Of a stretch of DNA of 64,000 nt, positions 1 through 64,000 are shown one piece after another (the stretch's first letter is position 1; every line of letters starts with the position of its first letter). The stretch spans positions 1 to 64,000 of the forward strand of contig VMTA01000015.1 of assembly GCA_013791855.1 (NCBI GenBank), read 5' to 3'. Origin of the DNA: Sideroxydans sp. (GTDB taxonomy: Bacteria > Pseudomonadota > Gammaproteobacteria > Burkholderiales > Gallionellaceae). The translations under genes and the position numbers were made by a program. A model generated the notes under the pieces. It had not been told where the DNA came from and did no database searches. It saw only the letters and a list, made by a program, of their open reading frames with translations.

Positions 1-1979
1 CGGTCGCCGATGGAGATGAGGAAGGTCTTGTCTGCCACGGAAGGCAGACGCAGCACACGCTCGGCAGCATCCTTGATGGCGATGCCGCGGGTGTCGAACT
101 TCTTCAGCGCGACTTTTTCGCGCTTCACATCGCGCGTCATCTTGGGCGGCTTGCCCAGCAACACGGAGAGCGGCATGTCGACGGCATTGTTGTCGAACTC
201 GTTGTCGTGCACCACCAGACGGTCTTCATCCACTGCGGTGCCGAGCACGGCGAACGGACAACGTTCGCGTTCGCACATGGCCTGGAACTCTTCCAGACGC
301 TCGGCCGGGATGGCGAGCACGTAACGCTCTTGCGCTTCGTTGCTCCAGATCTGCATCGGCGACATGCCGTGTTCTTCGCTCTGTACTTCGCGCAGTTCGA
401 AACGCGCGCCCATGCCGCCGCCGTGCACCAGTTCGGGCAAGGCATTGGAGATACCGCCCGCGCCCACGTCGTGGATGCTCAGGATGGGATTGTTCTCTCC
501 CATCTGCCAGCAACGGTCGATGACTTCCTGCGCGCGACGTTCCATCTCGGGGTTACCGCGCTGCACGGAATCGAAGTCCAGATTCTCGGCGTTGGCGCCG
601 GTGTCCATCGACGACGCTGCGCCGCCGCCCAGACCGATGAGCATGCCGGGGCCGCCCAGTTGAATAAGCAGTGCGCCTTTGGGCAGATCGGATTTCGCGG
701 TGTGCTTGTCGCTGATATTGCCCACGCCGCCCGCCAGCATGATGGGCTTGTGATAGCCGCGCACTTCACCGTTCACCTTCTCTTCGAAGGTGCGGAAATA
801 TCCGGTGAGGTTGGGACGACCGAATTCGTTGTTGAACGCCGCGCCGCCAAGCGGGCCGTCGATCATGATCTGCAGGGGGGATGCGATGCGGCCCGGCTTG
901 CCGATGGCATCGACCTCCCACGGTTGTGCGAAACCGGGGATGTTGAGGTTGGACACGGTGAAACCGGTGAGGCCCGCCTTGGGCTTGGAGCCGATGCCGG
1001 TCGCGCCTTCGTCGCGGATCTCGCCGCCGCTGCCGGTGGCCGCGCCTGCGAACGGGGCGATGGCGGTCGGGTGGTTGTGCGTCTCCACCTTCATCAGGAT
1101 GTGGGTGCGTTCATTGCTGAATGCATAGCTGCCGTCGGCGCGCGGATAGAAGCGCTCAAAGTCACCGCCTTCGATGACGGAGCAGTTGTCCGAATAGGCG
1201 ATCACTGTGCCTTGCGGGTGCAGCTTGTGCGTGTTGCGGATCATGCCGAACAACGAGATGGCTTGCTGTTCGTCGTCGATGATCCAGTCGGCGTTGAATA
1301 TCTTGTGGCGGCAGTGTTCCGAATTGGCCTGCGCGAACATCATCAGTTCAACGTCGGTGGGGTTGCGCCCCAGCTTGTTGAAGTTCTCCACCAGATAGTC
1401 GATCTCGTCCGGCGACAGCGCCAGACCCAGCGCACGGTTGGCGGTCTCCAGTGCGGCGCGGCCACCGCCGATGATGTCCACGCTGGACAGCGGCTGCGGT
1501 GTGCCGTGCTGGAATATCTTCTCTTCGATGCCTGCTGTGTCGAATACCACTGATTCGGTCATGCGGTCATGCAGCAATGGCAGCACGGCTTGCTGTTCGG
1601 CCGCAGTCAGCGCCTTGCCGCTCTTGCTCTTCAGGTAATAGGTGACGCCGCGCTCGATGCGCATAACCTGCGGCAACGCGCAATGACGCGCGATGTCGGT
1701 GGCTTTGGATGACCAGGGAGAGATGGTGCCCAGGCGCGGCACGATCAGCACGGACTGCGTCGCGGCATCGGTCTTGGGTGCGGCGGCATGTTCATCCAGA
1801 CTCAGCAGGCGTTGCAGCAGCGCCTGTTCGTCTGCGCCGAGTTCCTCGGAAAGCTCGGTGAAGTAGCAATGTCGGGTGTCTTCGAGGGTGACGCCGCTGC
1901 CGGTGGCAGCAAGGGCTGCACGCAGTTTGTCGAGACGGAAAGAGGAGAGAGCGGCTTTACCTGTTGAAGTGAGGAACAT
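1..1979 (-). CDS. purL: Phosphoribosylformylglycinamidine synthase, N-terminal part (runs off window)
   Basis: FGAM synthase catalyses the fourth step of de novo purine synthesis, turning FGAR plus glutamine and ATP into FGAM in the cytoplasm. Translating the minus strand from the ATG at 1979 gives about 659 residues without a stop. They start [19 protein letters not shown] and contain the hallmark stretches [41 protein letters not shown] and [19 protein letters not shown]. These match the large single-chain PurL of Proteobacteria (about 1300 residues), so roughly the C-terminal half, with the glutamine amidotransferase domain, lies left of the window. It is divergent from nnrD, and a palindromic ATTATAAT (2013-2020) between them could serve as -10 in either direction. 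Confidence 0.95.
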
Positions 1980-2053
1980 GGCTTGGATAAACGGCGTTGA
2001 AAACAGGCAGCGATTATAATGCAGCCGACTCTCTACGACCCGAGGAAAACCGC

Positions 2054-2908
2054 ATGAAGCTCCCCCGCCCTACCCCTATCACCCAAAAACAGGTCGCCGC
2101 CTTCCTGAAACCGCGCCAAAAAGACAGCCATAAAGGCAATTTTGGCACTGTCGCCATCATCGGCGGCGGCGAAGGGATGATAGGCGCGGCCTTTCTGGCG
2201 GGGCGTGCCGCACTGAAGATGGGGGCGGGCGTGGTGCATGTCGGCCTGCTGGCGGACAAGATGCCGGCCGTGGATATGCGCATGCCGGAGCTGATGGTGC
2301 ACCGCGCGCAGGACGCCCTCAAGCTGCCGGGGCTGGACGTGGTCGCCATCGGCAACGGCTTGGGCCGCAGCATGCCCGCTCAGAAATTGCTGTTCGATGC
2401 GATCAAGCTGGAGGTGACGCTGGTGCTGGATGCGGATGCGCTGAACATCCTGGCCGAACGCCCCGACCTGCGCGGCATGCTGTTCGAGCGCAAACGCCCC
2501 ACCCTGCTCACCCCGCATCCCGGCGAAGCCGCGCGCTTGCTGCATAGCAAGACAGAGGAAGTCCAAGATGCGCGTGTCGCCTCGGTGCTGGACATCGCCA
2601 AGCGCTATCACGGCAGCGTGGTACTGAAAGGCGCGGACAGCCTGATCGCCAGCGCCGACGGCAAGGTTTACGTGAACAAGACCGGCAACCCCGGCATGAG
2701 CTCTGCCGGCATGGGCGATGTGTTGAGCGGCATGATCGCCGCCTTCGTCGCGCAGGGTCTGACTGGCGACGAGGCATTGCTACTGGCGGTGCATCTGCAC
2801 GGCGCGGCCGGTGATGCACTGGCCGAACAGGTTGCCACGCTGGGCATGAGCGCGACCGAAGTGACCGAATGGGCGCGCTGGTTGCTGAACCAGATGGCAC
2901 CCCACTGA
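2054..2908 (+). CDS. nnrD: ADP-dependent (S)-NAD(P)H-hydrate dehydratase
   Basis: This repairs damaged NADHX/NADPHX by ADP-dependent dehydration. The protein is 284 residues and has the ribokinase-like carbohydrate-kinase fold: a glycine-rich [20 protein letters not shown] near residue 35, [23 protein letters not shown], and the ATP-site motif [21 protein letters not shown] near residue 215. The frame is open further upstream, but the ATG at 2054 is preferred because it follows GAGGAAAA and because a TATAAT box at 2015-2020 lies inside the longer reading frame. Only the dehydratase domain is present. The YjeF-type epimerase domain (NnrE) that is often fused to it is missing here and presumably encoded elsewhere. 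Confidence 0.9.
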
Positions 2909-2915
2909 GACAACC

Positions 2916-3443
2916 ATGGGTGACCCGCTCTACCGCTACATGATGATCATCGTCGCCTGCGCCGCGCTGTTGATCGGCCTGCAGGTGCCGAACTTCGTCG
3001 ATCAATACCAGAAGCGCGTGGATGCACATCTGCGCGAGGTCACCGTCAATCTGCAGCCGTTCCAGACCATCGCCGACAAATATTTCGCGGGCGATATGGA
3101 CAAGCTGATTGCGCTGCATCGCGGCAGCAGCGAGAAACCGTTCCAGGAAGAAGGCTCGGCCCTCGAACAGATGGTGCAACGCAAGTTACGCTTCGAAGCG
3201 GATTTGGCTGCCTTGCAGGCGAGTATGCCGGTCAAGGCCTTCCGAGTGCTGTTCCGCGGCGACCGGGAGATGATCGACGAGACGCTGGGACAGTTCAGTT
3301 ACAACTTGCCGATGAATCAGGACGCGTTGTTCTTTGGCGCAGGCTTCGCTTTCTCTTTTCTGTTGATGTTGGAAGCATTGCTCGCACTGGCACGCCGTTT
3401 GACCCGTAGAACCTTCAATCCGCCCCCCTCCAAAATAAAGTAA
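2916..3443 (+). CDS. DUF2937 family membrane protein
   Basis: A 175-residue protein of unknown function with a hydrophobic segment at residues 8-26 (YMMIIVACAALLIGLQVPNF) and a second near the C terminus (about 137-158), enclosing a roughly 100-residue soluble, charged region. This layout and the N-terminal PNFVDQYQKRVDAHL pattern match the DUF2937 family. It starts 8 bases after nnrD and its TAA overlaps the ATG of the next gene (TAATG), so the three genes are probably one transcript. The role is not known, and the linkage to nnrD suggests only co-expression. Confidence 0.75.
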   Translation: MGDPLYRYMMIIVACAALLIGLQVPNFVDQYQKRVDAHLREVTVNLQPFQTIADKYFAGDMDKLIALHRGSSEKPFQEEGSALEQMVQRKLRFEADLAALQASMPVKAFRVLFRGDREMIDETLGQFSYNLPMNQDALFFGAGFAFSFLLMLEALLALARRLTRRTFNPPPSKIK

Positions 3444-4198
3444 TGAGTTATCCCATAGACATCAGCGAAGAAGCGGGCGTCCGCTTCCTTCATTTCGGCT
3501 CACTCTGGATACAAGGCGCGATGCGCATCGCGCGACCGTGGAATCTGGAACTGGAATACACCAAGGAGATGATGGCCAGCCTGCTGCTGCGCGACGGCGT
3601 GCGCTTTCCGCGCCGCGTGCTGCTGATCGGTCTGGGCGCGGCTTCCATCACCAAGTTCCTGTACCGCAACTATCCGCTGTCGCAACTGACGGTGGTGGAG
3701 ATCGAGCCGGCCGTGGTGGCGGCGGCAAAGCAATTCTTCAAATTGCCGGAAGACCCGCTGCGCTTGAACATCGTGATCGGTGACGGCGCGCGTTTCGTGG
3801 AGGAATACGACAAGCAGTTCGACCTGATTCTGGTGGACGGCTTCGACGAGAACGCACGCGCGGGTGAACTCGACACTTCGCCGTTCTATGAAAGTTGTTA
3901 CGCGCGCCTGAACGAGAACGGCATCATGGCGGTGAATCTGCTCGGCCGCACGCGCGGCTACAAAGCCAGTTTCGATCGTATCTCCGAGACCTTCGATGGT
4001 CGCGCGCTGGCGTTCCCTTCCTGCGACAGCGGTAACGTCATCGCCTTCGCGGCACGCGGCAAACCGATCAAAATGTCACTGGACGATCTGAAGGACGATG
4101 CAGAGAAGATGAAGAACAAGACCGGCTTGAATCTGTTGCCGACGATCACGCGCATCGAACAAGCCCATACCTGCAAAGGTGGCATGCTCACGATTTAA
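3443..4198 (+). CDS. Spermidine synthase-like (polyamine aminopropyltransferase fold) protein
   Basis: A 251-residue Rossmann-fold protein with the SAM/dcSAM-binding motifs RVLLIGLGAASITKFLYR (motif I, about residue 57), LTVVEIEPAVVAAA (acidic residue of motif II), VIGDGARFVEEYD and FDLILVDGFDENARAGELDTSPFYESCYARL. These are typical of spermidine synthase-like proteins, including the SpeE-like proteins of bacteria. It lacks the N-terminal beta-strand domain of full-length SpeE, so the true substrate may not be putrescine. Translationally coupled (TAATG) to the DUF2937 gene. Confidence 0.75.
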   Translation: MSYPIDISEEAGVRFLHFGSLWIQGAMRIARPWNLELEYTKEMMASLLLRDGVRFPRRVLLIGLGAASITKFLYRNYPLSQLTVVEIEPAVVAAAKQFFKLPEDPLRLNIVIGDGARFVEEYDKQFDLILVDGFDENARAGELDTSPFYESCYARLNENGIMAVNLLGRTRGYKASFDRISETFDGRALAFPSCDSGNVIAFAARGKPIKMSLDDLKDDAEKMKNKTGLNLLPTITRIEQAHTCKGGMLTI

Positions 4199-4289
4199 TC
4201 TCCGCGTCACAGGAAATGTGTAGAATCGCCTCAGGGACGGGCTTTCAAGCGCAGTCCGGCATACCGAATTTCATTAAAAGGGGAACATC

Positions 4290-4682
4290 ATGGCAACTGC
4301 AAAATCTGTAAGCACCACCAAAAAGGCCGCGACTGCGACCAAGAAAACGACTGCTGTGGCCAAGCCTGCTGCAAAGAAAGTCGCTGCTGCCAAACCAGCC
4401 GCGAAAAAAGTCGCCGCTCCGAAAGCCGTTGCGAAGAAGCCTGTGGCTGCAGCCAAGCCCGCAGTGAAGACGGCAGCAAAACCGGCCGCCAAAGCTGCCG
4501 CCCCCAAGAAAGTCGCCGCCAAAAAAACCACTGCGAAGTATGTTCCTTCACCGGAACAGCGTTATCGCATGGTGCAGGATGCAGCTTATTTCCTGGCTGA
4601 GAAGAACAGCTTTGCCGGTGGCGCGATGGATTACTGGATCGCTGCCGAAGTCCAGATCGAGACACTGCTGTCCGGGAAATAA
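4290..4682 (+). CDS. Histone H1-like, Lys/Ala-rich protein with C-terminal DUF2934 domain
   Basis: A 130-residue basic protein. Residues 1-82 are low-complexity repeats of K, A, P and T (AKPAAKKVAA-type units), resembling the C-terminal tail of eukaryotic histone H1 and the bacterial H1-like nucleoid proteins. The last about 48 residues (RYRMVQDAAYFLAEKNSFAGGAMDYWIAAEVQIETLL) match the DUF2934 domain. The tail probably binds DNA non-specifically. The job of the DUF2934 part is unknown. GGGGAA lies 7 bases before the ATG. A candidate extended -10 (TGTGTAGAAT, ending at 4226) lies about 60 bases upstream, so the gene probably has its own promoter. It converges with the DUF190 gene. Confidence 0.8.
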   Translation: MATAKSVSTTKKAATATKKTTAVAKPAAKKVAAAKPAAKKVAAPKAVAKKPVAAAKPAVKTAAKPAAKAAAPKKVAAKKTTAKYVPSPEQRYRMVQDAAYFLAEKNSFAGGAMDYWIAAEVQIETLLSGK

Positions 4683-4686
4683 TTCT

Positions 4687-5013
4687 TTAGTCTTGCGGCA
4701 AAGTGTTGCCGCACTCAACGACATAACGCACATACGGCAGGGAGATGTTCTCTGCCGCAATGACGCCTAGCAACTGGTTGGCACGCGTGGGTTCGAGCAC
4801 GAACTCCACCTGTATCGGCAAATCCGCACCCAATTCGAAAAAAGTCTCTTCGTGCAGGCGGCCATGTCGCCCGAAACCCGCTACTGCGCGGAACACAGAG
4901 CCTCCTGGTACGCCCAGTGCGCGCGCCGTTTCCAGCAACCACTCGGACATCGATTTGCTTTGATGCAGTTGTTTCTCGGTCAGGTAGAACTTGAGATAGA
5001 CATTGCTTTGCAT
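4687..5013 (-). CDS. DUF190 family protein
   Basis: A protein of about 108 residues beginning MQSNVYLKFYLTEKQ. It matches the small ferredoxin-like DUF190 family, which is very often encoded next to crcB, as here. The ATG at 5013 is chosen over one 15 bases upstream because GGGAG sits 6 bases before it and it directly follows the crcB stop codon. The linkage suggests a part in fluoride tolerance, but the biochemical role is not established. Confidence 0.85.
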   Translation of the reverse strand: MQSNVYLKFYLTEKQLHQSKSMSEWLLETARALGVPGGSVFRAVAGFGRHGRLHEETFFELGADLPIQVEFVLEPTRANQLLGVIAAENISLPYVRYVVECGNTLPQD

Positions 5014-5014
5014 A

Positions 5015-5407
5015 TCACGCTCCCGCATTGAACCATTTGAAAGTCTGTATCCCCAGCACCGTCATCAGCAACGAACCTCCGAGGTGTGCCGCGACGATGC
5101 CGGACGCCCAGGCATACTGCCCGCGCATCAACAGGGTGACAGTCTCGGCCGAGAATGTCGAGAAGGTCGTCAGGCCGCCCAAGAAACCGGTGATGATGAG
5201 CAAGCGCCATTCCGGTGACAGACCGGGATGCTGCATGAAGAATGCGATGGAGATACCGATAAGATAGCCGCCGACCAGATTGGCGGTGAGTGTGCCCGGC
5301 GGCAATTCAGCCATCGTTGGATTGAGCCAGATGCCCAGCCCCCAGCGCAGCCAAGCGCCGCATGCAGCGCCCAGTCCGACAGCGAGGAAGGCATTGAGCG
5401 TCAGCAT
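5015..5407 (-). CDS. crcB: Fluoride ion exporter (Fluc channel)
   Basis: CrcB/Fluc forms a dimeric fluoride-specific channel in the inner membrane that relieves fluoride toxicity. The protein is 130 residues with four hydrophobic helices and the family signatures [22 protein letters not shown] and [15 protein letters not shown] (pore and sodium-site region). It begins 7 bases downstream of tldD and is followed at once by the DUF190 gene. There is no room for a fluoride riboswitch directly upstream, so expression probably follows the tldD transcript. Confidence 0.93.
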
Positions 5408-5413
5408 CGTGCG

Positions 5414-6853
5414 TCAGGCCGTACCGCCGACAGTGAGTCCGTCGATGCGCACCGTCGGCTGACCGACGCCCACCGGCACGCTCTGCCCTTCCTTGCCGCA
5501 GGTGCCGACGCCGCTGTCGAGTGACATGTCGTTGCCGATCATACTGATGCGTGTCAGTGCATCCGGGCCGTTGCCGATCAATGTCGCGCCTTTCACCGGA
5601 TAGGTGACTTTGCCGTCCTCGATCATGTAAGCCTCGGTGGTGGAGAACACGAATTTGCCGCTGGTGATGTCGACCTGTCCGCCGCCGAAGTTGGCGGCAT
5701 ACAAACCGTGCTTGACCGAGGCGATGATCTCTTCCGGCGTCTTGTCGCCGTTCATCATCATGGTGTTGGTCATACGCGGGATGGGCAGATGCGCGAACGA
5801 TTCGCGGCGCGCGTTGCCGGTGACCGGCACCTTCATCAGGCGCGCGTTCATGCTGTCCTGCAGATAGCCGCGCAGGATGCCGTCCTCGATCAGCACGGTG
5901 CGCTGGGTGAGGTTGCCTTCGTCGTCGATGTTGAGGGAACCGCGCCTGTCCTTGATGGTGCCGTCGTCCACCACAGTGACGCCTTTGGCAGCCACACGTT
6001 TGCCGACACGTCCGGAGAAGGCGGAACTGCCCTTGCGGTTGAAGTCGCCTTCCAGTCCGTGACCCACCGCTTCATGCAGCAGGATACCGGGCCAGCCGTT
6101 GCCGAGCACCACGGTCATGTTGCCTGCCGGAGCCGGACGCGCGTCGAGGTTGACCACGGCCTGATGCACGGCTTCCTTGGCATAGCGTTGCAGGATCTCT
6201 TCGCTGAAGTAGTCGTAACCGAAACGTCCGCCGCCACCCGCCGAACCCTGTTCGCGTTTGCCGTTTCCTTCGACGATGACTTGCAGCGAGAGCCGCACCA
6301 GCGGACGGATGTCGGCACTCATCAAACCGTCGTTGCGCGCCACCAGCACCACTTCGTATTCACCGGCCAGATTGGCCATCACTTGCGTCACTCGCGGATC
6401 GAGCGCGCGCGCTATACGTTCCAGTCTTTCCAGCAACGCCACCTTGTCGTCGGCGCGCAGTGAGGCGATGGGGTCTTGCGGCAGATAGAGTTCGTGCGCC
6501 TTGCTGCGGCGCAGGATGGGCGCGGTCTGGTTGCCGCCCTGGCGGGCGATGGCGCGTGTCGCGACGGCGGCCTGTTGCAATGCTTCGAGGGTGATGTCGT
6601 CGGAATAGGCGAAGGCGGTCTTGTCGCCACTGACTGCACGCACGCCCACACCCTGATCGATGTTGAAACTGCCGGATTTGACGATGCCCTCTTCCAGCGA
6701 CCAGCTCTCGGCACGGCTGTACTGAAAATACAGGTCGGCATAGTCGACCTTGTGCGTCAGCATGTTGCCGAACACTTGTTGCAGCTGGGCTGCTTTCAGG
6801 CCGTGGGCGTCCAGCAGAGTGTGTTCGGCGATCTTGAGGGTGCTGGCGCTCAT
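5414..6853 (-). CDS. tldD: Metalloprotease TldD
   Basis: TldD works with PmbA/TldE as a heterodimeric zinc protease acting on small unfolded peptides (CcdA degradation and microcin B17 maturation in E. coli). The 479-residue protein has the expected length and carries the zinc-binding motif [12 protein letters not shown] at about residue 263, preceded by [11 protein letters not shown], and the C-terminal [21 protein letters not shown] that contributes the third ligand region. Its ATG overlaps the stop of the upstream nitrilase gene by 4 bases (ATGA), indicating translational coupling. The partner pmbA is not in this window. Confidence 0.95.
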
Positions 6854-7716
6854 GTCTTGTCGCAGCAGGTGCAGCTAATCGTGCGATGGGTCAAGGCAGG
6901 CAGACTGCTGCGCAGACTCTTCTGGTATGAGGTGTTCACGTCGGCGATGACCACGCCGGAACCGCGCTGCAGTTCGTCCATGATGCGGCCCCACGGGTCG
7001 ACGATCATGCTGTGGCCGTGCGTCTCGCGTCCGCTCACGTGGTAACCGCCCTGTGCGGCGGCGATGACGTAGGAGAGGTTCTCGATGGCGCGGGCGCGGA
7101 TCAGCGGCTCCCAGTGTACCTTGCCGGTGGTGGCGGTGAAGGCGGACGGCAACACGATGATGTCCACATCCTTCATGGCGCGGAACAGCTCGGGGAAACG
7201 CAGGTCGTAGCAGATAGCCAGCCCGATACGGCCGAACGGGCTGTCGACCACGACGACCTTGTCACCGGCCTCAATGGTCTGTGCTTCGTTGTAGCTTTCG
7301 TTGCCCAGCGTCAGATTGAACAGGTGGATCTTGTCGTAGCGCGACACCGGCGCGCCGGTCTCGTCATACACCAGCAGGCTGTTGCGCACCTTGTTCGGTG
7401 TGTTCGACACCAGCGGCAAGGAACCCAGCAGCCATATCTTGTGTTTGCGTGCGGTCTCGCTCATGAACTGCTGGATCGGGCCCTGACCCGGCTGCTCGCA
7501 CACTTTTACCTTGTCCTGTTCGTTCATGCCCATGATGGCGAAGAACTCCGGCAGCACCACCAGTTTTGCGCCCTGCCCGGCCGCGTCTGCCACCAGACGT
7601 CGCGCTTCGCTCAGGTTGCCTTCGACATTGGGACCCGAAGCCATCTGGATGGCGGCGACCTTGAAAGCGCTCTGCTGCGCGGCGATACGGGCTTGAGTGG
7701 AATCAAGAGAGCTCAT
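6850..7716 (-). CDS. Carbon-nitrogen hydrolase (nitrilase/omega-amidase superfamily)
   Basis: A 288-residue amidase with the full Glu-Lys-Cys catalytic set: [12 protein letters not shown] (Glu), [10 protein letters not shown] (Lys) and [15 protein letters not shown] (Cys). The same gene pair next to tldD and yhdP is common in Beta- and Gammaproteobacteria. The family includes Nit1-like deaminated-glutathione amidase, and this is a plausible substrate, but specificity cannot be read from the sequence. The C terminus ends unusually in SCTCCDKT, a three-cysteine tail. Translation is coupled to tldD (4-base overlap). Confidence 0.9.
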
Positions 7717-7749
7717 GTTGTCAGTGCTTTCTGTATACGTTGAAGGAAT

Positions 7750-10700
7750 TCATTGTTGTGTTTCCGGTGCGAGTTCCGTACGGGGCGCACCGATCCGCTC
7801 CACCTTTGGATCGGCCCAACTGCCGCTGACATTGTAGTCAAACGAAACCAGCTTATCGAGCGGATCGCGCAGGAGTTTGTTTGTAAGCAACACCCCCACC
7901 CCGATGGCTGGCCCGGCAGCAAAGGACAGCAACGAAACGTTATCACCGATGGCCGGCAGGACGCGCACTTTAAGCGCCTGCGTCTCGCGCGCCAGATCGA
8001 CCTCACCCTGCAGGGTGACCTTGGCAGCGGATCCGGCCATCACGAAGTCATCGGTCTTGAGCAACCCGTTCTCGATGACCGCCCCGCCCTTGATGCTGCT
8101 GAACTCGAAACCGGGCGTGAACACATCGGTGAAGTCGAGCGAGATACGCTTGGGGAGCGATTGCAGGCTGAGCACCCCCAGCAATTTTGCCGCGCCGGGA
8201 TCGACTTGCAGGAAGCGCCCCTTGCCGGTGGTCAATTGCAGACTGCCATTCAGGCTGGGGATATCCAGCGCGTCCGGCGAGCCGCGCCAGCGCAGTTCGC
8301 TCACCAGCAGACCGCCGCCGCCGCTCAGGCTTTCCGGATAGCCGGAGCGCGCCAGGATGCGGCCGGCATCGGCGATCTCGATGCGTGCGCTGAGTTCCGT
8401 CTCGCCCAGCGCGGGCCGCCAGCGCCCGCCGACGTTCACCACACCGTCCGGATTGGTCAGGCGCATCTTTTTCAGCACGGCATCGCCTGCGACGTCATCC
8501 ATCAACATCTCCAGCTTGCCCAATTCCCTTCCTTTCCATGTCAATCGATCGACGACCAGATCGATCTCCGGCATGGATATCTCTTCCGCCACAGCAGGCG
8601 GTGCATCCTGCGCAAGCTTGGCCACTTCCACATCGGAAGTCTCACCCAGCATGAGATGCTTCAAGCGCACGTATAGCTTGCCCTCATCCTGCGGTTGCCA
8701 GATCAGATCGCCGCTCACTTCGCGCGCGTTCAAGCGCGTGCTGATTAGCCCGTTGCGTCCGCTGCCGCGTATGCGCAGATCATGCAGCGCACTGCCGTAC
8801 CCTTGCACGGTATCGAAGTGCACATCGATACCGGCGATGTTGGGCAGCACACCTTCGCGATCCGGCAAGGATGACCAGCCGCTCCATCCCTGCAAGGCGA
8901 AATACGGCAACTGCCCGCTGATCCAGATGCCGTCTTTTACCGGCGCGTCCGGCACATTACCGAGCAGGATGTTGCCGTGTTTGATGTCCCAGTGCCCTGC
9001 CGCGTTTCTGGTTCTGGCTAACCCGATCCTGAAGATATCGCCGTAGCGAAAATCCAGTCGGCTGTTGCGCGAATCGATGTCTTTCAACTCGAACTTCAGA
9101 GGGCGGCGTTGTGCCACCGTCTTGTCGAAAGGTTGTGGCAAGTTAGAACTCAATCCTTGCAGATCGGAACTGACGCTCACATTCGCCAGCTTGTCCTTCA
9201 CACTGATCTCGGCCTGCCATGCGGTCTTGCCATGCAGACGCCACAACAAGGGGTAGCCATAGGTGTCGTACAGGCTATCCGCATCCAATGTCCCGTTCGC
9301 CTGCACAAACAGCACACTGCCTTCGTTGCGCAACGAGACCCGTGCCGGACCGCCGAGTATCTGCGCGGTCAAACCTTCCGCCGCGATGTTTTGCTCGGTG
9401 AAGGTCAACTTGCCTTTAGCCTGACGCAACAGCGGGACACTCCCGCCCAGATCGATCTCGTTACCGTCCACGCGATAGCTGCCTTTTACGCGCGTATGGT
9501 CATCCCCGTTCAGCGGGATATCCAGCCGCAGTTTCAGCAGACCGCGACCTTTGGCGTGGAAATCGTCGGTGTATCCATTCAGGTAGCCACGCACCGGACT
9601 GCTGCGGATATAGTCGAGCGCATGTTCAGTGGGACCGGCAGCCTCGCCGTCGACTTCCATCACCAGGGATTTGGACAAGGTATCGGGCAAGGCGACGCGC
9701 ACGTTCTGCAATGCGGCCCCCGCCGTTTCGGCCTTGGCTGCCTTCACCTCCAGCAGACGTCCCTGTATCAGCAGTTCGGCTCTGGCTTTTTCTATGCGCG
9801 GCCAGCCCGGAACGAACTCGATGGCGACATCTTTCGCCTTGGCAGTCAGGCGGAACAGCCCCTGTTTGCTATCCGGGAACGGGAAGTCGTTCAGGTCGCC
9901 GCGCACGTGCATCTGGAACGCGTCGGCGATACCGCCCTGCAGGCCGGTCTGCAGCCAGCGGTAGGTCTGGTCGTTGAAGGCGTGCACCGGGATGTAGCGC
10001 GCGGCGTTCTTCACTTCGACGCGTGTCAGGCTGACCGTCAGGTCGGCGATGCCGGGGCCGTCGTTGATCTGATAGCTGCCATACACAGTCCCTTCCGCGT
10101 CCGCGTTGGAGACCAGCACTTTGTTCAGCTTGAGATCCCAGCCGTGCTGACTGTTGCGCTGCCAGTCGAGCTGGCCGTAGATGCGGTCGAATGCGAGTGG
10201 CTCGGACAGGAAACCCGGGGCCTGCATGTTCAGTTTTCGGCTGTCTATCTTCAGTATGCCGTCACTGTCGCTGCCATCCACCGTGCCGCTCAAGCCCGAG
10301 ATAGCCGGAAACTCACCGACCTGCTTCAGTCCGACCTTATCGAAGCGGGCGTGCACCTGATAGCGCTGCAACTTTTCAAGGTCACCCTGCCAGCTCAGTT
10401 GCAGATCCCGTACCTGGCCCTGCGGTGCAAAATCGGTGAGTCTGTGTTTGATGTCCTGCGCCACCGGCAGATAAGCCAGCAATCGATTGATGTCGGCCAA
10501 CTCCAGCGCGTTCACCTTTATCTCGCCGGAGGCAGAGCGGTAGCCGCTCTTGGCAGTCAAATTCAGCAACAGATCAGTCGGCTGCAAGGTAAAACCATCA
10601 TGCATGCGCAACGACAGTTTTTCGCTCGACACCTGGAATCCCTCATTCGACTGCAACCAGCCCAAGCGCCCCTGCATACGCTGCAGCATCAGCTCGGGCA

Positions 10701-11586
10701 AGTCCTCGGACAAGCGCGCATTGACAGCGCGCAGGTCGATGTCGGCATCCAGCTTCACCGGCTTGCCCCCGGATATACCCAGCCAGAGACGCACACCGCC
10801 GCTGCCTTGTTTCATGGCTGCAGGCAAGTCGAACCAGTTACGCCAGGCGCCCACGTCAGTGTGATCCATCCTGGTGTAGACCTCGCCTTCCCAGCTCGCC
10901 GAATCGGCAAAGCTGTCGCCACGCAGATTGGCGCGCAGGTCGACAGGCGTGGCCAAAGCTGCCGGCGGGGTGGCATGCAAGGCGAGACGATGCCGCCCGC
11001 GAATATTCTGGATGACGAGATCGACATCCTCGAAAGCGATGGGCGGCGCGTTGCGCATCTCATCCTGCCAGATGATGCGGCCGTTGCGCACCACGATCAG
11101 AGATTGATGCAACAGCCAGTCCAGACTTTGGGCATCCGAGCTCAGCCCGCCCTGCCCGTTGGACGAGATGCCTGCGACAAAACGGTTACCCTGCGCATCG
11201 CGCCGCACCAGCAGTTGCGGACTTTCAAGCTCAAGGCTGTGAAAACGCAGCTCACCGAAGATCAACGTGGTCCACGCTACCGCGTTCCTCAATAGCGGGA
11301 ACTGCAATGCCGTTGCGCCCTGCTCGTCCAGAATCCGCACATCGGACATCAGCAGACGCGGACGGAATCCGTGCCAGTCCGCTTCGATATGCGCGATGGA
11401 GACCTGCCGCCCCACCGCCGAGCTGGCGGCGAGTTCGATGACAGAGTGGTAGCGTTCGATGCCCGGCAACACCCAATAGCGCAGCGTAAGCAGGCCGCCC
11501 GCGCCCAGCAGTACGAAAAACAGGAATAGCAGACGTGAAAGCCTCCATGTACCGATCGCGGTAAAACGGAGTACGTGTTTTAGCAT
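7750..11586 (-). CDS. yhdP: YhdP family AsmA-like envelope protein
   Basis: A 1278-residue protein with an N-terminal transmembrane anchor (about residues 14-35, LSRLLFLFFVLLGAGGLLTLRYWVL) followed by a very long periplasmic beta-rich region, matching YhdP of the AsmA-like group. In E. coli, YhdP, TamB and YdbH form bridge-like conduits for phospholipid transport to the outer membrane. Near the C terminus the run GAVIENGLLKTDDFVMAGSAAKVTLQGEVDLARETQALKVRVLP is typical of the AsmA-type end. The gene heads the yhdP-nitrilase-tldD-crcB-DUF190 run and is divergent from glnE. Confidence 0.92.
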   Translation of the reverse strand: MLKHVLRFTAIGTWRLSRLLFLFFVLLGAGGLLTLRYWVLPGIERYHSVIELAASSAVGRQVSIAHIEADWHGFRPRLLMSDVRILDEQGATALQFPLLRNAVAWTTLIFGELRFHSLELESPQLLVRRDAQGNRFVAGISSNGQGGLSSDAQSLDWLLHQSLIVVRNGRIIWQDEMRNAPPIAFEDVDLVIQNIRGRHRLALHATPPAALATPVDLRANLRGDSFADSASWEGEVYTRMDHTDVGAWRNWFDLPAAMKQGSGGVRLWLGISGGKPVKLDADIDLRAVNARLSEDLPELMLQRMQGRLGWLQSNEGFQVSSEKLSLRMHDGFTLQPTDLLLNLTAKSGYRSASGEIKVNALELADINRLLAYLPVAQDIKHRLTDFAPQGQVRDLQLSWQGDLEKLQRYQVHARFDKVGLKQVGEFPAISGLSGTVDGSDSDGILKIDSRKLNMQAPGFLSEPLAFDRIYGQLDWQRNSQHGWDLKLNKVLVSNADAEGTVYGSYQINDGPGIADLTVSLTRVEVKNAARYIPVHAFNDQTYRWLQTGLQGGIADAFQMHVRGDLNDFPFPDSKQGLFRLTAKAKDVAIEFVPGWPRIEKARAELLIQGRLLEVKAAKAETAGAALQNVRVALPDTLSKSLVMEVDGEAAGPTEHALDYIRSSPVRGYLNGYTDDFHAKGRGLLKLRLDIPLNGDDHTRVKGSYRVDGNEIDLGGSVPLLRQAKGKLTFTEQNIAAEGLTAQILGGPARVSLRNEGSVLFVQANGTLDADSLYDTYGYPLLWRLHGKTAWQAEISVKDKLANVSVSSDLQGLSSNLPQPFDKTVAQRRPLKFELKDIDSRNSRLDFRYGDIFRIGLARTRNAAGHWDIKHGNILLGNVPDAPVKDGIWISGQLPYFALQGWSGWSSLPDREGVLPNIAGIDVHFDTVQGYGSALHDLRIRGSGRNGLISTRLNAREVSGDLIWQPQDEGKLYVRLKHLMLGETSDVEVAKLAQDAPPAVAEEISMPEIDLVVDRLTWKGRELGKLEMLMDDVAGDAVLKKMRLTNPDGVVNVGGRWRPALGETELSARIEIADAGRILARSGYPESLSGGGGLLVSELRWRGSPDALDIPSLNGSLQLTTGKGRFLQVDPGAAKLLGVLSLQSLPKRISLDFTDVFTPGFEFSSIKGGAVIENGLLKTDDFVMAGSAAKVTLQGEVDLARETQALKVRVLPAIGDNVSLLSFAAGPAIGVGVLLTNKLLRDPLDKLVSFDYNVSGSWADPKVERIGAPRTELAPETQQ

Positions 11587-11690
11587 CGCGCGGCGACGCG
11601 CAGGATTTCGCGACGAGATGAGAAGCTGTGGGACATGAAGACTATAATGCGATGCAGAATGTACGGCGTTTATTTTAACCGAAACCAGCC

Positions 11691-14378
11691 ATGAACAACC
11701 CCGAACCTAGCAACGATTTCGAACAACTCGTCCGCCATGCCAGCCAGTGCAGCCACTATTTTTCCAGATTGCTGGAAGCTGAGCCGGGCTGGCTGGAAAC
11801 CTTGCGCGGCGACCATCGCTCGCCTGCCGATGCGGATCTGATCCGGCGCTGGCTGGATGAACTGCCCGCCGGCGACGAAGCGCAGCTTTCGCGCGCCCTG
11901 CGCATGCTGCGCAAACGCGTGATGCTGCATCTGATATTGCGCGATCTGGGCGGCTTGTGCGGCCTGGAAGAGGTGATGGGTGCTATGACTGCGCTGGCCG
12001 AACTGGCTGTGCAACGCGCCCAGTCACTGATGATGGAAAGCTTGAGCGCCCAATTCGGCCAACCGGTCGGCGCGGAAAGCGGTGCGCCGCAGCAGTTGCT
12101 GGTGATCGGCATGGGCAAACTGGGCGGCGGCGAGCTCAATGTCTCATCCGACATCGACCTTATCTTCGTCTACCCGGAAGAAGGCGAGACGAACGGTGCC
12201 CGCACCCTTTCCAATCACGAGTTCTTCAGCCGGCTGGGACGCAAGGTGATCGCGCTGGTGAACGACCTCACCGCCGACGGCTACGTGTTCCGCGTCGATA
12301 TGCGTCTGCGCCCCTACGGCGACAGCGGCCCGCTGGCGATGAGTTTCGCCGCACTGGAGGAATATCTGGTGGCACAGGGGCGCGAGTGGGAACGTTATGC
12401 CTGGATCAAAGCACGCGTCATCTCCCCCTCCGGCGACACACGCATCGCCGAACTGGAACAATTGGCGCAGCCTTTCGTGTTCCGCAAGTATCTGGATTTC
12501 GGCGCTTTCGATTCCATGCGCAAACTGCATGCGCAGATACGCGCCGAAGTCGTGCGCCGCGACCGGCAGGACAATATCAAGCTCGGTTCCGGCGGCATCC
12601 GCGAGATCGAGTTCATCGCGCAGGTGTTCCAGCTGATACGCGGCGGGCGCGATGCGCGGCTGCGCATCAAACCGACCCGCAAGGTATTGCGGCTGCTCGC
12701 GCAAGAAGGCGAACTACAGGCGGATGTGGCGCAGCGCTTGGATGACAGCTATGTGTTCTTGCGCAATCTGGAACATCGTTTGCAATATCTGGACGACCAG
12801 CAGACGCAGATGTTGCCGGAAAGCGAAGAGCCAAGAGCCATCATCGCGCGCGCCATGGGGTATGCCGACTATGCCGCGCTGCTGGCCGAGCTGGCGCCGC
12901 TGCGCGAATTCGTCGGCACGCAGTTCGAGGCGGTGTTCGGCAGCAAGCAGGGACAAAGCGACGACGGCATCTGGCATGAGAACAGTGATCGCGATGTGTT
13001 GGCGACGCAACTTGGCACCGCCGGATATTCCGGGACGACCGAACTTGCCGACATGCTGATACAGATGCGCAGCAGCACCCGCTACCGGCAATTGCCGGAG
13101 ATCAGCCGGCAACGCATGGACAGCCTGGTGCCGCGCTTCATCAAGTTGTGTGCAGCCGAAAAGAATGCGGATGACGCATTGCATCGCGCGCTCAATCTGC
13201 TCGAAGCCATCGCCCGCCGCGCGGCTTATCTGGCCTTCCTTGCCGAATATCCGCAGGCGTTGCCGCGACTGATGCGCATCCTCGGTGCCAGCGCCTGGGC
13301 CGGCGAATATCTGGCGCAGCATCCTATTCTGCTGGATGAACTGCTGGACACGCGGGAGCTGTATGAAGCCCCGGACTGGCCAGCGCTGGACGCCCAGTTG
13401 CTGCAACAGCTCGAAGCACACCACGGCGACACCGAACGCGAAATGGATGTGCTGCGACAGTTCCGGCAGGTGCAGACCTTCCACCTGCTGGCGATGGATC
13501 TGCAAGGTGTGTTGCCACTGGAGAATCTGAGTGACCACTTGAGCGATCTGGCCGACCTGATCCTGCGTCATGTGCTGCGCCTGTGCTGGCGGGATGCGCG
13601 CAAGAAACACATCGAACAACCAAGGTTCGCGGTGATCGCTTACGGCAAACTGGGCGGCAAAGAGCTGGGATATTCCTCGGACCTCGATCTGGTGTTCCTG
13701 TACGAGGACGACGATGCCGATGCCGGGCAGATCTATGCACGACTGGGACAACGCATCAACACGCTGATCTCCAGCTACACCGCTGCCGGACGCCTGTATG
13801 AGGTGGACCTGCGCCTGCGTCCGAACGGTGACAGCGGCCTGCTGGTCAGCTCGACCGAAGCCTTCGAATCCTACCAGCGGGAGCATGCCTGGGTGTGGGA
13901 ACACCAAGCGCTGACACGGGCGCGTTTCTGTGCCGGCGACGCCGCTGTGGGCGCAAGATTCGACCAGATACGCCAGTCGATACTGTGTATGCCGCGCGAT
14001 GTAGAAAAGTTGAAGCTGGATGTCAAAGAGATGCGGCAGAAGATGCACGACGGGCATCCCAATCCGACAGAGTTGTTCGACATCAAGCACGACAGTGGCG
14101 GCATGGTGGATATCGAGTTCATGGTGCAGTTCATCGTGCTGGCTTATGCGTCCCGCTATCCGCAATTGACAATGAACATCGGCAATCTGGCCTTGCTGCA
14201 GACTGCGGCCGAACTGAAGCTGATCGATCAGGACCTCAGTAGCGCCTTGCAATCACACTACCGGGAATTACGCAGGCTGCAGCATCAGATGCGGTTGAAC
14301 AAGACCCCTGCCCGCATAGAACCGGGCGAACTGGATACCGCTGCGGTCAAGACCTTGTGGAATACGCTGCTTGGCTAG
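11691..14378 (+). CDS. glnE: Bifunctional glutamine synthetase adenylyltransferase/deadenylyltransferase
   Basis: GlnE adds AMP to, and removes it from, glutamine synthetase in response to PII and glutamine. The 895-residue protein shows both nucleotidyltransferase domains: the N-terminal deadenylylase has GMGKLGGGELNVSSDIDLIFVY (about residue 140), and the C-terminal adenylylase has YGKLGGKELGYSSDLDLVFLY (about residue 648). The two-Asp metal motif is intact in both, and each domain is followed by a helical regulatory region. The length matches the family. A TATAAT hexamer at 11643-11648 precedes the gene. It converges with the cyclase gene with only 3 bases between the stops. Confidence 0.97.
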   Translation: MNNPEPSNDFEQLVRHASQCSHYFSRLLEAEPGWLETLRGDHRSPADADLIRRWLDELPAGDEAQLSRALRMLRKRVMLHLILRDLGGLCGLEEVMGAMTALAELAVQRAQSLMMESLSAQFGQPVGAESGAPQQLLVIGMGKLGGGELNVSSDIDLIFVYPEEGETNGARTLSNHEFFSRLGRKVIALVNDLTADGYVFRVDMRLRPYGDSGPLAMSFAALEEYLVAQGREWERYAWIKARVISPSGDTRIAELEQLAQPFVFRKYLDFGAFDSMRKLHAQIRAEVVRRDRQDNIKLGSGGIREIEFIAQVFQLIRGGRDARLRIKPTRKVLRLLAQEGELQADVAQRLDDSYVFLRNLEHRLQYLDDQQTQMLPESEEPRAIIARAMGYADYAALLAELAPLREFVGTQFEAVFGSKQGQSDDGIWHENSDRDVLATQLGTAGYSGTTELADMLIQMRSSTRYRQLPEISRQRMDSLVPRFIKLCAAEKNADDALHRALNLLEAIARRAAYLAFLAEYPQALPRLMRILGASAWAGEYLAQHPILLDELLDTRELYEAPDWPALDAQLLQQLEAHHGDTEREMDVLRQFRQVQTFHLLAMDLQGVLPLENLSDHLSDLADLILRHVLRLCWRDARKKHIEQPRFAVIAYGKLGGKELGYSSDLDLVFLYEDDDADAGQIYARLGQRINTLISSYTAAGRLYEVDLRLRPNGDSGLLVSSTEAFESYQREHAWVWEHQALTRARFCAGDAAVGARFDQIRQSILCMPRDVEKLKLDVKEMRQKMHDGHPNPTELFDIKHDSGGMVDIEFMVQFIVLAYASRYPQLTMNIGNLALLQTAAELKLIDQDLSSALQSHYRELRRLQHQMRLNKTPARIEPGELDTAAVKTLWNTLLG

Positions 14379-14381
14379 TGG

Positions 14382-15713
14382 TCAGGCGACGGCGGGTGAT
14401 CCGCCCTGCGTTGGCAATTGGTAGATGTTGTTCTGGCCGTTATCGCTCTTGCCATCCACCCGACCGGTCAGCCGGTAGGAGGTCATCTCGCCTTTGCCTT
14501 TGACATTCAGCACATTCGGCGGCTCGAACAGATATTCGTGGCGAAGACGGTTGAAGGTCAGACGGTCGGTCAGGATATGGCCGGATTTGGCATCGTCAGT
14601 CAGGCGGCTGGCGATGTTCACAGTATCGCCCCACAGGTCGTAGATGAAACGCTTGGTGCCGATCACACCCGCCACCACCGGACCGGTCGCGATACCGATG
14701 TGCACACCAAGATTGCGTTTGGCAGCCAGGGGATGCTTGTTGACGAATTCGATCATCTCCAACCCCATGTTCACCACATCGGCCGCGTAATCCGGACGCT
14801 CGCGTGTCAGCCCGCCCACCACCATGTAAGCATCGCCGATGGTCTTGATCTTTTCCAGCCCGTACTTCTCCGACAGTTCGTCGAAACCGGAGAACACGGT
14901 ATTGAGCAGACCGACCATCTGCTCGGGTGACATCTGCTCGGTGAGCTGGGTGAAGTTGACCAGATCGGCGAACATCACCGTCACATCCGCGTAACCATCC
15001 GCGATCAGCCCCTCGTTACTCTTCAGGCGCTCGGCGATATTGGAAGGCAGCACGTTGAACAGCACGCGCTCGGATTTTTTCTGCTCTTCGGCCAGCAAGG
15101 CATGTTGTTCATCCAGCTGATGCTTGATCTTCTCCGTCTCGATCACGAAATAGCGCACCAGAAAATACAGGATTGCGGACATCGCGGCGAAGTTGAGCGC
15201 GAAGAAAAAGCCGATGGTGTTGAGCGGGATGCCTGTGGTGCTGCCGGTACCCAGATAGAAATCGAAGAAGCCGGAAACGCCGGTCAGCACCATGTAGGCG
15301 ACGAACCACGGCACCGATTCCTTCCAGCTGGAAACCACAAGCGCGCCAATGGGTGCCAGCAAGGCCCACAATGCCACGCCGCTGGAAGTGATGGAGCTGC
15401 CGATGCTCCACTGCATGACGAAAGGTGCGAACAGGAACAGGTTCAACTGCACGAAACGCAGCACTTCGAAGTTGCGCGTCTTCATGTAATAGACCAGCGA
15501 ACCGACCGAAATGATCTGATAGACCAAAGGCACGTTGCTGGAGAAATTCAGGCCCATCATCCAATAGATAGCCAGCCAGAACATGACGGCGAAGGTCATG
15601 AATGCCGCAGCAAAGATGAGCAAACTCTTGCGAAGTTTGTCTTCCTGCGTATCGAGAATCTCTGGGTCTATCTGTTGCGTATCGATGTGCTGCGCCATGC
15701 GCCCCCCGGCCAT
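14382..15713 (-). CDS. Membrane-bound class III adenylate cyclase
   Basis: A 443-residue protein with about six hydrophobic helices between residues 28 and 195, a short coiled-coil linker (TEKIKHQLDEQHALLAEEQKKSERVLFNVLP) and a class III cyclase catalytic domain. The catalytic residues are present: metal aspartates in VMFADLVNFT and KTIGDAYMVVGG, the adenine-selecting Lys/Asp pair in EKIKTIGD and YDLWGDT, and the transition-state Asn/Arg in NIASRL. Conversion of ATP to cAMP is therefore expected. The membrane part resembles an integral-membrane sensor with unknown signal. An in-frame ATG at 15698, preceded by a G-run, is an alternative start. Confidence 0.9.
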   Translation of the reverse strand: MAGGRMAQHIDTQQIDPEILDTQEDKLRKSLLIFAAAFMTFAVMFWLAIYWMMGLNFSSNVPLVYQIISVGSLVYYMKTRNFEVLRFVQLNLFLFAPFVMQWSIGSSITSSGVALWALLAPIGALVVSSWKESVPWFVAYMVLTGVSGFFDFYLGTGSTTGIPLNTIGFFFALNFAAMSAILYFLVRYFVIETEKIKHQLDEQHALLAEEQKKSERVLFNVLPSNIAERLKSNEGLIADGYADVTVMFADLVNFTQLTEQMSPEQMVGLLNTVFSGFDELSEKYGLEKIKTIGDAYMVVGGLTRERPDYAADVVNMGLEMIEFVNKHPLAAKRNLGVHIGIATGPVVAGVIGTKRFIYDLWGDTVNIASRLTDDAKSGHILTDRLTFNRLRHEYLFEPPNVLNVKGKGEMTSYRLTGRVDGKSDNGQNNIYQLPTQGGSPAVA

Positions 15714-15865
15714 ACCCCACTGAATAGTCCCGATATTACCTTATGCCCCGCTAAAGAGATATGCCCCAAATGCGGGATAAGACGTTCTCGCTGCTTCATA
15801 ATCGCCATGGAAACAGCTAGAATCTCCCCCCCGAATTCAAACCCAACGCTTTCAAGGAAATCACC

Positions 15866-16786
15866 ATGTCCATGTCCGACCGCGACGGCTTCATCTGGCA
15901 CGACGGCAAGCTCGTCCCCTGGCGCGATGCCACTACCCATGTCCTGACCCACACCCTGCACTACGGCATGGGCGTTTTCGAGGGCGTGCGCGCATACAAG
16001 ACGACACAGGGCACGGCGATCTTCCGTCTGCAGGAGCATACCGATCGCCTGTTCAACTCGGCCTACATCTTCAAGATGAAGATGCCGTTCGATAAGGAGA
16101 CATTGATCGAAGCGCAAAAAGAGGTTGTGCGCGCCAACAAGTTGGAATCGTGCTACATCCGCCCCATCGTGTTCTACGGCTCCGAAGCCATGGGCATCGC
16201 GGCAACCAAGGTCAGCACCCATGTCGCCATCGCAGCCTGGCCGTGGGGCGCCTACCTCGGCGAAGAAGGTATGGCCAAGGGCATCCGCGTCAAGACCTCC
16301 AGCTTCACCCGTCATCATGTGAACGTGAACATGTGCCGCTCCAAATCGGTCGGCACTTATACCAATTCCATCCTGGCGCATCAGGAAGTGGCCAATGACG
16401 GCTATGACGAAGCGCTGCTGCTGGACGTGGACGGTTACGTGGCCGAAGGCGCAGGCGAGAACATCTTCATCGTGAAGAAGGGCAAACTGTACACGCCCGA
16501 CCTGACCTCTTGTCTGGAAGGTATCACCCGCGATTCCATCATCACGCTGGCCAAGGACATGGGGCTGGAACTGATCGAGAAGCGCATCACGCGCGACGAG
16601 GTGTATTGCGCCGAGGAGGCATTCTTCACCGGCACTGCCGCCGAAGTGACGCCGATCCGCGAGCTGGATACGCGCACCATCGGCAGCGGCAGCCGCGGCC
16701 CGGTGACCACCAAGTTGCAAACTGCGTTCTTCGACATCGTCGCGGGCAAGAACGACAGATACGCCCATTGGCTGGCTCACGTATAA
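15866..16786 (+). CDS. ilvE: Branched-chain amino acid aminotransferase
   Basis: This fold-type IV PLP enzyme performs the last step of valine, leucine and isoleucine synthesis. It has 306 residues and the family patterns [24 protein letters not shown], the PLP-lysine region [46 protein letters not shown], and [17 protein letters not shown] lies 7 bases before the ATG. The zf-CHCC gene follows after 18 bases. The leu genes for the same pathway are elsewhere in this window (39254-42380). Confidence 0.95.
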
Positions 16787-16804
16787 CAATCCCCGGGGGA
16801 AAGC

Positions 16805-17005
16805 ATGTCCAACGATCAAATCTCGCAACGCTATGTCGAAGTCACGGCAGAGGCGTTGCCGCTGTTCTGCCCGACACCTTCGGTGAGCTTGTGGAGCGCC
16901 CACCCGCGCGTCGCCATCCCGGTTGAGAAACTGGGCGAAGCGGTCTGCCCGTACTGCGGCACCCACTACAAGTTCAAGGGCGAGTTGCCCAGCGGTCATC
17001 ACTGA
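16805..17005 (+). CDS. Zinc-finger domain protein (zf-CHCC, NDUFS6-like)
   Basis: A 66-residue protein with the Cys-(x)n-His-(x)n-Cys-x2-Cys pattern (FCPTP, AHPRV, CPYCGTHY), matching the small zf-CHCC domain that also forms mitochondrial complex I subunit NDUFS6. In Betaproteobacteria such a gene often sits between ilvE and LPS core genes. It probably binds one zinc ion. The function in bacteria is not settled. Confidence 0.85.
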   Translation: MSNDQISQRYVEVTAEALPLFCPTPSVSLWSAHPRVAIPVEKLGEAVCPYCGTHYKFKGELPSGHH

Positions 17006-17015
17006 GAACTACCAG

Positions 17016-18020
17016 ATGAACAAGATCCTCGTCGTCGCACCCAGCTGGGTAGGCGACTGTGTCCTGATGCAGCCCATGCTGCAGCGACTGACACAGCGCC
17101 ACCCCGGCGTGCAGATAGACGTGCTGGCGCCGCCGTGGACCGAGAAGTTGCTGCGCCAGATACCCGAAGTCGGCGAGGTCATCATCAATCCCTTCCCGCA
17201 TGGCGCACTGCAACTTGGCGCGCGACGCGCGCTGGGCAAACGACTGCGCGAGAACGGCTACGATCAGGCCATCGTGCTGCCCAACTCGCTCAAGTCGGCC
17301 CTGGTACCCTGGTTCGCCGACATCCCATTGCGCACCGGCTTCACCGGCGAGATGCGCTACGGATTGCTCAACGATGCACGCAAACTGGACAAGCGCAAAC
17401 TGCCGCTGATGGTCGAGCGCTTCGCCGCACTGGCCGAAGAACGCGACACCGACATCGTTCGCCCCATCCCCGCCCCCAAGCTGCATGCCAGCGATGAACA
17501 GCGACAGGCTGCGCTGGCCAAGGCTGGCCTGACGCTGGACAAACCGGTCGCCATATTCTGCCCCGGCGCAGAATATGGCCCGGCCAAGCGCTGGCCCGCA
17601 CACTACTACGCCGAACTGGCACAGCGGTTGCGCAACAAAGGTTATGCGGTATGGCTGATCGGCTCGCCCAAGGACAAGGAAGTTGCCGACAAGATCGTGG
17701 CGCTCGGCAACGAACCCTGTCGCAACCTGTGTGGCACGACCGATCTTACCGAAGCTATCGCGCTCATATCCTGCGCAAAGCTGGTGGTGAGCAACGATTC
17801 CGGCCTGATGCATATCGCCGCCGCGCTGGATCGCCCCATGCTGGCGATCTTCGGTTCCAGCAGCCCGGAATTCACACCGCCACTTTCCGATCAGGCACGC
17901 GTGCTCAAGCTCGACCTGCCCTGCAGCCCCTGCTTCAAACGTGAATGTCCGCTGGGGCATTTCAACTGCATGCTGCAACTGACGCCGCAGGAAGTAGCCC
18001 GACACCTTCCCGACCGATAA
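17016..18020 (+). CDS. waaF: ADP-heptose:LPS heptosyltransferase II
   Basis: WaaF adds the second heptose of the lipopolysaccharide inner core at the cytoplasmic face of the inner membrane. The 334-residue protein starts MNKILVVAPSWVGDCVLMQPML and contains the GT9 signatures IFCPGAEYGPAKRWP (about residue 182) and LVVSNDSGLMHIAAAL (about 256). The frame is open upstream, but the ATG at 17016 gives the standard family start. It sits 10 bases after the zf-CHCC gene and 3 bases before the phosphomannomutase gene, indicating one operon with LPS sugar functions. Confidence 0.93.
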   Translation: MNKILVVAPSWVGDCVLMQPMLQRLTQRHPGVQIDVLAPPWTEKLLRQIPEVGEVIINPFPHGALQLGARRALGKRLRENGYDQAIVLPNSLKSALVPWFADIPLRTGFTGEMRYGLLNDARKLDKRKLPLMVERFAALAEERDTDIVRPIPAPKLHASDEQRQAALAKAGLTLDKPVAIFCPGAEYGPAKRWPAHYYAELAQRLRNKGYAVWLIGSPKDKEVADKIVALGNEPCRNLCGTTDLTEAIALISCAKLVVSNDSGLMHIAAALDRPMLAIFGSSSPEFTPPLSDQARVLKLDLPCSPCFKRECPLGHFNCMLQLTPQEVARHLPDR

Positions 18021-18023
18021 CAC

Positions 18024-19400
18024 ATGGCCGCAGTACCCGCCGAGATATTCAAGGCTTACGACATACGCGGCATCGTCGGCAAGTCACTGACCGACGACAT
18101 CATCTCCCTCATCGGCCACGCCATCGGGTCGGAAGCCAAAGCCCGCCAGCAGCACACCATCGCCATCGGTTTTGACGGCCGCTTGTCCGGCCCGGCTTTC
18201 GTCCAAGCACTGGCTCACGGCATCCGGAAAAGCGGGGTCGATGTGATCGACCTCGGCCGCATCACCACTCCCATGGCCTACTTCGCCGCATTCCAGCTCA
18301 AGACCGGCTGCGCAGTGGTGATCACCGGCAGCCACAATCCGCCCGAGTACAACGGCCTGAAGATCGTGCTGGACGGAGAGACGCTTTCGGGTGCCGCGAT
18401 CCAGAGCCTGCGCACACGCATCGAAAGCAACGAATTGACCCACGGTGACGGCAGTTATGCGCGATACGACATCGCGCCGGAATACATGGCGCGCATCATC
18501 GGCGACATCCGCCTGGCTCGGCCAATGAACATCACGGTGGATTGCGGTAACGGCATCGCAGGCGATTTCGCCGCCAAGCTCTATCGCGGTCTGGGTTGCG
18601 AGGTGAACGAATTGTTCTGTGAAGTGGACGGTCATTTTCCCAACCACCACCCCGACCCTTCCGACCCCGACAACCTGACAGACCTGATCTCAACTCTGCG
18701 CAATGGCGACAGCGAGTTAGGACTGGCCTTCGACGGTGATGGCGACCGGCTCGGTGTCGTCACCAAAGATGGCCGCATCATCTTTCCCGATCGTCAGTTG
18801 ATGCTGTTTGCGGCGGATCTGCTCACGCGCCAACCCGGCGCGGAGGTGATCTTCGACGTCAAGTGTTCGGGAAGGTTGTTCCCCTGGATACGCGAGCATG
18901 GCGGCGTACCTTCCATGTGGAAGACCGGACATTCGCTGATAAAAGCCAGAATGAAAGAGACCGGCGCGCTGCTGGCCGCAGAGATGACCGGCCATGTGTT
19001 CTTCAAGGAACGCTGGTACGGCTTCGACGATGGCTTATATGCCGGTGCCAGACTGCTGGAGATATTGAGCAAGTGCGATGATGCGAGTGCGCTGTTGAAT
19101 GCCCTGCCCGACTCGGTGAACACACCCGAATTGCATATCCGCACCGCAGAGGGAGACAACCATGCACTGATCGATCGACTGCAGAACTCGGCCCGCTTCG
19201 CGGATGCAATGGAGATAATCGCTATCGACGGCCTGCGCGTGGAATACGCCGACGGCTTCGGCCTGATGCGCGCTTCCAACACGACTCCGGCCATCGTGCT
19301 GAGGTTCGAAGCGGATGACGAGACAGCGCTGCAGCGCATACAGGAAGATTTCAGGAGGGTGTTGCTGGATGCCGCGCCGGAATTGACGCTGCCGTTCTGA
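18024..19400 (+). CDS. Phosphomannomutase/phosphoglucomutase
   Basis: A 458-residue alpha-D-phosphohexomutase of the AlgC/ManB type, which interconverts hexose-6-phosphate and hexose-1-phosphate for LPS and exopolysaccharide precursors. Domain 1 carries the phosphoserine loop VVITGSHNPPEYNGLKI, domain 2 the metal loop LAFDGDGDRLGVV, domain 3 the sugar-binding GHVFFKERWYGFDDGLYAGARL, and domain 4 the phosphate-binding region LRVEYADGFGLMRASNTTPAIVLRFEA. All four expected regions are present. The gene follows waaF after 3 bases. Confidence 0.92.
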   Translation: MAAVPAEIFKAYDIRGIVGKSLTDDIISLIGHAIGSEAKARQQHTIAIGFDGRLSGPAFVQALAHGIRKSGVDVIDLGRITTPMAYFAAFQLKTGCAVVITGSHNPPEYNGLKIVLDGETLSGAAIQSLRTRIESNELTHGDGSYARYDIAPEYMARIIGDIRLARPMNITVDCGNGIAGDFAAKLYRGLGCEVNELFCEVDGHFPNHHPDPSDPDNLTDLISTLRNGDSELGLAFDGDGDRLGVVTKDGRIIFPDRQLMLFAADLLTRQPGAEVIFDVKCSGRLFPWIREHGGVPSMWKTGHSLIKARMKETGALLAAEMTGHVFFKERWYGFDDGLYAGARLLEILSKCDDASALLNALPDSVNTPELHIRTAEGDNHALIDRLQNSARFADAMEIIAIDGLRVEYADGFGLMRASNTTPAIVLRFEADDETALQRIQEDFRRVLLDAAPELTLPF

Positions 19401-19412
19401 AGCGTGCGCAGC

Positions 19413-19871
19413 TCAGGAATGGATGGTCTGCTGCAGCGCCTTGCCCATCCCGTTCTCGTCCAGCCAACCCAACTCGATCAGATCGCGCATCAACTGGCTG
19501 AACTCGGCCAGATTCTCAGGCTTGCGCACGAAACTGTTGGCACCGATCTGGTAGGAAAGCACCACGTCCGAGGGTTCGTGGCTTTCCGAATAGACCACGA
19601 TAGGCACGTGTGTCAGACGACTGTCCATACGCAGCGTGCGCAGTACAGCCAGTCCGAGCAGCTTGGGTAACTTGAGGTCGATCAGGATCAGGCGCGGAAC
19701 GGGATGACCATGCGCAGTCTCGGCAGACATCCAATCCAGCGCGGCGACACTATCCGGCACCACCGCCAGATACAGTTCGCCGGGGCAGCTGGCTACCGCC
19801 TGCTGCACCAGCAGGATCGCCGCTTCCTCGTTCTCCACCAGCAGGATCGTGTCGCCAGACTGCTTCAACAT
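19413..19871 (-). CDS. Single-domain response regulator (CheY/Rcp1-like)
   Basis: A receiver domain of about 152 residues with no output domain. It has the phospho-acceptor Asp in LILIDLKLPKLLGLAVL, the Thr/Ser position in VVYSESHEP and the conserved Lys in SFVRKPEN. The acidic pocket near the N terminus reads VENEEA rather than the usual Asp-Asp pair, as in Rcp1-type regulators that partner hybrid or phytochrome kinases. The ATG at 19871 with GGAAGG upstream is preferred to a TTG 39 bases further up. No histidine kinase is adjacent, so the partner is unknown. Confidence 0.85.
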   Translation of the reverse strand: MLKQSGDTILLVENEEAAILLVQQAVASCPGELYLAVVPDSVAALDWMSAETAHGHPVPRLILIDLKLPKLLGLAVLRTLRMDSRLTHVPIVVYSESHEPSDVVLSYQIGANSFVRKPENLAEFSQLMRDLIELGWLDENGMGKALQQTIHS

Positions 19872-19937
19872 CACCTTCCCCGTCTCAAATGATGCCCAGT
19901 GTTGCAGCAATGACCGCCCAAACTTCGGGCAGTGGAA

Positions 19938-22559
19938 TCACAACTTGGCTTTTGCCCAATCCGGCACGGAAGCCAAGGCCTTGGCCAGATGCTCGGGCTG
20001 CGTGCCGCCTGCCTGCGCCATATCCGGACGGCCACCGCCCTTGCCGCCGACCTGTTGCGCGACGAAGTTGACCAGCTCGCCGGCCTTCACTTTGGATGTT
20101 GCATCAGCCGTCACACCCGCGATCAGACTGACCTTGCCATCTGCCTCAGTTGCCAGAACTATTACGGCAGATTTCAGTTTGTCTTTAAGCTTGTCCATGG
20201 TCTCGCGCAACGTGGCGGCGTCCGCACCGTCCAGCTTGGCGGCCAGCACCTTCACACCGTTGAAATCCTGCGCCTGTGCGAGCAGTTCGTCGCCCTGCGC
20301 GGAAGCCAGTTTCGATTTCAGCGCGGCCAGTTCCTTCTCCAGCGACTTCACGTTATCCAAAATCTGCGTGATGCGTGCGGCAGCCTCCTGCGGTTGTGCC
20401 TTCACGGCATCGGCCACTTGTTGCAACTGCCATTCCTGCTGCTGCACCAGCGCCAGCGCGCCCTCGCCGGTCACCGCCTCGACACGACGCACACCTGCCG
20501 CCACACCGCTCTCGGCCACGATCTTGAACAAACCGATGTCGCCGGTGCGCTTCACGTGGGTACCGCCGCACAGTTCCTTGGAGCTGCCGATGGACAATAC
20601 GCGCACTTCGTCGCCGTACTTCTCGCCGAACAACATCATCGCGCCGGTCTTTTGAGCATCCTCTATGCCCATCACGCTGGCATCGGTCGCTCTGTTGGCG
20701 AGGATCTCGGCATTGACGATGGCTTCCACGCGGCGGATCTCGGCATCCGTCATCGGCTGGTTCTGCACGAAGTCGAAACGTGTCTTGTCGGGGTCGACTT
20801 GCGAGCCTTTCTGCTGCACGTGTGCGCCCAGCACTTCGCGCAAAGCCTTGTGCATCAGGTGTGTCACCGAATGGTTGCGCTCGGTGCGCGCGCGCGCCAG
20901 CATATCCACGCGCGCATTGACACCGTTGCCCACGGAGAGCTTGCCGGTCTTCACCACGCCGTGATGGCCGAACACGGCCGCCTGGATCTTCTGCGTATCT
21001 TCCACCGCAAAGATGCCATGCACGCTGCGCAACTCGCCACTGTCGCCCACCTGACCGCCGGATTCTGCATAGAACGGCGTGTCGTCCAACACCACCACGC
21101 CCAACTCGCCTTCAACCAGCTCGTTCACTTCCACGCCGTCCTTGTACAGCGCGAGCACGTTGCCTTTATGCTCCAGCGTGTCGTAACCGTGGAAGGTGGT
21201 GGCGGGACCGCTGTATTCCAGATTGGCCGCCATCTTGAACTTGCCGGCGGCGCGCGCCTGTTCCTTTTGGCGTGCCATGGCGGCATTGAATGCCGCATCG
21301 TCCACAGAGACATCGCGCTCACGGCAGATGTCGGCAGTCAGATCCAGCGGGAAGCCGTAAGTGTCATGCAGTTTGAATGCAGTCTCGCCGTTGAATAGTT
21401 TGACGCCGGCTTTTTCCATCTCGGCCAGTTCGGCTTCGAGGATCGCCATGCCGTGCTCGATGGTGGCGAAGAAGCGCTCCTCTTCCAGCTTCAGCACACC
21501 TTTTACGCGCACCTGCTCCGCGACCAGTTCTGGATAGGCGGTACCCATCTGCTCCACCAGATCGGGCACCATCTTGTAGAAGAACGCATCGCGCGCGCCC
21601 AGTTTGTAGCCGTGGCGGATGGCGCGGCGGATGATGCGGCGCAGCACGTAGCCGCGACCTTCATTGCCCGGGATCACACCGTCTGCGATGAGGAAGGAGC
21701 AGGCACGGATATGATCAGCCAGCACTTTCAGCGAAGGCGATTCCAGATCGGTACAGTGCGTCTCGCGTGCGGCAGCTTTGATCAGCGCCTGGAACAGATC
21801 GATCTCGTAGTTGGCATGCACATGCTGCAGCACCGCAGAGATACGCTCCAGCCCCATGCCGGTATCGACCGAGGGCTTGGGCAACGGATGCATCACGCCC
21901 GCTTCGTCGCGGTTGAACTGCATGAACACGTTGTTCCAGATCTCGATGTAGCGGTCGCCGTCTTCTTCGGGGGTACCGGGCAGTCCGCCGGGGATGTGTG
22001 CGCCGTGGTCGTAGAAGATCTCGGTGCACGGGCCGCAGGGGCCGGTGTCGCCCATCATCCAGAAGTTGTCGGAGGCGTAACGCGCGCCCTTGTTGTCGCC
22101 GATGCGGATCACGCGCTCGGCCGGTACGCCGACCTCCTTGGTCCAGATGTCGAAAGCCTCATCGTCCTCGGCATACACGGTGACGTAGAGCTTGTCTTTG
22201 GGCAGCTTGAATACCTCGGTCAGCAATTCCCAGGCGTACTTGATCGCATCCTGCTTGAAGTAGTCACCGAAGCTGAAGTTGCCCAGCATCTCGAAGAAAG
22301 TGTGGTGACGCGCGGTGTAGCCGACGTTCTCCAGATCGTTGTGCTTGCCGCCGGCGCGCACGCACTTCTGCGAAGAGGCAGCACGGGTATAGGGGCGCTT
22401 GTCGAAACCGAGGAACACATCCTTGAACTGATTCATGCCCGCATTGGTGAACAACAGCGTCGGGTCTTCATGCGGCACCAGCGAACTGGAGGCGACCACC
22501 GTGTGGCCCTTGGAGGCAAAATAGTCTAGAAATTTCTGGCGAATCTCGCTGCTTTTCAT
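19938..22559 (-). CDS. alaS: Alanyl-tRNA synthetase
   Basis: The 873-residue class II synthetase charges tRNA-Ala and edits mischarged tRNA. The N-terminal catalytic domain begins [50 protein letters not shown] and includes [18 protein letters not shown]. The editing domain has [26 protein letters not shown] and the zinc ligands in [14 protein letters not shown]. The C-terminal C-Ala region with [13 protein letters not shown]-like sequence is present ([17 protein letters not shown]). Length and order match the family. It lies downstream of recA-recX, an arrangement common in Proteobacteria. Confidence 0.97.
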
Positions 22560-22583
22560 CTGGTCACCGCTGGCCGCAATCGT

Positions 22584-22611
22584 TCAATAAACACGCCGCC
22601 CCACGGGCGGC
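22584..22611 (-). terminator. Probable intrinsic terminator after recA-recX
   Basis: On the minus strand GCCGCCC and GGGCGGC form a 7-bp GC stem (plus-strand 22595-22611) with a 3-base loop, followed by GTGTTTATT. It sits between the recX stop and the alaS start and could separate the two transcripts. The T-run is short, so termination may be partial. Confidence 0.6.
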
Positions 22612-22658
22612 ATCACGGCGCGAATCATACCATTTGGCAAACAGTTAGGGCATGGCTA

Positions 22659-23132
22659 TCAGTCCTCGTCGGCCGGACTTGCGCCGGCGGATCTCAGGAC
22701 TTTGAGGATCACCTCGGTGGAGAATCCACGAGACTGCAGAAAACGCATCTGGCGGGATTTTTCCTTGGCATCTATGGGATATTTGCCGAACTTGCGCTGC
22801 CACACTTCACGCGCGGTTTGCAGTTCAGATGACTTGAGCTCGGGCATCGCTGCGGCGATCAATTCCTCGCCCACCCCGCGTTGCCTTAACTCGTGTGCGA
22901 TACGCTGGCTGCCGAATCGGCTGCGTTTGGCATCCACCAGTTGCGTGGCTGCGCGCGCATCGGAAAGCCAGTTGCGCTTTTCCAGTTCATCAAGCACTGC
23001 ATCGAGGTTTTCACCTTCCTGCACATGCGGCAGCAGTTTTTGCCACAGTTCGCCCCGGCTATGCTCGCGCCGCGCCAGATACTTCATGGCGCGGACACGC
23101 AGACTTAACTCAGGCTTCTTCGGCGACTTCAC
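22659..23132 (-). CDS. recX: Regulatory protein RecX
   Basis: RecX binds RecA filaments and limits recombinase activity. The protein is 157 residues if translation begins at the GTG at 23132, which lies inside the end of recA (23-base overlap). It reads [23 protein letters not shown] and continues with three-helix repeats ending [19 protein letters not shown], as in the family. No ATG gives a complete first repeat, so the GTG start with translational coupling to recA is inferred. The usual length is about 150 residues. Confidence 0.9.
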
Positions 23133-24135
23133 GGGTGCCCATGGCGTTGACGCCCAGCGCGGCACGCACCTTGTTCTCGATCTCGCGGGCGATGTCCGGA
23201 TTGTTGCGCAGGTACTCGCGCGCATTGTCCTTGCCCTGGCCGATCTTCTCGCCGTTGTAGGCATACCACGCGCCGGATTTCTCGACGATCTTGTGCTGCA
23301 CACCCAGTTCGACCACTTCGCCCTCGCGCGAGATGCCTTCCCAGTACAGGATGTCGAAATGTGCTTCCTTGAACGGCGGGGCGACCTTGTTCTTCACCAC
23401 TTTGACGCGGGTCTCGTTGCCGATGACCTCGTCGCCCTTCTTGATCGCGCCGGTACGGCGGATATCGAGGCGCACCGAGGCATAGAACTTGAGCGCGTTA
23501 CCGCCGGTGGTAGTCTCGGGGTTACCGAACATCACACCAATCTTCATACGGATCTGGTTGATGAAGATGACCAGTGTGTTGGAGCGTTTGATGTTGGCGG
23601 TGAGTTTGCGCAAGGCTTGCGACATCAGGCGCGCATGCAGACCCATCTGCGCATCGCCCATCTCGCCTTCGATCTCGGCACGCGGTGTGAGGGCGGCGAC
23701 CGAGTCGATCACCACCACATCGACCGAGCTGGAACGCACCAGCATGTCGGCGATCTCCAATGCCTGTTCGCCGTTGTCCGGTTGCGAGATAAGCAGGTCT
23801 TCCACGCGCACACCCAGCTTCTGTGCGTACTGCGGATCGAGCGCGTGTTCGGCGTCGATGAAAGCTGCCGTACCGCCCAGTTTCTGCATCTCGGCGATGA
23901 CTTGCAGGGTCAGTGTGGTCTTGCCGGAAGATTCCGGACCGTAGATCTCGACCACACGGCCGCGCGGCAGACCGCCGACGCCTAGCGCGATGTCCAGTCC
24001 CAGGGAGCCGGTGGACACCACTTCGATATCCTTGATCACCTCGCCCTCGCCCAGGCGCATGATCGAGCCCTTGCCGAATTGTTTTTCGATCTGGCTCAGT
24101 GCCGCAGCGAGAGCCTTGCTTTTGTTGTCATCCAT
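23110..24135 (-). CDS. recA: Recombinase RecA
   Basis: RecA forms filaments on single-stranded DNA, pairs homologous strands and triggers LexA self-cleavage. The 341-residue protein starts [29 protein letters not shown] and contains Walker [14 protein letters not shown], the MAW segment, [30 protein letters not shown] (L2 region) and an acidic-ending C terminus. AAGGAG lies 8 bases upstream of the ATG. The leader between pncC and recA contains a GAAC-N4-GTTC palindrome (24196-24207), a possible SOS operator, while no E. coli-type CTGT-N8-ACAG box is seen. Confidence 0.98.
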
Positions 24136-24195
24136 GTTCGATCTCCTTGGGAAAATTTCGGAGCGGATTGTTGCACAAGGTTTTGGACTTGTACA

Positions 24196-24207
24196 GAACG
24201 TTCGTTC
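24196..24207. promoter_or_regulatory. Candidate operator GAAC-N4-GTTC upstream of recA
   Basis: GAACGTTCGTTC lies about 60 bases upstream of the recA start, beside the end of pncC. It matches the GAAC-N4-GTTC palindrome used by Gram-positive LexA boxes but not the gammaproteobacterial CTGT-N8-ACAG form. The position suits SOS control, but use by this organism's LexA is only inferred. Confidence 0.3.
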
Positions 24208-24212
24208 TTTTT

Positions 24213-24704
24213 TTATGCAAGAAGGGTATTTGGGGTCAGCCGCTCGAGTATGCCCTGCAACGCCACACGCACCGCCTGCGCTCTCACCTCGTCCCGATCG
24301 CCCGAGAACCGGTGGCGTAGCGCTGTCGTGACGCCGTCGGCGAGCGCCCAAGCGAACCACACCGTACCGACCGGCTTGTCCGGCGTACCGCCGTCAGGGC
24401 CGGCGATGCCGCTCACTGCCAGCGACACCTGCGCCGTACTGTTACGCAGTGCGCCTTCCGCCATCTCGCGCACGACGGCCTCCGACACCGCGCCATAGGC
24501 GATCAGCGTGGCTTCCTGCACGCCCAGCATCTGTTGCTTGGAAAGGTTGGAATAGGTGACGAAGCCGCGCTCGAACCAGGCTGAACTGCCGGAGACGCTG
24601 GTGACCGCTTGCGCGATGCCGCCGCCGGTACAGGATTCTGCCGTCGCCAGCATCATGCCGTGCGACTTGAGCGCTGCACCGACTTGTGTGGAAAGATCAT
24701 GCAT
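24213..24704 (-). CDS. pncC: Nicotinamide-nucleotide amidase (CinA C-terminal family)
   Basis: PncC deamidates NMN to nicotinic acid mononucleotide in the pyridine-nucleotide salvage cycle. The 163-residue protein is the stand-alone CinA C-terminal domain: [36 protein letters not shown] near the N terminus, [24 protein letters not shown] in the middle. The N-terminal molybdopterin-like domain of full CinA is absent. It is upstream of recA, a frequent placement in Proteobacteria, and downstream of metZ across a long inverted repeat. Confidence 0.93.
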
Positions 24705-24726
24705 TTCTTAAACACCTTAAAACCTA

Positions 24727-24812
24727 TTAGCCACAGAGATCACAGAGTACACAGAGAAAGCCGTGTATGCGAAGCCTTGTTTCTCTGTGGTCTCTGTGTC
24801 CTCTGTGGCTAA
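24727..24812. repeat. Long imperfect inverted repeat built of CACAGAG units
   Basis: Two 33-base arms, 24727-24759 and 24780-24812, are reverse complements except for 4 mismatches, with a 20-base loop. Each arm contains three copies of CACAGAG spaced 9 bases apart. It fills the gap between the metZ stop and pncC. Elements with this CACAGAG sequence are known as dispersed intergenic palindromes in many genomes. Here it could form a stable RNA hairpin at the end of the metZ transcript. Confidence 0.8.
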
Positions 24813-24820
24813 AATTGTTT

Positions 24821-25993
24821 TCAGTTCAGTCCGCGCGCAATGTCGTTCTGGATATCGACCACCGCCTCCAGCCCGACCGCGATGCGGATCAAGCCCTCGG
24901 TGATGCCGGCCGCCGCGCGTGCTTCAGGCGTGATGCGTGCATGGGTGGTGGTGGCCGGATGGGTGATGGTGGTCTTGGTGTCACCCAGGTTGGCGGTGAT
25001 GGACAACAGTTTCGTGTTGTCGATCACCTTCCACGCAGCCTCCTTACCGCCTTTCACTTCGAAAGCGACGATGCCGCCGCCGCTCTTCTGCTGCTGCATC
25101 GCCAGCGCATGCTGCGGGTGCGAAAGCAGGCCGGGGTAGTACACGCGCGCCACGTTAGGCTGCTGCTCCAGCCACTGCGCCAGTTGCAAGGCATTGGCGC
25201 TGTGTGCATCCATGCGCAGCTTGAGCGTTTCCAGCCCCTTGAGGAACACCCATGCGTTGAACGCGCTCATGGTCGGCCCTGCGGTGCGCAGGAAGCCGTA
25301 CACCGGCTCCATCAGTTTCTTACTGCCCAGCACCGCACCGCCCAGCACACGGCCCTGCCCGTCGATGTATTTCGTGGCGGAATGGATGACGATGTCCGCG
25401 CCCAGCTCCAGCGGGCGTTGCAGGATGGGCGTACAGAAACAGTTGTCCACCGCCAGCAGCGCGCCGCATCCCTTGGCCACCGCCGCGATGGCCGCGATAT
25501 CGGAGATCTCGGTCAGCGGGTTGGAGGGCGTCTCCAGAAAGAACAGTTTCGTGTTCGGGCACACCGCCGCTTCCCACTCCGTAACATCGGTCGCCGAGAC
25601 ATAGGTCGTCTCCACGCCGAACTTCTTGAAGTAGTTGTTGAACAGATTGATGGTCGAACCGAACATGCTGCGCGAGGCGACGACATGGTCACCCGCTTTC
25701 AGCAAACCCATGCAGCAGGAGAGGATGGCAGCCATACCGGACGAGGTCGCCACACACTGCTCCGCGCCTTCCAGCGCGGCCAATCTCTCCTCGAACATAC
25801 TCGTCGTGGGATTGGTGAAGCGTGCGTAGATATTGCCCGGCTCTTCGCCGATGAAGCGTCGGGCGGCTTGTGCGGCGTTGTCAAAAGTGAAACTCGAGGT
25901 CAGGAACATCGCTTCGCTATGCTCATGGAACTGGGTTTGCACCCCGCCCGCACGTACGGACAGCGTCTCGAGTTGGTATTCGTTGTCAGACAT
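24821..25993 (-). CDS. metZ: O-succinylhomoserine sulfhydrylase
   Basis: MetZ makes homocysteine directly from O-succinylhomoserine and sulfide in the methionine pathway. The 390-residue protein is a Cys/Met-metabolism PLP enzyme: YARFTNPTTSMFEERLAALEGAE, LFFLETPSNPLTEISDI, the PLP lysine in IHSATKYIDGQGRVLGG, and ITANLGDTKTTITHPATTTHA. The second of two adjacent ATGs (25993) is chosen because GGAGG lies 5 bases upstream. Its leader carries a SAM-II riboswitch with terminator, fitting a methionine-biosynthesis role. Homologues in other Betaproteobacteria also follow purF. Confidence 0.93.
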   Translation of the reverse strand: MSDNEYQLETLSVRAGGVQTQFHEHSEAMFLTSSFTFDNAAQAARRFIGEEPGNIYARFTNPTTSMFEERLAALEGAEQCVATSSGMAAILSCCMGLLKAGDHVVASRSMFGSTINLFNNYFKKFGVETTYVSATDVTEWEAAVCPNTKLFFLETPSNPLTEISDIAAIAAVAKGCGALLAVDNCFCTPILQRPLELGADIVIHSATKYIDGQGRVLGGAVLGSKKLMEPVYGFLRTAGPTMSAFNAWVFLKGLETLKLRMDAHSANALQLAQWLEQQPNVARVYYPGLLSHPQHALAMQQQKSGGGIVAFEVKGGKEAAWKVIDNTKLLSITANLGDTKTTITHPATTTHARITPEARAAAGITEGLIRIAVGLEAVVDIQNDIARGLN

Positions 25994-26027
25994 CATCACC
26001 TCCCGCGCGGCCGTTCGCACGCGCAAC

Positions 26028-26061
26028 AAAAAACCCGGAAAGCTTGACGCTAAACCGGGTT
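26028..26061 (-). terminator. Riboswitch-controlled intrinsic terminator of metZ leader
   Basis: In the transcript AACCCGG (26061-26055) pairs with CCGGGTT (26038-26032) and a run of six T ends at 26028. The first arm is also needed for a competing anti-terminator, GCTAAAGCGGG (26074-26064) with CCCGGTTTAGC (26059-26049). The two structures exclude each other, as expected for an attenuator. Confidence 0.8.
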
Positions 26062-26063
26062 CG

Positions 26064-26117
26064 CCCGCTTTAGCTGAATTTGTATAGCGCCCGCAAGCTG
26101 TTCCTCAAATCGGCGCA
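26064..26117 (-). ncRNA. SAM-II (SAM-alpha) riboswitch aptamer
   Basis: The leader RNA of metZ reads GCGCC, then GATTTGAGG, a GCTTGC stretch, GGCGC closing P1, then ACAAAT and CAGCTAAAG-GGG. Stem P1 is GCGCC/GGCGC. The loop GATTTG pairs with CAAAT as the pseudoknot, and GCTAAA follows, the order that defines SAM-II riboswitches in front of metA, metX and metZ. Binding of S-adenosylmethionine should hold GCTAAAG in the aptamer, stop the anti-terminator forming and let the terminator at 26028-26061 act. Identified by eye against the known consensus; an Rfam covariance search would confirm it. Confidence 0.82.
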
Positions 26118-26122
26118 GGTGG

Positions 26123-26152
26123 AAAGTAGCACTCCCCGCCTTGCTTCGTCAA
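26123..26152 (-). promoter_or_regulatory. Probable metZ promoter
   Basis: On the minus strand TTGACG (26152-26147), an 18-base spacer, and TACTTT (26128-26123) with an upstream TG (extended -10). Transcription would start near 26116, at the first base of the SAM-II aptamer. It begins immediately after the purF stop codon, so metZ can be expressed apart from purF. Confidence 0.6.
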
Positions 26153-26153
26153 C

Positions 26154-27680
<1,527 letters not shown>

Positions 27681-27715
27681 ATCGTTTTCCGTTTCCTGTG
27701 AATTTAATCGTTCGT

Positions 27716-28195
27716 TCAGCGTTGCGCTGTCTGCGTCGGCAGATAGTCGCGTGCGTACAGCGCGGCCTGACGCAGCGGCTTGCTGGTCCATGCATCCTTC
27801 CACCAGCGTTTTTCCGGCAGACTGGTCAGACCGCCTATCCATACCAGTGCGAGCACCACCAGCAGTCCGCGCAGCACACCGAACATGACGCCGAATTTCC
27901 CGTCCAGCCCGCCGAGTCCGGCGAACTTGGTCAGCTTGGACAGCAACCATGCGAATACTGCAGCCACGATCAGCGTCACCACGAATACCAGCGCAAAGGC
28001 CACTGCAGAGCGGATCGCTTCCACCGTGATCGCCTCGGGGATATACGGCAAGGCCTGGTCCGAAAAAGTGCTCGCCGCGATATAGGCCGCGATCCAGCCC
28101 AGCAACGAGAACAATTCATACATAAAACCGCGCCACCAACCCAGCAACGCCGACAACACAATGACCACCAGTACGGCAATATCAAAGAACGACAT
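27716..28195 (-). CDS. cvpA: CvpA family inner-membrane protein
   Basis: A 159-residue protein with four predicted membrane helices and the family N terminus [39 protein letters not shown]. CvpA is named for colicin V production and has since been linked to envelope homeostasis. Its transport substrate is uncertain. Placement directly before purF is the same as in E. coli. The gene starts 4 bases after the SPOR-domain gene stops. Confidence 0.9.
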
Positions 28196-28199
28196 GCAC

Positions 28200-28808
28200 T
28201 TATTCCGGATTGATCACGTTGGGTTGCAGGCCGATAGCCTCCAGTTTTAACTTTGCCTTCTCTGCCGCTTCACGGGAAGGATAGTCTCCCACGCGCACGC
28301 GCAGCATGCCGGCGACCTTCTCGGTATAAGCCGGAAAGCCGCGTTTCTTCAGATTGTCGAGCATCTGGCGTCCGGCGTCTTCACGCGAATAGGCACCGAC
28401 TTGCAACACCCAACCTGACGGCGGCGCAGTCTTCTTGGCGGCAACGGTCTTGCTTGCGGTTTGCACCGGCTGCACCACCTTGGGTGTTGCCGGCGCTGCC
28501 ACCTTGGGCTCGACGGGAGCAGTTTTGACAGCGACAGGCACTTCGGCTGGTGCAGGGATAGTAGTGGACACAGTGCTGGCTACAGGCTCCACCGGCTGGT
28601 CGACTTTCACCTCAGGGCGGAATTCGGGCACTTCAGTCTTGTCCGGGATGCGCAACTCGATGTTGCCCACGTTCACATCCGGCTCGCTGTCGAACACCAT
28701 GGGCAGGAAGATGACGATGCCCAGCATCAGTGCCACGGCACCGATCAGGCGATGCCGTGCCTGCCTCTTTAACTTGAATTCTTCGTCCGTATTGATCTGT
28801 TTGGCCAT
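28200..28808 (-). CDS. SPOR-domain protein (DedD-like)
   Basis: A 202-residue inner-membrane protein: short cytoplasmic start, one transmembrane helix (about residues 23-42, LIGAVALMLGIVIFLPMVF), a Pro/Val/Ala-rich periplasmic linker, and a C-terminal SPOR domain (GWVLQVGAYSREDAGRQMLDNLKKRGFPAYTEKVAGMLRVRVGDYPSREAAEKAKLKLEAIGL). SPOR domains bind denuded septal peptidoglycan, so a cell-division role like that of DedD is expected. The folC-dedD-cvpA-purF order matches E. coli. Confidence 0.9.
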   Translation of the reverse strand: MAKQINTDEEFKLKRQARHRLIGAVALMLGIVIFLPMVFDSEPDVNVGNIELRIPDKTEVPEFRPEVKVDQPVEPVASTVSTTIPAPAEVPVAVKTAPVEPKVAAPATPKVVQPVQTASKTVAAKKTAPPSGWVLQVGAYSREDAGRQMLDNLKKRGFPAYTEKVAGMLRVRVGDYPSREAAEKAKLKLEAIGLQPNVINPE

Positions 28809-28825
28809 GGTGAATACCGGAATAC

Positions 28826-30091
28826 TCAGTTAACGCGCACTTTGCGCAGTTGCATCACTTCCGCCACTGTGTAGAAGGAACCGAGGGCCGCGATTCTATC
28901 ATTTTCACCCGCCCGATTGCTGGCCTCATTCAGCGCATTTTCAATGGATCCACAGTCGACCACCTCTCCGCGCACCGGCAATCCAAGCATCACTTGCAGC
29001 AATTCAGCGGAAGTAGCACCGCGGGGCGCATCGATGCCGGCGACCAGCCACACATCGACCTGCGCATCCAGTGCCCGCACCACACCGGCCATATCCTTAT
29101 CCTTGAGCATGGCAAGTATGGCGAACGTCCTCGCGGGCGGCATATCTGCAAGATTCTTTGCCAGCGAACGTGCCGCATGGGGGTTGTGCGCCACATCCAG
29201 TATCCATTGCGGCTTGCCGGGTATGAACTGAAAGCGTCCCGCCAGTTCGACTTCGACCAGACCGCGTCTGACCGCTTCCATGCTTACCGGCATGCGATCT
29301 TTCAGCACATCCAGTGCCGCCAGCACCGCACTGGCATTCTGCAACTGGAAGGCACCGCGCAAGGCCGGATACGGCAAGGCACTACGCCCGCCGACCTTGC
29401 CGAAATGATCCCACTGCCCCTGATGCGCACGCGGTCCGAAATCCGCGCCGATGCACCATAGCTCTGCCCCGATCTGCTGCGCATGCGCACGCAAAACGGG
29501 CGGCACATCGCTGTCGGCACAGATCGCTACCTTGCCTTGACGGAAGATTCCGGCTTTCTCGAAAGCGATCTGTTCGCGTGTATCACCCAGATAATCGGTG
29601 TGATCGATGTCGACACTGGTCACGATCGCCACATCCGCATCGAACAGATTCACCGCATCCAGTCTTCCGCCCAGCCCCACTTCAAGGATGGCGACATCCA
29701 CTTTGTGCGCGATGAAGCATTGCATCGCGGCCAGCGTGCCGAATTCGAAATAGGTCAGTTCAGTATCACCCCGTGCTTGCTCTATCGCTTCGAACGAGGC
29801 GCACAACTCGGCATCGCTCGCCTGTTGCTTGGCGATACGCACACGCTCGTTGTATCGCAACAGATGCGGCGAGGTGTAACAGCCCACCTTGTAGCCCGCC
29901 GCATGCAGGATGGACTCCAGCATCGCGCACACCGAGCCTTTGCCGTTGGTGCCGCCGACGACGATGACAGGAAAGTCAGGGGCCAGATCGAGTCGTTGTT
30001 TGACTTGCACCACGCGCTCCAGACCGAGCGCGATGGTTTTGGGATGCAGGGATTCGAGGTGGGTCAGCCAGTCGGCTAGGGATTTAGGCAT
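28826..30091 (-). CDS. folC: Bifunctional folylpolyglutamate synthase/dihydrofolate synthase
   Basis: FolC adds glutamate to dihydropteroate and extends folate polyglutamate tails. The 421-residue Mur-ligase-type protein carries the ATP P-loop VVGGTNGKGSVCAMLESILHAAGYKVGCYTSPHLLRYNERVRI, the metal/folate region VAILEVGLGGRLDAVNLFDADVAIVTSVDIDHTDYLGDT with the usual Lys later (AFEKAGIFRQGKVAIC), and the C-terminal domain ILDVAHNPHAARSLAKNL. It lies between accD and the SPOR-domain gene as in many Proteobacteria. Confidence 0.95.
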   Translation of the reverse strand: MPKSLADWLTHLESLHPKTIALGLERVVQVKQRLDLAPDFPVIVVGGTNGKGSVCAMLESILHAAGYKVGCYTSPHLLRYNERVRIAKQQASDAELCASFEAIEQARGDTELTYFEFGTLAAMQCFIAHKVDVAILEVGLGGRLDAVNLFDADVAIVTSVDIDHTDYLGDTREQIAFEKAGIFRQGKVAICADSDVPPVLRAHAQQIGAELWCIGADFGPRAHQGQWDHFGKVGGRSALPYPALRGAFQLQNASAVLAALDVLKDRMPVSMEAVRRGLVEVELAGRFQFIPGKPQWILDVAHNPHAARSLAKNLADMPPARTFAILAMLKDKDMAGVVRALDAQVDVWLVAGIDAPRGATSAELLQVMLGLPVRGEVVDCGSIENALNEASNRAGENDRIAALGSFYTVAEVMQLRKVRVN

Positions 30092-30145
30092 TTCTGTACT
30101 GGCAAAAGAACGGCCGACAGGGATGTCGGCCGTTGATACTGAAGA

Positions 30146-31030
30146 TTACGCCGCCTCCAGCTTCGCTACGGCATCCTGTTTGGTCAACAGGGTGATCAGT
30201 GTCGCCAGTTGATCGCGCATCTGGCGACGGTCGACGATCATGTCGATGGCACCATGCTCGAGCAGGAACTCGGCGCGCTGAAAACCGTCAGGCAGGGTCT
30301 CGCGTACGGTCTGCTGGATCACGCGCGCACCTGCGAATCCGATCAATGCGCCGGGCTCGGCGATGACCACGTCACCCAGGAAAGCGAAACTGGCCGAGAC
30401 ACCGCCCATGGTCGGATCGGTCAGCACGGAGATGAACGGCAGTTTGGCTTCGCTCAACTGCGTGAGCGCAGCGCTGGTCTTGGCCATCTGCATCAGCGAC
30501 AGCAGACCTTCCTGCATGCGCGCGCCGCCGCTGGCGGAAAAACAGATGAAGGGGCATTGCTGCTCCAGCGCGACTTGCACACCGCGCACGAAACGCTCGC
30601 CGACGACGGAACCCATCGAGCCGCCCATGAAGTTGAACTCGAACGAGGCTGCCACAACGGGCAAGGCATGGATGCTGCCTTGCAGCACGATCAGCGCATC
30701 GTCCTCGTCGGTCTTCTTCTTGGCTTCGACCAGGCGGTCGCTGTATTTCTTCTGATCCTTGAACTTCAGGGTATCGACCGACAACACCTCGGAGCCGATC
30801 TCGAAGCGGCCTTCGCTATCCAGCAGCCAGTTCAGACGCGCGCGCGCAGTGATGCGGTGATGGTGATTGCATTTCGGGCAGACGCTATGGTTCTTTTCCA
30901 GATCGGCGTGATACAGCACGGCCTGACATTCAGGACACTTGAACCACAAGCCTTCCGGCACGTTCTTCTTGGCATCCTCGCCTTCACGGCGCTTGATCTT
31001 CGGCGGCAACAGCTTTTGGAACCATCCCAT
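30146..31030 (-). CDS. accD: Acetyl-CoA carboxylase carboxyltransferase subunit beta
   Basis: AccD with AccA transfers carboxyl from biotin to acetyl-CoA, the first step of fatty acid synthesis. The 294-residue protein starts [13 protein letters not shown] and has the N-terminal zinc ribbon ([27 protein letters not shown]), then the crotonase-like core with [51 protein letters not shown] and [37 protein letters not shown]. Length and domains are complete. It follows trpA after 3 bases in the usual trpFBA-accD-folC order. Confidence 0.97.
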
Positions 31031-31033
31031 GAT

Positions 31034-31840
31034 TTACTCCTTCTCGTTATCTATCGCTACGCGCAATTCTTGCACCAAACGTCCGACGTTGGCGACCACA
31101 TTCTGTTCATTCGAATCTTCGACTTCCTGCACGATGCGGCTGCCCACCACCACACCGTCGCACAGCTTCGCTACCGCGCGGGCCGTCGCCGCATCGCGGA
31201 TGCCGAAACCGACACCGATGGGCAACTTGATGTGCTTGCGCAGCTGCGGCATTTTCTCTTCAATAGCCGACAGGTCCAGATTGCCCGCACCGGTCACCCC
31301 TTTCAGCGAAACATAGTACACATAGCCGCGTGCCAGTTTTGCGACCTGCTCGATGCGCGCGTCCTTGGTGGTCGGCGCGAGCAGGAAGATGGGCGCGATG
31401 CCGTGCGCCTGCAGATGCTCGAATGCCTCGTGACTCTCTTCCGGCGGGAAGTCCACGGTCAACGCACCGTCCACACCGACCTCGGCACAACGCTTGGCGA
31501 ACGCTTCCCAACCCATCGCCTCGATGGGATTACCATATCCCATCAGCACCACTGGCGTGGTCGTGTCCTGCTTGCGGAATTCGGCCACCATGTCCAGCAC
31601 GCCGCGCAACGACATGCCGTTCTTGAGCGCACGCTCGGAAGCGCGCTGGATGGTCGGGCCGTCCGCCATCGGGTCGGAGAACGGCACGCCCAGTTCGAGC
31701 ACATCCGCCCCTGCCGCCACCAGCCCGTGCATCAGCGTCACAGTGAGTTGCCGCGAAGGATCACCTGCAGTGATGAAAGGAATGAGCGCTTTGCGCTGTT
31801 GCTGCTTGAGCTTGTCGAAAGTTCTATCGATACGGCTCAT
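31034..31840 (-). CDS. trpA: Tryptophan synthase alpha chain
   Basis: TrpA cleaves indole-3-glycerol phosphate and channels indole to TrpB. The 268-residue TIM-barrel protein starts [29 protein letters not shown] and contains the catalytic Glu in [28 protein letters not shown] and the Asp in the same loop, plus the phosphate-binding [15 protein letters not shown]. Its ATG overlaps the trpB stop (ATGA), the typical coupling for equimolar synthesis. Confidence 0.97.
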
Positions 31841-33036
31841 AGCGTGATGCCTTTCAATTTCGCCACGGTGTTCATGTCCTTGTCGCCGCGACCCGAAAGA
31901 TTCACCAGCAGGACTTTGTCCTTGCCCATGGTCGGCGCGATCTTCATCGCGTGTGCCAAAGCATGGCTGGATTCCAGCGCGGGGATGATTCCTTCGAAAC
32001 GGCACAGCGCGTCGAAAGCGGCCAGCGCTTCGTCATCGTTGATGGCGACATACTGCGCACGACCGATGTCTTTCAGCAGGCAGTGCTCGGGACCGACGCC
32101 GGGATAATCCAGTCCGGCCGAGATGGAATGGGTCTCGATAATCTGGCCGTTCTCGTCCTGGATCAGATACACCTTGTTGCCGTGCAACACACCGACCTTG
32201 CTGTTGGCCGTGAGCGGCGCGGCATGCTGTCCGCTGGCGATGCCGTGACCGCCCGCTTCCACGCCAATGATCTGCACGTTCGGCACTTCGATGTAGGGAT
32301 GGAACAGGCCGATGGCATTGGAACCGCCGCCGACGCAGGCGATCACCGCATCCGGCTGGCGACCAATCATCTCCGGCATCTGCACTTTGGCCTCGTTGCC
32401 GATCACGCACTGGAAATCACGCACCATCATGGGGTACGGATGCGGGCCCGCAGCCGTACCGAAGATATAGAAGGTGGACTCGACGTTGGTGACCCAGTCG
32501 CGGATCGCTTCATTGCATGCGTCTTTCAGCGTGCGCGAACCGCTCTGCACGGGAACCACGGTCGCGCCCAGCAACTTCATGCGGAACACATTGGGTGCCT
32601 GGCGCTGGATGTCTTCCGCGCCCATGTAGACGATGCATTCCATGCCAAAGCGTGCCGCCACGGTGGCAGTCGCCACGCCGTGCATGCCCGCACCGGTCTC
32701 GGCGATGACGCGCTTCTTGCCCATGCGTTTGGCCAGCAAGGCCTGACCGATGGCGTTGTTGATCTTGTGCGCGCCTGTGTGGTTCAGGTCTTCGCGCTTC
32801 AGATAGATCTGCGCGCCGCCCAAGTCATCGGAAAGGCGCTTGGCGTGATAGATGGGGCTGGGACGACCGACGTAGTGCTTGAGTTCATAGGCGAACTCGG
32901 CCTTGAATTCCGGGTCGTCGCGGAAGCGCAGATACTGCTGGCGCAATTCCTCGACTGCCGGAATCAGCGTTTCGGCCATGTAGATGCCGCCGAACTGGCC
33001 GAAGTGACCTTGCTGGTCAGGATAACTGTATGTCAA
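31837..33036 (-). CDS. trpB: Tryptophan synthase beta chain
   Basis: TrpB joins indole and serine to make tryptophan with PLP. The 399-residue protein shows the PLP lysine in [56 protein letters not shown] and the phosphate-binding [16 protein letters not shown]. No ATG lies at the expected start; the TTG at 33036 gives [28 protein letters not shown], which aligns with the family N terminus, and overlaps trpF by 20 bases with AGAGG upstream. The longer open frame into trpF is not used. Confidence 0.95.
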
Positions 33037-33646
33037 TGCTCTTAACCTCTTTGATGAATGCAGCGATCTTCGCCGCATCTTTGATTCCTTTTGCTGCCTC
33101 GACACCGCTGGAGACATCGACCGCGTATGGCCGCACCGCGCGCACCGCCAGCGCCACATTGGCCGGATGCAGCCCACCGGACAGGATCACCGGCAACGAC
33201 AACTCGCGCGGGATCAGCGCCCAGTCGAAGGACTCACCGGTACCGCCCTGCACACCGTCCACATAGGCATCGAGCAGCAAGCCCTGAGCGTCCGCATAAC
33301 GGGCCGCGCATTCTACCAAATCCACCCCCGGCCTGACGCGTATCGCCTTCAAATAAGGGCGGCCGAACTGGGTGCAGAATTCGGGGGATTCATTGCCATG
33401 GAACTGCAGCACATCGAGCGGCACTTGCGCGAGGACCTCTCGCACCATGCCTTCTGATGGGTCGACGAACAGACCGACGCTGGTCACGAAGGGGGGCAAA
33501 GCACGCAACAGTACTGCCGCCCGCAGCGCTGCGATATTGCGCGGGCTCTTGTCATAGAACACGAAACCGAGCGCATCCGCGCCTGCCGCCACCGCAGCCT
33601 GCAGGTCCTGCTCACGGGTGATGCCGCATATCTTGATTCGTGTCAT
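33017..33646 (-). CDS. trpF: Phosphoribosylanthranilate isomerase
   Basis: TrpF performs the Amadori rearrangement of PRA to CdRP in tryptophan synthesis. The 209-residue barrel protein starts [38 protein letters not shown], with the catalytic Cys in KICGIT. The catalytic Asp lies in the motif [19 protein letters not shown], and the C-terminal phosphate site reads [18 protein letters not shown]. It lies 7 bases downstream of truA and overlaps trpB. Confidence 0.96.
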
Positions 33647-33653
33647 GGCGGAT

Positions 33654-34436
33654 TCAATCGTTTTCCGAGGGCGGCATTGTACCTTGCGGCAGTCCCCACT
33701 TTGCGTCATAGCCGATGTGCCGCAGATAGAGTCCATCGGGCATGAATGTCGGTGCCGCCAGTTTGCGCTCGCGCGATTCCAGGATCTGCTTCATCCACGC
33801 TGGCGGATATTTACCTTTGCCGACGTACACCAGACAACCGACGATATTGCGAACCATGTGATGCAAGAATGCGTTCGCGGTCAGATCAAAGATGATCGTT
33901 TCTCCCCGCTGCCGGATATCCAGTTTCGCCAGTGTCTTGATCGGGGACTTGGCCTGACACTGCGAAGCACGGAAGGCACTGAAATCATGCTCGCCCAGCA
34001 GATGATTCGCCGCCTCCTGCATCGCGGCGACATCAAGCGGCGCATGGAACCAGCCTGCCTTGCCAGCATGCACAGCCAGCCTTTGGGGGCGATTGAACAG
34101 TACGTACTGATAACTGCGTGACCACGCCGAGAAGCGCGCATGGAATTCTTCGCTTACCTCATGTGCCCACAATACGGCGATACCTGCAGGCAGCAGCGCA
34201 TTGCAGCCGCGCACCCAGGCTGAGAGCTGGCGAACCGTCGACGTGTCGAAATGCACAACCTGCTCCAGTGCATGCACGCCGGTATCCGTGCGTCCGGCGG
34301 CGATGATGTTTATTCGTTCGCAGGCGATAGCCGACAACGCATCCTGCAAAGCATCTTGCACGTTCGCCATATCCGGCTGGCTTTGCCAGCCGTGGTAACG
34401 GCTTCCGTCATATTCCACACCGAGTGCGATCCTCAT
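33654..34436 (-). CDS. truA: tRNA pseudouridine(38-40) synthase
   Basis: TruA converts U38-U40 in the anticodon arm of many tRNAs to pseudouridine. The 260-residue protein starts [34 protein letters not shown], has the catalytic Asp in [20 protein letters not shown], and ends with [24 protein letters not shown]. The ATG at 34436 is preferred over a start 30 bases upstream and overlaps the stop of the preceding membrane-protein gene (ATGA). Confidence 0.96.
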
Positions 34437-35056
34437 CTCCAGACCCCGTAAAGTAGCGCTGCACACAACAGCAGACTCAAACCGTCCGCTGCCTTGAGCG
34501 CAATCCTGTCCAGCATCACCTGCTGCCCGGCCGCAGCAGGCGGCTGCAGCACATCGCCGATCGCCCGCTTCCAGTCTGCCGCAGTATCGCGCATGGCCGG
34601 TTCGGCATATTGCAGTGTCAGCGCCAGCCGCACGGCGACGCGTTCGCGCGAGCCTCTGAACCAGTTCAGCGGGTAGGCCAGTGCATAAATACCGCTGATG
34701 AATTGTGCCTGAGTCAACAACGACAGCAGGATCGCCAATCCGGACAACATGGATAGCAATCGTCCCAGTTGCATCAAACCGTCCGACAGACCTTCCAGCG
34801 TCGGCGAGAATCGCCCCAGCTCAGTCACCAGTGCAACGCCCGGCGTCGAGTATGCATAGACCAGCAGCAGGGAGAGCAATATCCAGCGTGTGCGCCGGAT
34901 CAAACTGAAGAGTTGGCGCGAATCGAGTTTCGCTGCCACGAAAAACAGCGCAACCGTCATCAAGAGCAAGCCCGGCGCAGTCAGTGCTTGTGCGGTGATG
35001 GCGAGTGTTATCCAGATCAATATCTGTATAGCGGGATGGGGCATCAGCCTATCCAT
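34433..35056 (-). CDS. CbiQ/EcfT-like integral membrane protein
   Basis: A 207-residue hydrophobic protein with about five membrane segments (residues 9-40, 54-72, 100-120, 121-135 region, 185-204). A soluble stretch RGSRERVAVRLALTLQYAEPAMRDTAADWKRAI resembles the coupling-helix region of EcfT/CbiQ transmembrane subunits of energy-coupling-factor transporters. No ATPase or substrate-binding partner is adjacent; it sits between fimV and truA and is coupled to truA (ATGA overlap). A transporter role is therefore only a suggestion. An in-frame ATG at 35044 is an alternative start. Confidence 0.6.
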   Translation of the reverse strand: MDRLMPHPAIQILIWITLAITAQALTAPGLLLMTVALFFVAAKLDSRQLFSLIRRTRWILLSLLLVYAYSTPGVALVTELGRFSPTLEGLSDGLMQLGRLLSMLSGLAILLSLLTQAQFISGIYALAYPLNWFRGSRERVAVRLALTLQYAEPAMRDTAADWKRAIGDVLQPPAAAGQQVMLDRIALKAADGLSLLLCAALLYGVWR

Positions 35057-35062
35057 TCGTTC

Positions 35063-35093
35063 AAATAAAAACGGCAGCCGAAATGGCTGCCGT
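35063..35093 (-). terminator. Intrinsic terminator after fimV
   Basis: On the minus strand ACGGCAGCC, a 5-base loop and GGCTGCCGT form a perfect 9-bp stem (plus 35071-35093), followed by TTTTTATTT. It lies 18 bases beyond the fimV stop and just before the next gene, which therefore probably has its own promoter or depends on readthrough. Confidence 0.9.
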
Positions 35094-35111
35094 CGCTTTC
35101 ATGCGTAATGC

Positions 35112-38012
35112 TTAGAGCTGATCAAGGATGCTTTGCGCACTGGCACGCTGCTGATCATCGCCGTCACGCATCACTTCTTCGAGTATCTCTTTCGCACCAG
35201 CTCCGTCACCCATCTCCTGATAGGCTTTGGCCAGATCAAGCTTGGTAGCGACTTCCTGCCACCGCTCATCCTTGACCTCTGCAGCCGGGCTGGCTGCATC
35301 GCTGCCACCCAGTCCGTCCAGATTCAGGCTGATTTCACCCAAGCCTATATCCATCGGGGCGGAAGGTTTTTCTTCCGCAGACTGGCCGTATTCCGGGATA
35401 TCCAGCGTGAACGCCAAACTATCATCGCTTGCAGGCGTTTCAGTCTTGGCAGCCGCAGTTTCTTCCGGCTGGGCAGAGGTTATATCGAACATCAGATCAT
35501 CCAGCCCCTCAGATGCAGCTGTCTCAGCAGCTGTCGCAGCGGCTACCGGAGCCTGGAAACCCGAATGAGTGGATGTCACGTCAAACATCAGATCATCCGA
35601 TGCTTCCGTTTGATCAGATGCCCCTGCTGCCTCAGTCATCTGGCTTGGAACACCGGGATGCGTAGAGGTCACGTCGAAGATCAGATCGTCGGATGCGGCA
35701 GATTCTGTATTGCTTCCTTCTGTCGATTCCGCTGCTTTATTTTTAGATTCACTGTCCTGATGCGCACCCGTGATATCAAAATCCATCGGCGCTTCGCTCG
35801 CTGCCTGCATCTCTTTGGCAGAAAGGATGGTCGTCGACTCACTGGATGACGACTGCGGCTGCATCACCACAGTACCCAGGAAATCATCGGCTTGTGCAGT
35901 CGCCTCGCTCTTTTCCGTAGCGAAGGTATCCATCATCATGGTATCCAGCGCGTTCGACTCTTGATTCTCGGAGCCGGACGAGCCGAAACCAAGGTCGAAA
36001 TCGACTGCCGGCTCTGCCGTCTCTTCAACTTGGGGAGCGCCTGCATCGTTTGCTTCGCCATCTCCGCCATAGTATGGATTGCCCGGCTCAAGCTCACGCC
36101 CCATCGCAGCCACTTGCTGCCATGCTGCCTCGTCACCACCGTCCTTGATCTGGCGGGCATAGGTCATGAACGCGTTCGTATCCTTGCGAGTCGAATAGAT
36201 CGACAGCAGCTTGAGGATGATCGGCACATCGCCCGGTTTGGAATTCAGTGCTTCTTTCAACACTTCTTCAGCTTGGACGTCGCGCCCGAAGGTGAGGAAC
36301 AGATCTGCCTCGGCGATCGGATCGACCTCATCGGAGTGGCTCTCTTCGGCAGTATCTTCTGCTTGCTGTGTGAAGTCACCCGTGTCAGGTGACGGCATCA
36401 CCGGTTCTGCGATACGTCCAGTCGAGCTGCCGATGTCATCGGCTTCAGAAGCAACTGCGGCCGCCGCTTTCTTGGGAACCGTCTTGCCGCTTCGACGCGA
36501 CAGCCAGAAACCTGCACCCAGCAATGCGATCAATCCTGCAGCACCACCTCCCAACAACACCGGATCTTCCAGCAGACTATCGATCAGGGAAACTTCTGCT
36601 TGCGGCACCTCTACGGGCGCAGGCACAGCAGGCTTGGCGACAGGCTTAGCCGGCACAGGTGCACTGGCACCGATCGAAGCGGTTGGCACGCCGGCATCCG
36701 GAGCTTGCGTAGCTTTTTGTGCAGCTTCAGCCTGCTGCTTCTTCAGTTCAGCAAGTCGCTCCAGATCTTTGACGTTCTTTTCCAGTAGTGCCGTACGATC
36801 TTGCGCTTCCTTCAGCGCCTTGGCCTTGGCAACGGACTCTTCTTCCTTGCTGCTGGCCGAACCACCGGCAACGCCGTCTCCAGGCGCCTCTCCCTTGGAG
36901 AGTTTCAGCACTTCCGTTGGCGCTTCTTTGCTCGCCGCCTTCTCGGTCACTGCGGCAGTCACCTTGCCCGAAGCGCCCTGCTGTGCTGTTTGCTCGCGCG
37001 CTTCGGCACGGACCGCCGCCAGTTGCTGACGATAAGCGTTCCAATCTTCCACTTGTGCGCGGTAGACCTTCACCGCTTCGCCTTGCTGAACCGCCTCGAT
37101 CTCAGCGGCATCCGGTACGCGAATGATCTTGCCCGCTTTCAGGCGGTTCATGTTCTTGCCCATGAAAGCGTCGCTGTTGGCACGATACATCGCCACCAGC
37201 ATGCGCTCCAGACTGACGTCTGCAGGCTTGACCTTCAGCGCGATCTTGCTCAAGGAATCACCACGCACCACTTTGATGTCGACATTCTCAGCCACCGGAA
37301 TGGCTTCTTCCTTGCTCAAGGCATCTTCCACAACCACAGGAGCTTCTTCCTGTACCGGCTCCGCAGGCATCGCAGCGACTTCTTCAGCTGGCGGGGCTTC
37401 CGTGACAGGAGCCTGTTCTGCCGCAGTCGGTTCCACATCGGTTGCTTCAGCGCTAACTTCTGCAGGGGCGGCTTCAGCCGGCGCTTCGGGAACAGTCGGT
37501 GCGATCAGCGGTTCGGGCATTGCATCTGCGACCGGCAGCGGCTCGCTCAGCGCCGGAGGTGTCGAAACGACTGGGGCGATAGGTTTGACCGTTTCGGCTT
37601 GTGGTTCGACAGCAAAGCCGACCGGATCAAGCAGGAACGTGTATTCGCGCATGAGCTTGCCGGAAGGCCAGGCAACCTCGACCAGCAGCGTGACAAATGG
37701 CTCGTTAACAGGCTGCGCAGAAGTGATGATCACGCGGGGCTGCGCACTGTCGCGATTGGCGATCGCGAACTTCAGTTTGGGCAATGCATAGGGATAGTCG
37801 ATGCCGGCGGCCTTGAAGGCTTCTACTGATGCAAGCTTGGCGACGATACTGTTTCTGTCAGCTTTTTCCACTGCAACCAGCTCGATCTCTGCCTTCAGCG
37901 GTTGCCCCAGATTGGAACTGACTGCCATACCGCCCAGACCCGTCGCACTCGCGATACCGGATACAAGCAAGCAGGCAAGATAACCCGACGTTTTTATAAT
38001 CGTTTTCAGCAC
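35112..38012 (-). CDS. fimV: FimV family polar/motility hub protein
   Basis: FimV links polar localisation, type IV pilus twitching and cAMP signalling in Pseudomonas. The 966-residue protein has a signal-like N terminus (about residues 1-23), the FimV N-terminal domain (GLGGMAVSSNLGQPLKAEIELVAV to TFLLDPVGF), a LysM peptidoglycan-binding domain near residues 245-300 (IKVVRGDSLSKIALKVKP), a coiled-coil region, one transmembrane helix (PVLLGGGAAGLIALLGAGFWLSRRSGK), and an acidic cytoplasmic tail ending in the FimV TPR motif (KLDLAKAYQEMGDGAGAKEILEEVMRDGDDQQRASAQSILDQL). The start is GTG with GAGGG upstream. The acidic tail contains repeated DLMFDVTSTHxG units. Confidence 0.93.
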   Translation of the reverse strand: MLKTIIKTSGYLACLLVSGIASATGLGGMAVSSNLGQPLKAEIELVAVEKADRNSIVAKLASVEAFKAAGIDYPYALPKLKFAIANRDSAQPRVIITSAQPVNEPFVTLLVEVAWPSGKLMREYTFLLDPVGFAVEPQAETVKPIAPVVSTPPALSEPLPVADAMPEPLIAPTVPEAPAEAAPAEVSAEATDVEPTAAEQAPVTEAPPAEEVAAMPAEPVQEEAPVVVEDALSKEEAIPVAENVDIKVVRGDSLSKIALKVKPADVSLERMLVAMYRANSDAFMGKNMNRLKAGKIIRVPDAAEIEAVQQGEAVKVYRAQVEDWNAYRQQLAAVRAEAREQTAQQGASGKVTAAVTEKAASKEAPTEVLKLSKGEAPGDGVAGGSASSKEEESVAKAKALKEAQDRTALLEKNVKDLERLAELKKQQAEAAQKATQAPDAGVPTASIGASAPVPAKPVAKPAVPAPVEVPQAEVSLIDSLLEDPVLLGGGAAGLIALLGAGFWLSRRSGKTVPKKAAAAVASEADDIGSSTGRIAEPVMPSPDTGDFTQQAEDTAEESHSDEVDPIAEADLFLTFGRDVQAEEVLKEALNSKPGDVPIILKLLSIYSTRKDTNAFMTYARQIKDGGDEAAWQQVAAMGRELEPGNPYYGGDGEANDAGAPQVEETAEPAVDFDLGFGSSGSENQESNALDTMMMDTFATEKSEATAQADDFLGTVVMQPQSSSSESTTILSAKEMQAASEAPMDFDITGAHQDSESKNKAAESTEGSNTESAASDDLIFDVTSTHPGVPSQMTEAAGASDQTEASDDLMFDVTSTHSGFQAPVAAATAAETAASEGLDDLMFDITSAQPEETAAAKTETPASDDSLAFTLDIPEYGQSAEEKPSAPMDIGLGEISLNLDGLGGSDAASPAAEVKDERWQEVATKLDLAKAYQEMGDGAGAKEILEEVMRDGDDQQRASAQSILDQL

Positions 38013-38056
38013 ACTGCCACCCTCATTCTTTCCCTGACGATATTCAGACTAACATC

Positions 38057-38106
38057 AGAGGGTTAGTGATGCAAGCTCACCTACCCTCTAGGTTCAGGCA
38101 CTAACC
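38057..38106. repeat. Two overlapping inverted repeats in the fimV leader
   Basis: AGAGGGT (38057-38063) pairs with ACCCTCT (38083-38089), and GGTTAGTG (38061-38068) pairs with CACTAACC (38099-38106). The arms overlap, so only one hairpin can form at a time. They lie in the 120-base gap between asd and fimV. This could be a regulatory leader for fimV or chance. No function is known. Confidence 0.4.
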
Positions 38107-38132
38107 GGCGGTTATCAACCGGATTTTTGCCA

Positions 38133-39233
38133 CTAGCCCAACAAGATTCGCAACATACGACGCAACGGCTCGGCCGCCCCCCAAAGCAACTGGTCGCCGC
38201 AAACAAAGGCGCTTACATACTCGGGGCCCAATTCCATCTTGCGCACGCGGCCCACTGCGATATCCAGTTTCCCGGTTACCGCAGTCGGCGTCAGTTCGTG
38301 CATGGACAATTCGCGCTGATTCGGGACGAACTTGACCCAGGGATTCCCCTCCTTGATCAATTTCTCGATCTCGCTCAAAGGTACATCCCTCTTCAGCTTG
38401 AGTGTCAAAGCCAAGCTATGACTACGCATCGCACCGATGCGCACGCACAGACCATCCACGGGAATGACGGAAGCTGTCCCCAGTATCTTGTTCACCTCGG
38501 CCTTGCCTTTCCATTCTTCCTTGGATTGGCCATTCTCAAGTTGCTTGTCGATCCATGGGATCAAACTACCCGCAAGTGGCGCACCGAAATTCTCGACAGG
38601 CATAGCTCCTGATCGCATTACCTCGGTCAGCACACGATCTATCTCAAGGATGGGCGACTTGGGGTCTGCCAGCAGACTGGCGACTGAAGCATGCGCAACA
38701 CCCATCTGACTCAGCAGTTCGCGCATATTCTGAGCGCCGGCACCGGATGCAGCCTGATAAGTCATCGAAGACACCCATTCAACCAGCCCGGCATGGAACA
38801 AACCGCCCAGCCCCATCAACAAGATACTGTTGGTGCAATTGCCGCCGATGAAGTTCTTGCCGCCGTTCGCCAGCGATTTCTTGATGAGGTCGAGGTTGAC
38901 CGGATCGAGGATGATCACTGCATCCTTTTCCATACGCAGCGTCGAGGCCGCATCGATCCAGTAGCCGTTCCAGCCCGCCGCACGCAGCTTTGGGAATACC
39001 TCGGTGGTGTAATCGCCGCCCTGGCAGGAGATGATGGCATCCATCGCCTTCAACTCATTGATGTCCATCGCATCCTTCAAGGGCACGCCGCGACCTTCAG
39101 CGGGCGACTCCCCGCCCGCATTGGAAGTGGTGAAGAACACGGCATCGATCAGATCGAAGTCCTTCTCCTCACGCATACGCTGCATGAGTACCGAACCGAC
39201 CATGCCGCGCCAACCGATCAAACCGACTTTCAT
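38133..39233 (-). CDS. asd: Aspartate-semialdehyde dehydrogenase
   Basis: Asd makes aspartate semialdehyde for lysine, methionine, threonine and diaminopimelate. The 366-residue protein starts [20 protein letters not shown] (NADP-binding), has the catalytic Cys in [39 protein letters not shown] and the catalytic His region [19 protein letters not shown]. The start at ATG 39233 is the family start, and the open frame upstream is not used. It follows leuB after 20 bases. Confidence 0.96.
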
Positions 39234-39253
39234 GATTATTCCTTGATTCCGAA

Positions 39254-40309
39254 TTAAAGCGCAGCGACCACTGCATCGCCCATCGCGGCGCAGCCCACTT
39301 TGTTGCAACCCTCGGTGTAGATATCCGCTGTGCGATAACCTTGCGCCAGCGCCTTCTTCACCGCATCTTCGATACGCACCGCGTTCACTTCGTCATTGAA
39401 GGTGTAGCGCAACATCATCGCCGCCGACAGGATGGTCGCCAGGGGATTGGCGACATCCTTGCCGGCGATGTCGGGCGCGGAACCGTGGCTGGGCTCGTAC
39501 ATGCCCTTGTTGTTCGCATCCAGTGACGCGGACGGCAGCATGCCGATGGAGCCGGTCAGCATCGAGGCCTCGTCGGACAGGATGTCGCCGAAGATGTTGC
39601 CGGTGACCATCACGTCGAATTGCTTGGGCGCGCGTATGAGCTGCATCGCGGCATTGTCCACATACATATGTGACAACTCGACTTCCGGGTATTCCTTGGC
39701 CAGCTCGATCATCACTTGACGCCAAAGTTCAGTCGTTTCCAGCACGTTGGCCTTATCCACCGAACAGACCTTTTTATTACGCTTCATCGCGATGTCGAAC
39801 GCCACACGACCGATGCGTTTGATCTCGGACTCGTTGTAACGCATGGTGTTGATGCCTTCGCGCTCGCCGTTCTCCAAGGTGGAGATGCCGCGCGGCTGGC
39901 CGAAGTAGATATCACCGGTCAGTTCGCGCACGATCATGATGTCGAGACCCGACACCACTTCCGGCTTCAGCGTGGAAGCGGCAGCCAGCTCGGGGTACAG
40001 CAAGGCAGGACGCAGATTCGCGAACAGGTTCAGTTCCTTGCGGATGCGCAGCAGACCGCGCTCGGGACGCAGATGGCGCTCCAGCTTGTCATATTTCCAG
40101 TCGCCCACCGCCCCCAGCAACACGGCGTCGGATGCTTTGGCCAGCGCCAGTGTCGCATCCGGCAGCGGATCGCCTGCTGCCTCATAGCCTGCTCCGCCGA
40201 TAGGTGCCTCTTCCATTTGCAGGCCGATATTCAGCGCATTCAAAACCTTCACGGCTTGCGCCACGATCTCTGGGCCGATGCCATCACCCGGCAAAACTGC
40301 GATCTTCAT
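39254..40309 (-). CDS. leuB: 3-isopropylmalate dehydrogenase
   Basis: LeuB oxidises and decarboxylates 3-isopropylmalate in leucine synthesis. The 351-residue protein starts [23 protein letters not shown] and shows [22 protein letters not shown], the catalytic [29 protein letters not shown] with the catalytic Lys, and [29 protein letters not shown] with the metal-binding Asp. GGAAGAG precedes the ATG. It follows leuD after 23 bases. Confidence 0.97.
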
Positions 40310-40332
40310 ACTCTCTTCCAATCGAAAAATTA

Positions 40333-40971
40333 TTATGCGTATAACCAGGGTTGCGCTGTGCGGTGCTTCGCCTCGAACGCCTTGATCTCATCCACGTGCT
40401 GCAAGGTCAGACCGATGTCGTCCAGACCGTTCAGCAGGCAATGCTTGCGGTGGGCATCCACCTCGAACGGATACACCGTACCGTCAGGCGCGGTGATGGT
40501 CTGCTGTTCGAGATCGACCTTCAGCTTGTAACCGACGCCAGCTTCCACCGCCTTGATCAGCGCATCGACCTTGTCCGCCGCCAGCTTGACCGGCAGCAGA
40601 CCGTTCTTGAAGCAGTTGTTAAAGAAGATGTCGGCGAAACTGGGCGCGATGATGACGCGCAAGCCGTAGTCTTCCAGCGCCCACGGCGCGTGCTCGCGCG
40701 AACTGCCGCAACCGAAGTTCTCGCGCGCCAGCAAAACCTGCGCACCCTGATAGCGCGGTTGGTTCAGCACGAAATCCGGATTCACAGGACGTTTGCTGTT
40801 GTCCATGCCCGGCTCACCGTGATCCAGATAACGCCATTCGTCGAACGCATTGGGGCCGAAGCCGGAACGCTTGATCGACTTCAGGAACTGCTTGGGAATG
40901 ATGGCGTCGGTGTCCACGTTGGCCCTATCCAACGGCACCACCAAGCCCTCAAAAGTCTCGAATTTTTTCAT
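40333..40971 (-). CDS. leuD: 3-isopropylmalate dehydratase small subunit
   Basis: LeuD is the swivel domain that completes the isopropylmalate isomerase with LeuC. The 212-residue protein starts [33 protein letters not shown] and contains the substrate-binding [49 protein letters not shown]. Its ATG overlaps the leuC stop (ATGA). Confidence 0.96.
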
Positions 40972-42380
40972 TGCCACTCCCGCACATCCACAAAATGCCC
41001 CGCGATCGCCGCAGCCGCCGCCATTGCCGGACTCACCAGATGCGTACGACTGCCCTGGCCCTGACGGCCTTCGAAGTTGCGGTTCGAAGTGGAGGCGCAA
41101 CGCTCGCCCGCTTCTAGGCGATCGTCATTCATCGCCAGACACATCGAACAACCCGGATCGCGCCATTCAAAACCGGCATCGATGAACACCTTGTCCAGAC
41201 CTTCCTGCTCGGCTTGCGCTTTCACCAGACCGGAACCGGGCACCACCATCGCCAGCTTGATGTTGGCCGCGACCTTCTTGCCCTTGGCTATTGCTGCTGC
41301 TTCGCGCATATCTTCGATGCGGCCGTTGGTGCAGGAGCCGATGAACACCTTGTCCACCTTGATCTCGCTGATCGGCGTATCGGCTTGCAATCCCATATAT
41401 TGCAAAGCACGCTCCCAGTCGCCGCGCTTGACCGCATCGGGAGCAGAAGCCGGATCCGGCACGCGACCGTTGATGTCAGTAACCATCTCGGGTGAAGTAC
41501 CCCAGGTCACTTGCGGCTTGATCTGCGACGCGTCCAGCTGCACCGTCGCATCGAACTTTGCACCGTCGTCGGAATGCAATGTCTTCCAATACGTGACAGC
41601 TTTGTCCCAGTTCTCTCCTTGCGGCGCGAACGGGCGGCCTTTCACATAATTGATGGTCGTATCGTCCGCCGCCACCATGCCGGCGCGTGCCCCGGCCTCA
41701 ATGGCCATGTTGCACAGGGTCATGCGGCCTTCCATGCTCAGGTCACGAATGGCAGCACCGGCGAACTCGATGGCGTAACCCGTGCCGCCCGCCGTACCGA
41801 TCTTGCCGATCACTGCCAGCGCTATATCCTTGGCAGTGACCCCGCGCCCCAGCTTGCCTTCCACTTTGACCAGCATGGCCTTGGATTTCTTTGCCACTAG
41901 ACACTGCGTCGCCATCACATGCTCGACCTCGGAAGTACCGATACCGTGTGCCAATGCAGCGAAAGCGCCGTGTGTACTGGTATGCGAATCGCCGCACACC
42001 ACGGTCATGCCGGGCAAGGTCGCGCCCTGCTCGGGCCCCATCACGTGCACCACTCCCTGGCGGATATCGCCCATCTTGAATTCGACGATTCCATACTCGG
42101 CGCAGTTCGCATCCAGCGTCTCCACCTGCAGACGGGAGATGGGATCGGCGATACCCGCCGCGCGATTGGTGGTCGGCACGTTGTGATCCGGCACCGCCAG
42201 CATGGAGGCAGTACGCCACGGCTTGCGATGGGCCAGTTTCAGACCTTCAAAGGCCTGCGGACTGGTGACTTCGTGCACCAATTGACGGTCGATATAGATC
42301 AACGCCGTGCCGTCGGCATCCTGCCGCACCACGTGAGAATCCCAGAGTTTGTCGTATAAGGTTTTTGAGCTCATTTTCAT
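40968..42380 (-). CDS. leuC: 3-isopropylmalate dehydratase large subunit
   Basis: LeuC is an aconitase-family hydro-lyase with a [4Fe-4S] cluster that isomerises 2-isopropylmalate to 3-isopropylmalate. The 470-residue protein starts with [13 protein letters not shown] and contains the three cluster cysteines in [16 protein letters not shown] and [14 protein letters not shown], plus [32 protein letters not shown]. Two ATGs, 42380 and 42374, are possible starts. Gene order leuC-leuD-leuB-asd is the usual betaproteobacterial one. An MFS gene stops 20 bases upstream, so a promoter inside or before that gene is likely. Confidence 0.97.
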
Positions 42381-42400
42381 GCTTCCATTGGAGCGCCGGA

Positions 42401-43567
42401 TTATGCCACAGCGTCAGGCTTTTCCGCCATGCGACGCACCTTCCACACCATCAGCAGCAACCCGGCGAACCCCATCAGCGCGCTGAAGGTATACAACGCC
42501 GAGCCGCCCCAGTGCTGCCAGATCGGTCCGCTGGCCAGCCCGCCCAATACACCGCCGGCGCCATAAGTCACGCTACCGAACAGCGCCTGTCCGCGCGATT
42601 GATGCCGCCCCTGAAAGAACTCATGCACCATACCCACCGATGCCGCATGAAAGGAACCGAAGGTGAAGGCATGCAACACCTGCGCGAATAACAGCAGATA
42701 AACGACATCCACCGCCCACCCTATCAGCATGAAACGTATGGCAGCAGCCGCAAAGCTGAACAATAGTATGCGTGCGAACCCGAAGCGCCGCACCAGAGCC
42801 GGCATCAGGAAGAACACGCCGATCTCGCAGATCACGCCCAGCGCCCACAGCCCGCCTACGGCACTTTTGGCATAACCGTGCTCCACCAGATAGATGGAGA
42901 AGAAGGTGTAATACGGGCCATGCGCAACGGCCATCAGAAAACTGGCACCAAGAAAGGCCAGCACGCGCGGTTGCATCACGATCTGCCGGATAGGCTGATG
43001 ATCGGTGTGATGCGCCAGCACTTCGGTCTTGGGCATCTCGCGCGCGAACAGCAGGATGCCGATCTCGCATAGCAGCCCAGCCCACAACAGCCAGGCGATA
43101 GCGACGTAGTCGAAGGCATAGCCCAAACCGACCACCGCCACGATGAATCCCACCGACCCCCAGGAACGCAAACGCCCGTAGTGCGCCGTATTCTTGCCCA
43201 GATAGGTAAGCGTGGTCGCTTCCACCAGCGGCATCGATGCACTCCAGAAGAAGTTCATCAGCAGCATCACCGCGAACAGCCCCCAGAAGCTTTCAGTGAA
43301 GAACACGCCCGTATAGAACAGCGCACTCAGCCCCGCCGCAGCCACCACCACTTCCTGCCGCTTGCCCGTATGGTCGGCCAGCCAGCCCCACAGGCTGGGC
43401 GCGACCATACGCATCACCGGCTGCAAACTCATCAGGATGGCGATCTCGATGGCATCGAAATGCAGCGATTGCAGGTAGAGACTCCAATACGGGGAGAACA
43501 TCCCCACGAAGGCGAAATAGAAGAAATAGAAACCGGCGATACGCCAGTGGTAGTTGCGGGTGGTCAT
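42401..43567 (-). CDS. MFS transporter (MFS_1-like / HcaT-type)
   Basis: A 388-residue protein with twelve predicted membrane helices, starting [48 protein letters not shown]. It resembles the MFS_1-like group that includes HcaT and nucleoside-type symporters ([41 protein letters not shown]). Substrate unknown. It runs toward leuC with a 20-base gap and is divergent from grpE. Confidence 0.85.
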
Positions 43568-43620
43568 GGCGGGCTGTCTTGAACGGCGCGCATTATCGCA
43601 CCAAAAATTTTTCACGCTGC

Positions 43621-43650
43621 CCCTTGAAATAGAAAATCGTGCCCCCATCA
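43621..43650 (+). promoter_or_regulatory. Sigma32-type heat-shock promoter of grpE
   Basis: CCCTTGAAA (-35, 43621-43629), a 13-base spacer and CCCCATCA (-10, 43643-43650) match the RpoH consensus CTTGAAA-N13-CCCCATnT closely. The grpE start is 27 bases beyond. No CIRCE element was seen. Confidence 0.85.
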
Positions 43651-43677
43651 AGCAACAGTCGAAAATAGGAGAAGCAC

Positions 43678-44226
43678 ATGGAACAGAAAGAGAATCAGCC
43701 GCAGATCGAACAACACGAAGCTGCGGCCAGCGCCGAATCCGCCGCCCAACAGCACACAGACAAGACACCCAGCATGGAAGAGATGCTGCAGGAAGCCGAG
43801 CGCAAGGCACAGGAACACTATGACGCCTGGATGTACGCCAAGGCCGAGGGTGAGAACATCCGCCGCCGCGCGGCTGAAGACGTGAGCAAGGCACAGAAGT
43901 TCGCGGTGGAACGTTTCTCCGGCGAGATGCTGGCGGTGATGGACAGCCTGCAAGCCGGGCTGGCCGTCGAGACCGAGAACGTGGAAAGCTTCAAGAGCGG
44001 CATGGAACTGACCCTGAAGCAACTCTCCAGCGTGTTCGAGAAGTTCAACATCGTTGAGATCAACCCGGTCGGCGAGAAGCTTGACCCGCACAAACATCAA
44101 GCCATCGGCATGGTGGACAGCGAGCAGGAAGCCAACACCGTGGTCACGGTGATGCAAAAAGGCTACAGCCTGAACGAGCGCGTACTGCGTCCGGCGCTGG
44201 TGATGGTGTCAAAAGGAAAAGAATAA
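43678..44226 (+). CDS. grpE: Nucleotide exchange factor GrpE
   Basis: GrpE releases ADP from DnaK and acts as a thermosensor. The 182-residue protein has an acidic Gln-rich N terminus, a long coiled coil ([48 protein letters not shown]) and the C-terminal beta domain [52 protein letters not shown] lies upstream of the ATG. The preceding sigma32 promoter indicates heat induction. Confidence 0.96.
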
Positions 44227-44230
44227 GGCA

Positions 44231-44258
44231 CTTGAAATTTCCGCCGTCGCCCTGATAT
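44231..44258 (+). promoter_or_regulatory. Possible second sigma32 promoter before dnaK
   Basis: CTTGAAA at 44231-44237 is followed after 12 bases by CCCTGATAT (44250-44258). The -35 half is perfect and the -10 half is only partly like CCCCATnT. It may boost dnaK over grpE. Confidence 0.45.
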
Positions 44259-44316
44259 CAGGCTCCGAGGCAACAGAAACCAACCAATTCAAGCATTCAA
44301 CTGAAAGGAAAGCATC

Positions 44317-46245
44317 ATGGGAAAAATCATCGGTATCGACTTGGGCACCACCAACTCTTGCGTGGCCATCATGGAGAACGGCAAGACCAAGGTGATCGAG
44401 AACGCGGAAGGTACGCGCACGACGCCCTCCATCATCGCCTACATGGAAGACGGTGAAGTGTTGGTGGGCGCGCCCGCCAAGCGTCAGGCCGTGACCAACC
44501 CGAAGAACACCCTGTACGGCGTGAAGCGCCTGATCGGTCGCCGTTTTGAAGAGCCGATGGTGCAAAAAGACATCGCCATGGTTCCCTACTCCATCGTCAA
44601 AGCCAAGAATGGCGACGCTTGGGTGAAGGTGCGCGACAAAGAGATCTCCGCACCGGAGATCTCGGCTGAAGTGTTGATGAAGATGAAGAAGACCGCCGAA
44701 GACTACTTGGGCGAGCCCGTCACCGAGGCCGTCATCACCGTTCCGGCCTACTTCAACGACTCGCAGCGCCAAGCCACCAAAGATGCAGGCCGCATCGCCG
44801 GTCTGGATGTGAAGCGCATCATCAACGAGCCGACTGCAGCCGCACTGGCGTTCGGTATGGACAAGCAGGAAGGTGACCGCAAGATCGCGGTGTATGACCT
44901 GGGCGGCGGCACGTTCGACATCTCCATCATCGACATCGCCGAGATCGACGGCGAGCACCAGTTCGAAGTGCTGTCCACCAACGGTGACACCTTCCTCGGC
45001 GGCGAAGACTTCGACATGCGCGTGATCGAGTTCCTGGTGGAAGAGTTCAAGAAGGAAAGCGGCGTTGACCTGAAGAAGGACATGCTGGCCTTGCAACGCC
45101 TGAAAGACGCGGCAGAAAAAGCCAAGATCGAACTGTCTTCCGCACAGCAGACCGAAGTGAACCTGCCGTACATCACTGCCGATGCAACCGGCCCGAAACA
45201 CCTGGCCGTGAAGATCACCCGCGCCAAGCTGGAAAGCATCGTGGAAGATCTGGTCGCACGTACCATCGAGCCGTGCAAGATCGCCATGAAGGATGCGGGC
45301 GTAACCAATGCCGACATCGCCGATGTGATCTTGGTCGGCGGCCAGACTCGTATGCCGATGGTGCAAGAGAAAGTTAAGGAGTTCTTCGGCAAGGAAGCGC
45401 GCAAGGACGTGAACCCGGACGAAGCTGTGGCAGTTGGCGCAGCCATCCAGGGCGGCGTGCTGCAAGGCGAAGTGAAGGACGTGCTGCTGCTGGACGTGAC
45501 CCCGTTGTCTCTGGGTATCGAGACCATGGGCGGCGTGATGACCAAGCTCATCAAGAAGAACACCACCATCCCGACCAAGGCATCGCAAGTATTCTCCACA
45601 GCCGACGACAACCAGTCTGCGGTGACCATCCACGTGCTGCAGGGCGAGCGCGAGATGTCTTCCGGCAACAAGAGCCTGGGCCAGTTCAACCTGTCCGACA
45701 TCCCGCCCGCACCGCGCGGCATGCCGCAGATCGAAGTGACCTTCAACATCGACGCCAACGGCATTTTGCATGTGGGCGCGAAGGACAAGGCCACCGGCAA
45801 GGAAGCGAACATCACCATCAAGGCCAGCTCCGGTCTCTCCGAAGAAGAGATCCAGCGCATGGTGGCGGATGCCGAAGCGCATGCCGACGAAGACAAGAAG
45901 ACTGTGGAACTGGTGACCGCGCGCAACCAGCTGGACGCGCTGATCCACTCGACCAACAAGTCGATGAAGGAATACGGCGAGCAGTTGTCTGCCGACGAAA
46001 AGGCCGCCATCGAAGCAGCCGTGAAGGATGCCGAGGAAGTAGTGAAAGGCGACGACAAGGAAGCCATCGAGGCCAAGACTGAAGCACTGGCGACTGCCGC
46101 ACAGAAGCTGGGCGAGAAGATGTACTCCGCCGAGCAAGCCAAGGCACAAACTACAGGCGGCGCGCAAGCGGAAGCCGGTGCAAAAGCAGACGATGCCGAT
46201 GTGGTGGATGCCGAATTCACCGAAGTCAAGGACGACAAGAAGTAA
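44317..46245 (+). CDS. dnaK: Chaperone DnaK (Hsp70)
   Basis: The ATP-dependent Hsp70 chaperone of 642 residues starts [23 protein letters not shown]. The nucleotide-binding domain (about 1-383) has [32 protein letters not shown] and [11 protein letters not shown]. The linker [13 protein letters not shown] leads to the substrate-binding domain with [19 protein letters not shown], and the C terminus ends with the EEVD-like acidic tail ([15 protein letters not shown]). The long alternative frames on both strands here are coding shadows. Confidence 0.99.
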
Positions 46246-46270
46246 GCCTCACCTTTCTTGATGCTGTAAC

Positions 46271-46294
46271 CGGTGGGGCGCATGCGCCCCACCG
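46271..46294. repeat. Perfect 24-bp palindrome between dnaK and dnaJ
   Basis: The arm CGGTGGGGCGCA (46271-46282) is followed directly by its exact reverse complement (46283-46294). It lies 25 bases after the dnaK stop and 15 bases before the dnaJ start, without a T-run. It may be an intercistronic mRNA hairpin that slows decay or lowers dnaJ expression. Confidence 0.7.
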
Positions 46295-46309
46295 TCACAT
46301 GGAAAAAAC

Positions 46310-47437
46310 ATGAGCAAGCGCGACTATTACGAAGTCCTCGGCGTCAATCGTGACGCGTCGGAGGAAGAGATCAAGAAGGCTTATCGCAAGCTGGCGATGA
46401 AGCATCACCCCGACCGCAACCCGGATAACCCGAAGGCGGAGGAACACTTCAAAGAAGCCAAGGAAGCCTACGAGACTTTGTCCGACGGGCAGAAACGTGC
46501 CGCCTATGACCAATACGGCCACGCTGCATTCGAAGCGGGTGGCATGGGTGGCGGCAACCCGTTCGGCGGAGGGGCTGGTGCGGGCGGTTTCGATTTCGGC
46601 GACATCTTCGGCGATATCTTCGGCGGCGGACGCGGCGGACGCACACAGGCACATCGCGGCGCCGACCTGCGCTACAACCTGGAGATCACACTGGAAGAAG
46701 CCGCACGCGGCGCCGAGAAACAGGTCCGCATCCCGGTGATGGAAGAGTGCGAGACCTGTGCGGGATCCGGTGCCAAACCCGGCACCACAGCCACCACCTG
46801 CACCACCTGTGCCGGTCACGGTCAGGTGCGCATGCAACAGGGCTTCTTCTCGGTGCAGCAGACCTGCCCGCGCTGCCACGGCAGCGGCAAGCAGATCAGC
46901 TCGCCGTGCAAGGATTGCCACGGCAGCGGTCGCGTCAAGAAACAGAAGACGCTGGAGATCAAGATCCCCGCCGGTATCGACACCGGCATGCGCCTGCGCC
47001 ACAGCGGTCACGGCGAAGCCGGTTCGCACGGCGCGCCGCACGGCGACTTGTATGTGGAGATCCACATCAAGCCGCACAGCGTGTTCGAGCGCAACGGCGA
47101 CGACCTGCATTGCGAGATGCCCATCAGCTTCGCCACGGCGGCGCTGGGTGGCGAGATCGAAATCCCCACACTGGATGGCGCGGCGCGCATCAAGATCCCG
47201 GCCGAGACACAAAGCGGCAAGCAGTTCCGCCTGCGCGGCAAGGGCATCAAAGGAATGCGTACCCACGCACACGGCGACCTGCATTGCCACGTCATCGTGG
47301 AGACACCCGCCAACCTGACCGAGCGCCAGAAGGAATTGCTGCGCGAATTCGAGGAGATCAGCCAGTCCGATTCCGCGCGCCATAACCCGCGCGCAAAATC
47401 ATGGATGGGCAAGGTGAAGGACTTCTTCGGTCAATAA
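46310..47437 (+). CDS. dnaJ: Chaperone DnaJ (Hsp40)
   Basis: DnaJ delivers substrates to DnaK and stimulates its ATPase. The 375-residue type I protein has the J domain with HPD (MKHHPDRN, about residues 31-35), a Gly/Phe-rich stretch ([31 protein letters not shown]), four zinc-finger repeats of the CxxCxGxG kind ([32 protein letters not shown]) and the C-terminal substrate domains. It completes the grpE-dnaK-dnaJ unit. Confidence 0.98.
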
Positions 47438-47470
47438 AGGCCGTCACCGCCCATCTGCAAGGAGGCGTGT

Positions 47471-47911
47471 ATGCAAGTCAAGGCACTCGGCCATGTGGTG
47501 CTCAAGGTCCGCGATCTTGAGCGCTCCGTCGCCTTCTATCGCGATGTATTGGGCATGAAAGAAGTCGCACGTTACCGCGACGCGATGGCCTTCTTCTCAC
47601 TGGGCGACAACCATCACGACCTTGGTTTGATGCAGATCGGCGCACACGCGCCGGAGGCGGATGCCGGCAGCGTCGGTCTTTATCACGTGGCATTCAAGGT
47701 GGGCGACAGTCTGGATGAATTACGTGCATGCAAAGCGCACCTTGAAGCGAACAACGTCAGCATCTTCGGCATGAGCGACCACGGTGTGAGCCAATCGCTC
47801 TACTTGCATGATCCGGACGGCATCGAGATCGAACTGTATGTCGATGCCGACCCCGCCATCTGGCGCGACGATCCCGGTGCGGTGCTGACCACCAAACGAC
47901 TCCAACTCTAG
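47471..47911 (+). CDS. VOC-family (glyoxalase/dioxygenase fold) protein
   Basis: A 146-residue protein with the paired beta-alpha-beta-beta-beta modules of the vicinal-oxygen-chelate family: GHVVLKVRDLERSVAFYRDVLGMKEVARY, SVGLYHVAFKV, SLYLHDPDGIEIELYVD. His in GHVV and YHVAF and the Glu in EIELY are in the usual metal positions. It resembles extradiol-dioxygenase or glyoxalase-like proteins. The substrate cannot be told. GGAGG lies 7 bases before the ATG. Confidence 0.85.
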   Translation: MQVKALGHVVLKVRDLERSVAFYRDVLGMKEVARYRDAMAFFSLGDNHHDLGLMQIGAHAPEADAGSVGLYHVAFKVGDSLDELRACKAHLEANNVSIFGMSDHGVSQSLYLHDPDGIEIELYVDADPAIWRDDPGAVLTTKRLQL

Positions 47912-47976
47912 GCGAGCATCGACAGTCGGTTTGTTTTATGATGCGCCGCGATAACTTTCAAAAATAGGAGTCGCAC

Positions 47977-48546
47977 ATGACCTCTACCCTGCTTCTGCTC
48001 GGCGTCAGCCTCGTCGCTCTGATCTACGGCATCAGCCTGTACAACCATCTGGTCAGCCTCAAGCATGCCGTCGGCAAGGCTTGGGCCAATATAGATGTCG
48101 CGCTCAAGCAGCGCCACGACGAACTGCCCAAACTGGTCGAAGTGTGCAAACAATACAAACAGTTCGAGCAGACGACACTGCAACGTGTGATCGAAGCGCG
48201 CTCCATGGTGCAAAGCGCACGCGAAGGTCAGGACATCGCCGCGCTCGGCAAAGCGGAAGGCATGCTGCGCATGGGACTGGGCAATATATTCGCGGTGGCC
48301 GAGGCCTATCCGGAACTGAAGAGCAATGAACACTTCATGCAGTTGCAGACGCGTATCAGCGGACTGGAGAACACCATCGCCGACCGGCGCGAGCTGTATA
48401 ACGAGTCTGTGAACATCTACAACGTCGGCATCGAGCAATTCCCTGCCGTGTTGATCGCCAACATGTTCGCCTATCAAAGCAAGCCCTTGCTGGAATTCGC
48501 CGCCGCCGAAAAAGCGGATGTCGACATCAAGAAACTGTTCGACTAG
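47977..48546 (+). CDS. LemA family protein
   Basis: A 189-residue protein with an N-terminal membrane helix (about residues 2-20, TSTLLLLGVSLVALIYGISLYN) and a helical-bundle domain: LVSLKHAVGKAWANIDVALKQRHDELPKLVEVCKQYKQFEQTTLQRVIEAR to YNESVNIYNVGIEQFPAVLIANMF. This matches LemA, a conserved envelope protein of unknown function. AGGAG lies before the ATG. A beta-barrel protein and a GIDE-like protein follow, suggesting a functional group. Confidence 0.9.
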   Translation: MTSTLLLLGVSLVALIYGISLYNHLVSLKHAVGKAWANIDVALKQRHDELPKLVEVCKQYKQFEQTTLQRVIEARSMVQSAREGQDIAALGKAEGMLRMGLGNIFAVAEAYPELKSNEHFMQLQTRISGLENTIADRRELYNESVNIYNVGIEQFPAVLIANMFAYQSKPLLEFAAAEKADVDIKKLFD

Positions 48547-48634
48547 GAACCAAAATCAAATCGTGCACTCACAGCCATGCCCGCAGGCTTGCTGTGTAGC
48601 GGACGAAACTTTCAAACACAAAAGGAAACACAAC

Positions 48635-49348
48635 ATGAAGAAACTGCTCGTACTGACCTGTGCTCTGGCTATCGCCCAACCCGCCATGGCTGGCAACATC
48701 AACATCGGCAACCTCGGCACCCAAACGGATTTCCGCAACGTATCTGAAGACCTGGGTTCCGCACTGAGCTACAAAGGCGTCGTGCCTGCCGAGTCGATGG
48801 GCGTCACCGGTTTCGATATCGGTTTGGAAGTGACCCAGACCGATCTGGCAAAAAGCGCAGCACTGTGGAACAGCCTGACCGGCAGCGACTTCAGCAAGCT
48901 GTATGTGCCCAAACTGCACGTGACCAAAGGTCTGCCGCTGGATATCGACATCGGCGCCTTCTACTCCGTCGTACCGACTACCGATATCAAGTTGATGGGC
49001 GGCGAACTGCGCTGGGCCTTCATGCCCGGTAGCACCACCATGCCTGCCATCGCGGTACGCGGCGCGCTGACCAAGCTGTCCGGCGTGAACCAGCTGACGC
49101 TAGACACCAAGAGCGTGGACGTCTCCATCTCCAAAGGCTTCGCCATGCTGACGCCGTATGCCGGCATCGGTCAGGTATGGACCAACAGCACGCCGGATGC
49201 GGCGACCGGCTTCACGGCCGAGAGCTTCACGCAGAGCAAGTTGTTCGCTGGCGCCAACCTGAACTTCGGCCTGACCAATCTGGCCATTGAGTTCGACAAG
49301 ACCGGTGCGGCCCAGTCCACCAGCTTCAAACTGGGTTTCCGCTTCTAA
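48635..49348 (+). CDS. Probable outer-membrane beta-barrel protein
   Basis: A 237-residue protein with a classical signal peptide (MKKLLVLTCALAIAQPAMA, cleavage before GNINIG) and alternating hydrophobic strands ending in the aromatic C-terminal residue required for BAM insertion (SFKLGFRF). Repeated Gly/Thr/Asp turns (FDIGLEVTQTDLAKS, DIDIGAFYSVVPTTDIKLMGGELRWAFMP, LTPYAGIGQVWTN) fit an eight-to-twelve-strand barrel. No specific family is recognised. AAAGGA precedes the ATG at 48635, and the frame before it has no leader. Confidence 0.75.
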   Translation: MKKLLVLTCALAIAQPAMAGNINIGNLGTQTDFRNVSEDLGSALSYKGVVPAESMGVTGFDIGLEVTQTDLAKSAALWNSLTGSDFSKLYVPKLHVTKGLPLDIDIGAFYSVVPTTDIKLMGGELRWAFMPGSTTMPAIAVRGALTKLSGVNQLTLDTKSVDVSISKGFAMLTPYAGIGQVWTNSTPDAATGFTAESFTQSKLFAGANLNFGLTNLAIEFDKTGAAQSTSFKLGFRF

Positions 49349-49379
49349 TATAGAACGACATGCCGCACAGAGAACAGCC

Positions 49380-50279
49380 ATGCTGAACTCCCTGCGGCGT
49401 CAATACGCGCAACTCATCACCTCCGGCGGACAGCTTATTTTGCTGTTCGCCGGTTTTCATTTGGGCACAAGGGACGGCTGGTTGTGGAGTCTGGGCGGCA
49501 TCGCCTTCATCAGCCTGTTCGCTTGGTTCTCCGCGCTGCACCGCTACCGCATCATCAGCGGCACCCCCACTTCGCGCATCGCCTCGGCTGCACAAGGCTA
49601 TGTCGAACTGATCGGCCGCGCCCGTCCGCACGGCGATCCCATACTCGGCAAATATTCGATGCTGCCTTGCCTGTGGTACCGCTACAAGGTCGAGCGCAAA
49701 AACAGCAAGAATGAGTGGAGCACCGAATCCAGCGGCGAAAGTGAAGCGCCGTTCTGCATCGACGACGGTAGCGGCATATGCGTGGTCGACCCGCGTGGTG
49801 CGGAGATCCTCACGCAGCATAAGGACACCTGGCAGGTCGCCGATCATCGTTACACGGAATGGAAGCTGATCCAGCAGGACAACCTGTATGCGCTGGGCGA
49901 GTTCAGGACCCTGGGCGGTAGCAGCGATCCCGTCACCCGCAACGACCTGATCAAGCAAGTCATAGCCGAATGGAAGATGGACAATGCCGACTTGATGCGC
50001 CGATTCGATCTGAACGGCAACGGACACCTGGACATCGACGAATGGATGCTGGCAAGACAGGCAGCGAAACGGGAAGCGGACAAACGATTGACCGCTGCGC
50101 GCAACGAGCCGGACACACACTTCCTGCGCCAGCCGCAAGACAGTCGCTTGTTCCTGCTCAGCAACCTGTCACCGGCCAGACTGGCCCTGCGTTACGCGGT
50201 GTGGACATGGGCACATCTGACCTTCTTCTTCAGCGCGCTGGCAGGCATAGCCTGGGTGCTGACCTCACTGCCGGCTTGA
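49380..50279 (+). CDS. GIDE-like membrane protein with EF-hand
   Basis: A 299-residue protein with two N-terminal membrane helices (about 15-50), a GIDE-like extracytoplasmic domain (YVELIGRARPHGDPILGKYSMLPCLWYRYKVERKNSKNEWSTES to WKLIQQDNLYALGEF), a single EF-hand loop (DLNGNGHLDIDEW, about residue 220) and a C-terminal helix. The GIDE domain is shared with mitochondrial MUL1/GIDE and occurs in bacteria near lemA, as here (the lemA gene lies two genes upstream). The ubiquitin-ligase RING is absent, so this is not an E3. The EF-hand suggests calcium binding, but this is inferred only from the motif. Confidence 0.75.
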   Translation: MLNSLRRQYAQLITSGGQLILLFAGFHLGTRDGWLWSLGGIAFISLFAWFSALHRYRIISGTPTSRIASAAQGYVELIGRARPHGDPILGKYSMLPCLWYRYKVERKNSKNEWSTESSGESEAPFCIDDGSGICVVDPRGAEILTQHKDTWQVADHRYTEWKLIQQDNLYALGEFRTLGGSSDPVTRNDLIKQVIAEWKMDNADLMRRFDLNGNGHLDIDEWMLARQAAKREADKRLTAARNEPDTHFLRQPQDSRLFLLSNLSPARLALRYAVWTWAHLTFFFSALAGIAWVLTSLPA

Positions 50280-51176
50280 TCACACCGCGTAGGCACCGCC
50301 CGGATTCAGCATAGCGACGATCTCCTGATGACCCGCCCGCTCGGCCAGATCCAGCGCGGTTCTTCCATCACTGTATCTTGCATAGCGATTGGCACCTTTA
50401 TCCAGCAGCAATTTGACCACCTGCGTATGGCCGTTGTTGGCGGCCTTGTGCAGCGCCGTCCAGCCGTCCACCGTAGACAGATTCACATCGGCACCGCGCA
50501 AGATCAGATAGGCGCAAGCGATCAGATGCCCGCGTGTCGCCGCCTGCATCAGCGCGGTCCAGCCGAACTGGCTCTGGAAATTGGGGTCGGCACCCTTGTC
50601 GATCAACAGTTTGACCACGTTAGAGTAGCCGTTGAAGGCTGCCCAATGCAGCGGGTTATAGCCGTTCTTGTCGCAGGCGGTGATCTTCGCGCCGCATTTG
50701 ATCAGCAACAGCGCAAATTCTTCGTTGCCGTTGAATGAAGAGATCATCAACGGCGTCCAGTGGCGCTCGTCCCGCACTTCAAGGTCGACACCGCAGGACA
50801 GGAACTCATGCACTGCGTTCTGGTTGTTCTCCTCGATGGATTTGATCAGGCCACCGGGACTGAAGTCGTACCCCAGTCTTTCCAGTTCGTGACGCTTGTA
50901 TTCAGGCACGCCATCCCAGGCACCGACCTTTTTGTCGGCATTGTGCAATCTGTCCAGATAGTTGCTCAGGCGGATGATCTCAGCCGCAGCCTCCGGCGGG
51001 AATCCCGCGCGGTCGCCGCTGCGCTTGTCCACCATCAGATCCTGCAGATAGATATCGATATGCGGGGTATCGATCAACTCGATTATCTTGCTGAACACGC
51101 GCGGAAAGCGCGCCTCTAGGACCTCCGGATACAACGACTTGTCATTACCCAACAACATCAGCAGACGGGTATCCAT
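50280..51176 (-). CDS. Ankyrin-repeat protein
   Basis: A 298-residue protein with an N-terminal helical region of about 125 residues and then five ankyrin repeats (about 130-295): HWTPLMISSFNGNEEFALLLIKCGAKI, GYNPLHWAAFNGYSNVVKLLIDKGADP, GWTALMQAATRGHLIACAYLILRGADV, GWTALHKAANNGHTQVVKLLLDKGANR, GRTALDLAERAGHQEIVAML. No signal peptide. It probably binds a protein partner. Its start overlaps the HD-GYP stop (TGATG), so the two proteins are likely co-made and might interact. Confidence 0.88.
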   Translation of the reverse strand: MDTRLLMLLGNDKSLYPEVLEARFPRVFSKIIELIDTPHIDIYLQDLMVDKRSGDRAGFPPEAAAEIIRLSNYLDRLHNADKKVGAWDGVPEYKRHELERLGYDFSPGGLIKSIEENNQNAVHEFLSCGVDLEVRDERHWTPLMISSFNGNEEFALLLIKCGAKITACDKNGYNPLHWAAFNGYSNVVKLLIDKGADPNFQSQFGWTALMQAATRGHLIACAYLILRGADVNLSTVDGWTALHKAANNGHTQVVKLLLDKGANRYARYSDGRTALDLAERAGHQEIVAMLNPGGAYAV

Positions 51177-52531
51177 CAGTCACTGAACCTTTCCGCGATC
51201 TGCCTGAACTCATCCTGGATAGCCAGGAAGGCATCCACCACATCCGGATCGAAATGCTTGCCGCGCCCGTCCACGATGAATGCCACGGCATCTTCGTGAC
51301 TGAAAGCTTTCTTGTAGACGCGTTTGCAGATCAAGGCATCGTATACGTCAGCCAGCGCCATCAGTCTTGCCGAGATGGGAATGTCATCGCCCTTGAGCCC
51401 TTTCGGATAACCGCTGCCATCCCATTTCTCGTGATGGCCCGAGGCGATCTCGCGCCCGATATGCAGGAAGCGGCTGGGCGCCGGAAGACTCGCTTCGGCC
51501 GCCGCCAGCGCATCGCCGCCCAGCGTCGGATGCGTCTTCATGATCTCGTATTCTTCCGGCGTGAGCTTGCCCTGCTTGAGCAGGATGTAGTCCGGGATGC
51601 CGACCTTGCCAATGTCGTGCAGGGGGGCGAGTTTGTACAGGGACTCTATGTTGTCGTCGTTGAGAAAATCACTGAAACGGGGATGCGAGCGCAGCTTCAT
51701 CGCCAAAGCACGGATATAGGTCTGTGTGCGTCGCAGGTGATTGCCGGTCTCGTTGTCGCGCGTCTCCGCCATGGTGGCCATCGCGATGATGGTGACATCG
51801 CGTATGCGCGACACCTCTTCGGTCTGGTGCTGCAACTGCTCGGTACGTTCGCGCACCTTGCTCTCCAGGCCGTCGTTCAGGCGCGCCAGTTGCCGCGCCA
51901 AAGACAGATTCTCGAAGCGCTGATGCAGCGAGCGCATGACCAGCTTGCCCAGGAACTGCCCTGCCCCCAGCATCACGAACATGAACAGCAGCAGCATGGC
52001 AGCCAATGCGGCATGCGTATCATCCTGTTCGACCGCGACGCGAAAGATCAAAGGCAACATCAAGCCCAGCAGATAAGCATAGAAAGCCGGCAGATGGGTG
52101 GCATTCATGGAAGTCGCCCCGGCAGCAAGACCAAGCATCACGCAGATCAACAACACCTGATCCAGCAAAGCGACAGGGAAGAAGAACAATGTGCCGAAAC
52201 CCCACATCATGCCGACGACCAACGCGAACCAGAAGAAGCGCCGACTCCAGTCCTGACATTCGCCGAGTGTGTCGACACGGTCGCGATATCCCACCCAGGT
52301 CACCAACTCAGCCACATGCAGCAAGTAGGCGCACCCGATCCATAACAACAGATCACGGTGGGCGTCCGTGTCCCACATCAACCAAACGAAAAGGGGCTCT
52401 GCAAAAACCTGCCCAAGCACCATGTAGGGAAACAATTTCAGGCGCGCGCGCAACTGCTCCGAACGCACGGCAAGGTTGCCCGCATCGATGCGAAACATCA
52501 GTTCATCAAGAAAACCTCCGGCTGCAGCCAT
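51176..52531 (-). CDS. Membrane-bound HD-GYP cyclic-di-GMP phosphodiesterase
   Basis: A 451-residue protein. Residues 30-215 form about seven membrane helices, followed by a coiled coil (LSLARQLARLNDGLESKVRERTEQLQHQTEEV) and an HD-GYP domain (about 245-440). The metal and signature residues are present: ETGNHLRRTQTYI, HDIGKVGIPDYILLKQGKLT, THPTLGGDAL, HHEKWDGSGYPKGLKGDDIPISARLMALADVYDAL. Hydrolysis of c-di-GMP to GMP is expected. The membrane part may be a sensor of unknown ligand. It is translationally coupled to the downstream ankyrin gene. Confidence 0.92.
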   Translation of the reverse strand: MAAAGGFLDELMFRIDAGNLAVRSEQLRARLKLFPYMVLGQVFAEPLFVWLMWDTDAHRDLLLWIGCAYLLHVAELVTWVGYRDRVDTLGECQDWSRRFFWFALVVGMMWGFGTLFFFPVALLDQVLLICVMLGLAAGATSMNATHLPAFYAYLLGLMLPLIFRVAVEQDDTHAALAAMLLLFMFVMLGAGQFLGKLVMRSLHQRFENLSLARQLARLNDGLESKVRERTEQLQHQTEEVSRIRDVTIIAMATMAETRDNETGNHLRRTQTYIRALAMKLRSHPRFSDFLNDDNIESLYKLAPLHDIGKVGIPDYILLKQGKLTPEEYEIMKTHPTLGGDALAAAEASLPAPSRFLHIGREIASGHHEKWDGSGYPKGLKGDDIPISARLMALADVYDALICKRVYKKAFSHEDAVAFIVDGRGKHFDPDVVDAFLAIQDEFRQIAERFSD

Positions 52532-52611
52532 AGTCCTAAATCATTCCGTAATCGTTGCATGCAGTGGACAACAATCCACCAGTCACGTCAATGCGCCAAC
52601 GCACCGACCGT

Positions 52612-54537
52612 TCATTCAGGCTTGAAGAACGCCACCGCATCCGCCTCGACGCGCGTGCGCTTGAACGGCGGCAGACTCTGCCAGATGCGTTTCCCGTAGT
52701 GTTTGGAGATGAGGCGAGGGTCGCAGATCATCAGCACGCCCCGGTCGCTCTCGTCGCGGATCAAACGACCCGCCCCCTGTTTCAAATTGATGATGGTGCG
52801 CGGCAACTGGAACTCCATGAAAGCGTTGCGCCCCTGCTTGTTCATCTCGGCGATACGCGCCGCCAACACCGGATCGTCCGGCGGCGCGAACGGCAGCTTG
52901 TCGATCACCACCAGCGACAGCGCCTCACCGCGCACGTCCACCCCTTCCCAGAACGACTGGCTGCCCAGCAGCACCGCATTGCCGTGTTCACGGAAGCGCG
53001 ACAGCAGTTCGTTGCGGGAGCCTTCCCCCTGGATCAGCAGCGGATATTTCAGGTTCTTGCGTTCGAACTCCGCCAGCAAGATCTCATAGGCGCGCTGCAT
53101 CGCGCGCAAGCTGGTGAACAGCAGGAAGGCGCGGCCACGGCTCGCCTCGATCAGCGGCAGCGCTGCTTGCACCACCGCATCGGTATAGCCGTCCGTGTTC
53201 GGCTCCGGCAGGTTCTGCGGCACATACAGCAAGGCCTGCTCGGGATAGTCGAACGGGCTGTCCCAACAGGCGGTACGCGCCTCCTGCAAGCCCATCTCCG
53301 CCTGGTAATGCGCGAAGTTCTGTTTCACCGCCAACGTCGCCGAGGTGAATATCCAGGCACGCGGATGGCCGCCGATCTGTTTCTTGAAGATCTCGGCGAT
53401 CGAGAGCGGCGTGCTGTTGAGTTGCAGGGAATGGTGGAACACTTCCAGCCAGCGCACCGTCTCCGGCACATCACCGTCTTGCCAGTGCTTCAATTGCTGC
53501 GCCAATGCCTGTGCGCGTTGCCAGCAGTTCTCCAACCCTTCGCTGCGCTCCGCCTGCTTCTCCAGCAGCCCGCAAAGTTTCCCCAGTTTCTCGCCCAGGG
53601 TCTTCAGTGCCGGCGTGAAATCCTTGAGATCCGTTGTCGCCTGCGCCGCCATGCGGCCATCCCTTTTGAACACCAGTCGCAGGTCGCGTGCCGCTTTGTC
53701 CAGCTCGTCGCACGCCACCGGCAAGGCCGCGAAATCCTTGGCCGAGGTCAGTGCCTCGATACGCGCATCCTGCGCTAGGTCGAACAGTTGCGAAGTGGAA
53801 AGACTCTCGCCGAAGAATAAACTGGCGGTCTCGGGCAACTGGTGTGCCTCATCGAAGATCACCGTGTTGCAGGCGGGCAGCAACTCGGCCACGCCCTCGT
53901 CACGCAACATCACATCGGCGAAGAACAGGTGATGGTTGACCACCACGATGTCCGCCTCCATCGCCTCCTTGCGCGCCTTGAGCACGAAACAATCCTTGTG
54001 CATGGGACATTCCTGGCCCAGACAGTTGTCGCGCGTCGAGGTCACATACATCCAGATCGGCGCCGTCTCGGGCACATCCGCCAGCCCGCTCTTGTCGCCG
54101 CTCTGCGTGACTTTCGCGTAGTTCACGATCTTGGCCAGATGCTTCACATCCTCGCGCGTCTTGAACAGGCCGTTCGATTGCGCCAATTCCAGATGGTAGT
54201 GACACACATAGTTGGAGCGCCCCTTGAGCAACGCCACCGAAACCGGCGCCTTCAGCGCATCGCGCACCATGGGCAGATCTTTCTGGAACAACTGGTCCTG
54301 CAGGTTCTTGGTGCCGGTGGAGACCACCACCTTGCCACCATTGAGCAGTGCTGGGACCAGATAGGCGAAGGTCTTGCCCGTGCCCGTACCCGCCTCCGCG
54401 ATCAGGATCGCGTTGTCGCGTATCGCCTCCGCCACGGCCAGCGCCATCTCGCGCTGCTGCGCGCGCGGCCGGAAAGAGGCGACTTCAGTGGCAAGCGGAC
54501 TTTGTTCGGAAAAGAAACGTTCTACTTCAGTGGTCAC
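52612..54537 (-). CDS. DinG/YoaA-type Fe-S DNA helicase
   Basis: A 641-residue XPD/DinG superfamily 2 helicase that acts 5' to 3'. Walker A is AEAGTGTGKTFAYLVP, the iron-sulfur cysteines are in RSNYVCHYHLELA and DNCLGQECPMHKDCFV, the DEAH box is VIFDEAHQLPE, and motif VI is QGAGRLIRDESDRGVL. The length and the four-Cys spacing fit the YoaA group, which helps replication-fork repair. Divergent from the flavin reductase gene. No SOS box was evident upstream. Confidence 0.92.
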   Translation of the reverse strand: MTTEVERFFSEQSPLATEVASFRPRAQQREMALAVAEAIRDNAILIAEAGTGTGKTFAYLVPALLNGGKVVVSTGTKNLQDQLFQKDLPMVRDALKAPVSVALLKGRSNYVCHYHLELAQSNGLFKTREDVKHLAKIVNYAKVTQSGDKSGLADVPETAPIWMYVTSTRDNCLGQECPMHKDCFVLKARKEAMEADIVVVNHHLFFADVMLRDEGVAELLPACNTVIFDEAHQLPETASLFFGESLSTSQLFDLAQDARIEALTSAKDFAALPVACDELDKAARDLRLVFKRDGRMAAQATTDLKDFTPALKTLGEKLGKLCGLLEKQAERSEGLENCWQRAQALAQQLKHWQDGDVPETVRWLEVFHHSLQLNSTPLSIAEIFKKQIGGHPRAWIFTSATLAVKQNFAHYQAEMGLQEARTACWDSPFDYPEQALLYVPQNLPEPNTDGYTDAVVQAALPLIEASRGRAFLLFTSLRAMQRAYEILLAEFERKNLKYPLLIQGEGSRNELLSRFREHGNAVLLGSQSFWEGVDVRGEALSLVVIDKLPFAPPDDPVLAARIAEMNKQGRNAFMEFQLPRTIINLKQGAGRLIRDESDRGVLMICDPRLISKHYGKRIWQSLPPFKRTRVEADAVAFFKPE

Positions 54538-54606
54538 AATGTGGGTTTGGTTGTTGGCAGGGGACAGCGCTATAGTGCGGTGGCGATTTTACGCGAGGTG
54601 CCGGCT

Positions 54607-55143
54607 ATGGCTAAGAAGAACTTTCCCCTACCCAAGGTCTACCGCCTGCTGGAACCGGGCCCGGTCGTGCTGGTGTCCACCCTGCATAAAGGCAAGGCTA
54701 ACATCATGACCATGTCCTGGCTGACGATGATGGAGTTCGAGCCGCCGCTGGTCGGATGCGTGATCAGCGGGCGCAACTATAGTTTCGAGGCATTGATGAA
54801 AACCGGGGAATGCGTGCTCAACATCCCGACGGTGGAACTGGCGAAGCAGGTAGTGAAAGTGGGCAACAATACGGGCAGCAAGCTGGACAAGTTCAAGAAG
54901 TTCAAACTGACGGCGTCGCCGGCCGCGCTGGTGGATGCACCGCTGATCGCGGAGTGTTACGCCAATCTCGAATGCAAAGTGGTGGATAGACGCATGGTGA
55001 ACAAATACAACTTCTTCGTGCTGGAGGTGGTCAAGGCGTGGATCGACCCCGCGCGGAAGGATCCGCGCACGCTGCATCACCAAGGCAAGGGCGTGTTCGT
55101 GGTGGACGGGGACAGGATAAAACTGCCCTCGAAGATGGCATGA
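54607..55143 (+). CDS. Flavin reductase-like protein
   Basis: A 178-residue FMN-binding split-barrel protein starting MAKKNFPLPKVYRLLEPGPVVLVSTLHKGKANIMTMSWLTMMEFEPPLVGCVISGRNYSFEALMKTGECVLNIPTVELAKQ. It matches the DIM6/NtaB flavin reductase family, including a conserved group thought to bind FMN non-covalently. The partner oxygenase is not adjacent. Its stop overlaps the start of the next gene (ATGA). Confidence 0.9.
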   Translation: MAKKNFPLPKVYRLLEPGPVVLVSTLHKGKANIMTMSWLTMMEFEPPLVGCVISGRNYSFEALMKTGECVLNIPTVELAKQVVKVGNNTGSKLDKFKKFKLTASPAALVDAPLIAECYANLECKVVDRRMVNKYNFFVLEVVKAWIDPARKDPRTLHHQGKGVFVVDGDRIKLPSKMA

Positions 55144-55553
55144 TCAGGCTGCGCCCTCTCCTTGCCTGGTTAGTGTTGCTGGGGGTCGCCATGCTCAATG
55201 GCACGCTGCGCGACTTCACCTATGGCAAACATATGTCAGAGTTGTCGGCCCACCAACTCTCCACACTGATCGGCATCCTGTTGTTCGCACTGGTGATCCA
55301 TCGCTACGTGCGGCGCTGGCCGCCTGCTACGGCACGCGAAGCCTGGTACATCGGGCTGTTCTGGTTATCACTTACCGTGGCCTTCGAGTTCCTGTTCTTC
55401 CACTATGTGGGCGGACATCCCTGGCAGGTGTTGCTGGCGAATTACGACATGGGCAAGGGACGTTTATGGCCGCTGCTGCTGCTCTGGGTCGCCATAGCCC
55501 CCTATCTCTTCTTCCGTCTTGCACAGCCGCGCGGCACAACCACTCACAACTGA
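55140..55553 (+). CDS. Small four-helix integral membrane protein
   Basis: A 137-residue hydrophobic protein of unknown function with about four membrane helices ([82 protein letters not shown]). It overlaps the flavin reductase stop by 4 bases, so they are co-transcribed. No recognised family motif beyond the helices. Confidence 0.7.
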
Positions 55554-55566
55554 ACACGAATGCCCA

Positions 55567-56016
55567 ATGAAGATACTCATCGACGCCGACGCCTGCCCAA
55601 AAGTCATCAAGGAGATCCTGTTCCGCGTTGCGGATAGACGCCAGTTACACACCACTCTGGTGGCGAACAAATTGCTGTACTGCCCGCCTTCTCCCTTCAT
55701 CCATGCCCTGCAAGTGCCTGCCGGTTTCGATGTGGCGGACAACAAGATCGTGGAGATGACCGAAGCGGGCGATCTGATCATCACGGCGGACATCCCGCTG
55801 GCTGCCGAGGTGATCGCTAAAGGCGGACATGTGCTGAACCCGCGCGGCGAGTTGTATAGCAAAGACAGCATCAAGGAACGACTGGCGATGCGCGACTTTA
55901 TGGATGTGCTGCGTAGCAGCGGCGTGGAGACCGGCGGACCGGCCGCTTTGAATCAGAAAGACCGCCAAGCGTTCGCGAATCAGCTGGACCGTTTTCTGGC
56001 GAGACACGCGCCCTGA
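55567..56016 (+). CDS. YaiI/YqxD family protein (UPF0178, DUF188)
   Basis: A 149-residue protein starting [25 protein letters not shown] and containing [58 protein letters not shown]. It matches the UPF0178 family of PIN-like fold. The conserved DADACP and TADIPLA acidic residues suggest nuclease-type metal binding, but function is not proven. The ATG at 55567 is the family start. Confidence 0.9.
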
Positions 56017-56025
56017 ACCTCAGGG

Positions 56026-56220
56026 CTACTCGTCACCGTCTTCGGAAGACCCTTCTGCAGTACCGCGACCTTTCCACTGCGCGTAGCATTCAAGCCCGCA
56101 AAAATGCGCCACATAGTCATTCACTTCGAAATTCACGGCAGCCGACTGCGGCACTTCTTTCTTGCAGACTTCACAACTGACTTGCTCGGATAAAGGAAGG
56201 GCTTGGGGATGGGTAGTCAT
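56026..56220 (-). CDS. Small DUF3330 metal-binding-like protein
   Basis: A 64-residue protein with SCEVCKKEVP and FCGLECYAQW. Two CxxC-type pairs (Cys-x2-Cys and Cys-x3-Cys) suggest a zinc ribbon, matching the small DUF3330 family. The C terminus is acidic. The function is unknown. GGAGG lies 5 bases before the ATG. It converges with the YaiI gene. Confidence 0.75.
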   Translation of the reverse strand: MTTHPQALPLSEQVSCEVCKKEVPQSAAVNFEVNDYVAHFCGLECYAQWKGRGTAEGSSEDGDE

Positions 56221-56391
56221 GGCACACCTCCTGCTGGGTGTAGATGAAATTGCAGACTATTCCTGTCGCATCGAACTGGCAAGCACAAAGATCCCGCCGC
56301 AATGATGCGCGTATGGTGAACGGAGCCACTTTCCGGGAGTACAATCATCCCGCAATGCCGCAATGATCCACACCAACAGGGGGAGACGATC

Positions 56392-56838
56392 ATGCAAATC
56401 GCCTGGAAAAAAGAACTGGAGATCGGCAACGAGATGATAGACACCCAGCATCGCATGCTGGTGCTCTTGCTAAAGAAACTCGACCTCGCAATCACCAGCC
56501 GGATGGGTGAAAAGGTCGTGATGGGCGTCCTGCTGGAAATCAAGAAATTCACCGAATTCCACTTCCTGAGTGAAGAGAACCTGATGACCGAGCTGCATTT
56601 TCCCGGCTTGGCCGATCATGAGCGTATCCATTCCGAGTTGCTCGGGGTATTGAACATGTTCATCGCCAAGATCAACCGCAAGCAGGAGACACCGGAAGAC
56701 ATCCTGCCGCAGATCGTTTCCTGGGTCGCCAACCATGTGGTCAGCGAAGACCTCAAGATCGCGGAATATGTGAAGAGCTCCTCCTACCGCCCCATCGCCG
56801 AAGAGTGCTACGCGCTGTACCTCAGAAAGTACGATTGA
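56392..56838 (+). CDS. Bacteriohemerythrin
   Basis: A 148-residue oxygen-binding four-helix protein. The diiron ligands are in DTQHRMLV (His), KFTEFHFLSEENLM (His and Glu), HERIHSELL (His pair) and VANHVVSEDLKIAEY (His and Asp), which is the full hemerythrin set. The N terminus IAWKKELEIGNEMIDTQH is typical. It may supply oxygen to enzymes or sense it. A TACAAT at 56340-56345 could be its -10. Stand-alone, it converges with mltC. Confidence 0.92.
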   Translation: MQIAWKKELEIGNEMIDTQHRMLVLLLKKLDLAITSRMGEKVVMGVLLEIKKFTEFHFLSEENLMTELHFPGLADHERIHSELLGVLNMFIAKINRKQETPEDILPQIVSWVANHVVSEDLKIAEYVKSSSYRPIAEECYALYLRKYD

Positions 56839-56842
56839 CACC

Positions 56843-58045
56843 TCACATCACGGCATACAGTTTCTTCGCCGCCACCACTTTCACGATATAACCGCGCGTC
56901 TCTTCATAAGGCAGCTTGGTGCGCAATGACTCATACACCTGCTCCGGTTTCATCGTATTGATCTTGTTGATCGCGTCATATTGCCGGTCGCGGCTGCTCT
57001 TGATCTGACTGAATGCCCGCATCACATTGGACGGCCCGGTATTGTAGGCGGCGATGGCGCAGTATTCGCGCGAAACCGGGTCTCTGATCTCGCGCAGCGG
57101 ACTGTCCCTGAGCAGCACGCCCAGATAGGTGGAGCCCAGCTCGATATTGTTGTTCGCATCGAACAGATACTCCTTGCTCGGCATCACATCCTGGCCCTTG
57201 GCCTTGCGATAGGCTTCACGCCCGCCGCTGGAAGGCACCAATTGCATCATGCCGTAGGCGGGCGCGCTGGAGACGGCATAGGGATTGAACGCGCTCTCGG
57301 TCTTGATCACCGCATAGATCAGGCTGCGGCTGACCTGCGTGTTCTCAGAATGGCGGCGCACCGTCGCGGCATATTGCACCGCGCGTTTGTCCAGATGCGA
57401 ATTCACCATATCGAAGCGCACGAAGTACACGTTCTTGCGCGTGCCGTTGGCATCGATACTGCGCGACTGCAATCGGTTGTCCACCAGATAGTCGGCATAG
57501 CGCTCCACATCCGCGCGCGACTTGAGCATATTCCCGTTCTGGTCGGCCACCATCTGCTCCAGATAGGGATCACCATCGAGCGTGACTTCCTTGTCCGAGA
57601 AAAGATCGACCGCGCCCGGATCGCTCGGCGTCAGCAGGGCCACCACCACTGCATTGCGCAGCTTGCCCTTAACGCTCGCCTCGTCCAGATGCTCGATGAG
57701 TATGCTGCCCGCGTCGTAATCCACCACCACGCGGTTCTTGTAGTTCTCGGTGTATTTGACGTAGCGCGTGCGGCTGGGCAGGGTGCGGGATTCCTTCTTG
57801 CCCCACTTCGCCCCGCTCTCCTTCTGCACATTCCCCATCAGGCGGTTGTACTCCGCCTCGGCCTTGCGCAGATCTGAAATGATCAGTCGGGGATCGTATT
57901 TGTAGGCCTCGACACGGTTCGTGGCGACCCTGCGCAAGGCCTGCTTGGGATCGCTGGCGCTGGCGATATCGATCAGTTGTCTGGTGGAACAGGCGGGCAG
58001 ACACAGCAGCCCCGCTCCGATCAGCATAAAGAGTTTGCGTCGCAT
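56843..58045 (-). CDS. mltC: Membrane-bound lytic murein transglycosylase MltC-like
   Basis: A 400-residue lipoprotein that cleaves peptidoglycan between MurNAc and GlcNAc. The signal peptide ends in the lipobox LLCLPAC-ST, the N-terminal MltC domain (about 40-215) precedes a Slt domain with catalytic Glu in VIKTESAFNPYAVSSAPAYGMMQLVPSSGGREAY and the AIAAYNTGPSNVMRAF motif. ATG 58045 with GGAGG 5 bases upstream is chosen over an in-frame GTG. The C terminus ends YIVKVVAAKKLYAVM. Confidence 0.88.
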   Translation of the reverse strand: MRRKLFMLIGAGLLCLPACSTRQLIDIASASDPKQALRRVATNRVEAYKYDPRLIISDLRKAEAEYNRLMGNVQKESGAKWGKKESRTLPSRTRYVKYTENYKNRVVVDYDAGSILIEHLDEASVKGKLRNAVVVALLTPSDPGAVDLFSDKEVTLDGDPYLEQMVADQNGNMLKSRADVERYADYLVDNRLQSRSIDANGTRKNVYFVRFDMVNSHLDKRAVQYAATVRRHSENTQVSRSLIYAVIKTESAFNPYAVSSAPAYGMMQLVPSSGGREAYRKAKGQDVMPSKEYLFDANNNIELGSTYLGVLLRDSPLREIRDPVSREYCAIAAYNTGPSNVMRAFSQIKSSRDRQYDAINKINTMKPEQVYESLRTKLPYEETRGYIVKVVAAKKLYAVM

Positions 58046-58067
58046 CCCCACCTCCCTTTCACACGAT

Positions 58068-59966
58068 TCAGCGCGATTCCAGCGCCTCCCAGCGCGTCAT
58101 CAGGTCCAGCATCTGTTCTTCGATCTCGGCAGCACGCTGGCTCAACTGTTTGGCATGGGCCGGATTGTCGCGGAACAACGTCCCCGAGCCAAGTACCGCA
58201 GCGATATCTTCCTGTTCGCGCTCCAGCACCTCGATGCGGCGCGGCATCTCTTCCAGCTCCTGCTGTTCCTTGAAACTCAGCTTGCTGGCAGTCTTCGGTT
58301 TGGCGACATCCGGCTTGGCTTGCGGCTTGGCAGGTGCAGGCGCTGCGACACGGCTCTTCGCCTCGTGCTGCTTCATACGCACCCAGTCCTCGTAACCGCC
58401 GACGTATTCCATCAACTTGCCGTCACCCTCGAAGGCGATCACCTGCGTCACCACGTTATCCAGGAAAGATCGGTCATGGCTTACCAGGAACAGCGTGCCC
58501 TGATAGTTCGCCAGCAACTCCTCCAGCAGCTCCAGCGTCTCGATATCCAGATCGTTGGTCGGCTCGTCCAGCACCAGCACGTTGGACGGTTGTGTGAACA
58601 GGCGCGCCAGCAACAAGCGGTTGCGCTCGCCGCCGGAGCAGCTCTTCACCGGCGAACGCGCGCGCTCCGGCGGGAACAGGAAATCGCCGAGGTAGCTGAT
58701 GACATGTTTGCGCTGCCCGCCAATCTCGATGAAATCCGAACCCTGACTGATGGTGTCGGCCAGCGTGGCGTTGTCATCCAACTTCGCACGCAACTGGTCG
58801 AAATAGGCGACGGATATCTTGGTGCCCAGCTTCACGTCACCGCTGTCCGGTTGTAGCTCGCCCAGGATGATCTTGAGCAGCGTACTCTTGCCTGCGCCGT
58901 TCGGGCCGAGCAAGCCGATCTTGTCACCGCGCTGGATGCGGCAGGAAAAATCGTTGATGATCTTCCTGTCGCCGAATGACTTGTTCACATGCGTCAATTC
59001 GGCCACCAGTTTGCCGGAGCGGTCGCCCGCCTCCAGACTCATCTCGACCTTGCCAACCTTGTCACGGCGCGCCGCGCGCTCCAGGCGCAACGCCTCCAAT
59101 TGACGCACACGCCCTTCGTTGCGGGTACGACGCGCCTTGATGCCCTGGCGTATCCACACCTCTTCCTGCGCCAGCACCTTGTCGAACTTGGCGTTCAACA
59201 CCGCTTCGTCCGCCAGCATGCGTTCCTTCAGTTTTTGATAGGCCGCAAAATTTCCCGGGAAGGACGCGAGCTTGCCGCGATCCAGTTCGACGATGCGGGT
59301 GACGACGTTATCGAGGAAGCGCCGATCGTGGGTGACCAGCAGCACGCTGCCGCGAAAATCCTTGAGCAGGCCTTCCAGCCACTCGATGGAAGCGAAGTCC
59401 AGATGGTTGGTCGGCTCATCGAGGATGAGCACTTCCGGCTCTGCCACCAAGGCCTGCGCCAGGGCCACACGCTTGCGCACACCGCCGGATAGCGAGCCGA
59501 CCAAGGCATCAGGGTCCAGCGCCAGACGCTGGATGGCCGTCTCGATACGCGCCTGCACCGACCAGCCATCCTGCGCTTCGAGCGCGGTCTGCAAAGGCTG
59601 CATCGCAGCCAGCAGTTTCTCGTAATCGGCATCCGGCTCGGCCAGCTGGTGCGACAGATGGTGATAGTCGGTGAGCAGTTGATGCAGTTCGCCCAGACCG
59701 CGCGCGACTTCGTCGAACACGGTCGCTTTGGCATCCAGCACCGGTTCTTGGCTGACGTAACAGATACGCGCAGTAGGCTGACGCCATAGCGTGCCGTCAT
59801 CCAGATGCGCCTGCCCGGCCAATACCTTGAGCAGACTGGACTTGCCGCCGCCGTTGCGACCGATCAGGCCGACGCGCTCGCCCTCATCGAGTTGGAATTC
59901 CACATGATCCAGCAGTGCGACATGACCAAAAGCCAGAGAGGCTTTATCCAGCGTGATATAGGGCAT
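58068..59966 (-). CDS. uup: ABC-F ATPase Uup
   Basis: A 632-residue duplicated ABC protein without membrane domain. ABC1 has an unusual Walker A GRNGGGKSSLLK and signature LSGGVRKRVALAQAL. ABC2 has GPNGAGKSTLLKIIL and CSGGERNRLLLARL. The DEPTNHLD and DEPTNDLD Walker B boxes precede H-loops. The linker between the two domains and a C-terminal coiled coil (EELEEMPRRIEVLEREQEDI) are as in Uup, which acts on Holliday-junction and ribosome-related transactions. It overlaps the upstream membrane-protein stop (TAATG). Confidence 0.92.
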   Translation of the reverse strand: MPYITLDKASLAFGHVALLDHVEFQLDEGERVGLIGRNGGGKSSLLKVLAGQAHLDDGTLWRQPTARICYVSQEPVLDAKATVFDEVARGLGELHQLLTDYHHLSHQLAEPDADYEKLLAAMQPLQTALEAQDGWSVQARIETAIQRLALDPDALVGSLSGGVRKRVALAQALVAEPEVLILDEPTNHLDFASIEWLEGLLKDFRGSVLLVTHDRRFLDNVVTRIVELDRGKLASFPGNFAAYQKLKERMLADEAVLNAKFDKVLAQEEVWIRQGIKARRTRNEGRVRQLEALRLERAARRDKVGKVEMSLEAGDRSGKLVAELTHVNKSFGDRKIINDFSCRIQRGDKIGLLGPNGAGKSTLLKIILGELQPDSGDVKLGTKISVAYFDQLRAKLDDNATLADTISQGSDFIEIGGQRKHVISYLGDFLFPPERARSPVKSCSGGERNRLLLARLFTQPSNVLVLDEPTNDLDIETLELLEELLANYQGTLFLVSHDRSFLDNVVTQVIAFEGDGKLMEYVGGYEDWVRMKQHEAKSRVAAPAPAKPQAKPDVAKPKTASKLSFKEQQELEEMPRRIEVLEREQEDIAAVLGSGTLFRDNPAHAKQLSQRAAEIEEQMLDLMTRWEALESR

Positions 59967-60412
59967 TAACTATTCTCTTCCTGCGGCATCGAAGACTGAT
60001 AGATGAACGAGAACCCGACCGCAAAGAAACCCATGCACAGATAACCGAACATGGTGGTGAACTTGTCCAGCACCAGATGCGTGTTGTAGTCGCTGATCTG
60101 CAGCGCGAAGAAATGGAACACGAACAGACAGGCTGCCAGCACATTGCCGACCAGCGTCATCCGGTGGCCGAAGGCATAGCCGTTGCCGCCTTGCTTACCC
60201 TGCGGCGGCAGACCGCGCATCATGTACCACACCGTGAACACCCCGGCGAGCAGCAGCAGTGCGCCGACGGCCCGGCTCGGTATATCACCCTCGATCGTCG
60301 CCACGCCCAGCACGTTGAGCAACATGCCGCCCGCCGCCGCGACCCAGCCCATGAAGATGGTCTGCGGCATGAAGAACCATGCGGCAAAGATATTCACATT
60401 CGGATACTTCAT
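59966..60412 (-). CDS. Small integral membrane protein
   Basis: A 148-residue protein starting MKYPNVNIFAAWFFMPQTIFMGWVAAAGGMLLNV with about four membrane helices and a loop rich in Gly/Pro (GLPPQGKQGGNGYAFGHRM). No family recognised. It is coupled at both ends (TGATG with the peroxiredoxin, TAATG with uup), so prx, this gene and uup are one operon. Its role is unknown. Confidence 0.7.
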   Translation of the reverse strand: MKYPNVNIFAAWFFMPQTIFMGWVAAAGGMLLNVLGVATIEGDIPSRAVGALLLLAGVFTVWYMMRGLPPQGKQGGNGYAFGHRMTLVGNVLAACLFVFHFFALQISDYNTHLVLDKFTTMFGYLCMGFFAVGFSFIYQSSMPQEENS

Positions 60413-60951
60413 CACTTCCCTTTCGCAATCATTGTTTTCAGATCCTCGATGACCTCTGTCGAATGTCTCGAAGTCTCCACTTTCGTATAGACCTTGGCGA
60501 TCCTGCCCTGCGTATCGATCAAGAAGGTGTAACGCCTGGCCACCTTGAACAACACCAGATCCAGCAATACCCCATAACGCGCCGCCACCGTACCGGAACT
60601 ATCCGCCAGCAGGGGGAACGGCAGGTGATACTTCTCCGCGAATTCGGCATGGCTGGCGCTGTCATCCACGCTGATGCCGATGACGACCGCCCCCATCGCC
60701 GTCAACTTGTGCAGATCGTCGCGGAAGGCACATGCCTCCTGCGTGCAACCGGGCGTATCGTCCTTGGGATAGAAATACAGCACCAGCCACTTGCCCGCAT
60801 ACTGCTGCAGACCGTGTACCGCCCCATGTTGATCGGGCAATTCAAAATCAGGCGCCGCATCACCCACTTTGGGCAACTCACCCGCGCGCGCCATCTGCAT
60901 CACCAGCAATGACAAAGCGGCCAGCAAGCCGAACAGTATCAACCATTTCAT
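60412..60951 (-). CDS. Periplasmic/secreted peroxiredoxin (PrxQ/BCP type)
   Basis: A 179-residue thiol peroxidase: an N-terminal hydrophobic signal (about residues 3-23, WLILFGLLAALSLLVMQMARA) precedes the BCP core GDAAPDFELPDQHGAVHGL, PKDDTPGCTQEACAFRDD (peroxidatic Cys and second Cys 5 residues later, typical PrxQ) and GISVDDSASHAEFAEKYHLPFPLLAD. The signal makes it an exported form, unlike cytosolic Bcp. ATG 60951 with GGAGG is preferred over an in-frame GTG 9 bases upstream. Confidence 0.9.
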   Translation of the reverse strand: MKWLILFGLLAALSLLVMQMARAGELPKVGDAAPDFELPDQHGAVHGLQQYAGKWLVLYFYPKDDTPGCTQEACAFRDDLHKLTAMGAVVIGISVDDSASHAEFAEKYHLPFPLLADSSGTVAARYGVLLDLVLFKVARRYTFLIDTQGRIAKVYTKVETSRHSTEVIEDLKTMIAKGK

Positions 60952-61028
60952 TTGCAACACCTCCGGCGAGCACCAGCGAGGGCGGGATTTTACGTTAGAA
61001 TGCGCGCCACTCAGCGTGAATCACGCGG

Positions 61029-61067
61029 GTCCTCGTAGTTAAATGGATATAACCGCCCCCTCCTAAG
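61029..61067 (+). pseudogene. Orphan 5' half of tRNA-Arg(CCU)
   Basis: GTCCTCGTAGTTAAATGGAT onward matches the 5' half of tRNA-Arg(CCU), through the anticodon CCT (61062-61064) and the bases AAG. No 3' half follows. From 61031 to 61066 the stretch is identical, except for one base, to positions 61725-61760 of the intact gene 694 bases downstream. It is intron-less at the junction. The first base is G, while the intact gene has C and pairs perfectly with its own 3' arm. It looks like the left edge of an integration event at the anticodon loop. Possible -10 TAGAAT at 60996-61001. Confidence 0.85.
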
Positions 61068-61166
61068 TAGAAAAAGCGTTATCTCCAAACCCTCTGCAAA
61101 TCCTCACTTCCTATTGTTTTTCTTGGGAATTTAGCTATACAAAAACACTCAAAAACCGTCATTCCC

Positions 61167-61186
61167 CATCCCCAAATTTGGGGATG
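61167..61186. promoter_or_regulatory. 20-bp perfect palindrome, likely operator
   Basis: CATCCCCAAA followed by TTTGGGGATG is a perfect inverted repeat 72 bases upstream of the 104-residue HTH-like gene. GGATGGGG and TGGGGATT repeats continue to 61207. The position suits autoregulation by that small protein. It is in the 307-base gap between the peroxiredoxin and this gene, which otherwise holds only the tRNA half. Confidence 0.5.
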
Positions 61187-61258
61187 GATGGGGAAAAAAT
61201 GGGGATTGGATATCGCCAAAGTTTTTTGCTATCTTGAGGCTTTGCAGGAGGCAAAAAA

Positions 61259-61573
61259 ATGAATCATTTCGATATTATTTTGAAGGATTTGAAGAGTCAC
61301 TTTGGAGTCAAAATTCTTCTATCTCCAGATGACATCTCACCTCTAATCAACAAATCAAGAGACGCTCAGCAAGCCCTAAGGAAAAGGAATAGTTTCCCTA
61401 TCCCATACACAAAATTGGGCATGCGAATCACCATCAACATCTACGACTTGGCACAGTACTTGTCTACCAACTCATCACATTCTGTTCAGCCAGAACCTAA
61501 TGCCAATTCCATCCCTTATCTAAAGCCTCGTAAGAGCCGCTTTTCAGGCTTCGCAAAGCAACTACTCGAGTAG
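61259..61573 (+). CDS. Small AlpA/excisionase-like HTH protein (putative)
   Basis: A 104-residue protein starting MNHFDIILKDLKSHFGVKILLSPDDISPLINKSRDAQQALRKRNSFPIPYTKLGMRITINIYDLAQYLST. The middle part (residues 20-68) has the pattern of small winged-HTH excisionase/AlpA proteins: a start helix, a recognition helix rich in Arg/Lys (SRDAQQALRKRNSFPIP), a Lys-Leu-Gly wing and a final DLAQYL helix. Such proteins direct excision of tRNA-integrated islands. Strong AGGAGG lies 8 bases before the ATG. It sits between two tRNA-Arg copies, supporting an island remnant. The assignment is by pattern only. Confidence 0.55.
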   Translation: MNHFDIILKDLKSHFGVKILLSPDDISPLINKSRDAQQALRKRNSFPIPYTKLGMRITINIYDLAQYLSTNSSHSVQPEPNANSIPYLKPRKSRFSGFAKQLLE

Positions 61574-61683
61574 TTACCATCAACCTATTCCCTGAAGGGC
61601 TCTTTGGCGGCATATGCCAAGACTGCTCTTCGTGCTCTGTATGAACTCATCGCTTCATGGTGCGGGGATTGTTCATGGTGAAG

Positions 61684-61713
61684 TTCAATGATGTAGATGG
61701 CTTCTGCTACAAT
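61684..61713 (+). promoter_or_regulatory. Probable promoter of tRNA-Arg(CCU)
   Basis: TTCAAT (61684-61689), an 18-base spacer, and TACAAT (61708-61713) preceded by TG (extended -10). The tRNA begins 10 bases later. The intact tRNA copy therefore has its own promoter, different from the one upstream of the orphan half. Confidence 0.55.
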
Positions 61714-61722
61714 TGGACAGTT

Positions 61723-62019
61723 CTCCTCGTAGTTAAATGGATATAACCACCCCCTCCTAAATTTTGGGCATCCAAACTGAAAAGTTTGTGATGAATCGAG
61801 TCAAAGTCGGCGAAACCTCTGGCATCTATTTGCCGTGGCAATACCGAGCGAAGCGAAGTGTGTTTACACTTTGAACGTGTAGAGACTAGACGGCTCGAAC
61901 CTAAGGGCAATGCCTATGGTTAAGGGATAGTCCAGACCACAAACAACCCTTGTGTTGGTAGCTAAAGCTATAGTGGGATGAAGGGGTAATTACAGGTTCG
62001 ATTCCTGTCGAGGAGACCA
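61723..62019 (+). tRNA. tRNA-Arg(CCU) interrupted by a group I intron
   Basis: Exon 1 is 61723-61758 and exon 2 is 61981-62019, 75 nt after splicing, with the CCA end encoded. The acceptor arm CTCCTCG/CGAGGAG pairs perfectly, as does the T stem around GGTTCGATTCC. The anticodon stem ACCCC/GGGGT closes loop CTCCTAA with anticodon CCT. The intron lies between the last anticodon base and the next A. The gene should read AGG codons. Splicing is required for function. Confidence 0.92.
61759..61980 (+). ncRNA. Group I intron (IC3-like) in tRNA-Arg(CCU)
   Basis: A 222-nt intron follows exon base U61758 and ends in G61980, the usual group I boundaries. The guide GGG (61766-61768) pairs with exon CCU through a U.G wobble. 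Three conserved blocks match the Azoarcus tRNA-Ile and Agrobacterium tRNA-Arg introns: TCAAAGTCGGCGAAACCT (61801-61818), GTGTAGAGACTAGACGGC (61877-61894) and GATAGTCCAG (61926-61935), whose GACTA and TAGTC form P7, the guanosine site. No homing endonuclease is encoded. It should self-splice. Confidence 0.9.
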
Positions 62020-62144
62020 TCTCAAATTCTGCTGCCTCTGTGACCGCCATACACTTGGCTACACATCTATTGAAAAGGCCATATCAACTGCATGAATAAG
62101 CAAGTTTAACTCAGGTGCCTGCCCAGGTGGATTGCTGCGGCTCC

Positions 62145-62666
62145 TTATAAACGCACCGTATCAAGAGATGACAATTCCGCATTCCCGCTCGCTTTCTCAA
62201 GTATTGGGCGCTCAAGATGGTCTCTTAATATTGATAAGCAAGCACTGTGACCCTTTTGGCTTGCTGCACTCATGGCATTCTTGATTTTGTCTTCATAGGC
62301 ATCGGCCTCTGCCTTCAATAGCACTTGAACAATCTCTGCGTCTCCTCGAGATGCTGCCGTTTGCAAAGGCGACCATCCATAATCATTTTCGGCATGGATA
62401 TTTGCGCCCGCATCAATCAACAAGGGTGCTATTGCAGCTTCACCAAGTGATGCGGCAATGTGCAAAGGTGTGTTGTCTTTCCTGCCTACGGGATTGACGT
62501 TTGCCTCAGCTTCAATGAGTAGCTTGACGCAAGACAGGCTTGCCTCACAGGCATAGTGAAGAGCTGTATTGCCATTACGGTCTGTTTCATTCACATCGAC
62601 ACCATCGTTGATGTGTTTCTCTAAGACTATTGTGTTGCCTGCTTGTGCGGCTTGAAAAATATCCAT
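62145..62666 (-). CDS. Small ankyrin-repeat protein
   Basis: A 173-residue protein starting MDIFQAAQAGNTIVLEKHINDGVDVNETDRNGNTALHYACEASLSCVKLLIEAEANVN, continuing with about four ankyrin repeats (NTPLHIAASLGEAAIAPLLIDAGANIHAENDYGWSPLQTAASRGDAEIVQVLLKAEADA). No signal peptide. Only a poor ribosome site precedes the ATG. It stands alone in the island region, reversed relative to the AbiH gene, and its composition is less GC-rich than the ankyrin gene at 50280. It may bind a protein partner; the function is unknown. Confidence 0.75.
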   Translation of the reverse strand: MDIFQAAQAGNTIVLEKHINDGVDVNETDRNGNTALHYACEASLSCVKLLIEAEANVNPVGRKDNTPLHIAASLGEAAIAPLLIDAGANIHAENDYGWSPLQTAASRGDAEIVQVLLKAEADAYEDKIKNAMSAASQKGHSACLSILRDHLERPILEKASGNAELSSLDTVRL

Positions 62667-62806
62667 CTTGAATTGATTCTGGCAATTTAAAGGCACAGTC
62701 TATGCCAGAAATAAACAAAGTACACGATCGGCACCAACCTTACGTCTCATTTTCGGTGCGGTCATCCGTAGCAGATGAGGCGAATGGCTGCTTCCCACAT
62801 CTTTCC

Positions 62807-62942
62807 AGACAACATTATTCACCGAGACTAGGCCGAAGTATCTATATATTTCGGCCTATGTATTCACGCATGTCAGTGTGGTTCAATTCGCTTCTGAGCC
62901 TGCGTCTCTATATTGATAATGGCAGGCCTCTGAATTCAAACG
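62807..62942 (+). other. attC-like recombination site, left (degenerate)
   Basis: The stretch ends with TCTGAATTCAAACG, closely like the 3' end of attC sites, and the R' GTTAGGT follows at 62942-62948, the cassette boundary. AGACAAC (62807-62813) with ATTATTCACCGAG is a weak R''-L'' match. Inside it, TAGGCCGAA and TTCGGCCTA form a 9-bp stem with a 12-base loop. The 302-base gap between the ankyrin and AbiH genes holds this site and little else I can identify. Confidence 0.4.
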
Positions 62943-63955
62943 TTAGGTGCTTTGGGAGATGATCGGCGATGTCTGAGCTTTGGGTCATAGGGAACGGATT
63001 CGACCTCTGGCATCAATTGCCGACCAGGTACAGCGACTTCTACCAATTCGCCAAATCTACGCTCAATGAGGTGGAAAACTACTATGACCATGAGCTTGAA
63101 CACGGCGGGCCTTGGTGCGACTTTGAAAATTCTCTAGGAAATTTTCTCTGGAGTGAGTTCTTTGACGCTCATAACCACATTGATGCGGACGCCGAGGACT
63201 TTAGGCCTAGCTTTGTATACGGTCTTGAAGATGAGCTCACTGAGCAAGCGGATCAGATCGTGGAGGCGATAAAGGAATCCTTCCGAGAATGGATTCAAGG
63301 GATCAATATTTCAGGGGTTGTTCGTCAACTTGAACTTCCAGATGACGCGTTGTTTGTCTCGTTTAACTACACCTCTACGCTAGAGGAGATTTACGGCATT
63401 GAGGTCGAGCGGATCTTGCACCTTCATGGAAGGGCCGCGGTTTTCGATGATCTGATATTCGGGCATGGCGACACGATCGAGGGGGAGCCAGAACTTGATG
63501 AAAACGGCGACAGTAATCGCACTATGTTCACAGATGCCGAAAACGCCGCGAAGTACCCTTTCCACGCTCTCAAAAAACCCGTACCCGAGGTGCTGGAGAA
63601 GAATAAGAAGTTCTTCGATTCTCTTGAGCACATAACTGAAATAACGGTGGTGGGCCATTCGCTCAATAGGGTAGACCTCCCGTACTTTCGGAAATTGGCC
63701 GAGAGTGCTCCACATGCGCACTGGAGAGTATGCTGCTTCAGCGAAGATGAGAGGATTCATCATGTTGAGCAATTGGCTAATTGCGGTGTTTCACGAGATA
63801 GCATACGGATTTGTTCTTATGCAGAATTGCAGGTTTAGCCTTGGTGCGGCAGCACCTAACAAATCATTGCAGCGGACGTTCACCCCCGTCGCCCCGCCCC
63901 CATTTTTGCTGCCGAAAAAAACAAGCATCGCCTAAAATGCCTCTGATTTCAGGCG
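62943..63955 (+). mobile_element. Putative integron gene cassette carrying abiH
   Basis: The segment begins TTAGGT, directly after G62942, and ends at an attC-like site whose R'' ACCTAAC (63854-63860) is the exact reverse complement of GTTAGGT. In a circular cassette these must pair, so this match is strong evidence for a true cassette. It holds one gene, abiH, in the forward orientation. The second R' (GTTTACG, 63955-63961) is non-consensus. No integrase gene is in the window. Confidence 0.5.
62969..63838 (+). CDS. AbiH-family phage abortive-infection protein
   Basis: A 289-residue protein starting MSELWVIGNGFDLWHQLPTRYSDFYQFAKS, the signature of the AbiH family (IGNGFDLxHxLPTxYxDF), and ending with the second conserved block ITVVGHSLNRVDLPYFRKLAESAPHAHWRVCCFSEDERIHHVEQLANCGV. 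Lactococcal AbiH blocks phage growth; the mechanism is not known. The length is complete. Upstream GGGAG serves a 5-codon reading frame (ATG at 62959, MIGDV) that overlaps the abiH start, so abiH may be translated by coupling. It appears to be a lone cassette gene. Confidence 0.88.
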   Translation: MSELWVIGNGFDLWHQLPTRYSDFYQFAKSTLNEVENYYDHELEHGGPWCDFENSLGNFLWSEFFDAHNHIDADAEDFRPSFVYGLEDELTEQADQIVEAIKESFREWIQGINISGVVRQLELPDDALFVSFNYTSTLEEIYGIEVERILHLHGRAAVFDDLIFGHGDTIEGEPELDENGDSNRTMFTDAENAAKYPFHALKKPVPEVLEKNKKFFDSLEHITEITVVGHSLNRVDLPYFRKLAESAPHAHWRVCCFSEDERIHHVEQLANCGVSRDSIRICSYAELQV

Positions 63956-63961
63956 TTTACG
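63854..63961 (+). other. attC-like recombination site, right
   Basis: It starts with ACCTAACAAATCATTGCAGC, a classical attC R''-spacer-L'' form, 16 bases beyond the abiH stop. It ends near CTCTGATTTCAGGCG. The L'' GCAGCGG and the L' complement TCAGAGG share CAG and GG. The 162 bases from 63839 to the window end hold only this site and a further inverted repeat, CGTCCGG (63960-63966) with CCGGACG (63992-63998). Confidence 0.5.
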
Positions 63962-64000
63962 TCCGGAATTTGGCAAATGGCTGCCGTCACACCGGACGCC

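Follow-up and report, generated by a model that had tools for sequence, protein, structure and literature searches.

The tRNA-Arg(CCU) locus described here lies near the end of a 64,000-nt stretch of the Sideroxydans sp. genome, which was analysed as a whole and is called the window below. When introns were allowed, ARAGORN called a tRNA-Arg(cct) gene with a 222-nt intron between positions 36 and 37 (ctcct, intron, aaggg). The original prediction had placed this gene at 61723-62019 and an intron of that size directly after the anticodon, and both proved exact. The same program run without introns returned zero tRNA calls across the window. The features of the locus, including the severed 5' half of a second tRNA-Arg(CCU) gene, are collected in Table 1.

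Table 1. Features of the split tRNA-Arg(CCU) locus and of the adjoining island in the window
Feature	Position	Strand	Evidence or remark
Host tRNA-Arg(CCU) 5' half, severed at the anticodon loop and ending in the left core	61029..61067	+	blastn
Left core CCTCCTAAG	61059..61067	+	right core at C42:76743-76751, outside the window
104-aa ORF between host half and rescue gene	61259..61573	+	adjoins rescue tRNAs across the element family
Rescue tRNA-Arg(CCU) 5' exon, last bases forming the anticodon CCU	61723..61758	+	ARAGORN
Group I intron, 222 nt, without ORF, terminal G	61759..61980	+	Rfam, ARAGORN, alignment
Rescue tRNA-Arg(CCU) 3' exon, encoding CCA	61981..62019	+	ARAGORN
Ankyrin-repeat ORF, island cargo	62145..62696	-	Pfam Ank_2 1.8e-26; PADLOC PDC-M72A 5.4e-23
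AbiH-family abortive-infection protein, island cargo	62969..63838	+	Pfam AbiH 3.1e-56; PADLOC AbiH 4.9e-33

The Rfam model Intron_gpI, proposed as a check of the intron, answered in part: a search of 1,301 bases gave 38.7 bits (E=5e-8), short of the 50 bits set as gathering score, and a scan of the whole window gave nothing at that score. Three undoubted tRNA introns, one from a genus-mate (L040) and two from plasmids (L051 and L050), scored 48.3, 45.0 and 34.1 against the same model (RF00028), so that 38.7 bits is ordinary for an intron of the tRNA type. Run on the 158 genomes of the family, the model gave six matches and missed the window's own intron. The predicted class, a tRNA-type group I intron with guide and core, was borne out by the pairs and covariation seen when 20 tRNA-Arg(CCU) introns were aligned together with short stretches of exon. 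The guide (CCU/...GGG, forming P1 with a U-G pair at the splice site; slashes mark splice sites) is invariant in all 20, and the 46 drawn pairs, which comprise the exon anticodon stem, P1, P3, P4, P5, P6, the P7 pseudoknot, P8 and P9, hold in 99.5% of 920 cells. The covariation score was 0.564, whereas 500 shuffles averaged 0.162 and none was as high; slid versions of the structure scored 0.05-0.10, a comparison that favours the drawn structure because it was partly derived from the same alignment. All four Watson-Crick types are present at one P7 pair, and covariation backs the core helices P3, P4, P6, P7 (pseudoknot) and P8, as expected of a group I intron. Folding of the transcript beat 200 of 200 shuffles (z -2.81). 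Across 40 loci (34 from genome_contigs, five from the order and the window's own), the form CCU/...G/AA with its terminal G recurs in 38, the other two having an odd 3' call. These data indicate a genuine intron that belongs to a known, widespread type, and, because of this structure and because the interrupted gene seems to be the sole copy, it would splice itself out to give the cell's tRNA.

A blastn search with the rescue gene against its own genome found three places, namely the gene itself, 61029-61067 and C42:76743-76787, the last lying beyond the window. An intron-less half copy had been predicted beside the intron-bearing gene; the half exists at 61029-61067, but it belongs to the host tRNA-Arg(CCU) gene and not to the rescue gene. 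It shares 97% identity with the 5' half of the rescue gene, while C42:76743-76787 holds the host 3' half, and a 9-bp core is common to both host halves at a core-to-core distance of 15,684 bp. When the host 5' half was joined to the sequence from C42:76743 onward, 212 of 240 positions matched the intact locus of a genus-mate (G015), and the gene is uncut in all six genus-mates read. The acceptor stem of the host halves (GTCCTCG/CGAGGAC) forms 7 of 7 pairs, as does that of the rescue gene (CTCCTCG/CGAGGAG), whereas host and rescue halves crossed form 6 of 7. A genome-wide search with a tRNA-Arg(CCU) pattern found zero further copies besides the half and the rescue gene, so that by this pattern the host gene is the sole one of its kind; the genome has 42 tRNAs over the cut-off. 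A T-stem mismatch in the host 3' half, which might have been taken to prove decay, was set aside because one of 35 relative copies counted has identical letters there. The halves, the cores, the joined flanks, the acceptor pairing and the zero further copies together argue that the host's sole gene was cut by an island and that the intron-bearing gene is its replacement. We regard this architecture, i.e., a split host gene, a rescue gene and a group I intron, as firm at the level of sequence. The intron interrupts the rescue gene at just the point at which the island splits the host gene. It has the marks of tRNA-dependent integration: a short att core in the anticodon loop, a host tRNA left unrebuilt, and an element-borne tRNA of the same isotype as a host gene that is otherwise single-copy.

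The half and the intron-bearing gene had been thought to record the states before and after intron gain. The half instead belongs to the host gene, cut by the 15,684-bp island, and the gene with the intron is a third copy, of foreign origin. A related idea is that a tRNA gene was duplicated in tandem, after which the intron entered one copy and the 3' half of the other disappeared. Two related copies 656 bp apart on one strand would fit such a history, but the 3' half is intact 15.7 kb off and pairs with the 5' half, not better with the rescue gene; moreover, the joined flanks rebuild the genus-mate locus and foreign defence cargo lies between. Duplication and decay is thus highly improbable, being refuted for the genome of the window and untenable in five other genomes (G539, G187, G460, G340 and G012), where the island is flanked by both halves.

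According to Pfam and PADLOC, the island carries defence genes. Its cargo at C42:64184-76260 includes a PD-T7-1-like protein, a 1,633-aa Mrr-NACHT-HEAT protein and a CoiA-like protein. Neither an integrase nor a relaxase was found on the window island by tblastn with six related recombinases and two relaxases, by a motif scan or by Pfam; it thus shows neither the tyrosine integrase expected for tRNA-dependent integration nor the integrase plus relaxase of an integrative and mobilizable element (IME). We file the island as a derelict or dependent relative of such elements, not as an IME.

The small ORF between the host half and the rescue gene links the island to an element family. Relatives of this 104-aa ORF, its own genome included each time, occur in 4 of 158 genomes of the family, 9 of 399 of the order and 3 of 369 of the class, with zero matches in plasmids or phages. 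HTH_17 was detected in three of five members (best E 7.7e-6; merely 0.2 for that of the window). A structure model of the ORF (pLDDT 75.5) had the RdfS excisionase as its best PDB match (E 0.038, none at 0.001), which hints that the protein might adopt a winged-helix, excisionase-like fold. Within the order, a tRNA adjoins the ORF in eight of the nine genomes bearing it. The same host gene is split at the same place in G152, G102 and G154, where an intronless complete rescue tRNA-Arg(CCU) adjoins the ORF. G152, G102 and G403 each combine the two host halves and the small ORF with a complete rescue tRNA-Arg(CCU) and, at the far end, a tyrosine integrase (PF00589, with E values of 1e-16 to 8e-15 or better); in G403, a complete chromosome, the entire design fits within 11.1 kb. 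G287 likewise has a tyrosine integrase near the far end, and a MobA/MobL relaxase is additionally found in G152 and G102. The IMEs of these last two genomes share the small ORF, the rescue tRNA and the att site with the window island; however, they have the integrase and relaxase that were not found there. In G287 (Arg-UCU), in G443 and G275 (both Ser) and likewise in G268, a tRNA adjoins the small ORF and the two host halves were not found. A tRNA is absent next to the ORF in G044 and in the weak class matches.

The intron had also been taken, like others of its kind, for a separate, sporadic acquisition, a view that the wider comparison does not support. A pattern scan of genome_contigs for interrupted tRNA-Arg(CCU) genes found 117 stretches, and 34 of the 80 loci among the matches listed have a group I core at the same position, directly after CCU. 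In a tree of 54 introns (L103 and L135 were excluded for an odd 3' boundary), the introns of Alcaligenaceae and Ferrovaceae form one supported group and those of Rhodobacterales and Acetobacteraceae another, each an inherited block. The window's intron stands alone on a long branch (0.67) apart from the two groups, and its placement is weak. The intron of family f42 is identical to that of Ferrovum myxofaciens; as Ferrovaceae belong to Burkholderiales in GTDB, the host order is probably Burkholderiales in those terms. Group I introns were also seen in tRNA-Ser(UGA) genes (L353 in G359, L354 in G253 and L371 in G317), an isotype that is not named in the available literature passages on bacterial tRNA introns.

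The core pattern occurs at 22 places in 21 of the 399 order genomes. These places and four further tRNA introns of the family made up a survey of 26 loci, from which a duplicate (L056, the same as L365) and a match outside a tRNA (L058) were omitted. Of the 26 intron-bearing tRNAs, 7, the window's included, are preceded on their own strand by an uninterrupted 5' half of that tRNA, compared with 5 of 474 in a swapped control using tRNAs of other isotypes, all five being one complete tRNA-Leu gene. The seven comprise the Arg-CCU gene of the window, Ile-CAU genes in G539, G187, G460, G340 and G012, and a Leu-UAA gene in G142. Half and rescue gene lie 656 bp apart in the window and 140-195 bp apart in the remaining six. 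In six cases (the window's genome, G539, G187, G460, G340 and G012) a host 3' half turned up 2.8 to 32.6 kb further along. Similar arrangements were reached by other routes in Limnohabitans (L148/G909, Arg-CCU) and in G413 and G198 (both Ile-CAU). A recombinase lies near the intron-bearing rescue gene in G012 (PF00589), G413 and G198, and an ORF of G187 without a Pfam match is a clear relative of the G413 and G198 recombinases.

Other loci gave less complete pictures. No integrase or relaxase was found by the same tblastn on the G460 and G340 islands, and the G909 island also lacks an integrase. The far end is a doubtful remnant in G909, and the elements of G142 and G413 extend past the contig end. 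G430 combines a half with an integrase relative, and about 6 kb of its sequence showed no rescue tRNA. No half copy was seen in the stretches read around the intron tRNAs of Bradyrhizobium and Tritonibacter plasmids, G033, G157 and G126, and among the genome_contigs loci listed only one of the 34 tRNA-Arg(CCU) introns adjoins a half. Two islands showed further peculiarities. The left end of the 30.8-kb island of G012 (L381, 12650-17782, minus strand) holds three consecutive ORFs, the first of which (461 aa) matches Phage_integrase while the other two have no Pfam match. In G198 (C4, 63500-103499; L398 and L399), tandem tRNA-Ile(CAU) elements carry two dangling halves 225 bp apart and two intron-bearing 5' exons, and one of the introns is apparently broken by foreign transposase-like DNA. 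Judging from the titles and abstracts retrieved by literature searches, none of which joins group I introns with element attachment sites, the association of introns with split tRNAs appears to be unreported.

The 5' anticodon stems of host and rescue genes were compared for each element, a stem being called host-like when 4 or 5 of its 5 positions agree. In the first set, the stem was host-like in 7 of 8 intron-bearing and 0 of 5 intronless cases (Fisher p 0.0047). A search of the order for dangling tRNA-Ile halves, with a match in 10 of 399 genomes, brought four later finds, two intronless with a host-like stem (G515 and G499) and two intron-bearing with a host-like stem (G413 and G198); the counts then became 9 of 10 versus 2 of 7 (p 0.035), in a comparison that is small, is confounded by isotype (Ile mostly with introns) and kinship (G539 and G187 belong to one genus), and uses statistics that ignore descent. 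The D-region before the stem is identical at 15-16 of 18 positions in four of the five elements that lack an intron, where the changes thus single out the stem, and at 11 of 18 in the fifth. Several elements count against the stem rule. G515 and G499 combine a dangling half with an intronless rescue-like tRNA whose stem is host-like; neither the far end nor an integrase match was found in about 38 kb, and the two may be scars of lost islands. G909 has both an intron and a rewritten stem, and the crossover in G012 falls beyond the anticodon stem, which places the intron outside the core.

Among phages, a corresponding arrangement was found in the Gordonia phage Daredevil (NC_048021; L052, 1170-1650). 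It has an unannotated tRNA-Lys(UUU) gene that contains a 238-nt group I intron, lies about 570 bp from the integrase gene and is likewise missed by ARAGORN without introns. The sequence between the two genes repeats 16 nt of the spliced anticodon stem-loop exactly, as an attP should, so that the attP-like and rescue stem-loops are identical over 16 nt. In its available part, PMC10865867 describes Daredevil as integrating at tRNA-Lys-TTT without rebuilding, with its own tRNA absent and with clear plaques. As far as that text goes, Daredevil's tRNA is one that was overlooked; the clear plaques look as if this tRNA did not rescue, and they speak against its good function. In the Gordonia phages DatBoi and Bantam, an attP-like ACTCATAATCC accompanies a rescue tRNA(CAU) that has no intron and a different stem (GGTCA/TGACT). 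A census of viral introns gave no general association: of 119 stretches found, 80 were available and 61 analysable (19 were dropped for want of a usable ARAGORN call), and an att-like copy of at least 12 nt lay near 1 of the 61 intron tRNAs, compared with 16 of 1,220 shuffles, or about 0.8 expected. The tRNA-Arg intron pattern found five stretches in viral_contigs, all of which read as adjoining ordinary tRNAs. IMG/VR contigs (L229-L308) hold many intron-bearing tRNAs, with tRNA-Leu(UAA) the most frequent among the ARAGORN calls. In an uncultured huge phage (LR756511; L053), an ORF-like stretch, HNH-endonuclease-like by eye, precedes the intron core inside a tRNA intron.

We propose the following account. 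A 15.7-kb element, in which an integrase is no longer recognisable, inserted via the 9-bp core into the anticodon loop of the host's sole tRNA-Arg(CCU) gene; in contrast to ordinary elements that target tRNA genes, it carried too little tRNA sequence for rebuilding that gene, which was therefore left in two pieces. In place of the cut gene it supplied, as the sequence shows, a complete tRNA-Arg(CCU), from which the intron must splice itself if the cell is to have this tRNA. Were the rescue gene intronless, its anticodon stem-loop would be nearly identical to the element's target. By parting the stem-loop in the DNA, the intron could prevent the integrase from taking the rescue gene as a second target, and intronless related elements would mostly reach the same end by compensated rewriting of the anticodon stem. 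We assign a probability of roughly 0.85 to this account of an island-split gene and an intron-bearing rescue tRNA. The part played by the intron is more tentative. That the rescue gene is concealed from the integrase, be it by the intron or by a rewritten stem, is a suggestion we hold at somewhat under even odds. The same caution applies to the broader idea that group I introns were repeatedly recruited as shields of rescue tRNAs, in Proteobacteria islands and an actinophage, with stem rewriting as the alternative; this, too, we hold at somewhat less than an even chance.

Against a shielding role stand two counter-examples, the null phage census and the window island without an integrase. In G198, one rescue-type copy is itself cut by another element, which shows that such genes can be targets. 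The presence of the intron could also be put down to a selfish or neutral passenger that arrived with the rescue tRNA or invaded it later and has no role in integration, the islands merely moving tRNA genes of which some bear introns. It would explain why introns are common outside islands, with no half nearby in 33 of 34 listed tRNA-Arg(CCU) cases and 19 of 26 surveyed ones, why phages show no att association, why an intron persists on an island with no integrase to be shielded from, and why G909 combines an intron with a rewritten stem. Yet it leaves unexplained the strong association with split-tRNA islands (7 of 26 versus 5 of 474 swapped controls) across three isotypes and differing insertion points, and it does not predict the difference in stems between intron-bearing and intronless rescue genes. 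We put the passenger explanation at not quite an even chance. The intron might otherwise serve the rescue tRNA by delaying its expression until integration or by excluding competing elements. PMC3293823, in the part available, suggests that an archaeal intron from a mobile element could exclude further elements, and the tandem elements of G198, where another element cut the rescue-type copy, would suit competition of this kind; however, a promoter scan of the rescue-gene locus found nothing, and exclusion is hard to separate from self-shielding by sequence, so we think another service of this sort unlikely. Shielding from the element's own integrase is the reading we favour for the intron's presence; it stands close to that of a passenger and is held short of an even chance.

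Group I introns in bacterial tRNA genes occur in tRNA-Ile(CAU) of Azoarcus, tRNA-Arg(CCU) of Agrobacterium and tRNA-Leu(UAA) of cyanobacteria, and such self-splicing introns are usually viewed as harmless passengers. The window's intron resembles them in its size, its site after the anticodon, its guide, its core helices and its want of an ORF. The known ones, however, have been described as residents of host tRNA genes, whereas here the intron sits in the rescue gene of an island beside the broken host gene. Randau and Soell reportedly proposed in 2008 that archaeal tRNA introns protect against integration. There, too, an intron disrupts a tRNA that would be an attachment site and is supplied by a mobile element; archaeal introns, however, need a protein endonuclease and sat in the rebuilt host gene, whereas the present case involves an intron of the self-splicing type, a separate rescue gene and a bacterial element. 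The protective idea is cited in the available part of PMC3293823, and PMC3984707, as far as that text was available, deals in part with bacterial tRNA introns of group I.

Among the closest relatives of the arrangement is the tRNA-dependent lysogeny of actinobacteriophages (Guerrero-Bustamante & Hatfull 2024), for which the comparison is limited to the available text of PMC10865867. Both systems have a short common core (about 10 bp) in the anticodon loop, a host tRNA left unrebuilt and a complete same-isotype tRNA on the element, with a tyrosine integrase, here in the relatives. Unlike the actinobacteriophages, the present elements are non-phage islands of Proteobacteria whose rescue tRNA contains a group I intron, and the isotypes include Arg-CCU and Leu-UAA besides Ile-CAU and Lys. 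No intron is named in that text, where the only match is the title of a reference. Our findings extend tRNA-dependent integration from actinophages, and the one Lactobacillus prophage that this text names, to islands of Proteobacteria.

The Daredevil result also becomes re-testable. Because ARAGORN without introns misses the genes of both the window and Daredevil, some genomes will appear to lack tRNAs that they possess, and annotation pipelines overlook intron-bearing rescue tRNAs. The proposed role of the intron makes a simple prediction, namely that deleting it turns the rescue gene into an integration target. If it holds, tRNA introns would be a working part of mobile elements, with a ribozyme used for target immunity; bacterial tRNA introns would thereby gain a selective role, and their patchy distribution would be partly explained.
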